Positions 1 through 64,000 of a stretch of 64,000 bases of DNA are shown in pieces. The stretch is taken from positions 620,001 through 684,000 of the forward strand of contig NZ_CP023860.1 in NCBI RefSeq assembly GCF_003326015.1, written 5' to 3'. Numbering within the stretch: position 1 is the stretch's first letter; the number at the start of each line of letters is the position of its first letter. The notes under the pieces were generated by a model that was not told where the DNA came from, searched no databases, and saw nothing but the letters and a program-made list of their open reading frames with translations. This stretch comes from Candidatus Thioglobus sp. NP1. Its GTDB lineage: Bacteria > Pseudomonadota > Gammaproteobacteria > PS1 > Pseudothioglobaceae. The translations under genes and the position numbers were made by a program.

Positions 1-398
1 ATATTTCTGATAATTTGAATATTGTGGTTGTTTTAGGAGGTTCGTCGCCACATAATAAAATGATTATAAGTTATGCAAAGGAAAAAGAAAATATTAAGGT
101 TTTAATTGATGTCGAAAATATATCAGGGCTAATGTTTGATGCTGATTTAGCGATCGGTGCTGGAGGCTCTACATCCTGGGAGAGATGCTGTTTAGGTCTA
201 CCAACATTATTGTATGTTTTGGCAGAAAATCAAAGAAAAATAGCAGAAAACTTAGAGCGGTTGGATGCTGTTAAAATTGTTGATAACTTGAAAGTAAACT
301 TGCAAAATATTTTAAATAATTTACACTTTTGGCAGGCTATGTCAGAGAATGCACAAACTGTTTGTGATGGAATTGGAGTTAAGCGGATAAAAATATGA
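1..398 (+). CDS. pseG: PseG-like UDP-sugar hydrolase, 3' part (cut by window edge)
   Basis: C-terminal part of a nucleotide-sugar hydrolase of the PseG family, which removes UDP from 2,4-diacetamido-2,4,6-trideoxy-altropyranose in pseudaminic acid synthesis (cytoplasmic). The reading frame is open from base 3, so the gene starts outside the window; TTG at 15 is internal. The diagnostic stretch is DLAIGAGGSTSWERCCLG followed by LPTL, which forms the UDP-binding end of the GT-B-like fold in this family. The stop overlaps the next start by 4 bases (ATGA), and the next gene is the matching condensing enzyme, which supports the pathway call. The N-terminal catalytic half cannot be seen. Confidence 0.85.
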   Translation, partial: ISDNLNIVVVLGGSSPHNKMIISYAKEKENIKVLIDVENISGLMFDADLAIGAGGSTSWERCCLGLPTLLYVLAENQRKIAENLERLDAVKIVDNLKVNLQNILNNLHFWQAMSENAQTVCDGIGVKRIKI

Positions 399-1441
399 TT
401 GAAATAAACAATCAAGAATTAAAGAATTATGGAAAACCTTTTATTGTTGCAGAGGCAGGAATTAACCATAATGGAGAATTGACTAAAGCCATAGAAATGA
501 TAGAAGTGGCAAAGCGTTCAGGTGTTAATGCGGTGAAGTTTCAAACTTTTAGAGCGGAAGAGTTTTGTGGAGATAAGAATCAAATGTTTACTTATCAATC
601 ACAAGGTCAAAAAATAACAGAATCTATGTTTGAAATGTTCAAACGCTATGAATTTAATTATGATGAATGGTTACAAATCAAACAAAAATGTGATGATGAA
701 AATATTTTGTTTTTATCAACACCACAAAATCGTTCTGATTTAGATCTATTGTTAAAACTAGAATTGCCAGCTATTAAAGTAGGTTCGGATGACTTTACAA
801 ATTTACCATTGTTAGAAGACTATTCAACAACAAAATTGCCAATGATTGTTTCTTGTGGCATGTCTGATTTAGCAGAGGTTCGTCAAGCGCTAGATGCTAT
901 TGGCACATTTGAGGGGTATCCAACGATTTTATTGCTCTGTACTTCACAGTATCCAACGCCACCAGAAGATGTGAATTTATTAAAACTTAAGACTCTAGCA
1001 AATGCTTTTCCTGATTTAGTTTTAGGATTTTCTGATCATACAAAAGGCATTCTAGCTTCATCTTTAGCGGTTGGATTTGGCGCTGTTTTTTTTGAGAAGC
1101 ACTTCACGTTAGATAACAACTTAGCAGGACCAGACCATTGGTTTTCCGAGAACCCTGAAAGCCTAAAAGATTGGGTTGATTCAATTCATCAGTCTTATCA
1201 GATGATGGGCGATTCTATAGTCCGACCTACTTCAAAGGAATTAGAAATGCGAAAACTTGCAAGGCGCAGTATTGTAATTTTAAAAGACACCAAGAAAGGG
1301 GATAAACTTACTGAAGAGAATATTGGATTAAGAAGGGCAGGAAATGGATTGGCACCTGTTGTCATGAAAGACATTCTTGGTTCTTTTGCTTCACAAGATT
1401 TAGTTGAAGGAAATTTATTGGAATTAAAAAATGTTCAATAA
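395..1441 (+). CDS. pseI: Nonulosonate synthase, NeuB/PseI family
   Basis: Condenses phosphoenolpyruvate with an N-acetylated hexose to give a nonulosonic (sialic-like) acid. The 348 residues match the family's usual length. The N-terminal TIM barrel shows AEAGINHNG (about residues 19-27), VKFQTF and the metal-site region FEKHFTLD with GPDHWFS; the C-terminal 60 or so residues are an SAF (antifreeze-like) domain with RRSIV and the conserved LRR stretch. It follows PseG with a 4-base overlap, so pseudaminic rather than neuraminic or legionaminic acid is the likelier product, but sequence alone does not prove the substrate. The matching CMP-transferase is not adjacent on this side and may lie left of the window. 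Confidence 0.9.
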   Translation: MIEINNQELKNYGKPFIVAEAGINHNGELTKAIEMIEVAKRSGVNAVKFQTFRAEEFCGDKNQMFTYQSQGQKITESMFEMFKRYEFNYDEWLQIKQKCDDENILFLSTPQNRSDLDLLLKLELPAIKVGSDDFTNLPLLEDYSTTKLPMIVSCGMSDLAEVRQALDAIGTFEGYPTILLLCTSQYPTPPEDVNLLKLKTLANAFPDLVLGFSDHTKGILASSLAVGFGAVFFEKHFTLDNNLAGPDHWFSENPESLKDWVDSIHQSYQMMGDSIVRPTSKELEMRKLARRSIVILKDTKKGDKLTEENIGLRRAGNGLAPVVMKDILGSFASQDLVEGNLLELKNVQ

Positions 1442-1865
1442 AATAATTCAAAAAATATTCACTAAGTTTACTACCTTTAAAGCCAATCCTTATCACCCCC
1501 TAGTTTGGATAAATGGCAATCCCAAAATAGGCAAAAATGTTGTTATTGCTGGCTTCTCCGAAATAAATGCCAATCATGTCAATGTTACTATTGGCGATAA
1601 TTGCGATATTGCTTCATTTGTTTCTATCAATGCTGCAGATTCTCATAAGAAGTGTCTTGGCTTATCAGATGAAATAGAAAGAAAAGATATTACTATTGGC
1701 GACCATGTTTTTATAGGGTCACATTGTGTTGTAAAAGGTGGGGCAAATATTGGTAATTACTGTGTTATTGGTGCGGGAACAATTGTTGAGGGTGTCGACA
1801 TACCAGAATACTCCTTGGTTATTGGTAACCCGATGATTATTAAGAAAGGTTACTATAGAAAGTGA
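1431..1865 (+). CDS. Left-handed beta-helix (hexapeptide) acyltransferase
   Basis: 144-residue protein with repeated hexapeptide turns ([IV]-G-x-x-[CV]-x), for example IGDNCDIA, IGDHVFIGSHCVV and IGNYCVIGAGTIV, ending in the typical exit VIGNPMIIKKG. Such proteins are trimeric O- or N-acetyltransferases acting on sugars, usually from acetyl-CoA. The gene overlaps the synthase by 11 bases and the aminotransferase by 4. An acyltransferase next to a DegT aminotransferase suggests N-acylation of an amino sugar, as in FdtC/PerB-type pairs, though O-acetylation of the nonulosonate is equally possible. Confidence 0.8.
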   Translation: MFNKIIQKIFTKFTTFKANPYHPLVWINGNPKIGKNVVIAGFSEINANHVNVTIGDNCDIASFVSINAADSHKKCLGLSDEIERKDITIGDHVFIGSHCVVKGGANIGNYCVIGAGTIVEGVDIPEYSLVIGNPMIIKKGYYRK

Positions 1866-2872
1866 TAGCGCATAACAAACCTACCTTAGGAAGACAAGAG
1901 CAACAAGCAGTTTTCAAAGTGCTTGATTCTGGCTATATCACCCAAGGTATAGAAGTTGAAAGGTTTGAAAATGAGTTCTGTGATTTTTTAGGCTTACCAC
2001 AGCGACATGCAGTTGCTTTATCTAGTGGGACATCAGCATTATTTATGGCACTATGGTCTTTAAAAGCCAAAAAAAAATCTATTGCAATGCCTGTTTATGT
2101 TTGCTCATCATTACGTAATGCTGTGGCTATGGTGCAAGCAAAAGAAGTTCTAATAGATAATGCAACGGATAGTCCTAATATCAATTTAAATCAACTACAA
2201 AAGAGTAATGCGGATATTGCCATTGTCCCGCACATGTTTGGTTTACCTAATGAAATTCAAAATATTAAAGATATTGATATTATTGAAGATTGTGCCCAAT
2301 CATTAGGAGCTTCGATTGACAATAAAAAAACAGGATTAATCGGTAAAGCTGGTATATTTTCTTTTTATGCGACAAAGCTAATGACATCTGGTGGACAGGG
2401 TGGCATGTTTGTTTCGAAAGATAAGAATCTAGTTGATAAGGTCAGAGATTATCGTGAGTTTGATTGTAGAAGAGATCAAAAAGAAAGATTTAATTTTCAG
2501 ATGACAGATATTCAAGCATCTATTGGCAGAGTTCAGTTAAAAAAACTACCTAGTTTTTTAGAAAGAAGACAAGAAATATTTCAAATATATAAAGAGTCAG
2601 GCTTGGATTTAATAGCAAGCGAAAATAACGAATCTGTACATTATCGAGCTGTAATAAGAATTAATAAGCCGGCTGAAGTTAAAGATAAATTATTAAAACA
2701 AAGTATTAAAACAATAATACCTATTGAGGACTGGGAGTTATTAGGTGATGGCGATAATTATAAAAATTCCTATAATTTAACACAAACAACACTGTCACTT
2801 CCAATCTATCCTTCATTAACTAATAAAGATGCATTGACTATTGTCAATCAATTAGATAAAGCCATACAATGA
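1862..2872 (+). CDS. DegT/DnrJ/EryC1/StrS-family sugar aminotransferase
   Basis: PLP-dependent transaminase that converts a keto sugar nucleotide to an amino sugar. The 336 residues are slightly short for the family (about 360-390). The fold starts with the usual SSGTSALFMAL phosphate-binding turn, then IIEDCAQSLGA, and the PLP lysine is predicted at K172 in FYATKLMTSGGQGG. It starts with GTG inside an ATGA-like overlap (GTGA at 1862-1865) and overlaps the WbqC gene by 4 bases. The keto substrate is unknown; no 4,6-dehydratase is adjacent in this window. Confidence 0.85.
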   Translation: MIAHNKPTLGRQEQQAVFKVLDSGYITQGIEVERFENEFCDFLGLPQRHAVALSSGTSALFMALWSLKAKKKSIAMPVYVCSSLRNAVAMVQAKEVLIDNATDSPNINLNQLQKSNADIAIVPHMFGLPNEIQNIKDIDIIEDCAQSLGASIDNKKTGLIGKAGIFSFYATKLMTSGGQGGMFVSKDKNLVDKVRDYREFDCRRDQKERFNFQMTDIQASIGRVQLKKLPSFLERRQEIFQIYKESGLDLIASENNESVHYRAVIRINKPAEVKDKLLKQSIKTIIPIEDWELLGDGDNYKNSYNLTQTTLSLPIYPSLTNKDALTIVNQLDKAIQ

Positions 2873-3603
2873 TTTTAACTGCCCATCAACCAACCTATCT
2901 ACCTTGGCTAGGGACATTTCATAAAATCCTATTGGCAGATATGTTTTGTTTTTTTGATATTTCACAGTATCAAAAAAAAGAGTGGGATAACAGAAATAAA
3001 ATTTATACCCACAATGGTGAACTGATGCTTAGTGTACCTACCAAATCACAAAAGCATTTTGAAAAAACTATTGGTGAGATTGAGGTTAATAATGAAACCA
3101 ATTGGGCAGAAAAACAATATAAGTCAATATTTTTAAATTATAAAAATCATCCATTTTTTGAAAATCATCAGCCTTTTTTAGAGGATATGTATCTAAATCA
3201 TCGGTGGAATAAGTTAGTAGATTTAAATGTTTATTTTTTCAAATATGTTTTGAAGTTATTAGATCAAAATATTCCAATCGTAATAGCAAGTAATTATGAC
3301 TTTCAAGGACAAAAAAGCGATTTGGTTTTAGATATGTGTCAAAAATTAGGTGCCTCTACTTATATATTTGGCGGAGAGGGTAAGAATTATGCAGATAAAG
3401 CATCTTTTAAAGATGCAAATATTGATTTAATCTTTCAAGAGTATAATCACCCACTTTACATGCAATATAGAAATAAAAAGAAATTTGTTTCCCATTTATC
3501 AATATTGGACTTGATAATGAATTATGATAAAAAAGATGTTAAGAGCGTCATAATGGAAAAAAATTTAACAATTAAGGATATAAAAAATGTTTACAAAATC
3601 TAA
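2869..3603 (+). CDS. WbqC-like family protein
   Basis: 244 residues beginning with the family signature HQPTYLPWLG (residues 6-15) and containing YKSIFLNYKNHPFF and the C-terminal SHLSILDLIMNY. WbqC-like proteins are common in O-antigen and capsule clusters next to aminotransferases; their reaction is poorly defined, and a role in N-acylating amino sugars has been proposed for some members. It is cytoplasmic by sequence (no signal peptide or membrane segment). It sits after a DegT aminotransferase with a 4-base overlap and runs 17 bases into the next gene, so it probably acts on the same amino sugar. Confidence 0.85.
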   Translation: MILTAHQPTYLPWLGTFHKILLADMFCFFDISQYQKKEWDNRNKIYTHNGELMLSVPTKSQKHFEKTIGEIEVNNETNWAEKQYKSIFLNYKNHPFFENHQPFLEDMYLNHRWNKLVDLNVYFFKYVLKLLDQNIPIVIASNYDFQGQKSDLVLDMCQKLGASTYIFGGEGKNYADKASFKDANIDLIFQEYNHPLYMQYRNKKKFVSHLSILDLIMNYDKKDVKSVIMEKNLTIKDIKNVYKI

Positions 3604-4267
3604 GTGTTCTACTGATAAAAAATTAGCAAATTTTACAAAGTATGTTAAAAGACAAACTTTGGCTAGGTTTATGGTTCAGCATGAGTTATTCAAAAGACAG
3701 TTAAATATTAAGGGCAGTATTATAGAATGCGGGGTTCATAACGGTGGTGGCGTAATGGCTTGGGCTAAAATTTCTAGCATATTAGAGCCTTATAACTATC
3801 ATAGAAATATTATAGGTTTTGACACCTTCGAAGGCTTCCCATCTATTGCAGAAATTGATAAAGAAAATGCTAAAGTAAAAACTGGGATGTTTGCTGAAGA
3901 TTACGATGTTTATTCAGAATTAACAGAATGTATTGGAGAGTATAACGAAAATAGGTTTATTAATAATATAGATAAAATTGAATTAGTTAAAGGTGATGCA
4001 AATATTACTATTCCTATATATATAGAAAATAATAAGCACCTTTTAGTTTCTCTTTTATATCTTGATTTTGATATTTATGAGCCAACTAAAACAGCACTTA
4101 ATCATTTTGTGCCAAGGATGGGTAAGGGCTCTATTATCGCTTTTGATGAAATTAATAATAAAGATTGGCCGGGTGAAACAATGGCAATGCTAGAAAGTTT
4201 AAATATGAATGATTACAAGATTGAATCTTTTCCGTTTGAGCCTAATATATCCTTTATACAATTATAA
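3587..4267 (+). CDS. TylF/MycF-type O-methyltransferase
   Basis: 226-residue SAM- and metal-dependent sugar O-methyltransferase of the TylF/MacrocinOMT family. Visible signatures are IIECGVHNGGGVMAWA (SAM-binding start), GFDTFEGFP and LLYLDFDIYEPTKTAL, where the acidic residues match the family's metal site, followed by IIAFDEINN. The start overlaps the preceding gene by 17 bases. Target hydroxyl and sugar are unknown; it probably decorates a residue of the repeat unit or caps the non-reducing end. Confidence 0.85.
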   Translation: MFTKSKCSTDKKLANFTKYVKRQTLARFMVQHELFKRQLNIKGSIIECGVHNGGGVMAWAKISSILEPYNYHRNIIGFDTFEGFPSIAEIDKENAKVKTGMFAEDYDVYSELTECIGEYNENRFINNIDKIELVKGDANITIPIYIENNKHLLVSLLYLDFDIYEPTKTALNHFVPRMGKGSIIAFDEINNKDWPGETMAMLESLNMNDYKIESFPFEPNISFIQL

Positions 4268-4280
4268 ATTAAGGTTGTTA

Positions 4281-4955
4281 ATGAGCTTCTCGAATGAATG
4301 GAACGATCTTTATAATAAAGATCTTCAGCTGACATCTTGGCCCTGGTCTGACCTAGTTTCTTTGGTTTATCAACACTGTAATACTGTCATTAGTCAAGAT
4401 GGGGTAGTGTTTGAGTTGGGTTGTGGTAATGGCCCGAATATCCCCTTTATTGAATCCCTTAACATGTCTTATTATGGAGTAGATGGAAGTGAGTCAGTAA
4501 TTAAAAAACTTCATAAGAAGTTTCCAGCATTAAAGCAAAGAATTATGGTCGGAGATTTCACTAAAAAGGAATGTTTTCTAAAATTACCTAAAGTTGATAT
4601 AGTTATTGATAGGGCATCAGTTACTCATAATAATCAATTATCTATAATGAGTGTCTTAAAAAATAGTTATGATGCTTTGAAAACTGGTGGATATTTTGTT
4701 GGTATTGACTGGTTTTCAACTAAGCATTCAGATTTTGTATTAGGTGAAGAGGGTAGTGACCCCCATACTCGCAGATATATAGAATGCGGACAATTTGAGA
4801 ATGTTGGTAATGTACATTTTTCTGATAAAAAACATCTCTGTGAACTATTTTCAAGTTTTGATATAATCTCTCTTGAGGAAAAAATAATTAATGCATATAA
4901 GCCAAAAAATAATTATCAGTTTTCATCATGGAACATAGTAGCAAAAAAGAAATAG
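4281..4955 (+). CDS. Class I SAM-dependent methyltransferase
   Basis: 224-residue Rossmann methyltransferase: the SAM motif VFELGCGNGPNIPF (about residues 42-55) is followed by YYGVDGSESVI, then DIVIDRASVTHN and LKTGGYFVGIDWF. An upstream ATG at 4209 would add 24 residues inside the preceding gene; ATG 4281 is preferred because AAGG at 4271-4274 gives a ribosome site about 6 bases away and the protein then begins with the usual NEWNDLY helix. It overlaps the deacetylase gene by 28 bases. The substrate is unknown. Confidence 0.8.
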   Translation: MSFSNEWNDLYNKDLQLTSWPWSDLVSLVYQHCNTVISQDGVVFELGCGNGPNIPFIESLNMSYYGVDGSESVIKKLHKKFPALKQRIMVGDFTKKECFLKLPKVDIVIDRASVTHNNQLSIMSVLKNSYDALKTGGYFVGIDWFSTKHSDFVLGEEGSDPHTRRYIECGQFENVGNVHFSDKKHLCELFSSFDIISLEEKIINAYKPKNNYQFSSWNIVAKKK

Positions 4956-5641
4956 GCAAGACTATTCTTGTTATAGCGGCTCACCCTGATGATGAGGTGT
5001 TGGGTTGTGGGGGATCTATAGCAAAGTGGACTGCAGCAGGCCATTTAGTTCATGTACTTATTTTGGCTGAAGGTGCAACTTCACGAAGCTCAATTAGAGA
5101 TAGAAAAGTTAAGGGTGAGGAGTTGTCAATATTACAAAAGTCTGCAAATAGTTCGGGAAAAATTCTTGGCGTGTCCTCTGTAAAACTATTAGATTTTCCT
5201 GATAATCGTATGGATTCATTAGATCGACTTGACATAATTAAGGCGGTTGAAAAAGAAATAGAGCGGTTAAAGCCTCATACAGTGGTCACCCATCATTGTG
5301 GAGATGTAAATATTGATCATAGGATAACTCAAGAGGCGGTTGTGACAGCTTGTCGGCCTCAACCAGGGCATTCTGTTCGACTTATATTGGCTTTTGAAAT
5401 AATGTCAAGCACAGAATGGCAGCCACCTGGGTCAAATTTTGTATTTCAACCTAATTGGTTTGAAGATGTAGTAAAGACTATGCACCTTAAAATTGAAGCA
5501 TTAGATTGCTACAAATCAGAAATGCGTGCGTGGCCACACCCTCGATCTGTAAAAAGTATAAAAAATTTAGCACAATACAGAGGCAGCATGATTGGCTGTG
5601 AGTTTGCTGAAGGTTTTATGTTATTAAGAATAATACAATAA
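4928..5641 (+). CDS. PIG-L/LmbE family N-deacetylase
   Basis: 237 residues with the zinc motif AAHPDDEVLGCGG (HPDDE, about residues 18-30) and the third ligand region THHCGDVNIDHR, the hallmark of PIG-L/LmbE enzymes that deacetylate N-acetyl-amino sugars. The C-terminal YKSEMRAWPHPRS motif is typical of this subfamily in polysaccharide loci. It overlaps the methyltransferase by 28 bases. Placed after aminotransferase, acyltransferase and WbqC genes, it suggests that an N-acetyl group is removed so another acyl group can be added; that step is inference. Confidence 0.88.
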   Translation: MEHSSKKEIGKTILVIAAHPDDEVLGCGGSIAKWTAAGHLVHVLILAEGATSRSSIRDRKVKGEELSILQKSANSSGKILGVSSVKLLDFPDNRMDSLDRLDIIKAVEKEIERLKPHTVVTHHCGDVNIDHRITQEAVVTACRPQPGHSVRLILAFEIMSSTEWQPPGSNFVFQPNWFEDVVKTMHLKIEALDCYKSEMRAWPHPRSVKSIKNLAQYRGSMIGCEFAEGFMLLRIIQ

Positions 5642-5661
5642 TCTTACAAACCAACTAAATA

Positions 5662-7566
5662 ATGACCAATATTCTAGTAGTTGAACGATTAACTATTTTT
5701 AATCTTTTTATAGTTATATTTTATAAAATTTTTAAATTTGAAGTTTATATCTTTAAATCTTCAAAAAAACTAGCTAATGGGCGCTTATCAAAATTTTTAT
5801 CATTTCAAGTTTGTAACTTCGAAGATTGTTTTGATATAAACTTTAATTATTATGGGGGAAAAAATGGTGATGCCATAGATGAGGTTACTAGGAATTTTAT
5901 AAATAGTGACATATCAAATAGTTTTCTACCATTTTTTACTAATATAAAAGATTTTCAAAAAAAACATAAATTGCTTGTGAAGGAATATGTTTTAGGCAGG
6001 TGTACAAATTTAAATGATATTTATATCTGGATCGAGGGTTATTTTATAAATCATAAAGAAAATAGCCTTAATATTTATATCCTAGGTGATATATGTAAAG
6101 TTGGAGCTCAATTTTTAAAAATTCGATCTAATTCTATAAAAGTTTCTCCTGTTTTGTCAACTAATTTAATTATAGTTTTCAAGCTCTCACAAAGGTTATT
6201 TAGTTCACTATACCAGAAGATATTAACCATTATTTATGGAGCTATCCCTTCTAAATCTAAAAAACACGATACTAGCCAACTATCCTTTATAAGCAATAAT
6301 GTCGATACTTTAATTTATAAGGTTTTATATTTTCCACATCAAAGTATTTTTTATGGAGATTTATTTGTAAAGGATAATTTCTATAGTGAAGAGATAGATT
6401 CATCATTTCACCCATCAAATATTCTACACATTGAATTAGAAAATATAAATATTACTAAGGATCAGCTCAAATACTATAAAGATAAAGATATTTCAACCAT
6501 GATTCTTCCTAAGCTAGAAGCGAGAAAATTATATAAATATTTGATTTATATATTGAGTGAAATTGGATTAAAGAAAATGCTGCTTTTTTTAAGAAAAGAT
6601 TTTATTCTATTTTGTGTTTTTCTACTTAACGCAATAAAGTTCTTATCTACAAAAGATTTAATTAAGAAAAATTTCAACGCTAAAATAGTATTAGTTGGCT
6701 ATGATATACTTTTTCCAAAAATACTTTCTTTGGCATTTGAGTCCTTAAAAATTAGAACAATTTCAACACAAGAAAGATTAATGCCAACATTTTTCTCTCA
6801 TTTTTCTTTCTCAATAGATACTTACTTATGCAATAGTCAATTAGTTTTTGATACAATAAAAACTTCAAATGATAAGTTTGTAAATAATCTTATTCCCTGT
6901 GGTCAAATCAGATCAGATACTTTAATAAACTATAAAAAAAATATTACCAATAAAAATGAAAGATTTACTATTGTTGCATTTGATTATGAATCGAATTCTG
7001 ATTTTGATGCTAACAGGCTGAGGGTTTGTGGTAACTGGAGTCAAAATATCATTTTTTATAAGGACCTCTGCAGTCTAGCAGAGGAATTTCCTCAGGTTGA
7101 CATTATAATTAGAGGTAAAAATGTAAATTGGATTTCAATCCCTTTTTTTAAAGATGTTTTAAATATGATTAATGCTACTTCAAATGTATGGATTGATGAG
7201 GACTATTCTAAGCTAAATAGGCAGTATAAGCTTGCGAGTAGATCTGATTTAGTAATAGCAAAATATACATCAATCGGGGACGAAGTAATGGCTCTAGGAA
7301 AAAGAGTTATTTATTATGATTATTTTCCAAACTCAACTCACTATTTTGCAAGTGAGTATTTTAAATATAATAACTATAATGTATATGCATACTCTTATAT
7401 TCAGTTGGAGCAAATGGTTCAAAGTATTTTAAATGGCTTTGAATTATTAACAGACGCAGAGGTATTAGAGTTGCAAATATTAATCAATAATGCCCCAGCA
7501 GATGGCAAGGCAAAGCATAGAGTGATGAAAGCTTTAGATACTATTTATGCTGAAACTTGTTTATGA
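5662..7566 (+). CDS. Large GT-B-like surface carbohydrate biosynthesis protein
   Basis: 634 residues, very AT-rich and lysine/isoleucine-rich. I do not recognise a named family with confidence. The C-terminal third looks like a GT-B glycosyltransferase or CDP-glycerol-transferase fold: FTIVAFDYESNSD (about 435), VDIIIRGKN, then SRSDLVIAKYTSIGDEVMALGKRV (quoted in part), the usual donor-site turn where a Ser/Gly pair and an acidic residue hold the nucleotide. There is a hydrophobic patch near residue 310 (LFCVFLLNAI) that may be membrane-associated. It stands alone between two operon-like blocks and resembles in architecture the protein at 15579-17456. Confidence 0.6.
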   Translation: MTNILVVERLTIFNLFIVIFYKIFKFEVYIFKSSKKLANGRLSKFLSFQVCNFEDCFDINFNYYGGKNGDAIDEVTRNFINSDISNSFLPFFTNIKDFQKKHKLLVKEYVLGRCTNLNDIYIWIEGYFINHKENSLNIYILGDICKVGAQFLKIRSNSIKVSPVLSTNLIIVFKLSQRLFSSLYQKILTIIYGAIPSKSKKHDTSQLSFISNNVDTLIYKVLYFPHQSIFYGDLFVKDNFYSEEIDSSFHPSNILHIELENINITKDQLKYYKDKDISTMILPKLEARKLYKYLIYILSEIGLKKMLLFLRKDFILFCVFLLNAIKFLSTKDLIKKNFNAKIVLVGYDILFPKILSLAFESLKIRTISTQERLMPTFFSHFSFSIDTYLCNSQLVFDTIKTSNDKFVNNLIPCGQIRSDTLINYKKNITNKNERFTIVAFDYESNSDFDANRLRVCGNWSQNIIFYKDLCSLAEEFPQVDIIIRGKNVNWISIPFFKDVLNMINATSNVWIDEDYSKLNRQYKLASRSDLVIAKYTSIGDEVMALGKRVIYYDYFPNSTHYFASEYFKYNNYNVYAYSYIQLEQMVQSILNGFELLTDAEVLELQILINNAPADGKAKHRVMKALDTIYAETCL

Positions 7567-7595
7567 ATAATAAATATAGAATATAAGGGTTATTC

Positions 7596-8726
7596 ATGAC
7601 TAGATCAATAACTATGTTCCGCAGAGAAATTTTAAATAGAAATTTAACACGCCCAAACTGGGTAAAGCAAGAACATAGATTTCTAGATAGGGTTTGGCTA
7701 GATAAGAATGAGTGTGGTGATCCTGAGATGAATCAGGTTGTTATGCAATCTTTGTCAAAAATTCCAGTGGAAGCTGTTTTTAGCTATCCAGACCTGGATG
7801 TTCTTTATGGAAAAGTAGCTAAATTTTCTAATGTGTTGCCAGAAAATGTTTTACTGACTGCTGGATCAGATGGAGCTATACGGGCTTGCTTTGAGTCTTG
7901 CATTCAGTCAGGTGATAGAATTATATTATCGCGACCTTCTTTTGCTATGTATGAAGTTTATTCAAAAGTTTATGGTGCTGAAGTCACTTGGTTAGATTAC
8001 GAGAAGTCTGAAAATGGGCCCGTACTCGAAGTTGATCGAGTTGTGAACACTATTAAGAAAATTAGACCTAAAATGGTTTGTTTGCCAAATCCAGATAGCC
8101 CTTCTGGTACAGTTTTTTCTTATTTAGACCTTAGAAAAATTGTTGATGCAGCTGCTGATATTGACTCATTAATGCTTATAGATGAGGCTTATCACCCGTT
8201 ATATAAAGAAACTTCTGTGCCGTGGATTCATGAGTGTAAAAATTTGGTAGTTGCCAGAAGCTTTAGCAAGGCTTGGGGTGCTGCGGGGCTAAGAGTCGGA
8301 TATTCATTAGCAAATAAGGAATTAACAGCTTTGCTCCATAAACAAAGACCGATGTATGAAATAGGTAATGTTTCTGCAAAAGCAATTGAGATTCTATTAG
8401 ATTATGAAAAAGACATGTTGCAATCCGTTAAGAGAGTTATTGCTGGTAAAAAATATTTCCAGAATGCCATAAAGGATTTAGGAATGCATTCATATGATAG
8501 CCATGGAAATTTTGTTCACGTAAGGTTTGGAAAGTATTCAGACGAAATTCATAAAATCTTAGAAGGTAAAGTTTATTACCGTAAAGATTTTACTAATCCC
8601 TGTTTAGAGGGATATAGTAGATTTTCGACAACTACTAAAGAGAGGTTTAAGCCAATAATAAAATGTATAACTGATGTGGTAATTGAGTATAAAAAAAAGG
8701 AGTCTTCTAATAATGAAAGCTTATAA
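7596..8726 (+). CDS. HisC-like class I/II aminotransferase
   Basis: 376-residue PLP aminotransferase of the histidinol-phosphate type. It opens with LDKNECGDP (the family's L-x-x-NE), has LTAGSDGAIRACFE, LPNPDSPSGTVF and the PLP lysine K225 in ARSFSKAWGAAGLRVG. AAGGG at 7585-7589 precedes the ATG. Histidine genes are absent here; instead it heads a block with a sugar-type cytidylyltransferase and oxidoreductases, so it probably aminates a phosphorylated or open-chain keto compound that becomes a surface residue. It overlaps the next gene's start by 14 bases. Confidence 0.8.
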   Translation: MTRSITMFRREILNRNLTRPNWVKQEHRFLDRVWLDKNECGDPEMNQVVMQSLSKIPVEAVFSYPDLDVLYGKVAKFSNVLPENVLLTAGSDGAIRACFESCIQSGDRIILSRPSFAMYEVYSKVYGAEVTWLDYEKSENGPVLEVDRVVNTIKKIRPKMVCLPNPDSPSGTVFSYLDLRKIVDAAADIDSLMLIDEAYHPLYKETSVPWIHECKNLVVARSFSKAWGAAGLRVGYSLANKELTALLHKQRPMYEIGNVSAKAIEILLDYEKDMLQSVKRVIAGKKYFQNAIKDLGMHSYDSHGNFVHVRFGKYSDEIHKILEGKVYYRKDFTNPCLEGYSRFSTTTKERFKPIIKCITDVVIEYKKKESSNNESL

Positions 8727-9798
8727 GGTTGCAGTAATTGGGTGTGGTCGTATTGCAGGGCATAACTGTCGTGCTTTAGTTGGTACTGAAGGGCTAGAGT
8801 TGTCAGCGGTTTGCGATTTAGAGATTGAAAAAGCTAATCTTTATCGTGATGAATTTGATGTGCCTGCATTTTCAAACTACCACACGATGCTTACAGAGAT
8901 TACTGATATTGACATAGTTGCAATTATTACACCTTCAGGTATGCATTTTGAACACAGTTTGGATGTGTTGAAAAAATATAATAAACATATTATTGTTGAA
9001 AAACCAACATTTATGAAGCCATCTCAGTTGAATGAGGCATATAGCATTGCAAAAAACTTAGGCTTGAAAATTTTTCCAATATTTCAAAATAGACATAATA
9101 AAGCAGTTCAGCGTGTAAAAAAAGCTATTACTAATGATGAACTAGGAGATATTAGAGTTATTGGTGTTCGTGTTAGGTGGTGTCGACCTCAGCGTTATTA
9201 TGACATGGCTTCATGGCGAGGAACATTGTCCCATGATGGTGGAGCCCTAACAAATCAAGGCATCCATCATGTGGACTTATTAAGATACTTGGGTGGTGAA
9301 GTTAGTCAAGTGAACGCGACCATGCGGACATTAGGCGCAAATATTGAGGTGGAGGATACAGTAGTTTCAAGTTTTACTTACGAAAATGAAGCAGTAGGAA
9401 GTTTAGAGGTAACTACTGCAGCTAGGCCTGATGATTTTGAGGCATCTATTTCTATTGTTGGCTCAAAAGGTTTAGCGCAAATTGGTGGTATAGCGGTTAA
9501 TGAATTGCAAATATTTACTCCGGATCTTGATGCATGTGAAAAATATAGTGAGGATTTTTCTGACTGTGTATATGGAGAAGGACATCAGTTAATATATAAT
9601 GATATATATGCCTCTATGTCAAGTGGCACCGAATATTCTGTGAGTCAACAAGACTGTCTTAAGTCGATTCGCTTATTACATGCATTTTATCGCTCGGATG
9701 AAAAAAATGGGTGGCAAGAAGTTAACGAAGATGGAGAGTCAATACGTCTTGGAGAGGAAAATAATGAAATTTCTACTTTATATAGGACAATAAAATGA
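8713..9798 (+). CDS. Gfo/Idh/MocA family oxidoreductase
   Basis: 361-residue NAD(P)-dependent dehydrogenase acting on sugar or cyclitol hydroxyls. N-terminal Rossmann motif VIGCGRIAGHN, catalytic-region VEKPTFMKP (EKP motif, about residue 97) and the C-terminal domain with GGALTNQGIHHVDLLRYLGG, where the histidines line the active site. ATG 8713 is chosen over an in-frame start at 8683 because AAGGAG at 8698-8703 lies at ideal distance. It is coupled to the following cytidylyltransferase gene by a 4-base overlap, so it probably makes a precursor for that enzyme. Confidence 0.85.
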   Translation: MKAYKVAVIGCGRIAGHNCRALVGTEGLELSAVCDLEIEKANLYRDEFDVPAFSNYHTMLTEITDIDIVAIITPSGMHFEHSLDVLKKYNKHIIVEKPTFMKPSQLNEAYSIAKNLGLKIFPIFQNRHNKAVQRVKKAITNDELGDIRVIGVRVRWCRPQRYYDMASWRGTLSHDGGALTNQGIHHVDLLRYLGGEVSQVNATMRTLGANIEVEDTVVSSFTYENEAVGSLEVTTAARPDDFEASISIVGSKGLAQIGGIAVNELQIFTPDLDACEKYSEDFSDCVYGEGHQLIYNDIYASMSSGTEYSVSQQDCLKSIRLLHAFYRSDEKNGWQEVNEDGESIRLGEENNEISTLYRTIK

Positions 9799-10571
9799 CA
9801 AAAATAATTGGGGTTGTACCTGTCCGGATGAATTCTAGTAGGTTTCCAGGAAAGCCACTATTTAAAATTGCAGGTATGCCCATGTTAGAGCATGTGTGGC
9901 ATCGTGCAAAAATGTTTAAAAAATGGGATGAGCTTATACTTGCTACTTGTGATGTTGAAATCAAAGAGTTTGCCGATTCTAAACATGTCCCTTGTGTTAT
10001 GACTTCAGATAAACATGAGCGAGCATTGGATAGGGTTGCAGAGGCGATTGAAAATAGTGATTTTCAAATTAATGAAGATGATATAGTTTTAAATGTTCAG
10101 GGAGATGAGCCTATGATGCGACCAGATATGATTTCAGCAACGGTGCAACCTATGGTTAATAATGAAGATATAAATGGTGTAGTTTTATCAATGCCTATTA
10201 TTGATGAAGTACAATTTCATGATCCAAATATACTTAAAATTATCCATAATATTAAGGGCGATATTCTATACACTTCGCGTGCCCCAATTCCATACTGTAA
10301 AGAGTGGTCGCCAGATATTCAAGCGAAAAGAATTTATGGTATTTTTGGCTTTCGCTGGGGTTTTTTAAAGAAATTTACAGAAATGGCAGAGTCGCCTTTA
10401 GAATTAGTTGAGTCTTGTGATAGTAATCGTCTTTATGATAATGGCCTAACTCAAAGAGTTGCAGAATATCCATATATAGACTCGTTTTCTGTTGATACAC
10501 CAGAAGATGCAGAAAAAGTAGAGTTGCATATTAAAGCAGATCCATACTGGAGAAAATATAATGAGCAATAA
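9795..10571 (+). CDS. KdsB-like CMP-sugar synthetase (cytidylyltransferase)
   Basis: 258 residues of the CMP-KDO synthetase (KdsB) family: VVPVRMNSSRFPGKPL at the N-terminus binds CTP (canonical form has IPAR; here VPVR), VLNVQGDEPMM carries the metal-binding Asp, and TSRAPIPYCKEW and VDTPEDAEK are also conserved. The usual KdsB product is CMP-KDO for lipid A core. This copy sits inside a surface-sugar block rather than with kdsA/kdsC, so it may activate a KDO-like acid or an entirely different residue. It overlaps the next methyltransferase by 11 bases. Confidence 0.85.
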   Translation: MTKIIGVVPVRMNSSRFPGKPLFKIAGMPMLEHVWHRAKMFKKWDELILATCDVEIKEFADSKHVPCVMTSDKHERALDRVAEAIENSDFQINEDDIVLNVQGDEPMMRPDMISATVQPMVNNEDINGVVLSMPIIDEVQFHDPNILKIIHNIKGDILYTSRAPIPYCKEWSPDIQAKRIYGIFGFRWGFLKKFTEMAESPLELVESCDSNRLYDNGLTQRVAEYPYIDSFSVDTPEDAEKVELHIKADPYWRKYNEQ

Positions 10572-11238
10572 TGCTGAATCATGGAATCAGCCTAATGTTG
10601 TTAGTTTTTTTGATACTAATCGTGCAACGACATCAGACATCTATCCATCAGAATGGTTTTTCCTAAAAGAACAGTTAAAAGAAGGTATGAGTATATTGGA
10701 TATTGGTTGTGCGCAGGGTGGTTTTGCAGGAATGATTGCTGAGCATCTTAATGATTTTACTTATACTGGTGTTGATATAAGTGAAGAGATGATATCGAAG
10801 GCTAAAGAAAAATATCCTCAACATAATTTTCATATCGTAAAAGAAAATGATTATTCAAAAGTTACAGGCAAGTATGATGTTTCACTTGTTTTAGGGATAC
10901 TTCATTTACATGAAACTTGGAGAAATACTATTCAAATTGCTTGGAATCATACTAAATCAAGCTTAATTTTAGATCTAAGGGAAGTATTTGAAGAGACAGT
11001 TGAAGATAAAAAAAAATCATATTTTAAAATGGATATTAATGGAAGTAATGATGATTATTCTGAAGTGTTGCCATATAATCTTATTAATTCAGGCGAAGCT
11101 CTAGAAATTGTTAATTCAATTTGTACTGGAGCAGAAAAAATTTCATTTTATGGTTACTCACAAGACCCAGCAAAAACAGCAGTTACTCCAACTAATAAGA
11201 TTTTTGCATCTGTCTATTTAGCTCAAAAAGGTAGATAA
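10561..11238 (+). CDS. Class I SAM-dependent methyltransferase
   Basis: 225 residues with the SAM motif SILDIGCAQGGFAGMIAEH (about 39-57), then YTGVDISEEMI, and SLVLGILHLHETW in the position of motif IV. No membrane segment. It starts within the preceding cytidylyltransferase gene and abuts the next gene with no gap (stop at 11238, ATG at 11239). Probably methylates the same unusual residue; substrate unknown. Confidence 0.8.
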   Translation: MSNNAESWNQPNVVSFFDTNRATTSDIYPSEWFFLKEQLKEGMSILDIGCAQGGFAGMIAEHLNDFTYTGVDISEEMISKAKEKYPQHNFHIVKENDYSKVTGKYDVSLVLGILHLHETWRNTIQIAWNHTKSSLILDLREVFEETVEDKKKSYFKMDINGSNDDYSEVLPYNLINSGEALEIVNSICTGAEKISFYGYSQDPAKTAVTPTNKIFASVYLAQKGR

Positions 11239-12213
11239 ATGAAAAATTTAATTTCTTCTCCAGAGCAGGTAAAACCTAATTTTAATAAGGTAAAAAATCG
11301 TTGGGAAATGTTACTTTCTAGATATTATGATTCTGATGGTAGTTTGAATGAAAAATATCTAACTAATGTTGATTGCCCTCATTGCAAATCGAAAAATTAT
11401 ACAGATTCTTTTCAATTAAACAGTTTTTGGCATCATACATGCGTTGATTGTAACAGCGTTTATGTAAGTCCAAGATTAAATGATTTGGCTTTAGAAGAAT
11501 TATATTCTGATGAATACTATTCAGAAATGTTTAATGAGGCAATGATTCCTTTTTTTGATAAAAGAAAAAAACTTATTGGACAGTCAAAATATTCGCAGGT
11601 TATTAATTCCTTAAAAGCAGTATGTCAAAAACAGAAAAAAACCTTACGAATATTAGATATAGGCGCAGGTATTGGAGAAGTATTATCTGTTTTTAATGAT
11701 AATGAAAATATCTGTGAGGCTATTGAGGTTAATCCCTCTGCAATTAAGCACTTAAAAAGTATAGGTATTAATGTTTTTGAAGATAGCTTTTATAATTATA
11801 AATCGAATGAAAAATTTGATATCATTATGGCTTGGGGCGTAATTGAACACGTAACAAATCCATCATTATTTTTAGAAAAAGTTTATTCATTATTAAATAC
11901 TTCTGGCGTTTTTGTTTCAGAAGTGCCTCATGCCCAATCTTTATTAGTAGACTATTGTAGAAAAACTGGAAAAGATCCTTTAAGAATATTGCAGGGAGAG
12001 CAACATATTATTTTGTATTCGAATGAAGCATATATTGACCTTCATAAAAAGGCTGGTTTAAAGTTGCACAAAGTTCAAACAAATGGACTTGACTTATCAA
12101 CAATAATTGGAATCAACAAAAAAGAACTTAATCTTGATATTATTTCTGATGTTCAAAGTACTTTGGACTCTTTTATGATTGGAGATTTGTTACGTGGATT
12201 TTGGTATAAGTGA
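11239..12213 (+). CDS. Methyltransferase with N-terminal zinc-ribbon-like segment
   Basis: 324 residues. The N-terminal 80 or so hold two Cys pairs, CPHC (about residues 46-49) and CVDC (about 70-73), followed by NSVYVSPR, a zinc-binding arrangement seen in C-methyltransferases of the NDP-hexose and surface-sugar type. The Rossmann part has RILDIGAGIGEVL (about 137-149), DIIMAWGVIEHVTNP and LLNTSGVFVSEVP. This is consistent with a type-11/23 methyltransferase. The stop TGA overlaps the next ATG (TGATG). Confidence 0.75.
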   Translation: MKNLISSPEQVKPNFNKVKNRWEMLLSRYYDSDGSLNEKYLTNVDCPHCKSKNYTDSFQLNSFWHHTCVDCNSVYVSPRLNDLALEELYSDEYYSEMFNEAMIPFFDKRKKLIGQSKYSQVINSLKAVCQKQKKTLRILDIGAGIGEVLSVFNDNENICEAIEVNPSAIKHLKSIGINVFEDSFYNYKSNEKFDIIMAWGVIEHVTNPSLFLEKVYSLLNTSGVFVSEVPHAQSLLVDYCRKTGKDPLRILQGEQHIILYSNEAYIDLHKKAGLKLHKVQTNGLDLSTIIGINKKELNLDIISDVQSTLDSFMIGDLLRGFWYK

Positions 12214-13259
12214 TGACTAAAAAACTAAAGGTAGGTATTGCTGGTTATGGTGTAGTTGGAAAGCGTAGAAGAGAATGTGTTGATCAAAATAAATTTTTAG
12301 AAATAATAGCCGTATGTGATCAAATATTTCAAGACGAGGTATCAATAGTTGATGGGGTTCGTCGATACAAAAACTATAAGAAGCTTCTGGAAGAAGATCT
12401 TGATATTTTAATTGTGTGCTTGACAAATGATATTGCTCCTGAGGTCACCATTGCCGCCCTTAATTTGGGTATTCATGTATTTTGTGAAAAGCCTCCTGGC
12501 AGAAATGTATCAGATATTATTCAAGTTATAGATGTTGAGAAAAAAAATCCAAATTTGAAGTTAATGTATGGCTTTAATCATCGTTATCATCATTCAGTTC
12601 AAGATGCACTCAAGCTAGTCCATTCTGGTGAATTAGGAAATATAATTAATATTCGTGGTGTTTACGGAAAGGCTAAATTGATTACTTTTAATCAGCCCGA
12701 CTGGAGAACTAAGAGAGAGGTTTCTGGAGGTGGTGTTCTTCTGGATCAAGGGATACATATGATTGACCTTATTAGATTATTTGGGGGAGAGTTTGAGAGT
12801 ATTCATAGTTTTGTATCAAATAGCCACTGGGGCCATAACGTTGAAGATAATGCTTATGCATTGATGAAAACCAGTGATGGCATAGTTGCAATGATGCATT
12901 CCTCAGCAACTCAATGGAGGCATAGATTTAATTTAGATATTAATTTAGAAAAAGGCAGTGTAATTTTGGGTGGAATTTTATCAGGCACTAAGAGTTATGG
13001 TGCTGAAACTTTGACAGTTGTAAAGGCTGATCCAGAAAATGACTTAGGTGATCCTATGGAGCAAATTACTAGATATAACAAAGATCCATCATGGTCTACT
13101 GAGATTGATGAATTTATTAAATGTATCATTGAAGACAAGGTAGTTATTAATGGAACATCAGATGATGCTCTTCAAACCATGAAGTTGGTATATGAAATAT
13201 ATTATGCAGACTCTTCTTGGAGAGAAAAATATGATATTCCTGACCCTAAATGTAATTAA
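12213..13259 (+). CDS. Gfo/Idh/MocA family oxidoreductase
   Basis: 348 residues; IAGYGVVGKRRR is the nucleotide-binding start, FCEKPPGRN the EKP motif, YGFNHRYHHS and LLDQGIHMIDLIRLFGGE the substrate domain. GTG 12210 is possible, but ATG 12213 forms the usual TGATG coupling with the upstream gene. The last 35 residues (from GTSDDALQTMKLVYEIYYAD) are closely matched by a broken relic at 42172-42306, showing that a second allele of this gene once existed in the locus. Probably part of the CMP-activated residue pathway. Confidence 0.85.
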   Translation: MTKKLKVGIAGYGVVGKRRRECVDQNKFLEIIAVCDQIFQDEVSIVDGVRRYKNYKKLLEEDLDILIVCLTNDIAPEVTIAALNLGIHVFCEKPPGRNVSDIIQVIDVEKKNPNLKLMYGFNHRYHHSVQDALKLVHSGELGNIINIRGVYGKAKLITFNQPDWRTKREVSGGGVLLDQGIHMIDLIRLFGGEFESIHSFVSNSHWGHNVEDNAYALMKTSDGIVAMMHSSATQWRHRFNLDINLEKGSVILGGILSGTKSYGAETLTVVKADPENDLGDPMEQITRYNKDPSWSTEIDEFIKCIIEDKVVINGTSDDALQTMKLVYEIYYADSSWREKYDIPDPKCN

Positions 13260-13275
13260 TTAATTTGGAAAAACT

Positions 13276-13842
13276 ATGAAAATTAAGCCATTTGTTACTG
13301 ATTATTTAACAAGATTGAAAGTAATATTAGATCAAGTAGATCCTAATATCATAAGCGATATTATTGATGCCCTCGAACAAACTATTGAGGATAAATCAAG
13401 AATATATATTATTGGAAATGGCGGTAGTTCTGCAACTGCATCACATATGGTTAATGATTTAGGCTCTGGCTTAAGGAGGAGAGATATAATTAATTTTGAT
13501 GTTGTAAGTTTAGCTGATAATAGTCCAGTTGTTACTGCAATAGCTAATGATATAGGGTATGAAAACATATTTTATATGCAAATGAAAGGTTTAATCAAGC
13601 AAAAAGATATTGTTATTGCAATTTCTTGTAGTGGAGACTCTCCAAATATTTTAAAGGCTGTAGACTATGCTCAAAGTTCAGGTTGCAAAGTTATTGGAAT
13701 TACAGGTTTTGATGGAGGTGGACTAAAAGTTTTATCAGATATTAATTTTCATGTTGACGCACCAAAAAATGAGTATGGTCTTGTTGAAGATGCTCATATG
13801 ATCATTGATCATATTATTTATTCTTACTATAATCAAAAATAG
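13276..13842 (+). CDS. SIS-domain phosphosugar isomerase, GmhA-like
   Basis: 188 residues, the length of GmhA (sedoheptulose-7-phosphate isomerase) and DiaA. Signatures are IIGNGGSSATASHMVNDLG (about 48-66), AIANDIGYENIF, ISCSGDSPNILKAVDYA and the C-terminal VEDAHMIIDHIIY with metal-ligand His/Glu. This suggests isomerisation of a ketose phosphate such as sedoheptulose-7-phosphate. A kinase/nucleotidyltransferase partner (HddA/HddC type) is not present, so the product may feed the cytidylyltransferase route instead. Confidence 0.82.
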   Translation: MKIKPFVTDYLTRLKVILDQVDPNIISDIIDALEQTIEDKSRIYIIGNGGSSATASHMVNDLGSGLRRRDIINFDVVSLADNSPVVTAIANDIGYENIFYMQMKGLIKQKDIVIAISCSGDSPNILKAVDYAQSSGCKVIGITGFDGGGLKVLSDINFHVDAPKNEYGLVEDAHMIIDHIIYSYYNQK

Positions 13843-13854
13843 CTAAATTCTAGT

Positions 13855-14613
13855 ATGGATTTGTTGGAATTATCAAAAAAGACTGCAAAGCTTGGACTGA
13901 GAAAATTATCCATCTTGGACAAAAAAAATACTAAAGAATTTAAATTTTCAACTAAAGTGCCCCGAGAAATTAAGGCAGAGGCAGATTTAATAATTGAAAA
14001 ACTTTTAATAGACGAATTGTCTGTATCAGGATTAAGTATTTTAAGTGAAGAGAGTGGATTGATAGAATCAAGCAATAACTCTAGATTAAGATTTATCATT
14101 GATCCTATAGATGGTACTGTAAATTTTATCCGAGGCATTAATGACTGTTCAATTTCAATAGCTTTGTTTGATGGCAACGAACCAATATTTGGAGTGTTAG
14201 CATCTTATCCAAGTGACATAATTGCCTGGGGCGGAAAAGGTATTGGAGCATTTATTGGTGAGGTGCCAATCAAGGTCTCATCCATAAAAGATATAAAGAA
14301 AGGAGTTTTATGTACTGGATTTCCATCAAGATTTGAGTTTACTCCAGAAATCCTTTCAGATCAGATGCATTTAATACAAAGCTTTAATAAGGTTCGAATG
14401 CTTGGCTCTGCATCTCAATCTTTACTTAAGGTTGCACAAGGATCTGTCGAGGCGTATTTTGAGAATAACATTATGATTTGGGATGTAGCTGCTGGTATTG
14501 CAATAGTTGAAGGTGCTGGTGGCGAATTTAGAATTAAGAAACAAGATTATAATAATCCAATAGAAGTAATTGCTTCTAACAATCTCATTGATAAGTCAAT
14601 ATGGGCATTTTAA
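13855..14613 (+). CDS. Inositol monophosphatase-family phosphatase
   Basis: 252-residue Mg-dependent sugar/inositol phosphatase. Metal-site motifs are visible: SEESGLIE (first Glu), IIDPIDGTVNFIRGI (the DPIDGT signature, about 82-96) and the C-terminal MIWDVAAGIAIVEGAGG. The family includes SuhB, CysQ and HisN-type phosphatases. In this context it probably dephosphorylates an intermediate made by the SIS isomerase or aminotransferase before or after activation. It is joined to the next gene by a TAATG overlap. Confidence 0.85.
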   Translation: MDLLELSKKTAKLGLRKLSILDKKNTKEFKFSTKVPREIKAEADLIIEKLLIDELSVSGLSILSEESGLIESSNNSRLRFIIDPIDGTVNFIRGINDCSISIALFDGNEPIFGVLASYPSDIIAWGGKGIGAFIGEVPIKVSSIKDIKKGVLCTGFPSRFEFTPEILSDQMHLIQSFNKVRMLGSASQSLLKVAQGSVEAYFENNIMIWDVAAGIAIVEGAGGEFRIKKQDYNNPIEVIASNNLIDKSIWAF

Positions 14614-15554
14614 TGAAATCTTTAGCTATTACCTCTCGATCATTTTCTAAGCATCCAATTTTACGTAATGAGGTTTTAAAGCGTTATCCAAATGCGAAGT
14701 TTAATGATCAAGGGTTGGCACTTAAGGGTAAATCTCTAGTTAAGTTTCTTCAAGGTTATGAAAAAGCAATCACGGCTCTAGAAAAAATAGATGAGGAGCT
14801 TTTATCAGAGTTGCCTGAATTAAAAGTCATTGGAAAATATGGTGTTGGATTGGATATGTTAGATCTGAGTGCTATGAAAAAATATGGGGTGAAACTTGGT
14901 TGGAAAGGTGGTGTAAATAAACGTTCTGTTTCTGAACTAGTTGTTTCATTTGCAATATACCTTTTGCATCGTGTTGTATTTGCCAATGCAGAAGTGAGAA
15001 ATGGAGAATGGTATCAGGTCAAAGGTCGCCAATTATCAGACTGCACGGTGGGCATTATTGGTTGTGGGCATATAGGAAAGGACCTTGTTAAATTATTGAA
15101 GCCATTTAACTGCAATATCCTTGTAAATGATATTTTAAATTTTAAAGATTTTTATCAAGAAAATAATATCACACCCGTCAGAATAGAAGAGTTAATGCAA
15201 AAATCTGATATTGTAACTTTGCATTTGCCATTGAATAGCTCAACAGAGAATATTATAAGCAGAGATCGTTTACAAATGCTTAAGAAAGACGCTATATTTA
15301 TTAATCTTGCTCGAGGAGGATTGTTGGATGAGGATGCTCTCAAGAAATTACTGAGGGAAAATCAAATTGCTGGAGCAGCGCTTGATGTATTTGCAATTGA
15401 GCCGCCATCTGATACAGAATTTGCATTAATGGACAATGTAATTGTTACTCCTCATATTGGAGGAAGTTCAGAAGAAGCTATTTTAGCAATGGGGATTGCG
15501 GCAATAGATGGCCTGGATAGTGCAAAAGACCCTATGACCTTCTTACATAAATAA
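14613..15554 (+). CDS. D-isomer-specific 2-hydroxyacid dehydrogenase (PGDH-like)
   Basis: 313 residues, NAD-dependent. NAD motif VGIIGCGHIGKDLVKLL, catalytic Arg region INLARGGLLDEDAL, Glu in IEPPSD and His in VTPHIGGSS are all present, so it should be active. ATG 14613 (TAATG coupling) is preferred to ATG 14601. It lacks the ACT/regulatory tail of SerA. The family oxidises or reduces D-2-hydroxy acids, such as 3-phosphoglycerate. With a HisC-like aminotransferase and a phosphatase in the same block, a serine- or hydroxyacid-like branch is possible, but this is inference. Confidence 0.82.
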   Translation: MKSLAITSRSFSKHPILRNEVLKRYPNAKFNDQGLALKGKSLVKFLQGYEKAITALEKIDEELLSELPELKVIGKYGVGLDMLDLSAMKKYGVKLGWKGGVNKRSVSELVVSFAIYLLHRVVFANAEVRNGEWYQVKGRQLSDCTVGIIGCGHIGKDLVKLLKPFNCNILVNDILNFKDFYQENNITPVRIEELMQKSDIVTLHLPLNSSTENIISRDRLQMLKKDAIFINLARGGLLDEDALKKLLRENQIAGAALDVFAIEPPSDTEFALMDNVIVTPHIGGSSEEAILAMGIAAIDGLDSAKDPMTFLHK

Positions 15555-15578
15555 AAATAAAAAAAATAGTTTTCTCAT

Positions 15579-17456
15579 ATGAAAAGGTTGATGCGCACTA
15601 AATCTAAATTATTGGTATGGGACCTAGATAGCATCCCACCTGATGACACGCCTCAAGTTATTCACTGGAATAGTTATAAAAATTCAGAGGTGGATGGAAT
15701 TTTCTCAATTCCTCATTTAGTTGAAGAGAATGCAAATAATCTAAAGGCTAAATATTTAAGTCTAATTTATGATTTTGGTGAAGCAAAAATTAATAGTAAA
15801 AGAATAGTTGACTATTTAAAAATTCGTCAAGAGTTTAGTTATTGGTGGATGACGCTATTAGTTGAGAAATGTAATTATGCTAAATCACCTCAAATTAATA
15901 ATATCGTAAAGTTAATGGCACTAGAAAAGTGGCTAAAAGAAAATAAATATCAGAAACTTACCCTTGTTTCAGCTAACAACGAACTTTCTATGTCAGTCTC
16001 TCTATTAGCAAAAAGATTACTAATAGATTTTGAGTGGAAAAAAGATCAAATCAGTAAGTCTCAAATTAGTATGGCAAAGAAAGTTTTCCATTCTTTGCCT
16101 AACATAATTAAGTCATTGATCTGGTTGGTGCATTATTTAATTTCAAACTGGGCACTAATAGGTGTTGGAGTGAAAGAATGGAGAAAGACAGATGCAACTA
16201 CAACCTTTGTCTCTTATCTTTTTAATTTAGTTCCAGAATCATCAAATAAAGGTCAATACGAGAGTCATTACTGGACAACACTTACTGACTTATTGCATAA
16301 AAATCAGCATTCTAGCAATTGGCTTCATATTTACGTTAAAGATAGTTTATTGCCTTCAGCTAAAAAGGCATCTAAACTTATTAAACGTTTTAATCATTTC
16401 AATAAAGGTAATCAGGTGCATGTAACGCTTGCATCTTTTTTAACACTACCATTAATTTTTAGTACTCTTAAAGACTGGTACAAAGTTCTTAAATTAAATA
16501 AATTGGTCCAAAAACGATTAAAAGAGAATAGTGGGTATCTTTGGCCATTATTTAAAAAAGATTGTCATGATTCAATGTCTGGTATTCCAGCAATGACTAA
16601 TCTTCTCTATTTTAATTTATTCGAGAAAGCTATGAATGAATTGCCAATACAGAATCGCGGTTGTTATTTACAAGAAAACCAAGGTTGGGAGTTTGGCTTT
16701 ATTTCTGCCTGGCAATCAGCAGGGCACAAAAAAAAATTAATGGGTTTTCCACCATCAGCAGTTATTGAGTGGGACTTGAGAAATTTTTTTGATACGCGAA
16801 ACTATAACCAAAAAAAATCATACAGTTTACCCCTTCCTAATTTTGTAGGGGTGAATGGCGAAGTATCAAAAAACACATATTTGGATGGCGGTTATCCTAA
16901 ACAGGATCTGATTGAAGTAGAGTCATTACGTTATCTTTATTTATCCAATTTTCCTAATTATCAAACTAAGAGAAAATTTGATATTTCAAGAGAAAAAACA
17001 GTACTAGTAGTTGGGGATTACTTGATAAAAAATACTTATAAACAGTTAAATGTTCTATTATCGGCGCTTGTAGATGTTGATAAATCAGTCCGTTTTATTA
17101 TTAAACCTCATCCTGCATGTCCAATTAATATGGCGGATTTTCCAAGTTTACGTGGTGAGATATCCATAAAACCAATTCAGGAGCTACTTGGAGTTAGTGA
17201 TATTGTGTATTCAAGTTTGATAACTTCAGCTGCGATTGATGGCTACTGTGCAGGTCTTCCAGTGATTACCCTGTTGGACGGTAAAACCCTCAATATGAGC
17301 CCATTGATTGGCGTTAAAAGCGTATACTTCATAAAAAATTCAGAGGGCTTATCTAATGCAATTAACACTATAGAGGTAACTAATTTAAATCAAAAAAGAA
17401 ATTATTTTTATCTTGATCTAGATTTACCAAGATGGCAAAAATGGTTAAATGATTAA
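15579..17456 (+). CDS. Surface carbohydrate biosynthesis protein (TIGR04326-like)
   Basis: 625 residues. The N-terminus (VWDLDSIPP, then HWNSY, then IPHLVEENA) and the stretch SYWWMTLLVEKC resemble the uncharacterised surface carbohydrate biosynthesis family I know as TIGR04326; recognition is from memory, not a search. The C-terminal 150 residues are GT-B-like: FIIKPHPACP, LLGVSDIVYSSLITSAAIDGY and AGLPVITLLDG, as in CDP-glycerol or KpsC/S-type transferases. No membrane segment is evident. Following the CMP-sugar cassette, it is the best candidate for the transferase that adds that cassette's product. Confidence 0.65.
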   Translation: MKRLMRTKSKLLVWDLDSIPPDDTPQVIHWNSYKNSEVDGIFSIPHLVEENANNLKAKYLSLIYDFGEAKINSKRIVDYLKIRQEFSYWWMTLLVEKCNYAKSPQINNIVKLMALEKWLKENKYQKLTLVSANNELSMSVSLLAKRLLIDFEWKKDQISKSQISMAKKVFHSLPNIIKSLIWLVHYLISNWALIGVGVKEWRKTDATTTFVSYLFNLVPESSNKGQYESHYWTTLTDLLHKNQHSSNWLHIYVKDSLLPSAKKASKLIKRFNHFNKGNQVHVTLASFLTLPLIFSTLKDWYKVLKLNKLVQKRLKENSGYLWPLFKKDCHDSMSGIPAMTNLLYFNLFEKAMNELPIQNRGCYLQENQGWEFGFISAWQSAGHKKKLMGFPPSAVIEWDLRNFFDTRNYNQKKSYSLPLPNFVGVNGEVSKNTYLDGGYPKQDLIEVESLRYLYLSNFPNYQTKRKFDISREKTVLVVGDYLIKNTYKQLNVLLSALVDVDKSVRFIIKPHPACPINMADFPSLRGEISIKPIQELLGVSDIVYSSLITSAAIDGYCAGLPVITLLDGKTLNMSPLIGVKSVYFIKNSEGLSNAINTIEVTNLNQKRNYFYLDLDLPRWQKWLND

Positions 17457-17489
17457 TTTGATAAACACAATAAATAAATTTTAAAGACA

Positions 17490-18590
17490 ATGCAAATCTC
17501 TAAGAATTTTAATGGTAAAAAAGTTTTAGTTACTGGTAATACTGGCTTTAAAGGCTCATGGCTCTCAATCTGGCTTAAACAACTAGGTGCAATAGTATAT
17601 GGGGTTTCATTTGACATTCCATCAACTCCATCTCACTATAGTGTAACTAGTCTATCTACTCAGATTGAAGATCATAGGCTTGACATTCGTGATGCAGATT
17701 CAATAGCAAAATTAGTTCAGAAAATTCAACCTGATTTTGTCTTTCATTTGGCTGCCCAGGCCCTGGTTAGGCCTTCTTATGAAGATCCACTAGGAACAAT
17801 TACAACAAATGCAATCGGTACTGCCAATCTTTTAGATGCATTGCGAAGTCTAGACAAGCCTGTTGTGGCAATTATGATCACTAGTGACAAGGCTTATGAT
17901 AATGTAGAGTGGGTTTGGGGATATCGTGAAACTGATCGTTTAGGGGGTAAGGATCCTTATAGTGCTTCTAAAGGGATGGCAGAATTGGTGATTCGCACCT
18001 ATGTAGAATCATTCTTCAATTCTTCAGATTCTAATGTACGTGTGGGCATCACTAGAGCTGGTAATGTGATTGGTGGGGGAGACTGGGCTGTTGATCGAAT
18101 AGTGCCCGACTGCATGTATGCGTGGTCTTTAAATCAAATTGTTGATATTCGAAGCCCTCAGTCAACTCGTCCTTGGCAGCATGTTCTGGAGCCACTTAGT
18201 GGTTATCTTGTTTTGGCAGCTGAGCTTGCAGTGGAAAATAAGTTCCATGGTGAGGCGTATAATTTTGGACCTTCATCTAATCAAAATTATCCAGTCTCTG
18301 AATTGATTGACGAGATGGCAAAATATTGGGACCATGTTCGTTGGAATGATGTTTCAGTTGCACAGAGCCATGTTCATGAGGCAGGATTGCTAAAGCTAAA
18401 TTGTGATAAAGCACTTTATGATCTCGATTGGCGTCCATCAATGCAATTTTCAGATACAGTAAAAATGACAGTTGAATGGTATAAATACTATTATCAAAAT
18501 AGCAATCAGTCAATGTATGATTTCACTATCTCACAAATTGATGAATTTACTAAGATAGCAAAATCACAAGATATTAATTGGAGTTGTTAG
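17490..18590 (+). CDS. rfbG: CDP-glucose 4,6-dehydratase
   Basis: 366-residue extended SDR. The start VLVTGNTGFKGSWLSIWL is diagnostic of RfbG/DdhB, with FHLAAQALVRPSY, the catalytic YSASKG (Tyr-x3-Lys) and RAGNVIGGGDWA. It makes CDP-4-keto-6-deoxyglucose. The rest of the branch is directly downstream: a RmlC-like cupin, the RfbF cytidylyltransferase and an SDR reductase, so the cassette is self-contained. The TAG stop overlaps the GTG start of the next gene. Confidence 0.92.
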   Translation: MQISKNFNGKKVLVTGNTGFKGSWLSIWLKQLGAIVYGVSFDIPSTPSHYSVTSLSTQIEDHRLDIRDADSIAKLVQKIQPDFVFHLAAQALVRPSYEDPLGTITTNAIGTANLLDALRSLDKPVVAIMITSDKAYDNVEWVWGYRETDRLGGKDPYSASKGMAELVIRTYVESFFNSSDSNVRVGITRAGNVIGGGDWAVDRIVPDCMYAWSLNQIVDIRSPQSTRPWQHVLEPLSGYLVLAAELAVENKFHGEAYNFGPSSNQNYPVSELIDEMAKYWDHVRWNDVSVAQSHVHEAGLLKLNCDKALYDLDWRPSMQFSDTVKMTVEWYKYYYQNSNQSMYDFTISQIDEFTKIAKSQDINWSC

Positions 18591-19033
18591 TGGCTATAAA
18601 TGGAGTTAATATTACCCCACTTTCAATCATTGACACAAAAGGGGGCGATGTGTTACATGCTATGAAGATCAGCGATCATGGTTATTCAGGCTTTGGTGAG
18701 GCCTATTTTTCCACTATTGAACCTGATGCAATCAAGGGGTGGAAGCGACATAAGCAGATGGTATTGAATCTGGTTGTCCCTGTTGGAACAGTTCGTTTTA
18801 TTCTTTTTGATGATCGAGACAATCAAGATAATGTAAATCAGTTTCAAGAAGTAACTCTTTCGATAGAAGATGGCTATTCTCGCTTAACCATTCCACCCAT
18901 GATTTGGGTAGGTTTTCAAGGCTTAGGTCTTCAAAAAAGTTTAGTTCTTAATATAGCAAATATTGAGCACTCACCAGAAGAAGTTGAAAGAAAAGAACTA
19001 GCTGAAATTAAATTTAATTGGAGTAAGTATTAG
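18590..19033 (+). CDS. RmlC-like (dTDP-4-keto-rhamnose 3,5-epimerase family) cupin
   Basis: 147 residues beginning at GTG 18590, which overlaps the rfbG stop (TAGTG); an upstream TTG at 18578 is less likely. The cupin signatures are GDVLHAMKISDHGYSGFGEAYFS (quoted in part: VLHAMKISD), WKRHKQMVLNLVVPVG and PPMIWVGFQGL, matching the RmlC fold; length is shorter than RmlC (about 180). Placed between CDP-glucose dehydratase and cytidylyltransferase it probably epimerises C3 and/or C5 of CDP-4-keto-6-deoxyglucose, as in CDP-6-deoxy-altrose-type routes; that product is inference. Confidence 0.8.
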   Translation: MAINGVNITPLSIIDTKGGDVLHAMKISDHGYSGFGEAYFSTIEPDAIKGWKRHKQMVLNLVVPVGTVRFILFDDRDNQDNVNQFQEVTLSIEDGYSRLTIPPMIWVGFQGLGLQKSLVLNIANIEHSPEEVERKELAEIKFNWSKY

Positions 19034-19798
19034 ATGAAAGTAATTATTCTTGCAGGTGGCTTTGGAACCAGGCTATCAGAACACACGGCAGTTATACCTA
19101 AGCCAATGGTTACAGTAGGTGGGCGTCCTATACTTTGGCATATAATGAAGACCTATGCACATTTTGGACATAAAGATTTTCATTTGGCCCTTGGTTATAA
19201 GGCAGAGGTGATAAAAGAGTATTTTCTGAACTATCGTTCTTTAAATGCAGATTTTACAGTGAACCTTTCATCGGGAGAAGTTGAGCCACTCGAAGTTGAG
19301 GATATTGATTGGAGAGTAACACTAGTTGATACAGGGACTGAATCGATGACTGGAGGTCGTGTAAAGAGAATGCAATCTTTTATTGGTAATGAGACATTTA
19401 TGCTGACGTATGGTGATGGAGTGGCAGATATTGATATTGACGCTCTTCTAAAGTTTCACAGAAGCCATAGTAAGATGGTTACAGTCTCTGCAGTTCATCC
19501 TGGCGCGCGTTTCGGTGAGTTAGAGATACAAAAACAACAAGTTATATCATTTAAAGAAAAACCACAATTAACCAAAGGTTGGATTAATGGGGGATACTTT
19601 ATCTGCGAACCAGAATTTTTTGATTTCATTATTGGAGATCAAACTATACTTGAACATGATCCTCTTGAGAAAGTAGCTGCAATGGGTGAGCTTATGGCAT
19701 ATCACCATGATGGATATTGGCAATGCATGGATACCAAACGTGATAGAGACAATTTGGAGGAATTATGGAAGTCTAATAAAGCACCTTGGAAGATTTAG
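19034..19798 (+). CDS. rfbF: Glucose-1-phosphate cytidylyltransferase
   Basis: 254 residues, the usual length for RfbF/DdhA. The nucleotidyltransferase motif LAGGFGTRLSEHT (residues 6-18), KPMVTVGGRPILWHIMK, LTYGDGVADID and WINGGYF match the family closely. It activates glucose-1-phosphate with CTP to supply CDP-glucose to the rfbG product. It starts one base after the cupin stop and its TAG overlaps the GTG of the reductase. Confidence 0.93.
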   Translation: MKVIILAGGFGTRLSEHTAVIPKPMVTVGGRPILWHIMKTYAHFGHKDFHLALGYKAEVIKEYFLNYRSLNADFTVNLSSGEVEPLEVEDIDWRVTLVDTGTESMTGGRVKRMQSFIGNETFMLTYGDGVADIDIDALLKFHRSHSKMVTVSAVHPGARFGELEIQKQQVISFKEKPQLTKGWINGGYFICEPEFFDFIIGDQTILEHDPLEKVAAMGELMAYHHDGYWQCMDTKRDRDNLEELWKSNKAPWKI

Positions 19799-20742
19799 TG
19801 AGTAAAACTTCTATCAAAAAAGACCATATTCTTGTTGTGGGTGGTACAGGATTTATTGGAACACATATAGTTAAAGAAGCTCTAGTTCGAGGTTTAAAAG
19901 TGACAATAATTTCTAAAAGTCATAAACCTTTTTCAGATAGAATTAAAGATGTTGAGTATTTATCAGTAGATATAAGTCAGCAAGATAATCTATGCAATCA
20001 ATTAAAAAATAAGACATTCCAATATGTAATAAATTTAGGTGGATATGTTGATCACTCCAATTATTCTTCTGGGGGTGACATGGTATTTAATGTGCACTTT
20101 AATGGAACTAAAAACTTAATCAACAACATTAATAAAGACAGCTTGAAAAGTTTTATCCAAATTGGAAGTAGTGATGAATATGGTATAAATGTAGCACCTC
20201 AAAATGAAAATCAGAGAGAGTCTCCTATTTCACCTTATTCTTTTGCAAAGACTACAACAACTCATTTTTTGCAAATGCTTTATAGGACTGAATACTATCC
20301 AGTTGTAATTCTTAGACCTTTTTTGGTGTATGGCCCTGGACAGGGAATGGAAAGATTTATCCCCCAGGTTATTAAAGGATGTATTGAAGGAAGAAAGTTT
20401 CCAACTTCAGAAGGAAGACAGTTAAGAGATTTTTGTTTTATTGGTGATTTTGTTGGATCAGTTTTTTCCTCAATTGATAATACTAAAGCTTTTGGGGAAG
20501 TAATTAATATTGCATCTGGAGAGCCAATCTTCATAAAAGACGTTGTTAATAAAATTCAAAATATTATTACCACAGGAAGCCCCCAGTTTGGTGAGACTGG
20601 ATATAGGGCTGGAGAGAATATGGAGCTATATGCAGATATAACAAAAGCAAAGAAATTATTGAATTGGCAACCAAAAATTAGTTTGGAAGAAGGACTGAGA
20701 AAAACTATTGATGCGATAAGAAATATTGACAATGCAAAATAA
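19798..20742 (+). CDS. NAD-dependent epimerase/dehydratase family (CDP-sugar reductase candidate)
   Basis: 314-residue extended SDR: VVGGTGFIGTHIV, then IQIGSSDEYG, and the Tyr-x3-Lys pair in SPYSFAKTTTT. Later motifs are RPFLVYGPGQGMERFIPQ and RDFCFIGDFV. GTG 19798 is chosen because it forms TAGTG with the preceding stop; an upstream TTG at 19786 lies inside rfbF. By position it should act on CDP-4-keto-6-deoxyhexose, probably as the final reductase or an epimerase; which sugar results cannot be read from the sequence. Confidence 0.83.
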   Translation: MSKTSIKKDHILVVGGTGFIGTHIVKEALVRGLKVTIISKSHKPFSDRIKDVEYLSVDISQQDNLCNQLKNKTFQYVINLGGYVDHSNYSSGGDMVFNVHFNGTKNLINNINKDSLKSFIQIGSSDEYGINVAPQNENQRESPISPYSFAKTTTTHFLQMLYRTEYYPVVILRPFLVYGPGQGMERFIPQVIKGCIEGRKFPTSEGRQLRDFCFIGDFVGSVFSSIDNTKAFGEVINIASGEPIFIKDVVNKIQNIITTGSPQFGETGYRAGENMELYADITKAKKLLNWQPKISLEEGLRKTIDAIRNIDNAK

Positions 20743-21625
20743 ACTCCTTGTAAGCGTTATAGTTAATTGCTTTAATGGTGAAAAATACTTATCTGAAACA
20801 ATTGAAAGTGTCATTTCCCAAAACTATACTAATTGGGAGTTAATTTTTTGGGACAACATATCTACAGACCTTAGTGCAGAAATATTTAATAAATATAATG
20901 ACAGAAGACTAAACTATTTTTTAGCTGATAAACATACTAATCTCAGTGAAGCAAGGGCACTTGCAATAGAAAAATCTCAAGGTGAGCTGATTACTTTTTT
21001 GGATGTCGATGATTATTGGAAGAATTCTATTCTAGAAACTCAAGTTGCACTTTATAAAGACAATGATGTAGTTTTCTCATGTGGAAATTTTTATATAATT
21101 ACAGAACATACTAAAAAAAGTAGAGTATTCAGAAAAAAAGGAGAAATTCCCTCTGGCTATGCGTTGAATAACCTACTTATAAATTATTCAGTGGGCATGT
21201 TGACACTCGCAGTTCGAAGGTCGGCTTATTTAAGTATAGGGGGTTTTTCTTCAGATTACCATATTATTGGTGACTTTGACCTTGTCATGAGATTAGCAAT
21301 AAACGGGAAAATGGGCTCATTTCAGGAGCCGTTAGCTATTTGCAGAAAAGATGGTAATAATGAATCAATTCTAAAAGTAGATTTAAAAATACAAGAACTA
21401 AAAATCTGGTACAAAAAAAATGGTAATTCTTACAAAAAAACCAATAAGAAAGCAATTAATATATTTTATTCATCCATTTTATACATTGAGTCTGTTGCTT
21501 GTATCAATAATAACTCTTTTTCTTTTACTTTACTTGTAAGTGTACTCAAAAGACAGTCTTTTAAAAATATTTTAAAAATAATTATAAAATTTTTTATTAA
21601 AAAAATAAGTGGGGTGAGGGTTTGA
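20732..21625 (+). CDS. GT2-family glycosyltransferase
   Basis: 297-residue GT-A transferase: VSVIVNCFNGEKYLSETIES at the N-terminus (about residues 7-26), WDNISTDLS, and FLDVDDYWK as the metal-binding DxD-type motif (about 92). The C-terminal tail is basic and hydrophobic and may touch the membrane. ATG 20732 is preferred to a TTG at 20726. It overlaps the SDR by 11 bases and the polymerase by 4. It may transfer the CDP-6-deoxyhexose product. Confidence 0.88.
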   Translation: MQNKLLVSVIVNCFNGEKYLSETIESVISQNYTNWELIFWDNISTDLSAEIFNKYNDRRLNYFLADKHTNLSEARALAIEKSQGELITFLDVDDYWKNSILETQVALYKDNDVVFSCGNFYIITEHTKKSRVFRKKGEIPSGYALNNLLINYSVGMLTLAVRRSAYLSIGGFSSDYHIIGDFDLVMRLAINGKMGSFQEPLAICRKDGNNESILKVDLKIQELKIWYKKNGNSYKKTNKKAINIFYSSILYIESVACINNNSFSFTLLVSVLKRQSFKNILKIIIKFFIKKISGVRV

Positions 21626-22848
21626 AGCCAATAGCAACATACTTTTTGGGCTATTTGGTTGCCCATATTTTTTTGATATCGATAGTTCAATCTATTTTTT
21701 GTCAAGATCTTAAAATATTAGAGCTTGCTTTGATTTTTGTAGCATTTGGAATTGCTGTCTTCAACTCCAAAAAAATTATTTTAGAAAAATCTGACATTAT
21801 CATAGCTTTTCTATTTGTATTTTTAAACATTTACTATACGTTTATCGAACTAAAGGGTCTTATCTTTTTTAAAATGACCTATGTCATACTTCTTTCCATG
21901 TTGCTAAGTAAAGTAATTCTACCTTTTCTCTCCTCAAATGAATATTTAAAAAAAATCAATCTTATTTATCTTATTCTGCTAGTTGGTCTGGTAATAGAAT
22001 ATTTATACATAGCTATTTTTGGGAATAAGTTTCTGGTTGATTTATTTATGTGTAATGGGGAAATAACAGGTGTTAGAGGATATATTGAGTTATATAATAT
22101 CACTAGAGAAATTTTGCCGTATCATATTCAAGGGTTGAATTCCCTTATGATGGCTCAGCAAGGGGGCCAAACTGCATCTCAGTTGGCTGTAATTATTTTT
22201 ATTTGGTATTTATATAAGTATAAAAATAATAAGGATGGGGTCAATTTATCTTTAGCTCTTTTAGCAGTTTTGATGCTCTTTTTGTCTCCTACAATAGCTT
22301 CTTTTTTCTTGCTATTTATATCAATAGTAATTATTTATTTAATTTATTTAAAAAGAATTCTAAATAAACCAATAAAAAGCTTTATAAATTTATATGTTAG
22401 CATTTTTGTTGCTTGTTTCGTAATCTACCTTTTGGTCAAAATATTAACTATTAAACATACTAGTTTAGATTTTATTTATGAAAAATATATTCTCGGAAGT
22501 GTTAAAGGATTTACTTATTTTAATTTTAAAGAAATTTTACTAGGTGTTTCTTATGAAAGGGAGCTTGAATTATTTAAATTGGGAGAAATTTCATATATAA
22601 CCCAACTTATAAAGTATGGGTTTGTTGGTGTAGGTGTGTTTTATCTCTCAATTTTTTATTACATTATTAGAGCATTTAGTAATAAAAATATACAGGCAAT
22701 AGTTCCAAATGTATTTATCATAGGGGTCTTTATTTTGGGTAATGCTCATTACCCTGTAATGTTTTCCCTTGGAGTGATGGAGATATTTGTATTACATTTA
22801 GCATATATTATTTATGCTGGTTCGAATATAAAAAAAAATAAGTTTTAG
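21622..22848 (+). CDS. wzy: Wzy-like O-antigen/capsule polymerase
   Basis: 408 residues, almost entirely hydrophobic with about 10-12 predicted membrane spans, such as IVIIYLIYL near residue 240, and a large extracytoplasmic loop between about residues 140 and 190. This is the topology of Wzy polymerases, which are too divergent for motif-based recognition. TTG start at 21622 overlaps the glycosyltransferase stop. The next gene encodes a Wzz-like protein, the usual partner. A flippase is less likely because its spans would be more evenly spaced and there is no MATE-like pattern. Confidence 0.7.
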   Translation: MKPIATYFLGYLVAHIFLISIVQSIFCQDLKILELALIFVAFGIAVFNSKKIILEKSDIIIAFLFVFLNIYYTFIELKGLIFFKMTYVILLSMLLSKVILPFLSSNEYLKKINLIYLILLVGLVIEYLYIAIFGNKFLVDLFMCNGEITGVRGYIELYNITREILPYHIQGLNSLMMAQQGGQTASQLAVIIFIWYLYKYKNNKDGVNLSLALLAVLMLFLSPTIASFFLLFISIVIIYLIYLKRILNKPIKSFINLYVSIFVACFVIYLLVKILTIKHTSLDFIYEKYILGSVKGFTYFNFKEILLGVSYERELELFKLGEISYITQLIKYGFVGVGVFYLSIFYYIIRAFSNKNIQAIVPNVFIIGVFILGNAHYPVMFSLGVMEIFVLHLAYIIYAGSNIKKNKF

Positions 22849-22912
22849 TTTTTAAATCTAGTGCCTTACTATAAAATAATAGAAAATTTTATGTTTAATA
22901 GAATAAGTGATT

Positions 22913-23764
22913 ATGAATGAATTTACCTTGTTAAATACATTAAATATTATTAAGAGACACTTACTAATAACTATTGCGATATTTTTTGCCGCTTACTGGG
23001 TGTTACCCAGTCTTAATATTGTTGAAAATAAGTATAAAGTTGAAAAAATAATTAAATCTGGTAGGCATCCTATAGAATTTAATACGCCTTTACTTGAGTT
23101 TCCAGATATTAATGGAATTTTAATAAGTTCTAGTTTTAGTAGCTATTTGAATAAAACTATTAAAGGAAGTGAAGTATCTAGTTTCAAAATTACAGAAAAT
23201 GATATTGGAAATATGATTATAACTTTCCAAAACACCAATCCAGATAGTATTGTTAGCACAGCAAAAGCTGTTATGCAAAGGCTGCAGGAGTTTGATAATA
23301 TATCAATCCAGAGACAATTTGATATGATCAATGAAATATTGGATGTTGATCGTGAAATTTTAGAAATACTTGAAACTTCAGATGGCGAGTATATGTTCAC
23401 AGATGAAAATATTGAGGAATGGGCAAATCAACAGAAAAAGTACGATTTGGCTATTCAAGATATGGAAGATTTTAATCAAAAATACAAACTCAACCTTGTT
23501 AGTTTAATGACATATAAGACCAATGATACTTCTCGCCGGGTTGCGTTAGAAACAGAAATACTTAATCAGAAAAAAATCATTGCTAAGTGGGAAGCAATGA
23601 AAAAAGATGACTTTACAACGGTGTCTTATTTATTTCCAGTATCAAAAAATGATATATCAATATATTATCCAAATCCTATAATATTTTTTGGTTTTTCATT
23701 ATTAGTGGCGTTTTTCTATAATTTAATTTTATTAAGTTATAAGTATAGAGAAAGTGTTAAATAA
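22913..23764 (+). CDS. Wzz-like polysaccharide chain-length (PCP) protein
   Basis: 283 residues with the topology of polysaccharide co-polymerases: an N-terminal membrane span (about residues 17-34, including AIFFAAYWVLPS), a long periplasmic helical domain (two heptad-like stretches, about 110-150 and 165-225) and a C-terminal span near residues 258-278, followed by a short basic tail. The proline-rich PxxP before TM2 is represented by YYPNPIIFFGF. ATG 22913 chosen over GTG 22907. It follows the polymerase and probably sets chain length. Confidence 0.75.
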   Translation: MNEFTLLNTLNIIKRHLLITIAIFFAAYWVLPSLNIVENKYKVEKIIKSGRHPIEFNTPLLEFPDINGILISSSFSSYLNKTIKGSEVSSFKITENDIGNMIITFQNTNPDSIVSTAKAVMQRLQEFDNISIQRQFDMINEILDVDREILEILETSDGEYMFTDENIEEWANQQKKYDLAIQDMEDFNQKYKLNLVSLMTYKTNDTSRRVALETEILNQKKIIAKWEAMKKDDFTTVSYLFPVSKNDISIYYPNPIIFFGFSLLVAFFYNLILLSYKYRESVK

Positions 23765-23938
23765 TTTCATAGAATTACCATATTTTTTTGCTAACCCTAT
23801 CTGGAAAATAACAGAAAGCAAGTTTGATATTTCTATTAGTGCTTTAAGGTATCTTAAAGAGTATATTAATATTCTGCATAGCAACGAATAGCGATGTTTG
23901 GAATTATCGGCATCTCTGGTTTAGTAAATAAATTTTGA
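23754..23938 (+). other. Gap with two short readable frames, possible gene debris
   Basis: Between the PCP stop and the oxidoreductase start. Two short frames run in sequence: GTG 23754 to TAG 23889-23891 (45 residues) and ATG 23894 to TGA 23936-23938 (14 residues, starting MFGIIGISG, which recalls the start of class II glutamine amidotransferases but lacks the catalytic Cys2). Neither is long enough to call a gene. They could be scars of a replaced gene. The following gene starts at TTG 23935, inside the second frame. Confidence 0.25.
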
Positions 23939-26070
23939 AACAAATACTACAAAACTTATCAAATGGAAAAACCTCTCTTGTTGATGTTCCATCTCCTAGA
24001 AATATTAAATCAAATGTATTAATAGCTACTAAAAATAGCTTGGTTTCAGCTGGAACTGAACGCATGTTGGTGAATTTTGGTAAGTCTAACTTACTTAATA
24101 AAGCCAAGCAACAGCCTGACAAAGTAAAAGAGGTACTCAATAAGGTTGTTTCTGATGGGTTGGTTGCAACTATTGATGCAGTGAAATCTAAATTAGACCA
24201 GCCATTACCATTGGGTTATTGTAACGCTGGCGTTGTTTTAGAAAGCGATGTTAGTAATTTTGAAGTTGGTGATAGAGTGGTTTCAAATGGAAATCATGCT
24301 GAAGTTGTTCGTGTTCCAAAAAATTTATGTGTAAAAATTCCTGATGGTGTTGACGATGAGTCTGCAGCATTTACAGTCTTAGGTGCTGTTGGACTGCAAG
24401 GAATTCGTCTAATTCAGCCTACTATTGGCGAATGTTTTGTGGTTACCGGCCTTGGGTTAGTTGGTTTGATGTGCGTGCAAATGTTGCGAGCTAATGGTTG
24501 TAGAGTGCTAGGTGTTGATTTTGACTCTAAGAAATGTGAACTGGCACGACAGTTTGGTGCAGATACTGTTGATTTATCTAAAGATGAAGATCCAGTTATT
24601 TTTGCTCGAAGCTTTTCTAGAGGCAGAGGTGTGGATGGTGTTCTTGTTACTGCAGCAACTCAGTCTGATGAGGTTATGCATCAAGCGGCTGAAATGTGCC
24701 GTAAACGAGGCAGGATTGTATTAGTTGGTATAGTGGGATTGAAGTTGCGTCGAGATGATTTTTTCAAAAAAGAGCTGACTTTCCAGGTCTCAGCTTCTTA
24801 TGGCCCTGGCCGATATGACTCGTTTTATGAAGAGGATGGAAATGATTATCCGGTAGGTTTTGTGAGATGGACTGAGCAAAGAAATTTTGAAGCAGTATTA
24901 GATATGATGGATTCTGGAGCTTTGGATGTGCAGCCCTTGATTACTCATCGTTATAATATTAAAAATGCAATCAAAGCATATACTTTGCTGGATGATCCAT
25001 CAGCACTAGGTATTGTGTTAAATTATCCTCCCCAAGATAAAGTCAACCTTCAAAAGTCTAAAGTTAGATTGTTATCTAAATCCTCTACTATGCCAGTTAA
25101 AGTTGCACCTTGCATAGGGTTTATTGGGGCTGGTAATTATGCGTCCAGAATTCTAATTCCTGCTTTTAAAGAGACTGAATCTGTCCTTGATACACTAGTA
25201 ACAAGTGGAGGTATTAGTGGTGTTCATCATGGTAACAAAAACAGTTTTTTAACCGCCTCTACTAGTATAGATGATGTTTTAAATAATGAAAGTATCAATA
25301 CAGTTGCAATTGTTACACGACATGACGCACATGCAACCCAAGTGGTTGACTCGCTAAATGCTGGAAAGCATGTCTTTGTTGAAAAGCCACTAGCTTTAAC
25401 ATTAGATGAAATTGAGCAGATTGACAAAGCATATAAAGAGAACAATAAATCTAAAAACGTTAAATTAATGGTTGGCTTTAATAGACGTTTTGCTCCCCAC
25501 ATTATAAAAATAAAAGAGTTGATGAGTAATCATCAGTCTCCTAAGTCAATTCTTATGACTGTAAATGCGGGACCGATTCCAGCTGAACATTGGGTGCAAG
25601 ATATTCACGTTGGTGGTGGTAGAATTGTTGGAGAAGGTTGTCATTTTATTGATTTAATGCGTCACCTTGTTGGGCATAGTATTGTTGACTTTACAGCTAC
25701 TATGATGGGAAATGCATCTGGTGTTGAGGTTAGAGAAGATAAGGCTTCAATCACTTTAACATTTGCAGATGGTTCTTTCGGTACGATATTATATTTAGCC
25801 AATGGAGGCTCCGCATTCCCTAAAGAGCGTATCGAGGTTTTTTGTGATAATGCAGTATTACAAATGGATAACTATCGAGTGCTTAATGGTTATGGATGGC
25901 CAGGGTTTAAGAAGATGAAGCTATTTAAGCAAGACAAAGGGCAGAAAGCCTGTGTTCAATCATTTGTTAGTTCAATTATTGATGGCAAGGAAGTTCCAAT
26001 ACCTTATGAAGAAACTATAGAAAGTTCTAGAGTTTCAATTGAAGTAGCGAATGCATTGCGTGGTGAATGA
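23935..26070 (+). CDS. Bi-domain oxidoreductase (zinc-type MDR fused to Gfo/Idh/MocA)
   Basis: 711 residues. Residues 1-370 are a medium-chain alcohol-dehydrogenase-like domain (SAGTERMLV, LGYCNAGVV, VVTGLGLVGLMCVQ, FQVSASYGPGRYD); residues 390-711 are a Gfo/Idh/MocA domain (IGFIGAGNYASRIL, VEKPLALTLDEI, FNRRFAPH, GGGRIVGEGCHFIDLMRHL). This fusion is a recurrent partner of heparinase-like proteins in O-antigen loci, and the heparinase follows with a 4-base overlap. Start is TTG 23935. It probably oxidises or epimerises a sugar before polymer assembly; exact reaction is unknown for the family. Confidence 0.88.
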   Translation: MKQILQNLSNGKTSLVDVPSPRNIKSNVLIATKNSLVSAGTERMLVNFGKSNLLNKAKQQPDKVKEVLNKVVSDGLVATIDAVKSKLDQPLPLGYCNAGVVLESDVSNFEVGDRVVSNGNHAEVVRVPKNLCVKIPDGVDDESAAFTVLGAVGLQGIRLIQPTIGECFVVTGLGLVGLMCVQMLRANGCRVLGVDFDSKKCELARQFGADTVDLSKDEDPVIFARSFSRGRGVDGVLVTAATQSDEVMHQAAEMCRKRGRIVLVGIVGLKLRRDDFFKKELTFQVSASYGPGRYDSFYEEDGNDYPVGFVRWTEQRNFEAVLDMMDSGALDVQPLITHRYNIKNAIKAYTLLDDPSALGIVLNYPPQDKVNLQKSKVRLLSKSSTMPVKVAPCIGFIGAGNYASRILIPAFKETESVLDTLVTSGGISGVHHGNKNSFLTASTSIDDVLNNESINTVAIVTRHDAHATQVVDSLNAGKHVFVEKPLALTLDEIEQIDKAYKENNKSKNVKLMVGFNRRFAPHIIKIKELMSNHQSPKSILMTVNAGPIPAEHWVQDIHVGGGRIVGEGCHFIDLMRHLVGHSIVDFTATMMGNASGVEVREDKASITLTFADGSFGTILYLANGGSAFPKERIEVFCDNAVLQMDNYRVLNGYGWPGFKKMKLFKQDKGQKACVQSFVSSIIDGKEVPIPYEETIESSRVSIEVANALRGE

Positions 26071-27710
26071 TACAAAAGTTAAAATTAGTATTTCATACAG
26101 TTAAATATTTAAAATTTAGGCAAATATTTAACCGATTAAAACGTAGATATATAAAGCGAGCTATTAATATATCGCCTTCACCAAGTGTTTCTATAATTTC
26201 AAGAAAACCACAGTCTTTTGTACCTGGCCAATCAAGAATGTTAGGTGAAAATCGTTTTCAATTTCTTAATGTAACTGCAGATGTAGAGAAAGCAGATGAT
26301 TGGAATCTAACCAATCAAGATAAACTTTGGCTATACAATCTTCACTACTTTGATGATCTAAATGCTATTGAAGCAATTCAAAGAGCTTCTTGGCATGCTA
26401 ATTTAATTGAGCGATGGATTTATGAAAATCCTCCAGGATATGGCAATGGTTGGGAAGCTTATCCTTCCTCATTGCGGATTGTTAATTGGATAAAGTGGTC
26501 ATTAATAGGAAATTCTTTTAAACAGCAGTGGTTCGATTCTCTAGCTATTCAAGTACGACATTTATCTAATAATTTAGAAACAGACTTGTTGGGCAACCAT
26601 TTGTTTGCAAATGCAAAGGCCTTGGTCTTTGCTGGGCTATTTTTTAAAGGAAAAGAGTCTGATAGCTGGTATCAAACTGGTTTAAATATAATAGAAAAAG
26701 AATTATTAGAGCAAGTACTTACTGATGGAGGAAATTTCGAATTATCTCCTATGTATCACTCGATATTCTTGTTAGATTTGTTAGATTTAGTGAATATTCA
26801 TCATGCATACAACAAGAAACAAATAAGTGGAGTTAAAGACAAGATACCACTTATGCTTTATTGGTTAAAATCTATGTGTCACCCTGATGGAGGGATATCT
26901 TTTTTTAATGATGGAGCTTTTGGTGTAGCTCCATCTTTGGATGAGTTGCTAGATTATGCAAAAAAGTTAGGTATAAAAAATATTAGTGAGAAAGTTAAAA
27001 CATTAGAGTATTTAAAAGACTCTGGATATATTAGGGTAGAAAGAGAAAATTTAGTGGCGATGCTTGATGTGGCAAATATTGGCCCTGACTATATTCCTGG
27101 TCATGGGCATGCTGATGTATTAAGTTTTGAGTTATCACTTTTTGGGAAAAGAGTTATTGTTAACTCTGGTACTTCTATTTATGGAATAAGTTCTGAGCGC
27201 CATAAACAAAGAAGCACATTATCACATTCAACAGTTGTTATTGATGAGCAAAACTCCAGTGAAGTTTGGAGTGGGTTTCGTGTAGCAAGGCGTGCAAATG
27301 TGCTAAATATAAAAACCAAGCAGAATAAGAATAATATCGAAGTATCAGCTTATCACGATGGATATACAAGGCTTAAAGGTAGACCAATTCATAAGCGTGA
27401 CTGGAATTTTTTTGACAATAGAATAATAATTAAAGACAGTATTTCTGGAAAAGGAGTGCATAGTGTTAACTCTATATTGCCATTACATCCAGAAGTGTCA
27501 ATAATAAATCCTCAAGAAAACTCTGTTGAGTTTGAAGTCAATGGAAAATTAGTAAAAATAGTGTTTGAAGGATCTGGAAAGCTGCAGGTTGTATCATCCC
27601 AATATCACCCTGAATTTGGCTTATCTATTGATAATAAACAGCTCATATATACTTATACTGGTTCTTTGCCTTTTATAGGAATAACAAAAATTATATGGCA
27701 AAATTATTAA
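26067..27710 (+). CDS. Heparinase II/III-family protein
   Basis: 547 residues. N-terminal alpha/alpha toroid with WLYNLHYFDDL, WIYENPPGYGNGWEAYPSSLR (quoted in part), NHLFANAKAL, FELSPMYHSIF; C-terminal beta-sandwich with GHGHADVLSFEL and the HSTVVIDEQNSSEVWSG region. The family comprises uronate-polysaccharide lyases, but locus-encoded members may act in assembly or turnover. No classical signal peptide is visible, so cytoplasmic action or non-classical location is possible. A second broken copy of its C-terminal half lies at 48707-49115, beside wecB. Overlaps the oxidoreductase by ATGA. Confidence 0.88.
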   Translation: MIQKLKLVFHTVKYLKFRQIFNRLKRRYIKRAINISPSPSVSIISRKPQSFVPGQSRMLGENRFQFLNVTADVEKADDWNLTNQDKLWLYNLHYFDDLNAIEAIQRASWHANLIERWIYENPPGYGNGWEAYPSSLRIVNWIKWSLIGNSFKQQWFDSLAIQVRHLSNNLETDLLGNHLFANAKALVFAGLFFKGKESDSWYQTGLNIIEKELLEQVLTDGGNFELSPMYHSIFLLDLLDLVNIHHAYNKKQISGVKDKIPLMLYWLKSMCHPDGGISFFNDGAFGVAPSLDELLDYAKKLGIKNISEKVKTLEYLKDSGYIRVERENLVAMLDVANIGPDYIPGHGHADVLSFELSLFGKRVIVNSGTSIYGISSERHKQRSTLSHSTVVIDEQNSSEVWSGFRVARRANVLNIKTKQNKNNIEVSAYHDGYTRLKGRPIHKRDWNFFDNRIIIKDSISGKGVHSVNSILPLHPEVSIINPQENSVEFEVNGKLVKIVFEGSGKLQVVSSQYHPEFGLSIDNKQLIYTYTGSLPFIGITKIIWQNY

Positions 27711-27903
27711 TAGTTTTTTGTTGCTATCCTTGTAGATAGGTTTAATTATAAAAAATGATTTATTGAGACAAGAGATGAGTGAAAGGTCCATAATAAGGTT
27801 TCAAGAGCTATCTGATTATAAAGAGATTGCTTTGCATACATTAAATATTATGAAGGAGTTGGTAGATGAATAGTGTTGATGCTTATAAAATAGAAAAAAA
27901 TAC
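27711..27903 (+). other. Junction gap with short ORFs, probable relic
   Basis: No full gene. ATG 27775 to TAG 27871-27873 encodes 32 residues (ends IMKELVDE), and ATG 27867 overlaps it and runs 13 codons to TGA 27906-27908. The overlap style matches genuine gene junctions in this locus, so these may be the 3' end of one lost gene and the 5' end of another. I do not recognise the peptides. The gap marks the left edge of the inserted patchwork. Confidence 0.3.
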
Positions 27904-28833
27904 ATGAAGTATTTAATTACAGGAGGTGCTGGGTTTATCGGATCCCATCTGGTTGAGCTATTAATAGAAAACAATCATGAAGTTGTTTGTGTTGATAACT
28001 TGAGTACTGGTAATAAATCTAATTTGTCTTCTGTAATTCAAAAAATTGATTTTTATGAAGATAAAATTGAATTATTTAACTTTAATAACTTTATTGATAT
28101 TGATGCAATAGTTCATTTGGCTGCTCAACCCTCTGTACCATTATCTATTACTAATTTTTCTGACAGTTCATCTTCAAATCTATTGGGCACTATCAAGGTG
28201 ATTGATCATTGTAGATTGCATAATATTCCATTAATTTATGCATCTTCTTCCGCTGTTTACGGTAATTTTGAATTTGGAAATGATGAAATCGAGAATGTTG
28301 ATTTATTGACTCCTTACGCAACTGATAAATATGCGATGGAATTGTATTCAACAACGGCACATAAAATTTATCAATTATCTAGCGTTGGGTTAAGATTTTT
28401 TAATGTTTATGGCCCAAGACAAGACCCAAGTAGTCCATACTCTGGAGTAATTTCTATTTTTGCCGACAAGCTACTAAAAGGGCAAAATATAACTATTAAT
28501 GGAGGTCAACAAACACGTGATTTTATTTATGTAAAAGACGTGGTTAATATTATCTATAGTGCAATTATCCTTGCCTCGAAAAATTCTATTTGTGAAATTA
28601 GCAATGTATTGACAGGAAAATCAATAACTATTGACGAACTTGCTGAGATAATGATGAAAATTATAGATTTCAATGCTGAGATAAACTATCAAAGTCTTCC
28701 TTTAGGTGACCCTGCAAAATCAAATGGGTCATCCAAGAAGATGACAAAACTTTTTAAGATTGAACTTGATAAAATTACAAAACTTGATAAAGGACTTGTG
28801 AATACAGTGCAGTTTTTTTTGAAAGAGCATTGA
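27904..28833 (+). CDS. NAD-dependent epimerase/dehydratase (UDP-hexose 4-epimerase-like)
   Basis: 309-residue extended SDR: YLITGGAGFIGSHLVELL (residues 3-20), VVCVDNLSTGNKSNL as in GalE/WbpP enzymes, IVHLAAQPSVP, the Ser triplet YASSSAVYG, Tyr-x3-Lys in YATDKYAME, then RFFNVYGPRQDP. The pattern SxxxTP...YxxxK and short length fit a UDP-GlcNAc or UDP-Glc 4-epimerase. It probably supplies a galacto-configured donor. No overlap with neighbours. Confidence 0.85.
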   Translation: MKYLITGGAGFIGSHLVELLIENNHEVVCVDNLSTGNKSNLSSVIQKIDFYEDKIELFNFNNFIDIDAIVHLAAQPSVPLSITNFSDSSSSNLLGTIKVIDHCRLHNIPLIYASSSAVYGNFEFGNDEIENVDLLTPYATDKYAMELYSTTAHKIYQLSSVGLRFFNVYGPRQDPSSPYSGVISIFADKLLKGQNITINGGQQTRDFIYVKDVVNIIYSAIILASKNSICEISNVLTGKSITIDELAEIMMKIIDFNAEINYQSLPLGDPAKSNGSSKKMTKLFKIELDKITKLDKGLVNTVQFFLKEH

Positions 28834-28905
28834 TCTTATCAATCATGAATTAATAAGTCACTGGTTGTTTATAATCAATACTCAAGAAAATTCTAAAATA
28901 ATTAT

Positions 28906-30054
28906 ATGATAATTGGTATAGATGCATCAAATTTGCGACGAGGAGGTGGTTTGACGCACCTTATTGAAGTTTTATCAACTGTAAATATTAGTAAACATAA
29001 TATATCTAAAGTTGTCATTTGGGGGGGTGAAAAATCTCTTAGTCAAATTAATAATTTTCCCTGGTTAAAAAAAATAGTTCCAAAGGAGTTAAATCAAGGT
29101 TTATTTTCTCGATTAATGTGGCAAAAGTTTCGACTTTCATATAGTGCTAAAGATAATAATTGTGATTTAATTTTTTCTCCAGGGGGGAGTGTTCTTTGTA
29201 ATTTTAGGCCTATTGTAACAATGAGCCAAAATATATTACCCTTTGAGTGGAATGAGGCGAGAAGATATGGAGTTTCACGGGAAGCTCTCAGGTTACTATT
29301 ATTATGGTGGCTTCAGTCTAAAAGTTTTAGATCTGCAGATGGAGTTATTTTTCTAACTAATTATGCAAAGAAACAAGTGATAAAAGTGGTGGGTAAGATA
29401 ACAGCCTCATCAGTTATTATTCCGCATGGGCTCAACTCTCGTTTTTGTATGTATCCAAAAAAACAGTATGATATAACTGAATACAGTTTAACAAAACCGT
29501 TCCAAATACTTTATGTTTCAACTGTAGATTTATATAAGCATCAATGGAATGTAGTAGAAGCAGTGGCAAAGTTGAGAAAAGAAGGTTATCCAGTTACACT
29601 TAATTTAGTAGGTGCGGCCTTATTTGCTAAAAATCGTCTAGAAAAATCTTTAAATAAGTTTGATGTAAATAATGAGTGGGCTAGATACAATGAAGTGGTT
29701 CCTTATCTTGAGATGCATAATGCTTATAAAGATGCTAATCTTGGAGTATTTGCCTCTAGTTGTGAAAATTTACCGATTATATTACTAGAAACAATGGCCT
29801 CTGGTTTACCAATTGCTTGCTCTAATAAAGGCCCAATGCCCGAAGTTTTAGGGAACGCTGGTGAATATTTTAATCCGGAGAGGCCAGCTGAGATATATAA
29901 TTCTATTAAAAAACTCATTGATAATATTCATTTAAGATCAGAAAGATCTCAAGCAAGTTTTAATATGGCTCAAGAGTACAATTGGGATGTCTGTGCTTTT
30001 GAAACATTTTCTTTTTTAGAGGAAGTTTTTAACAACTATCAAAAGTCTAAATAG
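28906..30054 (+). CDS. GT4-family glycosyltransferase
   Basis: 382-residue GT-B enzyme. N-terminus has GIDASNLRRGGGLTHL; the C-terminal donor domain has ILYVSTVDLYKHQ, VTLNLVG and the E-x7-E motif ENLPIILLETMASGLPI, followed by SNKGPMPEVLGNAG. Acts at the cytoplasmic face on a lipid-linked acceptor; donor unknown. The neighbouring 4-epimerase may make its donor. Confidence 0.88.
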   Translation: MIIGIDASNLRRGGGLTHLIEVLSTVNISKHNISKVVIWGGEKSLSQINNFPWLKKIVPKELNQGLFSRLMWQKFRLSYSAKDNNCDLIFSPGGSVLCNFRPIVTMSQNILPFEWNEARRYGVSREALRLLLLWWLQSKSFRSADGVIFLTNYAKKQVIKVVGKITASSVIIPHGLNSRFCMYPKKQYDITEYSLTKPFQILYVSTVDLYKHQWNVVEAVAKLRKEGYPVTLNLVGAALFAKNRLEKSLNKFDVNNEWARYNEVVPYLEMHNAYKDANLGVFASSCENLPIILLETMASGLPIACSNKGPMPEVLGNAGEYFNPERPAEIYNSIKKLIDNIHLRSERSQASFNMAQEYNWDVCAFETFSFLEEVFNNYQKSK

Positions 30055-30148
30055 TTTGGATTACAACAAAGATAATAAAAATCATATTGTCCTATATGCA
30101 TTAAGTAATTAATTTAAAATATATTTAAATATTATTTGAGAAAAAATA

Positions 30149-31729
30149 TTGAAATCTTTTTCTAAACATCTTACTTCAACTAAATCTTTTGGTGAAGCAC
30201 TTCCAATAAACTATTATCCAACTATGCGCTCTAGTGGAGTATTTCCAATAAGAGTTGAGGATAAAAAAATCGATACAGTTGTAACTTTTATGGGTTACTG
30301 GCTTTTGAAGAGAGAAATTAAGGAAGTTACTGCTATTATTACAGTGAGAGCTTCTAATGGTAAAACTGTTATTGTTGAAAGTAATCTTATCGATTGTGTT
30401 AAGTCTTTTAAATGGTCAATGAAAGAAATGCTTAGTAAAAGTCATGAGAATTTCGATGGTAATTTCTTTGGTTCAGTCGAAATTGAGATCTTTTCAGCAC
30501 GAGATATGGTTTTTCCTTATCCTGCAATCACTTTATCTTACCTGAGTGAACTTGGAAACACCTTTGTTCATACTTGTGGACGCATTTACAATGATATAAG
30601 TGATATGGAAGAAAACAATGAGCAAATTGTCCCAGAGACAGGCTTTGACATAATCTCTAAGAAAGAATATAGTCCTTATTTTTCTTTCGTTAATGGGCCG
30701 TTTGCTATCGATAAAGAAAAGATTGGTCTAGAATTCATCAATACGGAAGGTGAATCACTTTTTGTCAAAAGAACTATTGAAAATGAAAATCCATATGCTA
30801 CCATTTGGATTAATATTTTAGATGATGAGTCGGTTAGATCTTTTTTTAATGATGAGAGAGGTATAGTTAAAATCAACCATGATTTAAAAGGTTTTTATCC
30901 AAGATTCGTCGTTGGTAATGTATACAATAATTATGAGGCTATTTCTCTTTCCCATTCTTATTATGATACAAGCAATGATTTTTCCGAATCAGCGATGTGG
31001 AAAAACCCTGACACAAAGGAATTTTTTGATTCGGTCATTTCATTCCCCGTTTCATGTAATTTTGACTTTACTGAGTTAGTTATTTACCCTAATTTTTACC
31101 CTAAAGACTTTAATATGAGTTTTGAGTTTTATAATGAAGATGGAGAAAAAATTGGAACTTCTTCATATATTGCTTCTGTTAAAACTGACATAAAGGCAGT
31201 TAATTATATCAACTGCCGAAAACTTCTCGAAGATATAACATCTGAAAAAAAACTTTATTTGTGTAAAGTTATATTTGATGGCAAGGGAGAAGTTCCGACC
31301 AGAATGAAATTTGGTCTAAATATTGGCATGAATTCGGGAGCAAATTTACCAACTAATATTTGTTTCAACGCCAATGTTCCAAATGAAAAAATACATAAAA
31401 AGAAAGGAACTTTTAAATGGTGTGCAGTATTTGATGCTAATCATCAATCAATATTTGTAAATGATTGTTCTTTATTACGCCAACAGCACCAAAATGCAGA
31501 AATCGATATTAGTTATTGGCGTGAATCAGATAACCAAAGTTTGAATTTTAAAATGAGCTTGCCTGCGGATGGAGTTACTGACATTTTAAATGGCTATCGG
31601 GATAAAGTATCTAATTTTTTAAATGACGATCTTGGCTGGGTTTCTATGCGTTCTTCTAGTCCACACACACTGGGTTATTATGTTACAAATTTCGGTAAGG
31701 GTTTGGTTGGTGGCGATCACCTATATTAA
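30149..31729 (+). CDS. Hypothetical protein, unrecognised (526 aa)
   Basis: Starts at TTG 30149. I do not recognise the family. The sequence is rich in beta-branched residues with several W/Y-rich strands (for example WWx-free YFSFVNGPF, AMWKNPDT, FPVSCNFDFTEL) and two or three similar sandwich-like segments; there is no signal peptide, membrane span or nucleotide-binding motif. SSSPHTLGYYV near the C-terminus looks like a conserved tail. It lies between a GT4 gene and a convergent oxidoreductase gene, so a role in the polymer is inferred from place only. Confidence 0.7.
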   Translation: MKSFSKHLTSTKSFGEALPINYYPTMRSSGVFPIRVEDKKIDTVVTFMGYWLLKREIKEVTAIITVRASNGKTVIVESNLIDCVKSFKWSMKEMLSKSHENFDGNFFGSVEIEIFSARDMVFPYPAITLSYLSELGNTFVHTCGRIYNDISDMEENNEQIVPETGFDIISKKEYSPYFSFVNGPFAIDKEKIGLEFINTEGESLFVKRTIENENPYATIWINILDDESVRSFFNDERGIVKINHDLKGFYPRFVVGNVYNNYEAISLSHSYYDTSNDFSESAMWKNPDTKEFFDSVISFPVSCNFDFTELVIYPNFYPKDFNMSFEFYNEDGEKIGTSSYIASVKTDIKAVNYINCRKLLEDITSEKKLYLCKVIFDGKGEVPTRMKFGLNIGMNSGANLPTNICFNANVPNEKIHKKKGTFKWCAVFDANHQSIFVNDCSLLRQQHQNAEIDISYWRESDNQSLNFKMSLPADGVTDILNGYRDKVSNFLNDDLGWVSMRSSSPHTLGYYVTNFGKGLVGGDHLY

Positions 31730-31800
31730 TAATAATCTTAAAAAATTAATTATCCCTACTTTCTAATTCCTTGAATTTAGTATTTAATTTTGTCACAATT

Positions 31801-31899
31801 AACTAATCTTCGATAAAGCCTCCAACAAATAACAACAAGTGATTTACTCTCAAATCATGCTCTTAAGAGAACAAGGATTAGGTTGTGGGAAGATTAGTT
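31801..31899. repeat. 11-bp inverted repeat between convergent genes
   Basis: AACTAATCTTC at 31801-31811 is the exact reverse complement of GAAGATTAGTT at 31889-31899, with 77 bases between. The right arm overlaps the stop codon of the leftward oxidoreductase gene. It lies in the 164-base space between convergent genes, where a bidirectional transcript-end structure would be expected, but there is no U-run next to a compact stem. Function unknown. Confidence 0.35.
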
Positions 31900-33051
31900 G
31901 TTGATAGTTGAAATACTATCTTTAAAAGAAAATGATGAATGTTTATTAGAATTTTTTACCATATCCGCGATATGTAGCATTAGAAGTGATGACTTTACAA
32001 CTTCATTCCATTCCCTTGAATATTTTTCTTCGAATGGTTGGCAAATTGAATTATTATGACCAACATCTTTAGGATGGTATTTCTTATTAATTAGTGTTTC
32101 ATTTTTCCATGTTGTGCTTAATCTAAAATCATCAATCTTACATATCACTTCACCCTGTTGAAAATTTATTGTTTCATTGATCCCCTCAAAAGGCTCGCTT
32201 CTTGAGGTTATCACAAATACTATCAAATCCCCTCTTGAACTCGTTAAAGAAATAGATATATCATCATCAGCTTCAAGAGGATTACTAGTTACAACCTGAA
32301 TATCCCATTTATCTGGCAATTTTGTCCATGACAATATGTGTACTCCAAGATCTATCCAATGACCAACATTACCACAAATTCTAGTACCTTCATTTTTATC
32401 TCTGTACCAATGGCTCGAAGGAAGTTTATGTGCAGTGACAAAACAATTTAGCGTAATAGGCATATCAAAATTACTTAATACTTGAGTCTTTAAATCTAGA
32501 ATGGCCTTAGAAAATGGCCTATTGTAGCCGACATATATTGGTTTACTAGCATTCTTAACACACCTTATAAGTCTAGATAATTGCTGTCTATTTACTGCAA
32601 TTGGCTTCTCAAGGTATACAATTTTATTTTTAGATAACGCTTCAATTGCATAGTCTGTATGGGATGCATGATTAGATGCAATATATACGTATTTTACTTG
32701 TTCATTATCAAAAATAGATTTACTATCTAATGAATGATGGTTGATTTGATAAAAATCAGCAAAAGTATCTGCGGCTTGTGTATCTATGTCATAACAATCC
32801 AAAAATCTATTTCCATAATTACTAGATATCACTTGACCTACAGTAGAATATGTAAACTGCCCACAACCAATAACGCCTATATCAGGGTTCTTCTTTTTAC
32901 TTCTTAATAAGATTGTTAAAAGTTTAGATTTCCCTCTTGCTCTTCCTGCAATTTTAAATAATGTTTTACGAACTCCATATATTTTAAAAAATCTATATAC
33001 TTTTAGTATTTCTATTTTTTGAATTTTTTTTTTATTTCTTAAATATTTCAT
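31894..33051 (-). CDS. Gfo/Idh/MocA family oxidoreductase (reverse strand)
   Basis: 385 residues; the only leftward gene inside the polysaccharide locus. A basic 55-residue N-terminal extension (YLRNKKKIQKIEILK) precedes the Rossmann start IGVIGCGQFTYST, where the usual third glycine is replaced. VYLEKPIAVN carries EKP, YVGYNRPFS and RICGNVGHWIDLGVHILSW the substrate domain. A TATAAT on the minus strand at 33069-33064 could be its -10. Orientation and extension suggest separate acquisition. The C-terminal domain resembles that of the bi-domain oxidoreductase more than the other two. Confidence 0.82.
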   Translation of the reverse strand: MKYLRNKKKIQKIEILKVYRFFKIYGVRKTLFKIAGRARGKSKLLTILLRSKKKNPDIGVIGCGQFTYSTVGQVISSNYGNRFLDCYDIDTQAADTFADFYQINHHSLDSKSIFDNEQVKYVYIASNHASHTDYAIEALSKNKIVYLEKPIAVNRQQLSRLIRCVKNASKPIYVGYNRPFSKAILDLKTQVLSNFDMPITLNCFVTAHKLPSSHWYRDKNEGTRICGNVGHWIDLGVHILSWTKLPDKWDIQVVTSNPLEADDDISISLTSSRGDLIVFVITSRSEPFEGINETINFQQGEVICKIDDFRLSTTWKNETLINKKYHPKDVGHNNSICQPFEEKYSREWNEVVKSSLLMLHIADMVKNSNKHSSFSFKDSISTINN

Positions 33052-33234
33052 TTGTTTTCTTTAATTATAATTATTGGGCTTATTTTTGACTCCAAAGCAC
33101 CTGATAATTTTTCGACAGGAATTGATGAAATAGATACTGGTATGGTGAATTGATACATTGCGAATTATTATAATTACCTTTAATTGTTTGTCAATAACAT
33201 GGGTAGTAACTGATTTGACAGAGTATAGCCCATA

Positions 33235-33405
33235 ATGCTAGGTATTACCGGGTGGGCTCAGATTAATGGTCATGATGAGTTGCCTATTGCTGATAAAGTT
33301 GCATTAGATATAGAATATATGAATCGTAATTTTTTTTATTTGATTTGAAGATATTATGTATTACTTTTTTTATAGATCATTAAGAGAGATGGGGTAAGTC
33401 ATTGA
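33235..33405 (+). pseudogene. Relic of an initiating sugar transferase C-terminus
   Basis: Reading ATG 33235 gives LGITGWAQINGHDELPIADK (quoted in part) up to TGA 33346; continuing in other frames gives FDLKILCITFF and finally GVSH with TGA at 33403-33405. This parallels, residue by residue, the last 55 residues of the intact transferase at 53593-54153 (GITGWAQVNGRDELS... DVSH), with at least two frameshifts and no N-terminal half. The rest of the 490-base gap 33052-33541 holds only the putative promoter of the leftward gene and AT-rich sequence. Confidence 0.8.
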
Positions 33406-33541
33406 CTTGTAAGTAACTAATATTTGTTTACCTCATTTTTTTTAGTCATTTATTTTTAAATTAATATTACATTCTTTCTTTAAAATGAAGTACTTGAAGG
33501 TGTTTTTCTTCTAAATTGAATATACACATTGGAATAATAAA

Positions 33542-35320
33542 ATGAATATTAATTTAAAGTATCCATTAGATATAGATAATATTTTAAGAAAAAAGAAATT
33601 AATAAAAAGAGAATTATTAAATAAACATGGCCTAAAAGAAAAGAATATAGCAATTCTAGGTGGATCAACAACCGCTGAAGTAACAAATATTTTAGAATTA
33701 TTTTTATTGGATAGTGGTATAAAACCGAATTTTTATGAATCTGAGTACAATAAGTTTTATGAAGATGCTTTGTTTGAAAATGAAGTATTGGATAAATTTA
33801 ATCCAGAAATAATTTATATACATACATCAATTAAAAATATTATTGAATTTCCAGAATTGAATGATGGTGAAGATAAAATATCCTCCTTATTAGATATTGA
33901 AATTGATAGGTATAAATCAATTTGGAGTTCTCTATCAAAATATAATTGCCCCATTATTCAGAATAACTTTGAATATCCAGTTAATAGAAGTTTAGGAAAT
34001 TTAGACTCCTATGATATCCACGGCAAAACTTATTTTATAAATCAATTGAATGAAAAATTTTCACAAGAAGCTAAATTTACTAAGCAGCTTTATATTAGTG
34101 ATATTAACTATTTGTCTTCATATCTTGGGCTAAAAAATTGGTTTGATAAATCTCTTTGGTATCAAGCAAAATATGCTCTTAGCATGAGCAGTATTCCAGA
34201 GTTGACTTTTAATATCAGTAAAATTATAAATTCAATTCTTGGTGTTTCAAAAAAATGTTTAGTTGTGGATCTTGATAATACTTGTTGGGGTGGAGTTATT
34301 GGTGATGATGGATTGAAGGCAATTTCTATTGGTTTAGATAATGCAATTTCTGAATCTTATACTTCATTTCAAAAGTATTTAAAAGAGCTAAAACAAAGAG
34401 GTGTAATTCTTGCAGTATGCTCAAAAAATGATTTAAAAAATGCAAAGGAAGGCTTTATGCATCCTGATAGTGTTTTAAGGTTTGAAGATTTTGCAGCATT
34501 TAAGTCAAATTGGGATCCTAAGCATTTAAATATAATAGATATTGCAACAGAGATAAATATTGGAGTTGATAGTTTGGTGTTTATTGATGATAATCCAGTA
34601 GAACGAGACTTGGTATCTTCTCAAATTGCTGGTGTAATTGTCCCAAATGTTGGAGATGATGTAATAGATTTCATAGACCATATAGATAGAAATGGCTACT
34701 TTGAACCAATATCACTCCTTGTGGATGATATCAAAAGAAATAAATATTATGAAGATAATAAAAAAAGAACTAAAGAACAATCTGTTTTTAAATCTTATGA
34801 TGACTTTTTAATATCTCTTAAAATGACGGCTCAAATTGAGACTTTTTCATCAATCTATTTAGATAGAATAACTCAACTGACTAACAAAACTAATCAATTT
34901 AATCTAACAACTAAAAGATATATGGCCAGCGAGATTGAAAATATTGCTATAAGTGATGATTTCATTAAGATTTATGGAAAACTTACAGATAAATATGGCG
35001 ATAATGGCTTAATATCTGTAATTATTGGAAGTATAAAAGCAGATAAATGCCATATTGATTTGTGGCTTATGAGTTGTAGAGTTTTGAAGCGGGATATGGA
35101 ATTTGCTATGCTTGATGAATTGGTGAGGCAATGCAAAGAAAAAGGTTTAAAAGAAATCATGGGTTACTATTACCAAAGTGAAAAAAATAATATGGTAAGC
35201 GATTTATATCAAAAATTTGGATTTACATTAAAAGATACAAATGGATCAAATACAAATTGGAGTCTGAATACTTCAGATTATGAGAGTAAAAATAAACTTA
35301 TAGGAATTAATCATGGCTAG
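33542..35320 (+). CDS. FkbH-like HAD-IIIC protein (acyl-ACP loading enzyme)
   Basis: 592 residues. An N-terminal 230-residue domain (SGNH-like, ILGGSTTAEVTNIL) precedes a HAD-IIIC phosphatase domain with VVDLDNTCWGG (D243 and D245), AVCSKND and FIDDNPVERD, then a GNAT-like C-terminal domain (TNKTNQFNLTT, SDKYGDNGLI-like). This is the FkbH layout; characterised members convert 1,3-bisphosphoglycerate to D-glyceryl-S-ACP. The following gene is an acyl carrier protein, starting 8 bases before this stop, which supports that chemistry. Product may be a glyceryl or lactyl thioester. Confidence 0.88.
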   Translation: MNINLKYPLDIDNILRKKKLIKRELLNKHGLKEKNIAILGGSTTAEVTNILELFLLDSGIKPNFYESEYNKFYEDALFENEVLDKFNPEIIYIHTSIKNIIEFPELNDGEDKISSLLDIEIDRYKSIWSSLSKYNCPIIQNNFEYPVNRSLGNLDSYDIHGKTYFINQLNEKFSQEAKFTKQLYISDINYLSSYLGLKNWFDKSLWYQAKYALSMSSIPELTFNISKIINSILGVSKKCLVVDLDNTCWGGVIGDDGLKAISIGLDNAISESYTSFQKYLKELKQRGVILAVCSKNDLKNAKEGFMHPDSVLRFEDFAAFKSNWDPKHLNIIDIATEINIGVDSLVFIDDNPVERDLVSSQIAGVIVPNVGDDVIDFIDHIDRNGYFEPISLLVDDIKRNKYYEDNKKRTKEQSVFKSYDDFLISLKMTAQIETFSSIYLDRITQLTNKTNQFNLTTKRYMASEIENIAISDDFIKIYGKLTDKYGDNGLISVIIGSIKADKCHIDLWLMSCRVLKRDMEFAMLDELVRQCKEKGLKEIMGYYYQSEKNNMVSDLYQKFGFTLKDTNGSNTNWSLNTSDYESKNKLIGINHG

Positions 35321-35555
35321 AGATGAGGTTTTTAAAATCGTTCAGAATATATTTAGAGACATATTTGATATTGAAGATTTGATTATTAATAATCAAACTA
35401 ATGCTGATGAAATTGAAGATTGGGACAGTTTAAATCATATTCTCTTAGTTAGTTTAATCGAGAAAGAGTTTAAGATTAAGTTTGCTCTTGGAGAGCTGGT
35501 AGAAATTAAAGATGTGGGCTCAATGATTGATATGATGATTGAGAAAATTAAATAG
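35313..35555 (+). CDS. Acyl carrier protein
   Basis: 80-residue acidic helical protein; phosphopantetheine attachment serine is S39 in EDWDSLNHILL, the typical D-S-L motif. It overlaps the FkbH-like gene and leads a module with an MBOAT transferase, the arrangement seen for D-alanine (DltC/DltB) and for glyceryl transfer. Dedicated to the module rather than to fatty-acid synthesis. Confidence 0.92.
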   Translation: MARDEVFKIVQNIFRDIFDIEDLIINNQTNADEIEDWDSLNHILLVSLIEKEFKIKFALGELVEIKDVGSMIDMMIEKIK

Positions 35556-35557
35556 CT

Positions 35558-36361
35558 GTGATACTTAAATATATAAGCGAAGTTCGATTATTTGAAATTC
35601 TGTTTGAGGGATTAGATTTTTACAATGATGGCATAAGACAAACTCTTCTTAATTATATAAATAAGTATATAAAGTACAAGGAAATTTCATCTTATGACCT
35701 TAAATTAAATTATGAATCTTTTTTAAAGCAGTATGCTAAAGATGCAAAGTTCTACTTAAAAAACAACGAATATCCTGCACTTAGTTCTGGCAATAATTAC
35801 CCTATAACAAGAGAAGAATATGATATATTTTTATTGCTATCATCAATTTTAACGCAACATAGATATGACATTATGTGCGAAATAAATCAATCACTTAAAG
35901 AGTCAAAAAGTGCCTTAGTTATTGGTTCAGGCATTGGTCTTGAGATTGAAATAATAAAAGATCGCTATAAATCCATTGATGCATATGATATTGAGTTGGA
36001 CAAATTTTGCTTCAGTAGTCATGGCAAAGTTAATTTTTATGAAATGGAGTTTAAAGGTAGTGCGGTTAAAAAATATAATGATGTTTATATTATTGAGCTA
36101 TTGGAGCATGTAAATAAGCCTTATGCTCTTCTAAAGGATGTGGGAGATTCAATTACGTCTGAAGGAAGAATAATTATCACGCTCGCGGTCAATATCCCTC
36201 AATTTGATCATATTATTAATTTTGATGATAAAGAGTTGTTTAGAAAAAAAATAGATGAATTAGGCCTGTATATTGAATATGAAAAAATGATAGAACATCA
36301 GTATATAATGAACGGGTTATCGCATAGTAGCAATATCTTTATGATATTGAGCAAAAAATGA
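35558..36361 (+). CDS. SAM-dependent methyltransferase-like protein
   Basis: 267 residues from GTG 35558. A Rossmann motif is recognisable as ALVIGSGIGLEIEIIKD (about 126-142), then YDIELDKFC, and IIELLEHVNKPYALLKDVGDS, which is methyltransferase motif IV followed by the helix. An N-terminal 115-residue helical region precedes the fold. In an ACP module it may methylate the carried hydroxyacid (for example O-methyl-glycerate) or the sugar. Coupled to the next gene by ATGA. Confidence 0.75.
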   Translation: MILKYISEVRLFEILFEGLDFYNDGIRQTLLNYINKYIKYKEISSYDLKLNYESFLKQYAKDAKFYLKNNEYPALSSGNNYPITREEYDIFLLLSSILTQHRYDIMCEINQSLKESKSALVIGSGIGLEIEIIKDRYKSIDAYDIELDKFCFSSHGKVNFYEMEFKGSAVKKYNDVYIIELLEHVNKPYALLKDVGDSITSEGRIIITLAVNIPQFDHIINFDDKELFRKKIDELGLYIEYEKMIEHQYIMNGLSHSSNIFMILSKK

Positions 36362-36744
36362 AGTTAAAGTTTAACCATATTGGGATTGCATGTGAAAACA
36401 TTTCTGAGGTTATAGTTTTTTTAGAAAGTACCTTTAATATTGTAAGTAAATCAAAAATTATTTATCATGAAAATCATGGGGTAGATGCTTGCCTTCTTAC
36501 AAACGATGATGGTACAAATATAGAGTTGGTGTCTGGAAAAAATATTGAGAGTTTTGTTAAGAAAAAACAATTCCTTTACCATAGTTGCTGGGAGGTTAAT
36601 AATATTGAAACTGCAATTAAAAATTTTTGTGATAACGATGCAGTATTAATTTCTGAGCCAAAAGAGTCATTATTATTTAATAATAGAAAAGTTGCTTTTT
36701 TATATACAAGTGTTGGTATATTGGAACTGTTAGAGTCAGAATAA
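36358..36744 (+). CDS. Glyoxalase/VOC-family protein
   Basis: 128 residues with two beta-alpha-beta-beta-beta units: FNHIGIACENI (metal His), IELVSGKNIESF (Glu), FLYHSCWEV (His) and GILELLES (Glu), the metal-ligand set of methylmalonyl-CoA-epimerase-like VOC enzymes. Members near FkbH and ACP genes occur in hydroxymalonyl or glyceryl pathways, so an epimerase or lyase acting on the carrier-bound acid is plausible. Overlaps the methyltransferase by 4 bases. Confidence 0.8.
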   Translation: MKLKFNHIGIACENISEVIVFLESTFNIVSKSKIIYHENHGVDACLLTNDDGTNIELVSGKNIESFVKKKQFLYHSCWEVNNIETAIKNFCDNDAVLISEPKESLLFNNRKVAFLYTSVGILELLESE

Positions 36745-36745
36745 A

Positions 36746-38218
36746 GTGTTATTTAATAGCTACATATTTATCTTGGTTTTCCTACCAGTATCCTTTTTTA
36801 TTTACTTTTACTTAAACCATAAAAAATTAATAATCCCAGCAAAATGCTCGCTTGTATTTTCAAGTTTATTTTTTTATAGTTGGTGGAATATTGTATATCT
36901 ACCATTGATTTTAGCTTCAGTTGTTTTTAATTATGCAATAGCTGCAAAAATAGTAGAGCATGGTAATTTAAAGAATAAATATTTTTCAAAAAAAATACTC
37001 CTTCAAATTGGGTTGGTATTTAATGTTGGATTACTTGCATATTTCAAATATGCTGACTTCTTTATATCTAATACTAATAGCTTAATTAATTCAAATATAG
37101 CTCTGCTGTACTTAACTTTGCCTCTTGCTATAAGCTTTTTCACTCTACAACAGATTGCATTTTTAGTAGATAGCTATGAAGGATTAGCAAAAGAAAAAAA
37201 CTTCTTAGACTATACAATATTTGTAACATTCTTTCCTCAGTTAATTGCAGGCCCAATTGTGCATCATAAGGAAATGATGCCACAATTCAGAAACATAAGA
37301 AATAAACTCAAAAACTATAATAATATAGCGATGGGTCTTTTTATATTCAGTATGGGGCTCTTCAAAAAAGTTGTTATTGCTGATACCTTCGCAATATGGG
37401 CGACCTCAGGATTTGATACTGCAACTTCATTAAATTTACTTGAAGCTTGGTTTACAAGTTTATCTTATACATTCCAACTTTATTTTGATTTTTCAGGTTA
37501 TACAGATATGGCCATCGGGGCCGCTTTATTATTTAATATTAAATTACCAGTCAACTTTAATAGTCCATATAGAGCTACTGGAATAATTGATTTTTGGAAA
37601 AGATGGCATATAACATTATCAAACTTTATAACTGTGTACATCTATACTCCATTAGTAAGATCGTTTAATCAGCTCACATTTCATAAGGCGATGATTGCTA
37701 CTTTTGTTACATTCTTAATAGCAGGCCTTTGGCATGGTGCTTCTTGGATGTTTGTGATATTTGGTGGGTTGCATGGCCTAGCATTAGTGGTAAATAACTA
37801 CTGGAAAAAAACCAAAATAAAAATTAATAAAATTTTAGCTTGGTTTATTACCTTTAATTTTGTAAATATCACTATGGTATTTTTTAGAGCTGAAGAATGG
37901 GATGATGCTATTAAAGTTTTGAGCAGTATGTTTAGTTTGGATAATATTATGTTGCCAAATATATTAGAAAGCGTACTGCCATTTTTAAATAAGTATGGTG
38001 TTGAGTTTGGTTGGGCTACTCAAAATATACAAGGAAAATCCTTTACGCTTATTTTCTTGATTATTGGGTTTATTTTAGTTTTGTTTTTTGAAAACTCCAG
38101 TAAAAAACTAGATAACTTTAAACTAAATTTTATTAATAGTTTTATTTTTGTAATGGCATTTACAATTTCAATTTATAAACTTAGTGGCTATTCTGAGTTC
38201 TTATATTTTAGGTTTTGA
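36746..38218 (+). CDS. MBOAT-family O-acyltransferase (DltB/AlgI-like)
   Basis: 490 residues with about 10-12 membrane spans. The family core is clear: FFPQLIAGPIV, YFDFSGYTDMAIG, FWKRWHITLSNF, and the catalytic His pair at H330 (GLWHGASW) and H343 (GGLHGL). GTG start one base after the VOC stop. MBOAT proteins of this type pass an acyl group from a carrier to an extracytoplasmic polymer, with the SGNH-like partner encoded next. The ACP upstream suggests a carrier-bound donor. Confidence 0.93.
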   Translation: MLFNSYIFILVFLPVSFFIYFYLNHKKLIIPAKCSLVFSSLFFYSWWNIVYLPLILASVVFNYAIAAKIVEHGNLKNKYFSKKILLQIGLVFNVGLLAYFKYADFFISNTNSLINSNIALLYLTLPLAISFFTLQQIAFLVDSYEGLAKEKNFLDYTIFVTFFPQLIAGPIVHHKEMMPQFRNIRNKLKNYNNIAMGLFIFSMGLFKKVVIADTFAIWATSGFDTATSLNLLEAWFTSLSYTFQLYFDFSGYTDMAIGAALLFNIKLPVNFNSPYRATGIIDFWKRWHITLSNFITVYIYTPLVRSFNQLTFHKAMIATFVTFLIAGLWHGASWMFVIFGGLHGLALVVNNYWKKTKIKINKILAWFITFNFVNITMVFFRAEEWDDAIKVLSSMFSLDNIMLPNILESVLPFLNKYGVEFGWATQNIQGKSFTLIFLIIGFILVLFFENSSKKLDNFKLNFINSFIFVMAFTISIYKLSGYSEFLYFRF

Positions 38219-38220
38219 TT

Positions 38221-39789
38221 ATGAATAAAAATATAAGGTGGTTGCAGTATTCAATTGGATTGATTTTATTAATAATCTCATTAATTTCCTTCTTTAATTA
38301 CAAAGTTGATAGTTCGGGTATTTTTGGACATTCTAACTATTTATCAAAAGCGGCAAAAGCTTTAACAAGTGGGAAAATGGTAGCGGGACTTCAGAACATT
38401 GATGATAGGTTATTTCAAGAATTAATAATAAGAAACTTACGAGTTCGCAATGATGTTATTGCTATTGGATCGTCAACAACTATGCATTTGAGAAAAGGAG
38501 TTATTTCAAAAGACAGAATCAATTTTTTCAACCATTCATTAAATGGTGCAAGTTTAGAAGATTATATTGCCATTGTTGGGGCTTATGAAGTAATGCATGA
38601 CTACTTGCCTTCAACTGTTATATTGGGGGTTGATCCTTGGGTTTTTAATAAAAATAATGGCCAAGGTAGATGGACAGGTTTAAAGCAGTATCATGATTAT
38701 GAATTAGATAAAATATATGGTGAAGGGCTTAATAGTAGAAGTAATAGTAATGTTACTATTAATGCTATTAAATGGAAGCAATTAATTAATTTTGACTATA
38801 CAGTGTCGAATATAAAGTTTATTATTAGAGCTTTATTAAAAAATGAAAGCAATAATCCCCCATTACCTTTAAAGGAGATTGAAAATACTGAAATTGTTGA
38901 AACTCTTATCAAGAGCGACCTTGAAAAACTAACTGATGGTGAATTAATACTAAAGGCTATAGGTTCTGGAAATGCCAATAAAATAGAATTTGGTGGCCCT
39001 CAGGCGCTTGATCCCAATGTACCAAGCTATGAAAAAGAACTTGCAAACAGAGAGGAATTGATTGACATACTTGTAGAACTTTCAAATTGTAAACCTTTTT
39101 CTAAGTGCGACCTTGAAAAACTTGATGATCGTGAATTAATACTAAAGGCTATAGGTTCTGGAAATGCCGATAAAATAGAATTTGGCGGCCCTCAGGCACT
39201 TGATCCCAATGTACCAAGCTATGAAAAAGAACTTGCAAACAGAGAAGAATTGATAGAGGCGCTTGAAGGATTGAGTGAGGCTCTTCTAGAACCTAAACAA
39301 GAAAAAATTCTTACCAATAACTCTAAGTTTTATGTTGTAGATACTATTGACATTGATGATTTTATTAGAGTAGATGATGGTTCAATATATTATCCGTATG
39401 AAAAAAGGTATATAAATAATGACCAAGTTAAACAGCATGCTATAGCTTTTGCAAAAGCCACCAATCCCTACTCTTTAGGAAAATTCAACAGTTTGAACAA
39501 TATAGAATTGTTTGAAGATTTTGTTAGTTATTTGAAATTAAATAAAGTAGATGTTATTTTATTCTTGCCACCCTATAATCCAATTGCGTATGATTTGCTA
39601 ATAGAAAATAACAAATACAAGCACATATTGATAGCAGAAAAATACTTAATAGATTTTGCCAAGCTTAATAATGTCGATTTAAAGGGTTCTTACAATCCAC
39701 ATAAGTATAACTTAGCTAATGAAGACTTTTTTGATGGCGTACATGGACGTGATCAGGTCTTAAAAGAAATTTTCCAGCCTGTCTTATGA
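38221..39789 (+). CDS. SGNH-like MBOAT partner (AlgX/AlgJ type) carrying two inserted repeats
   Basis: 522 residues. N-terminal membrane anchor (about 9-27, SIGLILLIISLISFF), then an SGNH-like periplasmic domain: VIAIGSSTTMHL (nucleophile Ser in GSST), HSLNGASLEDYI (block with Asn), ILGVDPWVF, and C-terminal FFDGVHGRD (D-x-x-H, catalytic Asp/His). Residues 232-345 are two tandem copies of a 50-residue unit that also occurs in the unrelated protein downstream; without them the protein has the normal size of about 400. ATG 38221 preferred over TTG 38215. Partner of the MBOAT protein in acylating the polymer. Confidence 0.82.
   Translation: MNKNIRWLQYSIGLILLIISLISFFNYKVDSSGIFGHSNYLSKAAKALTSGKMVAGLQNIDDRLFQELIIRNLRVRNDVIAIGSSTTMHLRKGVISKDRINFFNHSLNGASLEDYIAIVGAYEVMHDYLPSTVILGVDPWVFNKNNGQGRWTGLKQYHDYELDKIYGEGLNSRSNSNVTINAIKWKQLINFDYTVSNIKFIIRALLKNESNNPPLPLKEIENTEIVETLIKSDLEKLTDGELILKAIGSGNANKIEFGGPQALDPNVPSYEKELANREELIDILVELSNCKPFSKCDLEKLDDRELILKAIGSGNADKIEFGGPQALDPNVPSYEKELANREELIEALEGLSEALLEPKQEKILTNNSKFYVVDTIDIDDFIRVDDGSIYYPYEKRYINNDQVKQHAIAFAKATNPYSLGKFNSLNNIELFEDFVSYLKLNKVDVILFLPPYNPIAYDLLIENNKYKHILIAEKYLIDFAKLNNVDLKGSYNPHKYNLANEDFFDGVHGRDQVLKEIFQPVL
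38914..39063 (+). repeat. In-frame 50-residue repeat unit, copy 1
   Basis: Encodes residues 232-281 of the SGNH-like protein, with the core ELILKAIGSGN, then KIEFGG and PSYEKELANR. The repeat period to copy 2 is exactly 192 bases (64 codons, 14 of them linker). The 33-base stretch coding ELILKAIGSGN is identical in all three copies. Predicted helix-turn-strand with acidic helices; no known domain recognised. Confidence 0.85.
39106..39255 (+). repeat. In-frame 50-residue repeat unit, copy 2
   Basis: Second tandem copy in the SGNH-like protein. It differs from copy 1 at 4 of 50 residues and about 9 of 150 bases, so the tandem duplication is recent relative to copy 3. Reading frame is preserved across the junction. 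Starts CDLEKLDDRELILKA and ends ANREELI. Confidence 0.85.
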
Positions 39790-40048
39790 AGAGGTGATAA
39801 TATTACTTATAGTCAAAATCATATTTTTTTTCAGACTCAATTTTTCTGTTCTTTAGAATTATATAAATTCTATAATCTTTATAAATTAAAATGAGCAAGA
39901 GATAAAGATAACTATTATTCCTATTAAGAGGGATAAATTTATAAAGCTCGAGATTACTAGTTCTTTAGGAATTAATAATTAATTCTTATAATGTTATAAT
40001 GAGGCTAAATTTAAACCCCTTGTTATAATTATTCAATCAATAACTAAT
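39790..40048. other. 259-base AT-rich intergenic region
   Basis: No ORF. It contains two perfect short palindromes, AGAATT-ATATA-AATTCT and a 17-base GAATTAAT-A-ATTAATTC (39969-39985), and ends in the promoter-like segment described separately. It divides the acyl-decoration module from the DUF3108-like gene. Confidence 0.5.
39969..40000 (+). promoter_or_regulatory. Candidate promoter with overlapping palindrome
   Basis: TATAAT at 39995-40000 with TTAATA at 39972-39977 (17-base spacing, 4 of 6 match to TTGACA). The -35 lies within a perfect 17-base palindrome (39969-39985) that could be an operator, though AT-rich palindromes also occur by chance. It would start transcription of the DUF3108-like gene about 40 bases upstream of its ATG. 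Confidence 0.35.
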
Positions 40049-40936
40049 ATGAAAAGATATTTTATTTTTATTTTTATTTTTATCTTGTCTTATGCGCTTC
40101 CTGTTCATTCAATTTCTTCTTATAAAGCCAGCTATGACTTATATGGACAAACTGACTTAGGAAATATTAAATTTGGTAGTGCTGAATATGAATTAATCGT
40201 AGCCAATAATGCATATGTTTTTACTAGTAATGCAAAGACAGATAAACTATGGAGTGCAATATATGATTACTCAATAATTGAAACTAGTATTGGTTTAATA
40301 GAAGATAATAAATTAATTGGTGATTATTACAAAACTATTGAAAATCAAGGCGACTCAATTAGTGAAAATTATGAAATTAATATATATCCTAATGAACGTT
40401 ATGCCAAAGTAAACAATGCAATAATTGGTAATATTTTTACCAAAAGTACCCTTGAAAAACTTTCTGATAAAGAATTAATACTAAAGGCTATAGGTTCTGG
40501 AAATTTCACTAAAATAGAATTTGGCGGCAGTCAGGGGGGTAACCCTGATATACCAAGTTATGCAAAAGTACTAGCTAATAGAAAAGAATTAATAGGTGTG
40601 CTCCTTGAGTCTCTATGGGAGAGTAAATCTTATAATATAGTTGATACGCTTAGTGTTTATCTTCATATTTCTGAAGACATTCAAAAAGATCCAAATAAAA
40701 AATCGTTTTTTTACCAAATAGTTGACAAAAAAGGTGTAACTGAAAGAGAGTTCATTATCGATGGTTTTGAAACTATCATTATTGACAATAATGAAGTCGA
40801 AACTATTAGAGTTATAAGTCCAAAATTAAGGCTGGTTTTTAACATTTCTAAAGACCATAATTTTATACCAATTTATATTAATAAAACGAATGGAGAGGCC
40901 AACTTCGAACTCGTTTTAACAGATTACACACAATAA
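40049..40936 (+). CDS. DUF3108-like exported protein with an inserted repeat
   Basis: 295 residues. A signal peptide is clear: KRYFIFIFIFILSYALPVHS (about 1-21). The mature part resembles DUF3108 periplasmic proteins: YKASYDLYGQTDLGNIKFG, then SAIYDYS, and, after the insert, VDTLSVYLHI and FFYQIVDKKG... typical of the family's C-terminal half. Residues 133-182 are copy 3 of the 50-residue unit found in the upstream SGNH-like protein, lying just before the conserved DTLSVYL strand; removing it gives about 240 residues, the family's normal size. DUF3108 function is unknown. Confidence 0.75.
   Translation: MKRYFIFIFIFILSYALPVHSISSYKASYDLYGQTDLGNIKFGSAEYELIVANNAYVFTSNAKTDKLWSAIYDYSIIETSIGLIEDNKLIGDYYKTIENQGDSISENYEINIYPNERYAKVNNAIIGNIFTKSTLEKLSDKELILKAIGSGNFTKIEFGGSQGGNPDIPSYAKVLANRKELIGVLLESLWESKSYNIVDTLSVYLHISEDIQKDPNKKSFFYQIVDKKGVTEREFIIDGFETIIIDNNEVETIRVISPKLRLVFNISKDHNFIPIYINKTNGEANFELVLTDYTQ
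40445..40594 (+). repeat. In-frame 50-residue repeat unit, copy 3
   Basis: Encodes STLEKLSDKELILKAIG up to ANRKELI in the DUF3108-like protein. 36 of 50 residues match copy 1, with no gap, while the host proteins are otherwise unrelated. The divergence is concentrated in the middle (GGSQGGNPDIPS versus GGPQALDPNVPS). This is strong evidence for a transferable coding unit. Confidence 0.85.
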
Positions 40937-40991
40937 GATAAACAGGAGTTTCAATCCATATTATAATGTTTTTTTTAAAGTAAACTACTTT

Positions 40992-41023
40992 TGTGAAGTC
41001 TAAAATTTGTGAAGTCTAAAATT
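40992..41023 (+). repeat. Exact 16-base tandem duplication at a gene start
   Basis: TGTGAAGTCTAAAATT occurs twice in a row (40992-41007 and 41008-41023). Each carries a GTG. The first GTG (40993) opens a frame that stops after 8 codons; only the second (41009) opens the oxygenase gene. Because 16 is not a multiple of three, the duplication moves the original upstream start out of frame, and no good ribosome site is seen before 41009. Confidence 0.8.
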
Positions 41024-42055
41024 AAAACTCTTTCTAGATTATTGTTTTTTCGAGATAAGGATATATTCTATAAACCATATTATGGTTTTCTAGACTTCTT
41101 TCGACTGGCTTTATATAATATATTTGCCCCAGGAAGGATTCTTAATAGAATTCGATATAAGCGTTTTCCAGTTCCCAAGCCAACAGTTCCTATTCTGGAT
41201 AATTCTCTTGTCATTAAACCTAGTGATGTATCATTTGATGATCTCGTGGAGCTCACTGCTAGTACGATAAGTCGTCACGGTGCAGCAGTTGTTGATGGAT
41301 TCTTTTCCGAGGAATATTTAGACGAATTTAGGAAAAAACATTCTAGTTTTTTCCCTTCTTCATCCGACGGATCTAGTGATGTACCAGAAATCTTTGAAGG
41401 GGGAACAATGTCTCTAGATATTCAGGATTTATGGATGAACGAATTTATTGTGAAAGTGATCCAAAGATATATAGGCCGACTTCCTTATGCCCGACGATAT
41501 GCTGAAGTTTGTGAAATACGACCTCACCGTAAAACGACAAGCCGTGATTTCTCGCGCCCAAACTGTAATGGAAACCCCCTTCTTGCAGAAGAATGGCATG
41601 TTGATCACTCTTGCTTGATTCAAGCAGCAGTGTTCTTCGATGATGTTGTTCTTGATGGAAGCCATATGGAGGTTCTTTCAGGCACGAATAGGATGCCATG
41701 TAGTTCTCTAACTCTCTCACATGAATATGTGGAGAAAAGTGGTTGGGCTTCACGAGTATTGCCCTGCATAGGTAGAAAAGGATCTATACAATTCCATTGT
41801 GGTAATGTATATCATCATCTTAATGCAGAGCCTCTTCACTCACGATGCTGGCTAAAATTTGAATTTACATCTGGTCCCAACATCATGACATCTCCAGAGG
41901 GTATTTCTAGTCTATTAGCAGGCTCTTCGAATTACAAAGATCTTACTCCAGAGAGAAAGCAGATCCTTAGCGGTGTGCTCCCCCTTGAATCTAATAAGGG
42001 TTATCAACCGCATCATCGTGGTGGCTTTATACCAGTAAAGTACAAAGGAATATAA
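41009..42055 (+). CDS. PhyH-like Fe(II)/2-oxoglutarate oxygenase
   Basis: 348 residues. The iron triad is partly visible: H197 and D199 in EEWHVDHSCL and a distal His in GNVYHHLNAEPLHSRCW, where the Arg two strands on would bind 2-oxoglutarate. The family (phytanoyl-CoA dioxygenase) hydroxylates lipids or small molecules; a role on a sugar or lipid carrier is inference. Codons are visibly more G+C-rich than its neighbours (for example CGACTTCCTTATGCCCGACG-type runs), so it was probably acquired separately. Starts with GTG in a 16-base tandem duplication. Confidence 0.8.
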   Translation: MKSKIKTLSRLLFFRDKDIFYKPYYGFLDFFRLALYNIFAPGRILNRIRYKRFPVPKPTVPILDNSLVIKPSDVSFDDLVELTASTISRHGAAVVDGFFSEEYLDEFRKKHSSFFPSSSDGSSDVPEIFEGGTMSLDIQDLWMNEFIVKVIQRYIGRLPYARRYAEVCEIRPHRKTTSRDFSRPNCNGNPLLAEEWHVDHSCLIQAAVFFDDVVLDGSHMEVLSGTNRMPCSSLTLSHEYVEKSGWASRVLPCIGRKGSIQFHCGNVYHHLNAEPLHSRCWLKFEFTSGPNIMTSPEGISSLLAGSSNYKDLTPERKQILSGVLPLESNKGYQPHHRGGFIPVKYKGI

Positions 42056-42171
42056 TTCTTTGGTTACCCTGGATTCAAGTGGACTTGATATTGGTAGTTT
42101 AAAAAAGACTCTATTATGAAAAAATAATTATTCTCTTTTGTCGGTTTCTTTTTCTTTTTTTTGGTGAATTT
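42056..42171. other. Short gap after the oxygenase gene
   Basis: 116 bases. A 14-base hairpin, TCAAGT-GG-ACTTGA at about 42073-42086, is followed about 55 bases later by a pyrimidine-rich run; the separation makes a terminator uncertain. No ORF. Confidence 0.25.
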
Positions 42172-42306
42172 ATGAAAATATTAGTAACAGTTGAAAATGG
42201 CTCTGCAGAAGATGCATTTCAGACTATGAAATTAGTATATAAGATATATTATTCAGATCCCTATTGGAGAAAGAAGTATAATATTCAAGATCCTGACAAA
42301 TACTAA
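42172..42306 (+). pseudogene. Relic: C-terminus of a Gfo/Idh/MocA oxidoreductase
   Basis: ATG 42172 to TAA 42304-42306 codes 44 residues. From GSAEDAFQTMKLVYKIYYSD to the stop it matches the last 35 residues of the intact gene at 12213-13259 (GTSDDALQTMKLVYEIYYAD, then W-R-x-K-Y). All upstream coding sequence is missing, so it is a 3' remnant, perhaps captured behind an unrelated start. It lies 9 bases before ugd, the spacing of a normal gene junction. Confidence 0.85.
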
Positions 42307-42314
42307 TTAATTTT

Positions 42315-43478
42315 ATGAAAATTACCGTTGTAGGTTCAGGCTATGTTGGCATATCAAATGCTATTATATTATCTCAAAATCATGAAGTTATTGCGCTTGA
42401 CGTTAATCCAAGAGTTGTAGATCTCTTAAATAAAAAAATTTCACCTATCTTAGATGATTCCATTCAAGATTTCTTAGATAATGCAAATCTTAATCTTGTT
42501 GCAACTCTGGATAAAACTTTAGCTTATAAAAATTCAGATTATGTAATTATTGCAACACCTACTGATTATGACAATGAAAGAGACTTCTTTAATACTGATA
42601 CCGTTGAGTCAGTAATCAAAGAAGTTATAAGTGTAAATTCAAAGGCAGTAATTATAATTAAATCTACAATACCAGTTGGCTTCACTAAAAAAGTTAGAAA
42701 AAAATTCAATTTCAAAAAAATTATTTTTTCTCCTGAATTTTTGAGAGAAGGAAGGGCTCTTTATGATAACCTCCACCCATCTCGAATAATAGTTGGAGAT
42801 GATTCGAAGGAAGCGATAATTTTTGCTAATCTAATGACTGAATGCGCTAAAAAAAAGAATATTGATATTCTTTATACCAAGCCAACTGAAGCAGAAGCTA
42901 TAAAATTATTCTCTAATTCATACTTAGCAATGCGAGTGGCTTTTTTTAATGAATTAGATTCTTATGCAGAAACCTATAGCTTAGATTCAAGAGAGATTAT
43001 TGATGGTTTAGGTTTGGATCCAAGAATAGGCTCACATTATAATAATCCTTCATTTGGGTATGGAGGTTATTGTCTACCTAAAGATACAAAACAATTGCTA
43101 TCTAACTTTAAAGGGGTACCGAATAGATTGATACAATCGATTGTTGATTCTAATTCAGTTAGAAAGGACTTCATTACAGAATCAATAATGAAGAAAAGAC
43201 CAAAAACTGTCGGTATTCACCGATTAACCATGAAAACTGGCTCTGATAATTTTAGATCTTCATCTGTTCATGGAGTTATTAAAAGACTAAAAGCTAATGG
43301 AATAAAAGTTATAGTCTACGAACCCTTATTAGAAAAAATATCTTATGAGAGTAAAGTTGTTAATGATTTGAAAGAATTTAAGAATCTCTCTGATATTATT
43401 ATTGCAAATCGAATGACAGATGAAATTAAGGACGTTGCAAGCAAAGTCTATACAAGAGATCTATTTAATTCTGACTAG
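42315..43478 (+). CDS. ugd: UDP-glucose 6-dehydrogenase
   Basis: 387 residues, equal in length to E. coli Ugd. N-terminal NAD motif [15 protein letters not shown], then [36 protein letters not shown] and the catalytic Cys253 in [15 protein letters not shown]. It oxidises UDP-glucose to UDP-glucuronate, supplying a uronic acid for the polymer or, after epimerisation, galacturonate. Confidence 0.94.
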
Positions 43479-43557
43479 GTTATTTACATCTAAATAGGTA
43501 TATATTTTATTTGCAAGATTAGAATTTTTTATAGATTCAATATTAAGTATAATTTGA

Positions 43558-43782
43558 GTATATAAATTCGTTCTTACTCTAGAAGAACATAGTGTTATTG
43601 CTGGCTTTGGTATTGCTATTGCTGAAATAATTGCTCAAAGTAGTTTCAATGTTAAGCAATTAATGATAGGAGTGCCTGATACCATTACTACTCAAATAGG
43701 AAAAAGGGATTATTTACTTAAGCAACACGGCATGGATGCTAGTAGTATTGCAAAAAGAGTTAAATCGTTGATTGTTAATTGA
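43558..43782 (+). pseudogene. Relic: transketolase C-terminal subunit
   Basis: An open frame from 43558 to TGA 43780-43782, without a convincing start, encodes LTLEEHSVIAGFGIAIAE, then IGVPDTI and YLLKQHGMDASSIAKRV. This is the C-terminal (domain III) end of split transketolase or E1-beta-like subunits (canonical EEHSVIGGFGSAV... HGL). The rest of the gene and any N-terminal subunit are gone. It marks a former cassette that made a C5 or ketose precursor. Confidence 0.75.
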
Positions 43783-43794
43783 AAAAAGTTAGTT

Positions 43795-43911
43795 ATGAAA
43801 AAAGCATTAATTATGGGTGGTGGGATTGCAGGTTGTGCTGCAGCTCACCAATTAACTCTTCAAGGTGGATGGGATATTGAACTTGCTGCTAGTCTTAAAG
43901 ATTGTATTTGA
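43795..43911 (+). pseudogene. Relic: N-terminus of an FAD-dependent (Glf-like) enzyme
   Basis: ATG 43795 to TGA 43909-43911 encodes 38 residues: KKALIMGGGIAGCAAAHQL then GGWDIELAA. The GGGIAG dinucleotide-binding turn and the following beta strand are the start of an FAD oxidoreductase such as UDP-galactopyranose mutase or amine-oxidase-like proteins. The catalytic body is missing. It ends 3 bases before asnB begins, so asnB probably replaced it. Confidence 0.65.
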
Positions 43912-43914
43912 AAT

Positions 43915-45807
43915 ATGTGTGCAATATTAGGATTTAATAGCGAGAATAAATATAATATTCTTAATGATTTATTAGACACTATGAATCATCGCGGTCCCGA
44001 TGATCGAGGAATTTATGAAGATAAATTCATTTCTTTAGGACATAATCGACTATCAATATTAGATTTATCAAATGATGGTCATCAGCCTATGCAGTATGAG
44101 GAACTTATTATTGTATACAATGGCGAGGTCTATAATTTTAAAGATATAAGAAAAGAATTGATAGAGGAAGGTTATGATTTTGTTTCAGAAACTGATACAG
44201 AGGTTGTATTAAAAGCTTTTCATAAATGGGGGTTAAGTTCAGTTGATAAATTCATTGGAATGTTCGCTTTTGCAATTTACAATAAATCAGATCAAGAAAT
44301 AATTTTAATTAGAGACAGAGTGGGTGTGAAGCCTTTATATTATTTCATTGAAAATAATCAATTCATTTTTGCTAGCGAACTTAAACCTATTATGTTGTAC
44401 TTGAATAATTTGAGTATTGATTTGAAGTCTCTGAATGAGTTTTTTCAACTTGGATATTCACCTCATAGCCACACAATATTTAAAAATTGCTTCAAAATAC
44501 CTGCTGGAAACTATGGGATTTATAATTTAAAAAATAATACAATCAAGATAGAGCAGTACTGGTCAATCTTACCTTTTTTTGAAAAGCCTAAATTTCAAAA
44601 AACTGAGCTGGAATTAATTGACGAATTAGAAAATCTTCTTATTAGTTCATGCTTATATAGAACAGTTTCAGATGTGCCTATTGGAGTTTTTTTAAGTGGA
44701 GGAATTGACAGCTCTCTAGTTGCCTCAATACTTCAAAAACATTATGGAAATATTCAAACTTTCACAGTTGGATTTAATGAAGAGTCCTTCAATGAGATTG
44801 AAGAGGCAAAAATGATAGCCGAATATATTGGAAGTAATCACTCAAGTGAAATTTTAGATAGTAAAAAAACTAGTGAAATTTTCCAAAATTATACAAAGTT
44901 TTATGATGAGCCTTTTGCCAATTATGGTTCTATTCCTGCAATTTTTGTAAGTAAATTAGCAAAAGAAAAAAAAGTCAAAGTAGTTTTGGTAGGTGATGGA
45001 GGAGATGAAATTTTTTGTGGTTACAATAGCTACCAGAATAACTTTGAAGTTGGTAGGCAAATTTTCGTTATTCCTAATTTTCTTAGAAAATTGCTATCTT
45101 TTATCAATATAGGTCTCTTAAAAAAAATAATAAAGCATGATGGTTTAACTAATAGATATAAACAGCTTGATAAGCTAATCAAATCCTCATTTAATGCAAA
45201 AGACTGGCAAGATTTGAATTATAGATCTCAGTTTTTATATGATTCAAAAAGAGTTAAAAAACTACTGAAAAAAAATTTTGAATTAGATAAATTTTTCGAA
45301 CTTCCAGAAAATCTTCATCCAGTTGAACAAATGATGGTCAATGATTATATGATTCCAATGACTGATAATATTTTGGTTTCAACAGATAGGGCGACAATGA
45401 GCGTTTCAATCGAAGGTAGGGAGCCTTTATTAGATCATAGAATTGCCGAATTTATGGCACAGGTCCCAATTGAATTTAAATATAAAAATGGTGATAAAAA
45501 ATATTTACTAAAAAAGGTTTTGGGAAGGTATATACCCAAATCTATGATAGAAAAACCAAAAAGGGGTTTTGGAATTCCAATGCTAGAATGGTTTGGTACA
45601 GACCTTAGAGAAATATTTGCTCCTTATTTTATAAATTCAAAACTTTCTAGTCATGGTTTATTGAATACTAATTATATTAAAAATCAGCACTCAAAATTAT
45701 TAAAGAATAAAGAAGTTAATGTCTCAAGACTCTGGATGGTTTTAGTATTCCAAATGTGGTATGAGAGATATAAAATACATATTTCAAAATCTAAAAATCA
45801 ATATTAA
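43915..45807 (+). CDS. asnB: Asparagine synthetase-like amidotransferase
   Basis: 630 residues. Class II glutaminase domain with catalytic Cys2 (MCAILGF), MNHRGPDD, LGHNRLSILDL and YNGEVYNF; the synthetase domain has the PP-loop FLSGGIDSSLVA (S261 start) and VGDGGDEIF. Such genes in polysaccharide loci commonly amidate uronic acids (WbpS-like role). Ugd upstream and wecC downstream provide uronate donors, so a uronamide residue is likely. True asparagine synthesis cannot be excluded. Confidence 0.9.
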   Translation: MCAILGFNSENKYNILNDLLDTMNHRGPDDRGIYEDKFISLGHNRLSILDLSNDGHQPMQYEELIIVYNGEVYNFKDIRKELIEEGYDFVSETDTEVVLKAFHKWGLSSVDKFIGMFAFAIYNKSDQEIILIRDRVGVKPLYYFIENNQFIFASELKPIMLYLNNLSIDLKSLNEFFQLGYSPHSHTIFKNCFKIPAGNYGIYNLKNNTIKIEQYWSILPFFEKPKFQKTELELIDELENLLISSCLYRTVSDVPIGVFLSGGIDSSLVASILQKHYGNIQTFTVGFNEESFNEIEEAKMIAEYIGSNHSSEILDSKKTSEIFQNYTKFYDEPFANYGSIPAIFVSKLAKEKKVKVVLVGDGGDEIFCGYNSYQNNFEVGRQIFVIPNFLRKLLSFINIGLLKKIIKHDGLTNRYKQLDKLIKSSFNAKDWQDLNYRSQFLYDSKRVKKLLKKNFELDKFFELPENLHPVEQMMVNDYMIPMTDNILVSTDRATMSVSIEGREPLLDHRIAEFMAQVPIEFKYKNGDKKYLLKKVLGRYIPKSMIEKPKRGFGIPMLEWFGTDLREIFAPYFINSKLSSHGLLNTNYIKNQHSKLLKNKEVNVSRLWMVLVFQMWYERYKIHISKSKNQY

Positions 45808-45812
45808 ATCTA

Positions 45813-46733
45813 ATGAAAATATTAAAAAAAGCAAACAAAAATAATAACTTTATAGCTACTGTTGCAATTGGAGAAAATCATTTTAATGAGTGGCAAAAAT
45901 TTATATTGCCTAGCTGGCTTCTTTATTGTGATAAATTTGATATAGGCTTGGTAGTGTTTGAAAAAGATTTAATACAAAGGTCTGATTCAAAATGGAAAAA
46001 AGCCAATTGGCAAAGGTTGCTCATGGGGGATAAACTTCAAGAGATTAACGCAAATAATGTCTGTTATTTAGATACAGATATTATGATAAATCCATCTGCT
46101 CCGAACATTTTTGAGCTACATGATCAGGAGAAGTTAAGTGTTGTGTCGCAAACAAAAACTCCATATGATCATGCAACTGTTTTGAGAAAAATCGCTTTTC
46201 TAAGAAACAGATTTTTATCCTCAGATTACCCTCTTGACTCTGCTTTGTTTATGAACAATGAGGATTATTATCGGTATCATAATTTTGAGCCCCAGGAGGA
46301 TATTTTTTGTTCTGGTTTTTTTATTTTTAATGTCGACAAGTATAGTAATATTCTGAAAGATTGGTTTTATAAGTATCCAAGTGATGTAGATACAGTTACT
46401 AATGGTGGAGATGAGCCTGTAATCAATTTTGAATTTCAAAATTATGGAAAAATAAATTGGCTAGACTATAAATTTCAAGCATTATGGATGTATGAAATGG
46501 CTGAAAAATATCCATTTTTATATGCTGAAATGAATAATGAAGATTTATTTATTAAATGTATCCAGGCCTCTTTAAAACAAAACTTCTTTCTGCATTTTGC
46601 TGGAAAATGGGAGGGTAATGTATATAAAAATGATAGCATTTTGGATGAGAAGTTCCTAAATGAGTTAAAGAATTTTGATACTTATCTTAAAATGCCAGTC
46701 ACGGGAAAGCCTGTTGGACCAATTTATCCATAA
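45813..46733 (+). CDS. Glycosyltransferase-like protein with DxD motif
   Basis: 306 residues, GT-A-like. VCYLDTDIMINPSAPNIFEL carries the metal-binding DTD, preceded by KKANWQRLLMGDKL. Later FCSGFFIFNVDKYS and FLHFAGKWEG match the distal acceptor/His region of GT8-type or related transferases. No signal or span. Six bases after asnB, same transcript. Confidence 0.75.
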   Translation: MKILKKANKNNNFIATVAIGENHFNEWQKFILPSWLLYCDKFDIGLVVFEKDLIQRSDSKWKKANWQRLLMGDKLQEINANNVCYLDTDIMINPSAPNIFELHDQEKLSVVSQTKTPYDHATVLRKIAFLRNRFLSSDYPLDSALFMNNEDYYRYHNFEPQEDIFCSGFFIFNVDKYSNILKDWFYKYPSDVDTVTNGGDEPVINFEFQNYGKINWLDYKFQALWMYEMAEKYPFLYAEMNNEDLFIKCIQASLKQNFFLHFAGKWEGNVYKNDSILDEKFLNELKNFDTYLKMPVTGKPVGPIYP

Positions 46734-46828
46734 AATTTTTAAAATTAGACTCATATCAATTTTACTATTCAATATCTAAGTGTATATTTTCTTATGTTCT
46801 TCTATGTTAATTTAAAGGAAAGATTCTA

Positions 46829-48013
46829 TTGAAAATAATTTTTTTAGTTGATTCTAATTTTTCTATAAGAGAATTTGAGAGATTTGGAATATATGAAATG
46901 CTAAATCAACAAATTAGCATATATGTTTTTGATTTTAGATTTTTTAAAAAAGATGAAGAATATCTGGAAGAGAGTTTCGAAAAAAATTTCTCAGATAATC
47001 GGGTTAAAAATATAAAAATTTTAGATTATTCTGATCCAAAAAGTTTTTATCTAGATTTACTAGATGGTTTTGTTATTGATAACAGGTCAAAATCTTATAT
47101 CAATTTTTCAACAAGCTGGATTAAAGACTCAGGAGCAAAACTTATAGAGTTAGACCAGGGACTCATTCCAACATCAATATGGAAGCCATCAATTTATGAT
47201 TTGCTTGTAATGGCAAAGAACACATTCTTGATTTATGGTTACAAAAAATTATTTAATCAAACCACAATATATGTTGCAAATCGATTTAGGAGTTTTTTTT
47301 CAATAAATGCTAATCATATTTATGCTGATATTAAAGTTTGTTCTGGGCTTGCCTCAAAATGCAATCTTGGAGAATCTGAAGTTAGATCTCATGCATTTGA
47401 CTATGATATTTTTCTTGAACAGAAAAATAAGACCGATAAAATAATTCAAGAAGAATATGCCGTTTTTCTCGATTCAGGAATTGTAAGTCATCCTGATTCA
47501 GGAAGATTGGGCAATTTGCCTGCAGAAAATAATGAATCCTACTATCCAGCATTAAGAGCTTTTTTTGATGATTTTGAAGAGAGAATGAAAGTTAAGATCG
47601 TCATTGCGATGCATCCTAGAATAGTTCCCTCTAAAGATTACATTGCTAGTTTTGGTGGTAGGAAATTAATTTCTAAAGATACTTCAATGCTTGTAAGAAA
47701 TTCTAAAATGGTTATAGCTCATAATAGCACATCAATCAATTTTGCCGTGCTTTGGAAGATTCCTCTTCTAATTATTACAACAACAAAAATTGATAGAGTC
47801 GATTACAATATTATGAAATCTCTTGAAGAAATCTTTAACACGAAACGCATTAATATTAATAAGCCTTATAAAGATAAAGACTATATTGAAATCTCTAAGG
47901 GAGTTGTTAAATATTATGAATCTTATAAGAAGTTCCTAATAAAAGTTCCTAATTCCCCAGATTTAAATAGTGCAAAAATATTAATAAAAAGTTTAAAAAA
48001 TTATGTTGAATAA
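46829..48013 (+). CDS. GT-B-like surface polysaccharide transferase (unassigned)
   Basis: 394 residues from TTG 46829, with AAAGGA about 10 bases upstream as ribosome site. No family is recognised. The C-terminal half is GT-B- or capsule-phosphotransferase-like: VIAMHPRIVPSKDY, SMLVRNSKMVIAHNSTSINFA (quoted in part) and VLWKIPLLIITT, echoing the donor-site layout of the proteins at 5662 and 15579. ELDQGLIPTSIW may be substrate-side. Probably adds a sugar or phospho-alditol. Confidence 0.6.
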   Translation: MKIIFLVDSNFSIREFERFGIYEMLNQQISIYVFDFRFFKKDEEYLEESFEKNFSDNRVKNIKILDYSDPKSFYLDLLDGFVIDNRSKSYINFSTSWIKDSGAKLIELDQGLIPTSIWKPSIYDLLVMAKNTFLIYGYKKLFNQTTIYVANRFRSFFSINANHIYADIKVCSGLASKCNLGESEVRSHAFDYDIFLEQKNKTDKIIQEEYAVFLDSGIVSHPDSGRLGNLPAENNESYYPALRAFFDDFEERMKVKIVIAMHPRIVPSKDYIASFGGRKLISKDTSMLVRNSKMVIAHNSTSINFAVLWKIPLLIITTTKIDRVDYNIMKSLEEIFNTKRININKPYKDKDYIEISKGVVKYYESYKKFLIKVPNSPDLNSAKILIKSLKNYVE

Positions 48014-48043
48014 CTCTACTATATTGATAACTGCTATCATCAA

Positions 48044-48298
48044 TTGTTCAACTTGGCTAGTATAGTTCTAAGTGGTCAATCAATTATTATGTATTCATTA
48101 AGTATGATGCCAAGTGAGAAAAAATTAGATATGTTGCACTCTAGTTTTGGAAAGCGAGAAATATCATTTGCATTTGTATTAGAGGCCTTTGAAAGTAGAT
48201 CGATTTTTGAAAACATAATTCACGAGTTAAAGGCAATAAATATGCATAGTTATTTATCAGACTATGAGGAAATTAAACATTTTTTCAATCCTAAATAA
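48044..48298 (+). CDS. Short ORF of unknown function (84 aa)
   Basis: TTG-initiated frame of 84 codons, or 69 codons from ATG 48089. Amphipathic helices are suggested (SEKKLDMLHSSF, IFENIIHELKAINM), but there is no recognised motif. It is the first element of a 1.1 kb disordered region 48014-49142 that separates the patchwork from wecB. It may be the C-terminal end of a lost gene. Confidence 0.35.
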   Translation: MFNLASIVLSGQSIIMYSLSMMPSEKKLDMLHSSFGKREISFAFVLEAFESRSIFENIIHELKAINMHSYLSDYEEIKHFFNPK

Positions 48299-48519
48299 AT
48301 TAAATATATTTATTTTTTAAATATTAATCTTTTAACTTTTTAAATAAAAAACCTATTTTGGAAAATAATAAAAAAAACTAATACTTTGATTATTGGCGCT
48401 AGCTATAAATTATCAAAACAATACATTGAAAAATATGGGGTTCATAAAAGTAATTTTTTTGGCGTTAGCTCAAAGGTTTAAGGTGATATTAAAGATTCCA
48501 ATCTAACAAACTCATTTAC

Positions 48520-48705
48520 CAAAAAGAATACACCAAACGACAACAGATCATTTATGTTCTGATTAAACATCTTCACGATATAGAAGGGTAGAGTTATCGA
48601 AAGATATCATAATGGTCAGAGTGTAATAAAGACCCATAGAGGTAAGAAATGGTTTTATCTCGATCTTAAAGAGAAAATACGAAAGAGACCTATTGAATTA
48701 ACAGA
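48520..48705 (+). pseudogene. Relic with HTH/recombinase-like signature
   Basis: Frame with EYTKRQQIIYVLIKHLHDIEG then, after an in-frame TAG, SYRKIS; a shifted frame continues HNGQSVIKTHRGKKWFYLDL. The order KRQQ...LHD...SYRKIS...KTHRGKKWF looks like the helix-turn-helix region of resolvase/recombinase-type or phage-associated small proteins. At least one stop and one frameshift. A further fragment, 48377-48481 (LIIGASYKLSKQYIEK), precedes it. It lies directly against the heparinase relic, the place where an insertion would have left its mark. Confidence 0.45.
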
Positions 48706-48706
48706 C

Positions 48707-49115
48707 GAGGTTTGGAGTGGGTTTTGTGTGGCAAATCGTGCCAAGGTATTTGATATAAAAAAGTTTGAAGATAGTAATGGTATTAAATTTTTCAGCTTGC
48801 TATGATGAGTATAAAAAACTTAAAGAAGGGGTTTTACATTCTCGTCACTGGAGTGTGTCTAACAATTCAATCAAAATTGTAGATAATATTATAGGCAAAG
48901 GGGTGCATAAAATCAGATCAGTGCTTCCATTTCATCCAAGTTTTTTGGCTGGTGATGTTCAAGGGGGCTCCATTAATCTTAATATTAGTGGAAAAATAGT
49001 GAAAATTAATTTTGAAGGTAAGGGGGAATTAAAATTAATAGAGTCACAATATTATCCAAAGTTTGGTTGTTCTGTTGATAACAAACATCTCATATATGAT
49101 TATAATGGCACATAG
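48707..49115 (+). pseudogene. Relic: C-terminal half of a second heparinase-like gene
   Basis: Homologous to residues about 398-535 of the intact protein at 26067-27710. EVWSGFCVANRAKV matches EVWSGFRVARRANV; after a frameshift near 48795 it continues SACYDEYKKLKEG, GKGVHKIRSVLPFHPS, GKIVKINFEGKGELKLIESQ and CSVDNKHLIYDYNGT, then stops at TAG 49113-49115, short of the intact end. The 5' two thirds are gone. It is 27 bases from wecB. Confidence 0.88.
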
Positions 49116-49142
49116 ACCTTCTAAAATAACAGTAAGGATATC

Positions 49143-50276
49143 GTGGTAAAAATATTAGCTGTATTTGGTACTCGTCCAGAGGCAATTAAAATGGCGCCTG
49201 TAATACGTGCATTAGAAAATAATTTTGATGTAAAAATCTGTGTAACTGCACAACATCGTCAGATGCTTGATCAAGTTTTAGAGTTGTTCGAGATTACACC
49301 AGATTATGATCTTGATATTATGAAGCCTGGGCAAGATTTATTTGATATTACCAGTAATGTATTGTCAGGAGTTAAAAAAGTTTTACAAATTGAAGTGCCA
49401 GATATCGTTCTGGTGCATGGAGATACAACTACCTCTATGGCAACAGCTATGGCTGCTTTTTATCTTAAAATACCGGTAGGTCATGTAGAAGCAGGTTTGC
49501 GTACTTATGATATCAACTCTCCTTTTCCAGAGGAGTTTAATCGTCAAATAACCTCAAGAATTGCTACTTTGAACTTTGCACCAACCAAGATTTCTCGTCA
49601 AAACTTGTTGGATGAAAAGGTACCAGATAGTCAGATTTATGTAACGGGTAATACGGTTATTGACGCTCTATTCTCTATGGTGGAAAAAGCAAGAATTATT
49701 GATTTTTCAGATACTCTTTTGAAAAGAATGCCATTTTTGAGCCAAGAAAAAAGTGACATTCCTCGTATTATTTTAGTAACAGGACATAGGCGTGAAAATT
49801 TTGGATTAGGATTTAAAGAAATTTGCCATGCATTGAGTATTATTTCAAATGAAAATCCAGATGTTCACATTATTTACCCTGTTCATCTAAATCCTAATGT
49901 GAGAAAGCCGGTGAATAGGATTTTATCCAATTTAAATAATGTTCATCTTATTGAGCCAATGGAATATTTATCTTTTATTAAGTTGATGGATTTATCGTAT
50001 TTTATTTTGACAGATAGTGGAGGCATTCAAGAGGAGGCTCCTAGTTTAGGTAAGCCAGTTTTAGTGATGAGAGATACAACTGAGCGACCAGAGGCGGTAG
50101 AATCTGGAACGGTTAAATTAGTTGGTACAAATAAAAATGAGATTGTAAAAATGGTTAACAAATTATTAACTGACAGTAATTTTTATATGCAAATGTCAAT
50201 AGCACACAATCCATATGGTGATGGAAAGGCTGGTAGAATTATTTGTGATATCTTAGAAAATAGAGGAGCAGTATGA
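49143..50276 (+). CDS. wecB: UDP-GlcNAc 2-epimerase (non-hydrolysing)
   Basis: 377 residues from GTG 49143, with AAGGA at about 49134 as ribosome site. [53 protein letters not shown] (quoted in part), TGHRRENFG and [15 protein letters not shown] are diagnostic. Makes UDP-ManNAc, which the next gene oxidises. ATGA overlap with wecC. Confidence 0.95.
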
Positions 50277-51523
50277 TTGTATCTATAGTAGGGTTAGGGT
50301 ATATAGGACTTCCAACTGCGGCAATATTGGCATCTAAAAGGGTGAAAGTGGTAGGAGTTGATGTGAATCAACATGCTGTAGATATAATTAATCAGGGAAA
50401 AATTCATATTGTTGAGCCAGAGTTAGATATTTTGGTTCATAAGGCCATTCAAAATAATTATTTAAAAGCAGTTACAAAGCCGGAAAAAGCAGATGTATTT
50501 ATGATGGCAGTGCCAACACCTTTTAAAGATAATTATGAACCTGATCTATCTTATATAAAATCAGCAACTAAGGCAATTGCCACAGTATTGGAGGTAGGTA
50601 ATCTTGTTATTTTGGAGTCTACTTCTCCTGTGGGTACTACTGAAAAAATGATGGAATGGATGAGAGAGGAGCGACCAGACCTCTCCTTTCCTAGATTTGG
50701 AGATGATAAATTTAGAGCTGATATAGCAGTTACATACTGTCCAGAACGAGTATTACCAGGTCAAGTAGTGCGTGAACTTGTAGAAAATGTTAGAATTATT
50801 GGTGGTGTTTCTACTCAGTGTGCAGAAAGAGCTCGTGAGCTATATAAGATTTTTGTTGAAGCTGATTGTCTGATAACAGATTGCCGTACAGCTGAGTTAA
50901 GCAAGCTTGTTGAAAACTCTTTTCGTGATGTTAATATTGCTTTTGCAAATGAATTGTCTTTAATTTGTGATAAGTTAGATATTAATGTTTGGGAATTGAT
51001 TAAATTGGCCAATAGACATCCTCGTGTCAATATTTTGCAACCCGGTCCTGGTGTTGGTGGACATTGCATTGCTGTTGACCCATGGTTCATTGTTAATTCT
51101 ACTCCAGATGAAGCAAAATTAATTCGAATGGCTAGATTGGTTAATGATAGTAAACCAATCTTTGTTCTGAATAAGGTTAATCAAGCTGTTCAAGCTATAG
51201 GAAAAGACAAATCTGAGTTAAGTATTGCTTGCTTGGGTCTAGCTTTTAAGCCAGATATTGATGATCTGCGTGAAAGTCCAGCTTTAGGTATTGCCCAGAA
51301 AATTGGATCTATTAGTTTTAGTTCTATTTTTCTGGTTGAACCTAATATTGATCATATACCAAATGGTTTTGATAGTGATAACATAGAGTTGATTGGTTTA
51401 GAAAGGGCGGTAAAGAGCGCTGACATAATCGTTTTACTGGTTGACCATGCTTCATTTAAATCTATGGATTTAAGCTTACTATCTGGAAAACAAGTGATAG
51501 ACACCCGTGGTATTTGGTCTTGA
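50273..51523 (+). CDS. wecC: UDP-ManNAc dehydrogenase
   Basis: 416 residues: [15 protein letters not shown] (NAD site), [33 protein letters not shown], and catalytic Cys265 in [15 protein letters not shown], the WecC signature; the C-terminal domain has [16 protein letters not shown]. Makes UDP-ManNAcA. Together with wecB this is a standard pair. Overlaps the GT4 start by 4 bases if TTG 51520 is used. Confidence 0.95.
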
Positions 51524-52707
51524 AAATAGTTTTTTTTACATTTTATTATCCTCCAGATCTTTGCGCAGGATCTTTTCGTGCAATTGCCTTAGCGCAAGCA
51601 TTGTCAGAAAGAATGAAAGATGATGATGAGCTACATATTATTACAACGCATCCAAATCGCTATGAAAATCACAGAGTAAAAGCTGATAATGTTGAAATAC
51701 ATGGAAATATCACAGTGCACCGTATCACTGTACCTAGTCATAAAAGTGGAATGCTTTCACAGGCTCGTACATTTATCACTTATGCGCTAGCTTCTTATAA
51801 ATTAAGTAATAATCTTAATCCAGATTTTCTTATTGGAACCACTTCACGCTTAATGACAGGGGTATTGACAGGTATATCTGCTCGTAAACTAGGATGCAAG
51901 TACTTTATTGATCTGAGAGATATATTTTCAGAGACACTTTCTGATATTCTTTCTCAAAAAAGTAAACTATTAGGCTTTGCATCTAAAACAACTTTCTCCT
52001 TATTGGAGCGATGGTTATTTAATAGAGCTATTGGAGTTAATGTTGTATCTAAAGGTTTTCCTGAGTATTTTCAAACTAAGGGTGTAGATACATATAATTG
52101 GTCATTTTTCCCTAACGGAGTAGATAAAGAGTTTGTCAACTTACCATGTATGGAGAATAAAAACTCAAAAAATATTAAAACTATATTGTATGCTGGAAAT
52201 ATAGGCAGTGGACAAGGTCTTGAAACGGTTCTTCCTGCTACAGCAAAAAACATGAGCGGCAAATATCACTTTTTAGTTATTGGTGATGGTGGAGCTAGAT
52301 CTAAATTAATTAATGTCATTAAAAAAGAAAATATTAATAATATTGAAATATTACCTCCAGTTAAGCGTGACGAGCTAATTGCATACTATCAAGATGCAGA
52401 TATTTTATTTTTACATTTAAATGATCTGCCCGCTTTTAAGCGAGTATTGCCATCTAAGATATTTGAATATACCGCCTTAGGAAAGCCAATAGTAGCCGGA
52501 TTAGGTGGATATTCAGCTCAGTTTATGGTGGACAATGTACCAAATTCTATCGTATTCGCCCCAGGAGATGTTGAGGGTTGTGTAGACGCTATTAGAAAAA
52601 TAGAAAAATTAGATATAAAGAGTGAAACTACTGATGTGTTTGTGAAAAAATACTCTCGTGAAAAGATTATGGACAGAATGGCAGGGCATATTTTTTCAGT
52701 TTTATGA
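51520..52707 (+). CDS. GT4-family glycosyltransferase (WbuB-like)
   Basis: 395 residues from TTG 51520, which gives the usual [13 protein letters not shown] start and TGA/TTG coupling; TTG 51514 adds two residues. N-terminal FYYPPDLCAGSFRAIALA, LIGTTSRLM; donor domain ILYAGNIGSGQGLE, FLVIGDGGAR, FLHLNDLPAFKRVLPSKIFEY and ALGKPIVAG. The family often adds the sugar after the initiating one; here the donor is probably UDP-ManNAcA. ATGA overlap with the following SDR. Confidence 0.9.
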   Translation: MKIVFFTFYYPPDLCAGSFRAIALAQALSERMKDDDELHIITTHPNRYENHRVKADNVEIHGNITVHRITVPSHKSGMLSQARTFITYALASYKLSNNLNPDFLIGTTSRLMTGVLTGISARKLGCKYFIDLRDIFSETLSDILSQKSKLLGFASKTTFSLLERWLFNRAIGVNVVSKGFPEYFQTKGVDTYNWSFFPNGVDKEFVNLPCMENKNSKNIKTILYAGNIGSGQGLETVLPATAKNMSGKYHFLVIGDGGARSKLINVIKKENINNIEILPPVKRDELIAYYQDADILFLHLNDLPAFKRVLPSKIFEYTALGKPIVAGLGGYSAQFMVDNVPNSIVFAPGDVEGCVDAIRKIEKLDIKSETTDVFVKKYSREKIMDRMAGHIFSVL

Positions 52708-53609
52708 AAAATATTCTAATAACTGGAGCTACTGGATTTGTTGGTCAGAGACTTGTAAAGGCTATAGATGTAAATATTAAAATATTATCACGTAAAAAAC
52801 AGCCAGATTTTGAAACTATAATTTGTGATTTTGAAAAAGGACGCATTCCTAATAACGCTGTAAATGATATTGATACAGTGTTTCACTTGGCAGGTTTGAC
52901 GCATGATTTACGTGATGCAAGAAAAATTGAGAATCTTTATAGAAATGTAAATGTAAATGCTACAATAGAGCTAGCTAAATTAGCAGTAAAAAGTGGCGTA
53001 AAGAAGTTTGTATTCGTTAGTAGTGTTAAAGCTGGAGGAGGTGGTGCCTCTGATAGTTGTGCAACTGAAATCGATCAAGGGAGACCAGAAGGGCTATATG
53101 GTGAGACCAAGAGAGAGGTGGAGTTAGAATTATTAAAAATAGGCAAAGAGTCTGGAATGCATATAGCTATTATTCGACCATCATTAGTTTTTGGTCCTAA
53201 TGCAAAAGGTAATTTAAAACTGATGTTGTCTGGAATTAAGAAGGGCTGGTTTCCTCCTCTGCCTGAAACGGGTAATCGCCGATCTATGATCCATGTAGAC
53301 GACCTGGTTCGAGCGATTTTACTAGTTGCTGACGATGTCCGTGCTAATGGAGAGATATTTATAGCAACAGATGGTGAGCCGCATTCTTCTCGTGAGATTT
53401 ATAATGCTATGTGTAAAGTAGTAGGAAAATCAGCCCCAAAATGGAGCATACCAAAATTCTTGTTTGATATTGCTAGTCTTGCAAGCCCTCGCATCAAATA
53501 TAAAATTAACAAATTACTAGGTGATGAATGTTATTCTTCAGAAAAATTAGAAAAACTAGGGTTTAAGGCACAAAAGACGTTAAGGGAAATGAATGAAACG
53601 TCTTTTTGA
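52704..53609 (+). CDS. NAD-dependent epimerase/4-ketoreductase (WbpV-like SDR)
   Basis: 301 residues: ILITGATGFVGQRLVKAI, VFHLAGLTHDL, FVSSVKAGGGG and Tyr-x3-Lys in GLYGETKREVE; RPSLVFGPNAKGNL and HVDDLVRAI follow. Members next to a monotopic sugar transferase and a WbpM-type dehydratase usually reduce the 4-keto group to make UDP-QuiNAc or UDP-FucNAc; that assignment rests on neighbours. Overlaps the sugar transferase by 17 bases. Confidence 0.85.
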   Translation: MKNILITGATGFVGQRLVKAIDVNIKILSRKKQPDFETIICDFEKGRIPNNAVNDIDTVFHLAGLTHDLRDARKIENLYRNVNVNATIELAKLAVKSGVKKFVFVSSVKAGGGGASDSCATEIDQGRPEGLYGETKREVELELLKIGKESGMHIAIIRPSLVFGPNAKGNLKLMLSGIKKGWFPPLPETGNRRSMIHVDDLVRAILLVADDVRANGEIFIATDGEPHSSREIYNAMCKVVGKSAPKWSIPKFLFDIASLASPRIKYKINKLLGDECYSSEKLEKLGFKAQKTLREMNETSF

Positions 53610-54153
53610 TTTATTACTAGGTGTTGCTATTCTGATGCTATTATTAGTTCTTATACTATTAATTGCTATTGCTATTCGTTTAACATCTAAAGGCCCAGCT
53701 TTATATTGGTCCGATAGAGTTGGGAGCAATAATAAAATTTTCAAGATGCCAAAGTTTAGATCAATGTTGATTGGCACTCCGGCTGTAGCAACACATTTAT
53801 TAGATAATCCAGATGCTTATTTATCACCTATTGGTGACTTTTTACGCCGCTCAAGTTTAGATGAACTTCCGCAATTATTTTCAGTTTTAAAAGGTGATAT
53901 GAGTTTTGTAGGGCCGCGACCTGCACTTTTTAATCAAGATGATTTAATTGCCATTCGTACCGAGAAAGGAGTGGATAAGTTATTACCTGGTATCACAGGC
54001 TGGGCGCAAGTTAATGGTAGGGATGAATTATCAATTCCTAATAAAGTAGCATTAGATGCAGAGTATCTAAACCGTCAATCGTTTTGGTTTGATATGAAAA
54101 TTTTATGGATGACCTTCTTAAGGGTTTTGAATCGCGATGATGTGAGTCACTAG
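53593..54153 (+). CDS. Initiating sugar-phosphate transferase (small PglC/WbaP-type)
   Basis: 186 residues: an N-terminal re-entrant hydrophobic helix (about 4-32), then KMPKFRSM, RRSSLDELPQLFSVLKGDMS (quoted in part) and SFVGPRPAL, GITGWAQVNGRDELS. This is the monotopic phosphoglycosyl-transferase core, with Asp-Glu in LDELP; AAGGGA at 53582-53587 is its ribosome site. It transfers a sugar-1-phosphate, probably QuiNAc or FucNAc, to undecaprenyl phosphate. A broken homolog lies at 33235-33405. Confidence 0.93.
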   Translation: MKRLFDLLLGVAILMLLLVLILLIAIAIRLTSKGPALYWSDRVGSNNKIFKMPKFRSMLIGTPAVATHLLDNPDAYLSPIGDFLRRSSLDELPQLFSVLKGDMSFVGPRPALFNQDDLIAIRTEKGVDKLLPGITGWAQVNGRDELSIPNKVALDAEYLNRQSFWFDMKILWMTFLRVLNRDDVSH

Positions 54154-54275
54154 CGGAGCTTAAAGGCGATGTTTAATTATTAATTTTAAATTTTGAATTA
54201 AAGAGCAAAATCAAAAGCATAGAATAAATACCCTTATCAACTGTAAAATAACCTATTTAAACGGACTTAGGTAGT

Positions 54276-56165
54276 GTGCTAGATACAATCATTAATTTGT
54301 CACGGCGTAACAAGAAGCTTGTCATGCTGTTTGTTGATTCTGTGCTTCTGTTGGCAGTTATAATGCTGTCGTTTTCGATCCGGGTTGGGCACTTTTACTT
54401 GCCAGAAGGTGTTTTGTTTTATTGGGTAGTATTTAGTGCGCCTATTGTCGCCATTCCAATCTTTGTACGCTTTGGACTTTATCGAGCAGTTATTCGTTAC
54501 ATTGGCTTTAAGGAGTTATGGGCTATTGTCCAGGCGGTATCGTTATATGCCTTAGTGTTAGGTGTGATTGGGTATAGGGTTGCGGATTGGTATATGACTG
54601 ACGTTGATAACGTAGTAAGTTCAGTTATATTAATTAATTGGCTCCTGGCCATCATAGCCATAGGTGGTTCTCGGATGATTGGGCGCTGGCTTCTCTCAGA
54701 GACTGGTTCTAGAAAAAGAACTAATGTGGTAATTTATGGCGCTGGTTCGGCAGGTAGGCAGTTGTCGAATGCATTAACGCAGTCGAATGATTACAAGATG
54801 GCGGCTTTTATTGACAACAACGCTGCACTGCTTGGACAATCTATTCATGGCATTAATGTTGTTTCAAGGCATGATTTAGGGCGCTTGATTGAGAAAAAAA
54901 ACGTCACTGAAGTTCTACTGGCGATTCCGTCACTGACTCGCGCTGAGCGTAATGAAATTATCCATTTTTTGGAGCCTTATTCAGTTCTTGTGCGCTCACT
55001 GCCAAGTGTGTCAGAGTTGGCTCAGGGTAAGTTAAGAATTGCTGATTTGCGCGATGTAACCATCAAGGATCTGCTAGGGCGTGATTCTGTTGCTCCCAAC
55101 AGTGATTTATTGGGCCTTAACATTGCCAATAAAGTGGTCATGGTGACCGGTGCTGGAGGTTCGATTGGCAGTGAGTTGTGTCGGCAGATATTAGCTTTAA
55201 AACCCCAAGTATTAGTGCTGTTTGATCAAAGTGAGTTCGCTCTCTACGGGATTCATAAAGAACTCATAAATGTCGGTATGACCAATGTTCAGATACTACA
55301 ATTGCTGGGCTCTGTTACCAACTATAAACGCTTAAGTCATATCCTGCAGCGCTTCGATGTAAATACGATCTATCACGCAGCGGCCTACAAGCATGTGCCG
55401 ATGGTTGAGTCGAACAACGCTGAAGGAGTGAGTAATAATATTTTTGGCACCCTTACTTGTGCACAGGCTGCGATCGATCATGGGGTAGATACTTTTGTGT
55501 TGATTTCAACGGACAAGGCGGTTCGCCCAACCAACACCATGGGAGCAACAAAGCGCGTGGCTGAATTGGTATTGCAGACCTTGGCAGTAGGGTGCAACAC
55601 ACGCTTTAGTATGGTACGATTCGGCAATGTGTTAAACTCCAGCGGGTCAGTAATACCGCTGTTCAAAGAGCAGATTAAAGAGGGCGGGCCGATTACGGTG
55701 ACCGATCCTGAGATTCAGCGTTATTTTATGACCATACCCGAGGCTGTTGAGCTGGTTATTCAGGCGGGCGCTATGGCTGAGGGTGGGGATGTATTTGTGC
55801 TTGACATGGGAGAGCCTGTTCGAATTCTAGACCTGGCTCAAAAGATGATTCGTTTGAGCGGCCTTCAGGTTAAGGATAAGCTAAACCCAAACGGCGATAT
55901 TGAGATTAAGTTTACCGGTCTGAGACCAGGCGAAAAGCTTTATGAGGAGCTGCTGATTGGTGGTAATGTTTCCAAAACTAACAATCCAATGATCCTGCGC
56001 GCAGAGGAAGAGATGCTGGCATGGGGTGATTTAAAGTTAATTCTTGATGAGTTAGAACAGGCTGTTGATAGTGGCGATCAGGTTAAGTTGCGACAGTTAC
56101 TAATAAAAGCCGTGCCGGGTTTTAAACCGCAATCTTTAATTACTGATATTTTGTATGAAGCTTAA
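54276..56165 (+). CDS. wbpM: WbpM-type nucleoside-diphosphate-sugar 4,6-dehydratase (membrane-anchored)
   Basis: 629 residues from GTG 54276. Four to five N-terminal membrane spans (residues 15-135), a first Rossmann domain (YGAGSAGRQLSNAL), then the catalytic SDR with VTGAGGSIGSELCRQI, YHAAAYKHVPMVE, STDKAVRPTNTMGATKR (Met-x3-Lys instead of Tyr-x3-Lys) and FGNVLNSSGSVIP. It makes UDP-4-keto-6-deoxy-GlcNAc for the SDR upstream. The gene is much richer in G+C than the rest of the locus, so it was probably exchanged separately. Confidence 0.94.
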   Translation: MLDTIINLSRRNKKLVMLFVDSVLLLAVIMLSFSIRVGHFYLPEGVLFYWVVFSAPIVAIPIFVRFGLYRAVIRYIGFKELWAIVQAVSLYALVLGVIGYRVADWYMTDVDNVVSSVILINWLLAIIAIGGSRMIGRWLLSETGSRKRTNVVIYGAGSAGRQLSNALTQSNDYKMAAFIDNNAALLGQSIHGINVVSRHDLGRLIEKKNVTEVLLAIPSLTRAERNEIIHFLEPYSVLVRSLPSVSELAQGKLRIADLRDVTIKDLLGRDSVAPNSDLLGLNIANKVVMVTGAGGSIGSELCRQILALKPQVLVLFDQSEFALYGIHKELINVGMTNVQILQLLGSVTNYKRLSHILQRFDVNTIYHAAAYKHVPMVESNNAEGVSNNIFGTLTCAQAAIDHGVDTFVLISTDKAVRPTNTMGATKRVAELVLQTLAVGCNTRFSMVRFGNVLNSSGSVIPLFKEQIKEGGPITVTDPEIQRYFMTIPEAVELVIQAGAMAEGGDVFVLDMGEPVRILDLAQKMIRLSGLQVKDKLNPNGDIEIKFTGLRPGEKLYEELLIGGNVSKTNNPMILRAEEEMLAWGDLKLILDELEQAVDSGDQVKLRQLLIKAVPGFKPQSLITDILYEA

Positions 56166-56262
56166 GCGCTGGGTGATCAGAAATTTCTGAGGCTTAGGCT
56201 GAGTATTTTCTTTCGTTTTTAGACCGCACATGCCATTGGGGTTAATTTTTTTTTCTTAAGGC
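56166..56262. other. Gap between convergent wbpM and galU
   Basis: 97 bases between convergent genes. Contains the perfect palindrome TCAGAAATTTCTGA at 56177-56190 and an unpaired T-run near 56246-56256. The palindrome may serve as a bidirectional transcript end, but no compact G+C-rich stem with adjacent U-run is present. Confidence 0.35.
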
Positions 56263-57093
56263 TTAGACAATACCCTGATGTTTGGCAAAGTAATTTGTAG
56301 CTTCTATATAGCCCTTAATACTGCCGCAATCAAAGCGCTTTCCTTTAAATTTATAGGCAATTACCTTGCCTTGTTTGGCTTGAGTGAGAAGTGCATCGGT
56401 GATTTGAATTTCACCACCTTTGCTCGGCTTAGTGTTTCGAAGAATATCAAAAATATCTGGCGTTAGGATATAGCGTCCAATAATTGCCATGTTGGTTGGT
56501 GCATCTTTTGGCTCAGGTTTCTCAATCATATTGGTTACACGATAAGTATCCCTTGTCTCATCGACTAGTTTGCCAGCGATAATTCCATATTTGCTGGTTT
56601 GGTACATTGGGACTTCTTCAATGGCCACGACTGAGCATTTATATTTGTTGTATATTTTAATTAATTGCGAAATAATCCCACTTTCATCGCAATCACACAG
56701 GTCATCTGCAAGAATTACAGCAAAAGGCTCATTCTCAATAAGGGGCTCACCTGTAAGTATGGCGTGACCTAGTCCAAGCATTTGTTTTTGGCGAACATAG
56801 GTAAAGGTCGAGTTCTTAATTATCTCTTTAATTTCCTTTAGGTGGAATTCTTTTGAAGTGCCACTTAATTGCATATCAAGTTCAAATGAATTATCAAAGT
56901 GATCCTCAATGGCTCTCTTGCCCCTACCTGTAACAATTGCCATATTAGTTATGCCTGCAGACAGTGCCTCTTCAACTCCATATTGCAATAAAGGTTTGGT
57001 TAGTATTGGAAGCATTTCTTTGGGGACTGCTTTGGTAGCTGGTAAAAAACGGGTTCCATAACCAGCCGCAGGGAAAAGACATTTTTTTATCAT
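56263..57093 (-). CDS. galU: UTP-glucose-1-phosphate uridylyltransferase
   Basis: 276 residues, reverse strand. Signature FPAAGYGTRFLPATKAVPKE (quoted in part) at the N-terminus, ILADDLCD, MIEKPEPKDAP and GGEIQITDAL are typical of GalU. It makes UDP-glucose, which feeds ugd and the epimerases in the locus. Reads toward the locus, 128 bases after glmS. Confidence 0.95.
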   Translation of the reverse strand: MIKKCLFPAAGYGTRFLPATKAVPKEMLPILTKPLLQYGVEEALSAGITNMAIVTGRGKRAIEDHFDNSFELDMQLSGTSKEFHLKEIKEIIKNSTFTYVRQKQMLGLGHAILTGEPLIENEPFAVILADDLCDCDESGIISQLIKIYNKYKCSVVAIEEVPMYQTSKYGIIAGKLVDETRDTYRVTNMIEKPEPKDAPTNMAIIGRYILTPDIFDILRNTKPSKGGEIQITDALLTQAKQGKVIAYKFKGKRFDCGSIKGYIEATNYFAKHQGIV

Positions 57094-57128
57094 TTATTAC
57101 TACCTTTTTTGTTCATTTTTATAATTAT

Positions 57129-57157
57129 GTTATACCAGATGCACCGCTCTGTTTTTA
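57129..57157 (-). promoter_or_regulatory. Possible extended -10 promoter for galU
   Basis: Minus strand reads TG-G-TATAAC (TATAAC at 57134-57129), an extended -10, with TAAAAA at the -35 position (57157-57152). It would give a leader of about 30 bases before galU. The glmS-to-galU gap otherwise shows no terminator, so galU may also be read from glmS. Confidence 0.3.
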
Positions 57158-57220
57158 TGGACACTCATATTAATCAAATAACACAGCAATAAAAATACTA
57201 AAAGTGCCAAATATAATATC

Positions 57221-59068
57221 TTATTCAACGGTGACGGATTTAGCTAAATTTCTTGGCTTGTCGACATCAGTACCTTTTATTAGGGCAACATGATAGCTTA
57301 ACAGCTGAAGGGGTATTGTAAAGATAATAGGCGCAGAAATCCGTCCAAGGTTTGAGGTAATTTGGATTACTTCCATTGCCTCCATTTCTTGCACTTTTGA
57401 ATCTTCATCTTCAAAAACAATCATCTGTGAACCTCTTGATTTTACTTCCTGTAGATTTGATTTAAGTTTGCCTAATAGTTCATCGTTTGGAGCGATTGCA
57501 ATTACTGGCATATTTTTGTCAATCAGTGCAATTGGCCCATGTTTTAATTCTCCAGCGGGATATGCCTCAGCATGAATATAACTAATTTCTTTTAGTTTTA
57601 GTGCGCCTTCCATCGCAATAGCATACATAGTTCCTCTTCCTAAAAAAAGAGCACTATTTTTATCTTTAAAGCGCGCTGCTAATTTTTTAATTTGCGGTTC
57701 TTGCAGTAACGCATTGTTAATTAGTCCTGGCAATCTCCTTAAACCGTCAACAATTTTTTTCTCTTGCTTTATGTTAATTGTATTTTTTAATTTACCTATA
57801 GAGCAAACTAGTAATGATAGAGCAACTAGTTGGGTAGTAAAAGCTTTTGTGCTTGCAACGCCAATTTCAGGGCCGGCATGAGTTAAAAAATTTAAATCAG
57901 AAAGTCTAGTAAGGCTAGATTCTGCAGAATTACTTATGCAAAGAGAGATAATACTGCTGTTTATTTTCTTAGCTGTTTTTAGAGCCTCAACTGTGTCAGC
58001 TGTTTCCCCACTTTGTGAGAGAGTAACAAAGAGAGTGCCATTTAAAAAGATAGGGTTACGGTAGCGATATTCACTTGCAACTTCAACATTGCATGGTACT
58101 TTGGCTATATCTTCGAGCCAATATTTAGCCACTAGACCAGCATGATAACTTGTGCCGCAAGCAACAATTTGTACTTGCCTGATTTTCTGAAATATTTTTT
58201 CAGCATCATACCCAAAAGCTGGAATAACAACAGAATTTTTTGTAATGCGTGATTCAAGAGTATCTCTTATTGCTTGTGGCTGCTCAAAGATTTCTTTTTG
58301 CATAAAATGGTCATTACCCTCTAAATCAATCTGAGCTATTTTTAACTTGGAGGTTTTGATAGGGCGCTCAACTAAATTATCATTTAAATCATAAATAGTA
58401 ATTTTATCTAATTTAATTTCAGCAATATCTCCCTCTTCTAGAAAAATAAATTTATCAGTTAAAGACAAAAGTGCCATTTGGTCTGATGCAACATAATTAC
58501 CATTGTCACCAATTCCTATTACCAATGGGGAGCCCTTTCTTGTAGCAATAATTTGGTCTGGGTATTTGGATGAAAGAACCCCAATCCCATATGAGCCATC
58601 AAGTGTTTTTATTACTTTTTGAGTTGCTTTAAGTAAAGAATCGGATGACTTAAGAGCATGGTCAATTGCATGCACAATAACCTCAGTATCAGTTTCAGAA
58701 GTAAACTCATAGCCTTGCTTCATTTGTAAATCTTTCAGTTCAATGTAATTTTCAATAATCCCATTGTGCACCAAACTAATTGATTTTTTTGAAATATGTG
58801 GATGTGCATTTTTGACTGATGGCTTGCCATGAGTCGCCCATCGAGTATGCGCTAAACCGACGTTACCTTCAAGTTTAGATTTTACTAGCTTTAATTTATT
58901 TTCAAGATTCTTAACTTTTCCAGCAGCTCGTTCCCGCAACAGCTTATTGTCTTGTGATAGTATTACTAGTCCAGATGAGTCATAACCTCGGTATTCTAGT
59001 CGCTTCAACCCATCCATTAGTAGTGGAGTGATATTTTTAGTAGTAATGCCTCCAACAATGCCGCACAT
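57221..59068 (-). CDS. glmS: Glutamine-fructose-6-phosphate aminotransferase
   Basis: 615 residues, reverse strand. Catalytic Cys2 in MCGIVGG, TRWATHGKPS, HNGIIENY; SIS isomerase domains with TLSQSGETADT and GVASTKAFTTQ; the family C-terminus PRNLAKSVTVE is intact. Makes glucosamine-6-phosphate, the source of GlcNAc donors for the whole locus and for peptidoglycan. Lies between the RfaH-like gene and galU in one orientation. No glmS ribozyme was seen upstream. Confidence 0.97.
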   Translation of the reverse strand: MCGIVGGITTKNITPLLMDGLKRLEYRGYDSSGLVILSQDNKLLRERAAGKVKNLENKLKLVKSKLEGNVGLAHTRWATHGKPSVKNAHPHISKKSISLVHNGIIENYIELKDLQMKQGYEFTSETDTEVIVHAIDHALKSSDSLLKATQKVIKTLDGSYGIGVLSSKYPDQIIATRKGSPLVIGIGDNGNYVASDQMALLSLTDKFIFLEEGDIAEIKLDKITIYDLNDNLVERPIKTSKLKIAQIDLEGNDHFMQKEIFEQPQAIRDTLESRITKNSVVIPAFGYDAEKIFQKIRQVQIVACGTSYHAGLVAKYWLEDIAKVPCNVEVASEYRYRNPIFLNGTLFVTLSQSGETADTVEALKTAKKINSSIISLCISNSAESSLTRLSDLNFLTHAGPEIGVASTKAFTTQLVALSLLVCSIGKLKNTINIKQEKKIVDGLRRLPGLINNALLQEPQIKKLAARFKDKNSALFLGRGTMYAIAMEGALKLKEISYIHAEAYPAGELKHGPIALIDKNMPVIAIAPNDELLGKLKSNLQEVKSRGSQMIVFEDEDSKVQEMEAMEVIQITSNLGRISAPIIFTIPLQLLSYHVALIKGTDVDKPRNLAKSVTVE

Positions 59069-59124
59069 AAATTATTTAATAGATTGGAAAATAAAAAAAG
59101 TAAGTTCTAACTAAGGAATGATAA

Positions 59125-59598
59125 TTATAGAGCAACTAATAGTTCTTGCTTAATATTTATGGCTTGTTGTTGGCCTAATACCTTCATCAATAAAATAATT
59201 CGCTCTTCAGATTTGTAGGATTTAAAAATAGCAATACAGTTTTTAAATACTCCATCTGTTATTTGCACTTTATCGCCTTTTTTAAATTTACTTAGTTTTT
59301 TTAGTTTTTCTTCTGAATTGGCTTGATTGACTCGAATATATTCAATAATATGTTCAGGAACTTGGGCATAGTTTGAACCAAATCTAACAAAATTTATTAC
59401 ACCTTTAGTTGAGCGAATTGGCGACCAATTTTCATTATTTTTATCAAGATAAATAAATATATAGCCTGGAAATAAAACCACATTCTTTTTGTTAATTTTA
59501 ACTATAGGACAATAAGTAATATATTCTTGATTTTCAAGATTTATTACTGCAGTACTTTCTTGTCTTGTCTTTGTTTTGATTAGATACCAATTTTTCAT
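59125..59598 (-). CDS. rfaH: NusG-family antiterminator, RfaH-like
   Basis: 157 residues from ATG 59598 (MKNWYLIKTKTRQE), the usual RfaH start; an upstream ATG at 59607 would add MRC. NGN domain with YITYCPIV and VVLFPGYIFIYLD, then the linker and a KOW-like C-terminus (KFKKGDKVQITDGVFKN). RfaH-type proteins suppress termination in long surface-polysaccharide operons bearing an ops element. It lies beside this 55 kb locus, so the locus is a plausible target. No ops was found inside the window; the expected place is upstream of the left edge. Confidence 0.85.
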   Translation of the reverse strand: MKNWYLIKTKTRQESTAVINLENQEYITYCPIVKINKKNVVLFPGYIFIYLDKNNENWSPIRSTKGVINFVRFGSNYAQVPEHIIEYIRVNQANSEEKLKKLSKFKKGDKVQITDGVFKNCIAIFKSYKSEERIILLMKVLGQQQAINIKQELLVAL

Positions 59599-59605
59599 GC
59601 ATCTC

Positions 59606-59635
59606 ATTATAAGCCATATATTGATTTTTGTTCAA
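59606..59635 (-). promoter_or_regulatory. Candidate rfaH-like promoter (leaderless)
   Basis: Minus strand TTGAAC (59635-59630), an 18-base spacer and TATAAT (59611-59606). The -35 lies in a palindrome GTTCAA-CAA-TTGAAC (59630-59644). Transcription would begin near 59599, almost at the ATG 59598, and the -10 overlaps the upstream ATG 59607, which argues against that start. Confidence 0.4.
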
Positions 59636-59717
59636 CAATTGAACGCTAAGTTATATTTTCAACTTTGTTAATCCCGATGTACGCTAAATTAATTTATTGA
59701 TTATAATCTTAATTATT

Positions 59718-60542
59718 ATGAAAATTGATCTTCACAGTCATTCATTCTATTCAGATGGCATACTTTCTCCAAGCGAAGTTGTTAAACTCGCAAGTCAAGC
59801 TGGTTGTGAATTGTTCTCATTAACCGATCATGATACTACTGAAGGTTCTGCAGAGGCTAAATTAGAGGCAGATAAATTAAACTTAAATCTTATTAATGGC
59901 GTTGAAATATCTGCATTTTGGCGAAATATGGCCATTCATATTTTAGGGCTCGGGATAGACATTAATAATGATATCTTACAAACTGGCTTAGAGCATAATC
60001 AAAAATTACGAAAAGAAAGAGCAGAAAAAATAGCTCTTGGACTCTGGCGTTCTGGAATTAAAGATGCACTTGAGAAAACGCAAAGCTTTAGTAAAACGGA
60101 CATGTTAACTCGAACGCATTTTGCGCAAATGTTAATTAGTGAGGGTTATTGTAAAGACATGAAGGCAGTATTTAGGCGCTATTTAACAGGTAAAAAACCT
60201 GGGGGAGTCGGGGTTGAGTGGAGAGGTTTTGAAGAGGTTGTTCATTGGATTCATGCTGCTGGTGGTAAAGCCCTTATTGCTCATCCCTTAAGATATAGAA
60301 TGACAAATACTAAGATTAAAAAGTTGCTAATTGATTTCAAAGAGGTACAGGGTGATGGGCTAGAAGTTGTCACTGGCACAAGTACAGAAGAAGAGGTCAA
60401 ATTGAGTAATCAATGGACAAATGACTATAATTTGCTAGCATCGTGCGGTTCTGATTTTCATGGATGGCCAAATCAAAGAATTCGAATAGGTAATTTAAAG
60501 AATCTTCCAAATATTGAAAGAGCAGTTTGGAGGTACCTTTAA
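59718..60542 (+). CDS. PHP-domain phosphoesterase (RNase AM/YciV-like)
   Basis: 274 residues from ATG 59718 (MKIDLHSHSFYSDG); TTG 59697 is the longer alternative. Metal motifs: DLHSHS, LTDHDTTEG, GVEISAFW, ALIAHPLRY and GSDFHGW. Family members trim 5' RNA ends or dephosphorylate 3',5'-nucleotides. Divergent from rfaH-like gene; stop overlaps the next ATG (TAATG). Confidence 0.9.
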   Translation: MKIDLHSHSFYSDGILSPSEVVKLASQAGCELFSLTDHDTTEGSAEAKLEADKLNLNLINGVEISAFWRNMAIHILGLGIDINNDILQTGLEHNQKLRKERAEKIALGLWRSGIKDALEKTQSFSKTDMLTRTHFAQMLISEGYCKDMKAVFRRYLTGKKPGGVGVEWRGFEEVVHWIHAAGGKALIAHPLRYRMTNTKIKKLLIDFKEVQGDGLEVVTGTSTEEEVKLSNQWTNDYNLLASCGSDFHGWPNQRIRIGNLKNLPNIERAVWRYL

Positions 60543-61156
60543 TGTCTAAAGTCTTAAGTATTCATCCTGAAAATCCTCAGTATCGCTTAATTAAAGAAGT
60601 TGTTGATTTACTAGAGAATGGAGGAATTATTGCCTATCCAACTGACTCAGGCTACGCATTAGGATGCGCATTAGGAAATAAAAATGCAATGGACCAGATT
60701 ATTAATATTAGGAAGTTAAGGAAACATCATCACTTTACATTAATGATGAAAGATCTATCGCATATTGGTGAATATGCTAAATTAAATAACTCTGGATTTA
60801 GGTTGTTAAAAAAAATATTACCTGGTGCTTATACTTTTATTTTAGAGGGAACTAAAGATATCCCAAATAGATTACTAAATGGAAAGAGAAAAACAATAGG
60901 AATCAGGGTTTCTAGTAATCCTGTTGTCCAATCAATTCTTGAAAATTTAATGGAACCAATGATGAGTGTTTCTTTAAAGATAGAAGGTTATGAATTTTAT
61001 AATTCTAATGATGTCAAAGAAGTATTACATGGATCAAATGCCCTTATAATAGATTCAGGTCATTGCCCTCCAGAGCCTACAACGATTATTGATTTATCTA
61101 ATGATGAAGTTTTAGTTTTAAGAAATGGTAATGGAAGTCTTGAGTTTGTGACTTAG
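60542..61156 (+). CDS. YciO/Sua5-family protein (threonylcarbamoyl-AMP synthase-like)
   Basis: 204 residues: IAYPTDSGYALGCALGNK (ATP/bicarbonate site), IINIRKLRKHHHFTLMMKDL and GIRVSSNPVVQS. This is the YciO type, which lacks the Sua5 C-terminal domain. It pairs with the PHP gene as yciV-yciO do in enterobacteria. ATG 60542 chosen for the TAATG coupling. Confidence 0.9.
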   Translation: MSKVLSIHPENPQYRLIKEVVDLLENGGIIAYPTDSGYALGCALGNKNAMDQIINIRKLRKHHHFTLMMKDLSHIGEYAKLNNSGFRLLKKILPGAYTFILEGTKDIPNRLLNGKRKTIGIRVSSNPVVQSILENLMEPMMSVSLKIEGYEFYNSNDVKEVLHGSNALIIDSGHCPPEPTTIIDLSNDEVLVLRNGNGSLEFVT

Positions 61157-61169
61157 AAATGTTTGCATT

Positions 61170-61197
61170 TATAATGTAATTACAATATAATTACATT
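61170..61197 (+). promoter_or_regulatory. mazEF promoter and operator palindrome
   Basis: TATAAT at 61170-61175 overlaps a 25-base perfect palindrome, AATGTAATTA-CAATA-TAATTACATT (61173-61197), which ends two bases before the mazE ATG. MazE-MazF complexes bind such palindromes to repress their own operon. The start site would fall inside the right arm. Confidence 0.65.
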
Positions 61198-61198
61198 T

Positions 61199-61408
61199 AT
61201 GGCTCAAATCATTAAAATAGGCAACTCCCAAGGAATAAGAATTCCTAAACCAATAATTTCTTTAGCTAATTTAGATAATAAAGAGTTAGATTTTGTGGTT
61301 TTAGATAGTGGGTTATTAATTACCTCACAAAAAAAAGCTCGATCTGGTTGGGAGAGACATCATAATGAAGTAAAACCTATGGCAATTTGGGAATGGTGGA
61401 AAGACTAA
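61199..61408 (+). CDS. mazE: MazE-like antitoxin (AbrB fold)
   Basis: 69 residues: IIKIGNSQGIRIPKPII is the swapped-hairpin DNA-binding domain, and RSGWERHHNE with WEWWKD is the flexible toxin-binding tail. Stop overlaps the mazF ATG (TAATG). Paired with the palindrome immediately upstream. Confidence 0.9.
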   Translation: MAQIIKIGNSQGIRIPKPIISLANLDNKELDFVVLDSGLLITSQKKARSGWERHHNEVKPMAIWEWWKD

Positions 61409-61722
61409 TGGAGCGTTTTGATGTTTGGTTGGTCATGAAAAATCCTAATAATGGAAGAGTAGTAGATAATCTTGGCTTATGCACAATCATTTCACCTAAT
61501 GAATTAAATGATTTACCTAATCTTGTAGTTGCACCAATGACAACTTCAACTGAAAATCTTCAAAGTAGAATTGAATGTGAATTTGATAATGCAAAAGGCT
61601 ATGTCATGGTAGATCAAATTAGATCAATTGATAAATTATCTTTTATTAAGAAAATGGGAGAACTAGAGTCAGAAGTTCAGGCAAGGTTATGTGACTGTCT
61701 GCAAGAGTTCTTTGCCCTGTAA
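61408..61722 (+). CDS. mazF: MazF-like toxin endoribonuclease
   Basis: 104 residues from ATG 61408: ERFDVWLVMKNPNNG, TIISPNELND, VVAPMTTSTEN and GYVMVDQIRSIDKLSF, the MazF/PemK core with the conserved Arg before Ser/Thr in TTS. Sequence-specific mRNA cleavage in the cytoplasm. Tightly coupled to mazE; intact. Confidence 0.9.
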   Translation: MERFDVWLVMKNPNNGRVVDNLGLCTIISPNELNDLPNLVVAPMTTSTENLQSRIECEFDNAKGYVMVDQIRSIDKLSFIKKMGELESEVQARLCDCLQEFFAL

Positions 61723-61769
61723 GAAGGCTGAGAGTATAATTATGATTAATTTAATAGTTACAAAAAAAA

Positions 61770-64000
61770 ATGAAAACTGCTGAAATAAGACAGAAATTTT
61801 TAACTTATTTTGAAAGTCATGGGCATGCAATTCAGCAGAGTGCATCCTTAGTTCCTCATAATGATAATACACTGTTATTTGTCAACTCTGGAATGGTGCC
61901 TTTTAAAGATATTTTTACAGGTGCAACTAAATCTTCTTTTAATCGAGCTGTATCTTGTCAAAGGTGCGTTAGAGCTGGAGGGAAGCATAATGATTTAGAT
62001 AATGTGGGATATACCGCACGACATCATACTTTTTTTGAAATGTTGGGTAACTTTAGTTTTGGAGATTACTTTAAAAGTGAGGCCATTAGGTTTGCTTGGA
62101 GTTTTCTTACTGAGGAGATTAAATTACCAAAGGAAAGGTTATGGGTAAGTATTTACAAAGACGATGATGAGGCTTTTGATATTTGGGTTAATGAAATAGG
62201 TTTTCCTGCAGATAGAATTTCACGTTGTGGAGAGAAAGATAACTTCTGGCAAATGGGAGATACTGGTCCATGTGGGCCTTGTAGTGAAATTTTTTATGAT
62301 CATGGTGAGCATATTGCTGGAGGTCCTCCAGGAACTCCAGAAGAAGATGGCGATAGATTTATTGAGATTTGGAACCTTGTTTTTATGCAGTTTGAAAGAC
62401 AATCAGATGGAGAATTAGAGCCTCTAAAGTCAAAAGGTGTTGACACTGGAATGGGACTAGAGAGACTTGCGGCTGTAATGCAACATGAAAACAATAATTA
62501 TGATATTGATAGTTTTAAAGAGTTAACAAAAGACATAGTTAAGCTTACACCTAAGACTGAAAAAGTTCAAGATAGTAATGCCTCAGTAAGAGTTATAGCT
62601 GATCATATTCGTTCTACAGCGTTTATGGTGGTTGATGGTATTATTCCTTCTAATGAGGGTCGAGGATATGTTCTACGCAGAATAATTAGAAGGGCTATTC
62701 GACATGGTCATAAACTTGGCATTAATAAAACTTTTTTTTATAAATTAGTATCAACATTAGCCAAACAAAATAAAAGCGCATATCCAGAGTTAATTTCAGT
62801 TCAGTCTAGTGTAGAGAAAATTTTAAAAAAGGAAGAGGAGCGATTTGCCCAAACCTTAGATATTGGTATGGATATTCTTAATAATGCGATTAATGAACTT
62901 AGTGGAGAAGAGATTAGTGGAGAGTTGGCATTTAAGCTATATGATACATACGGTTTTCCAGTTGACTTAACAGCAGACGTGGCAAGAGAGCGTTACTTAA
63001 CTATTGATATGAAAAGTTTTGAAACAGAAATGATGCTTCAGAAGCAGCGTGCTCGAAAAGCAGGCGACTTTGATTCTAAAAAGTCATCAGTTTCTATAAG
63101 TGCTGCAACTGAGTTTTTAGGCTATGAATTATATGAGAATAAGGCTACTGTAAAAGCAGTTATTAGAAACAATAAGTCTGTAAATAAAGTTAATGAAGGT
63201 GAAGAAGCAATTATAGTTTTAGATAAAAGCAGTTTTTATGGTGAGTCAGGTGGTCAGAGTGGAGATCATGGAAGTATCTCAATAAAAGGTTCACAATTTC
63301 AAGTTTCTGATACACAAAAACAAACTTCAAACGCTTTTGAACATTATGGTATTCAGTCAATTGGCTCTCTTAAGGTTGGTGACAAAGTAGAGGCAAAAAT
63401 TGATTTGAAAAGGCGTAAAAAAATTATGAATAATCACTCTGCAACTCATCTTTTGCATGAAGCTTTAAGGCAGATATTGGGAGATCAGGTGCATCAAAAG
63501 GGATCATTGGTAGAATCTGATAAATTAAGGTTTGATTTTTCTCATGATGAGGTTTTATCAAGATCTGCAATTGATAAGATTGAACTATTAGTTAACGAGC
63601 AAATTTTAGGTAATTCAAAAGTCACTACTGAAGAGACTGATATCGATAGTGCTAAGAATAAAGGTGCTATGGCACTTTTTGGAGAAAAGTATGGTGATTT
63701 AGTGAGATTACTCACAATGGGAGATGAAAATTTTTCTGTTGAACTTTGTGGCGGAACCCATGTTGAGAGATTAGGAGATATTGGAAGGTTTAAGATCATT
63801 TCTGAAAGTGGAATTTCTTCAGGAATAAGAAGAATTGAGGCAATTACAGGGATAGAAGCTTATGAGCTTGATAAAAAAAATGAAAATGATATAAATCAAA
63901 TTGTTAACTTAACAAAATCAAGTAATTTAAAAGTTACAGAAAAAGTTAAGCAACTGATTAGTAATCAAAAAACACTTGAAAAACAACTAGCTACTTATCA
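61770..64000 (+). CDS. alaS: Alanyl-tRNA synthetase (3' end beyond window)
   Basis: ATG 61770 opens a frame that runs off the window. [50 protein letters not shown] (quoted in part), [13 protein letters not shown] and [14 protein letters not shown] are AlaS motifs 1-3; the editing domain has [12 protein letters not shown] and [13 protein letters not shown] (zinc ligands). About 744 of roughly 865 residues are present. Upstream mazEF is only 47 bases away. Confidence 0.97.

Follow-up and report, generated by a model that had tools for sequence, protein, structure and literature searches.

A Pal-linker-type domain that has probably spread in frame into envelope proteins of Candidatus Thioglobus

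How does one peptide unit come to lie, in frame, in two otherwise unrelated exported proteins? The question is raised by two genes in the window (the whole 64-kb stretch of DNA analyzed here), both on the + strand, as are all the window features given below. The first host (ORF 38215..39789) lies 3' of an MBOAT O-acyltransferase gene (36746..38218; Pfam MBOAT, 8.1e-33), which carries no unit; it is an exported protein that reached the cut-off of no Pfam or NCBIfam family, and the name SGNH-like was given to it in a preliminary description made from the sequence alone. The second host (ORF 40049..40936) is an exported protein assigned to the DUF3108 family through its homolog in genome G006, which scored above the Pfam DUF3108 cut-off (26.9 vs 26); the host itself had no Pfam DUF3108 match.

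The three in-frame copies of the preliminary description were found where it had placed them, including the tandem pair with its 192-base period. Unit 1 (38905..39084) and unit 2 (39097..39276) lie in the SGNH-like host and unit 3 (40436..40615) in the DUF3108-family host, each being 60 codons long. Recomputation returned the same 46 of 50 identical residues for unit 1 and unit 2 and 36 of 50 for unit 1 and unit 3 (50 and 39, respectively, over 60 columns), together with a 33-mer that is identical in all three units and starts at 38941, 39133, and 40472. The BLOSUM62 local score of unit 1 against the DUF3108 unit was 190, while 500 shuffles of the SGNH-like protein, scored against the DUF3108 protein, gave a mean of 44 and a maximum of 88, and the similarity of the units is therefore far beyond chance. 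Once the units had been removed, the two hosts scored 46 against that shuffle mean of 44, in agreement with the earlier statement that they have nothing else in common. The unit had, however, been drawn too short at 50 residues, since it consists of a 60-residue core plus linkers, and a block of about 411 bp (38905..39315) recurs with 3 mismatches and unrelated flanks in a third gene, which encodes an O-antigen ligase (G000:C1:598400). The left linker of the SGNH-like host (NNPPLPLKEIENTEIVET, 38851..38904) is similar to the sequence that flanks the LptD unit of the relative G028, and the right linker (EALLEPKQEK..., 39277..39315) is also present in the O-antigen ligase copy and resembles the LptA linker of the relative G014. 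In the DUF3108-family host, alignment with an empty ortholog (G028:C38, L056) delimited an insert of 189 nt, or 63 codons (40427..40615; coordinates read off the sequence).

The count of three copies, real as they are, also proved too low. The complete set in the organism's own genome, a single contig of 1,689,404 bases (1.69 Mb), amounts to eight copies in five genes, none with an internal stop. The five further ones are the tandem pair in the ligase gene, one in an LptM-like lipoprotein (named from a sub-threshold match, 18.8 vs a cut-off of 27.3), and two shorter and divergent ones in Pal, the lipoprotein by which the outer membrane is anchored to peptidoglycan. A DNA search of this genome for non-coding copies gave 27 matches at E<=10, of which the 4 significant ones were all coding and the rest had E>=0.3. 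Among relatives, the unit was found in LptA of one genome (G014) and in LptD of two (G014 and G028) at differing sites, the second repeat in G028 LptD being degenerate. Genomes outside the genus (g1, Candidatus Thioglobus) yielded no convincing unit match: a six-frame profile search of 369 gammaproteobacterial genomes, the own genome included, hit seven others (E 3.8e-5 to 0.0098), and these hits were judged to be chance, as they covered 16-28 of 49 profile positions and the strongest contained two stops. The same judgment was passed on a match in G094 from the family search (E 0.0096, one stop) and on L010-L014, which comprise an unrelated protein of 720-724 residues and an ORF of 60 residues that runs opposite to the frame of an ABC transporter; all of these were kept outside the unit set. 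No relative of the unit was found in viral contigs, in plasmids (DNA search), or in phages (protein search).

As the preliminary description had suggested, orthologs of both hosts were compared, and the DUF3108 and nearest SGNH-like homologs turned out to be without the unit, which is thus standard in neither host family. In all, five of the six hosts other than Pal have homologs that lack it (DUF3108, LptA, LptD, the Wzy_C ligase, and SGNH-like). DUF3108 offers a clean 63-codon empty site, and no DUF3108 gene contains the unit in any of the 24 further genus genomes that gave a match. It is likewise missing from 22 of 23 LptA genes (11 of those 22 viewed in alignment), and among 12 aligned LptD sequences only those of G014 and G028 carry it. 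The nearest Wzy_C homologs have no unit, the ligase homologs used being 23-26% identical. The empty site of the SGNH-like host is based on one weak genus homolog (29%), a 384-residue protein (G019, L100), with which the host is co-linear only after removal of the block; the global score then rose from 61 to 189. Both proteins keep the GSS and DxxH segments, here read as motifs. In the 369 class genomes, this host was found in none but the own genome at E 1e-6. Of the earlier alternative, a different coding insertion element or a mobile domain, it is the second half that these empty host homologs and the further unrelated hosts support.

Related units in Pal of most genus genomes examined were invisible to the reading of the window alone. 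Pal contains one to four such units, partial ones counted, in 17 of 29 genus genomes (profile matches with E 1e-8 to 3e-3, the profile already including the G017 Pal units); Pal of G001 and G020 contains none, and in the sister genus, where 49 of 54 genomes gave a Pal match, none was seen either. The Pal units are without the insertion of about 11 residues that marks the long form. A tree was built from 30 units over 60 columns (49 for the short form) with midpoint rooting; it excluded degenerate or partial Pal pieces, several near-duplicate Pal units, the degenerate second LptD repeat of G028, and both ligase units, which are almost the same as those of the SGNH-like host. The eight non-Pal units used grouped with G17 Pal unit 2 (UFBoot 100; 99 without that Pal unit). 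Homology and this common group place the unit in the family of Pal linker repeats of Candidatus Thioglobus, from which it differs by the insertion of about 11 residues. In the own genome, the other copies have closer relatives than the Pal units there, so that the account also needs interspecies transfer or else an old duplication followed by loss. The direction of copying is not proven, because the tree has 60/49 columns and is midpoint-rooted, and G17 Pal unit 2 may have been on the receiving end.

AlphaFold predicted unit 1 (m2b1b56d4d7c1, pLDDT 92.9) to be a compact helix-extension-helix mini-domain with helices at residues 3-7, 11-20, and 49-59. The tandem model repeats this pattern twice at a mean pLDDT of 66.6; its left linker is mostly of low confidence (pLDDT <50 at residues 3-18), and its fold matches are weak (best Z 3.9; SAP domain 2rnn, Z 2.7). 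No well-known domain emerged, a possibility that had been raised beforehand: over the unit no Pfam family reached its cut-off, counting the searches in which cut-offs are given. The best NCBIfam match had E 0.026 and the best match of a PDB sequence profile search E 0.32, and Foldseek gave no PDB match at E 0.001. By its model, the unit is faintly Rho_N/SAP/LEM-like. The LEM domain of emerin (6ghd_H) matched the model with Z 4.9 and an rmsd of 1.7 across 41 aligned residues (Foldseek E 9.8), 12 of 30 units matched Pfam Rho_N at E<=1 (best 0.0015), and two of 30 matched SAP (0.015). These matches are weak, however, and other families do equally well or better over the units, such as T2SS-T3SS_pil_N (5 of 30 units, best 0.00065) and DUF7120 (1.1e-5 for the G017 pair, slightly below its cut-off), while the G017 Pal pair stayed below the cut-offs of Rho_N (14 bits vs 24.9) and LEM (11.1 vs 24). 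In addition, phrog_2724 of PHROGs was matched by 11 of 30 members (best E 0.0007), and in a viral Foldseek search the best match was a phage protein (E 0.3), three of the 50 matches listed being named Rho termination factor N-terminal domain. The partners of the Rho_N/SAP/LEM group are nucleic acid or chromatin, whereas the hosts of the unit are exported and the units mostly acidic (net charges counted as -6, -7, and +1 for units 1-3, and as -8 and -10 for the own Pal units).

Taken together, these data suggest that segment copying probably carried a Pal-linker-type domain, in frame, into envelope proteins, mainly those linked to LPS. The unit would then be a small helix-extension-helix domain, able to fold by itself and belonging to one family with the tandem beads in the Pal linker, and Pal would be its source. 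A unit variant, later about 11 residues longer, would have been copied as coding DNA with a variable linker flank into LptD, LptA, the LptM-like lipoprotein, the DUF3108 protein, the O-antigen ligase, and the SGNH-like acylation partner. The route may have been homology-poor recombination or gene conversion; a transposase is disfavored because the ends differ between insertions and neither terminal inverted repeats nor stray non-coding copies were found. Such copies may persist since the bead would fold alone and tolerate N-termini, loops, and linkers outside the cytoplasm, where it may serve as a spacer or contact module.

That every host looks exported or membrane-bound could not be seen from the two genes of the window. 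By an N-terminal hydrophobicity heuristic, seven of seven host families passed, compared with 57 of 214 ORFs from 12 sampled stretches of 20 kb; in a stricter version (17 residues at >=1.9) six of seven passed and LptD failed. The chance of 7/7 at 27% is about 1e-4, and that of 6/6, if Pal is the source, about 4e-4, the hypothesis having been formed after the hosts were seen. It is possible, though on balance unlikely, that the bead is a selected adaptor with a binding partner in the periplasm, taken up several times by proteins of the LPS pathway. The concentration on that pathway (LptA, LptD twice at different sites, LptM-like, the O-antigen ligase, and the probable O-antigen acylation partner) speaks for it, as do the confident fold model and dN < dS in 14 of 15 unit pairs, the exception being SGNH_u2/LptM (dN 0.334, dS 0.329). 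Against it, the prominence of LPS proteins was noted only once the hosts were known, each non-Pal insertion was seen in one or two genomes, LptA and LptD, although essential in other bacteria, do without the unit in the other genomes seen, and the partner is hypothetical. A point against the Pal-linker reading itself is that the two copies of the recent 411-bp block differ at three positions, each change being non-synonymous, so that they give no sign of selection since the latest copying. Rather doubtful is a related reading, namely that a periplasmic adaptor bead born or amplified in Pal is being written, by in-frame copying of segments both within and between species, into the LPS export and O-antigen machinery as a shared docking or spacing module.

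We consider it distinctly unlikely that the DNA spreads selfishly and in frame in the manner of Rickettsia palindromic elements, its peptide being merely tolerated. Those elements are coding units of about 150 bp, described as lying in frame in unrelated genes (PMC10969869). The unit does work like them, with its small size, unrelated target genes, and clean empty sites in orthologs, and the purely non-synonymous changes in the most recent pair would suit a tolerated peptide; yet it does not qualify as one of them. Its DNA has neither a palindromic fold nor a stable hairpin, in keeping with the earlier remark that the copies are not obviously palindromic: fold z-scores were 0.66 (unit 1, RNA), 0.07 (unit 3, RNA), and -0.13 (411-bp block, DNA), that is, no excess DNA or RNA folding. 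Imperfect inverted pairs of 10-18 nt (82-92% complementary) occur in three of four regions, away from common unit ends, so that no terminal inverted repeats of the MITE or transposon kind were seen, and the DUF3108 region (40400-40640) has no inverted pair of at least 10 nt. The insertion ends are ragged, differing between sites and having varying linkers; the one candidate for a target-site duplication, a TGG at both ends of the DUF3108 insert (by eye), may be chance, and the other sites are too diverged. Also against a selfish element, the own genome contains no non-coding copy by DNA search and no copy with stops, the hosts are all exported or membrane-bound by the hydrophobicity test, and the family is shared with the repeat in one host gene, Pal. 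The GC content of the inserts (about 38% and 36%, vs 29% and 26% in the rest of the hosts) is near that of the sampled genome (35%), and composition is therefore no sign of a foreign source. In codons 13-18 of the long unit, identical codons were used in 103 of 120 same-residue pairs vs 438 of 653 in the rest, which codon preference could cause. PARCEL elements, as outlined in PMC2996958, are likewise coding repeats that stand in tandem in proteins targeted to membranes, and horizontal transfer and intragenomic shuffling have been proposed for their spread. By that outline, however, they are 25-residue units whose DNA has dyad symmetry and whose ORFs have no assigned function, whereas the Thioglobus units have 48-60 residues, no dyad symmetry, and identifiable envelope genes as hosts.

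That the unit is a normal co-linear part of the two host families and was lost from other members is very improbable: nothing was found in its favor, the empty sites contradict it, the unit is absent from the genus homologs of DUF3108, LptA, LptD, SGNH-like, and Wzy_C except the named carriers, and a near-identical block stands in two non-homologous genes. An assembly or binning artifact is scarcely credible: the genomes of the relatives G014, G028, and G017 are in draft form, but that of the organism itself is a single contig, the reading frames run through the junctions, and independent genomes carry the same family in different genes.

Domain shuffling in bacteria is usually inferred from ancient fusions. 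The spread of the Pal-linker-type domain would be a rare visible case of a protein domain moving through genomes, in a marine bacterium, since a single marine genus presents recent and older insertions, empty sites, a candidate source in Pal, and intermediate forms. It offers a test case of whether in-frame coding insertions, best known from the Rickettsia palindromic elements, can spread as folded, selected domains. With LPS transport and O-antigen proteins so prominent among the hosts, Pal and LPS assembly may also be connected in a way open to testing, and if the bead is indeed an adaptor, a bacterium with a small genome would here be showing domain shuffling as it happens.

The preliminary description had claimed three in-frame, gapless copies of one peptide unit, and these were recovered as modules of 60 codons at 38905-39084 and 39097-39276 of the window (units 1 and 2, in tandem within the gene of an SGNH-like exported protein downstream of an MBOAT gene) and at 40436-40615 (unit 3, in the gene of a DUF3108-family exported protein). 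The residue identities (46/50 and 36/50) and the 33-mer identical in all three (at 38941, 39133, and 40472) were reproduced, and the two hosts indeed shared nothing else, scoring 46 versus a shuffle mean of 44 once the units were removed. A protein search of the organism's own genome, a single contig of 1,689,404 bases of which the window spans 620001-684000, revealed six copies, those outside the window being a tandem pair at 598409-598768 in an O-antigen ligase gene (Pfam Wzy_C, 6e-13) and a single unit at 116857-117012 on the minus strand, which lengthens a small lipoprotein weakly resembling LptM (18.8 bits versus a cut-off of 27.3). A profile search added two shorter copies at 1149749-1150045 in Pal. 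The frames of all eight copies were open, with no stops, and the four significant places found by DNA search were all coding. The ligase and SGNH-like pairs, 60 kb apart, aligned in register over about 411 bp (3 mismatches), between unrelated flanks. Within the long unit, codons 13-18 (window positions 38941-38973 and the equivalent segments of other copies) were identical in 103/120 same-residue pairs, versus 438/653 elsewhere, which may reflect codon preference or local gene conversion. A perfect 16-base tandem repeat (2.1 copies, 40990-41023) lies directly downstream of the DUF3108 gene.

Among relatives, the unit profile matched 19 of 83 family genomes at E ≤0.01, namely 18 of the 29 in the genus Candidatus Thioglobus and one outside it (G094); the latter match, whose reading has one stop, was judged to be due to chance. 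Carriers among the relatives included Candidatus Thioglobus AH-558-E04 (G014), whose LptA has one unit and whose LptD has two, in each case directly after the signal peptide; Candidatus Thioglobus AH-558-A21 (G028), whose LptD has one internal unit plus a degenerate second copy; and G017, an uncultured gammaproteobacterial bin with two units in Pal. A search of 369 gammaproteobacterial genomes gave no convincing match except the own genome; among the genomes searched, the unit was seen in this genus only.

A comparison of host orthologs, as the preliminary description had proposed, yielded homologs without the unit for both window hosts. DUF3108 was matched in 25/29 genus genomes, with the unit in the window copy only, and the AH-558-A21 ortholog (69% identical) was shorter by 189 nt, with no host residue missing in the alignment. 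Neighboring DUF3108 paralogs without the unit were seen in G028:C20, G017:C52, and G021:C5. The one SGNH-like homolog (G019, 384 residues, 29%) became co-linear once the block was removed, the score rising from 61 to 189. In the ligase, the block, located before a conserved HN[DA]Y segment, was missing from two homologs (23-26% identical). LptA carried a unit in 1 of 23 genes, the other 22 being open frames of 162-168 residues (11 of them viewed in alignment). LptD was matched, in part incompletely, in 22/29 genomes; in a 12-sequence alignment the carriers were AH-558-E04 and AH-558-A21, and the own-genome LptD had no unit. One LptD with many in-frame stops (G009:C4, 709-711 kb, L155) is a pseudogene or a sequencing error.

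The most widespread host was Pal (own locus L106, G000:C1:1149578-1150417; others L107-L126), in which the lipidated N-terminus is joined to the OmpA domain by a linker that can carry beads of the predicted helix-extension-helix type. Units were present there in 17/29 genus genomes, with one to four per carrying protein, counting partial ones (zero to four across the genus, differing between species); that of G016 was degenerate. Pal of G001 and G020 had none; of the remaining ten genomes, two had a partial Pal and eight gave no Pal match. Among the sister-genus genomes, 49/54 had a Pal match, at most over query residues 134-279; the unit profile matched nothing there apart from G094, and the eight Pal proteins viewed in alignment had no units. 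In a phylogenetic tree, the eight non-Pal units used formed one group with the second G017 Pal unit (UFBoot 100; 99 without the latter, 67 for the long form), and the first G017 Pal unit fell among other Pal units. The non-Pal units therefore belong to a single family that is linked to a Pal unit. Outward spread from Pal is the simpler reading of direction, though no proof of it. Since the closest relatives of the non-Pal units were not the own-genome Pal units, either between-species transfer or an old duplication with loss is implied.

The fold prediction suggested earlier was run with AlphaFold2 (9 units; pLDDT 92.9, pTM 0.77) and gave three helices (3-7, 11-20, and 49-59) with an extended stretch linking them; in the tandem model (mean pLDDT 66.6, ends of low confidence) this pattern occurred twice. 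That the unit might be a well-known domain found no support, as no Pfam family reached its cut-off over it, where cut-offs were printed. Foldseek against the PDB returned nothing significant. Weak matches hint at a possible relationship with the helix-extension-helix group: Rho_N was matched by 12/30 units at E ≤1 (best 0.0015) and SAP by 2/30, and the emerin LEM domain, re-aligned to the unit model, superposed over 41 residues with rmsd 1.7 and Z 4.9. However, T2SS-T3SS_pil_N was matched by 5/30 units, its best E (0.00065) being better than that of Rho_N, and the G017 pair scored just under the DUF7120 cut-off (25.7 versus 27). Among long-unit pairs, dN was below dS in 14/15 (exception, 0.334 versus 0.329), which indicates that the peptide was constrained at some stage; in the newest copy pair, the 411-bp block, 3/3 differences were non-synonymous.

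As to mechanism, a transposable element with fixed ends is the less favored explanation. The SGNH-like copy shares its left linker (NNPPLPL...) with the AH-558-A21 LptD copy, and its right linker with the ligase copy, resembling the AH-558-E04 LptA linker; thus, the insert ends vary case by case. A similar loop (NFPPL...SGKIDEDKI) occupies the place of the AH-558-A21 insert in the unit-free LptD of G021. At this site, the LptD proteins of G021:C30 (L137/L158) and AH-558-A21 (L136) have an extra insertion, PPL...SGKxDEExI...NYGRN, enlarged by the unit in the latter. As the preliminary description had stated, the copies are not obviously palindromic: inverted pairs were imperfect (10-18 nt, 82-92%), not at common ends, and not found in the DUF3108 copy, and unit sequences folded no better than shuffles. 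Taken together, these features favor the copying of coding segments, which would proceed by recombination.

The closest known phenomena are Rickettsia palindromic elements (PMC10969869), which behave alike at the gene level, and PARCEL (PMC2996958), but the unit belongs to neither. A literature search gave, among the matches listed, no description of the unit or of mobile domains in Thioglobus. A bias in hosts, noticed after the fact, was that all seven families (Pal, LptA, LptD, LptM-like, DUF3108, ligase, and SGNH-like) passed an N-terminal hydrophobicity test, versus 57/214 sampled ORFs (6/7 versus 56/214 with a stricter test), and 5/7 have names or contexts that connect them with LPS. Insert GC (about 38% and 36%) was near the sampled genome value of 35%, compared with 29% and 26% in the rest of the hosts. 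Of the two alternatives proposed earlier, a different coding insertion element or a mobile domain, the second is supported: the unit, a non-palindromic mini-domain with a predicted fold, is a member of the Pal-linker family and has spread in frame among envelope proteins, and we lean toward a tolerated spread with occasional benefit.
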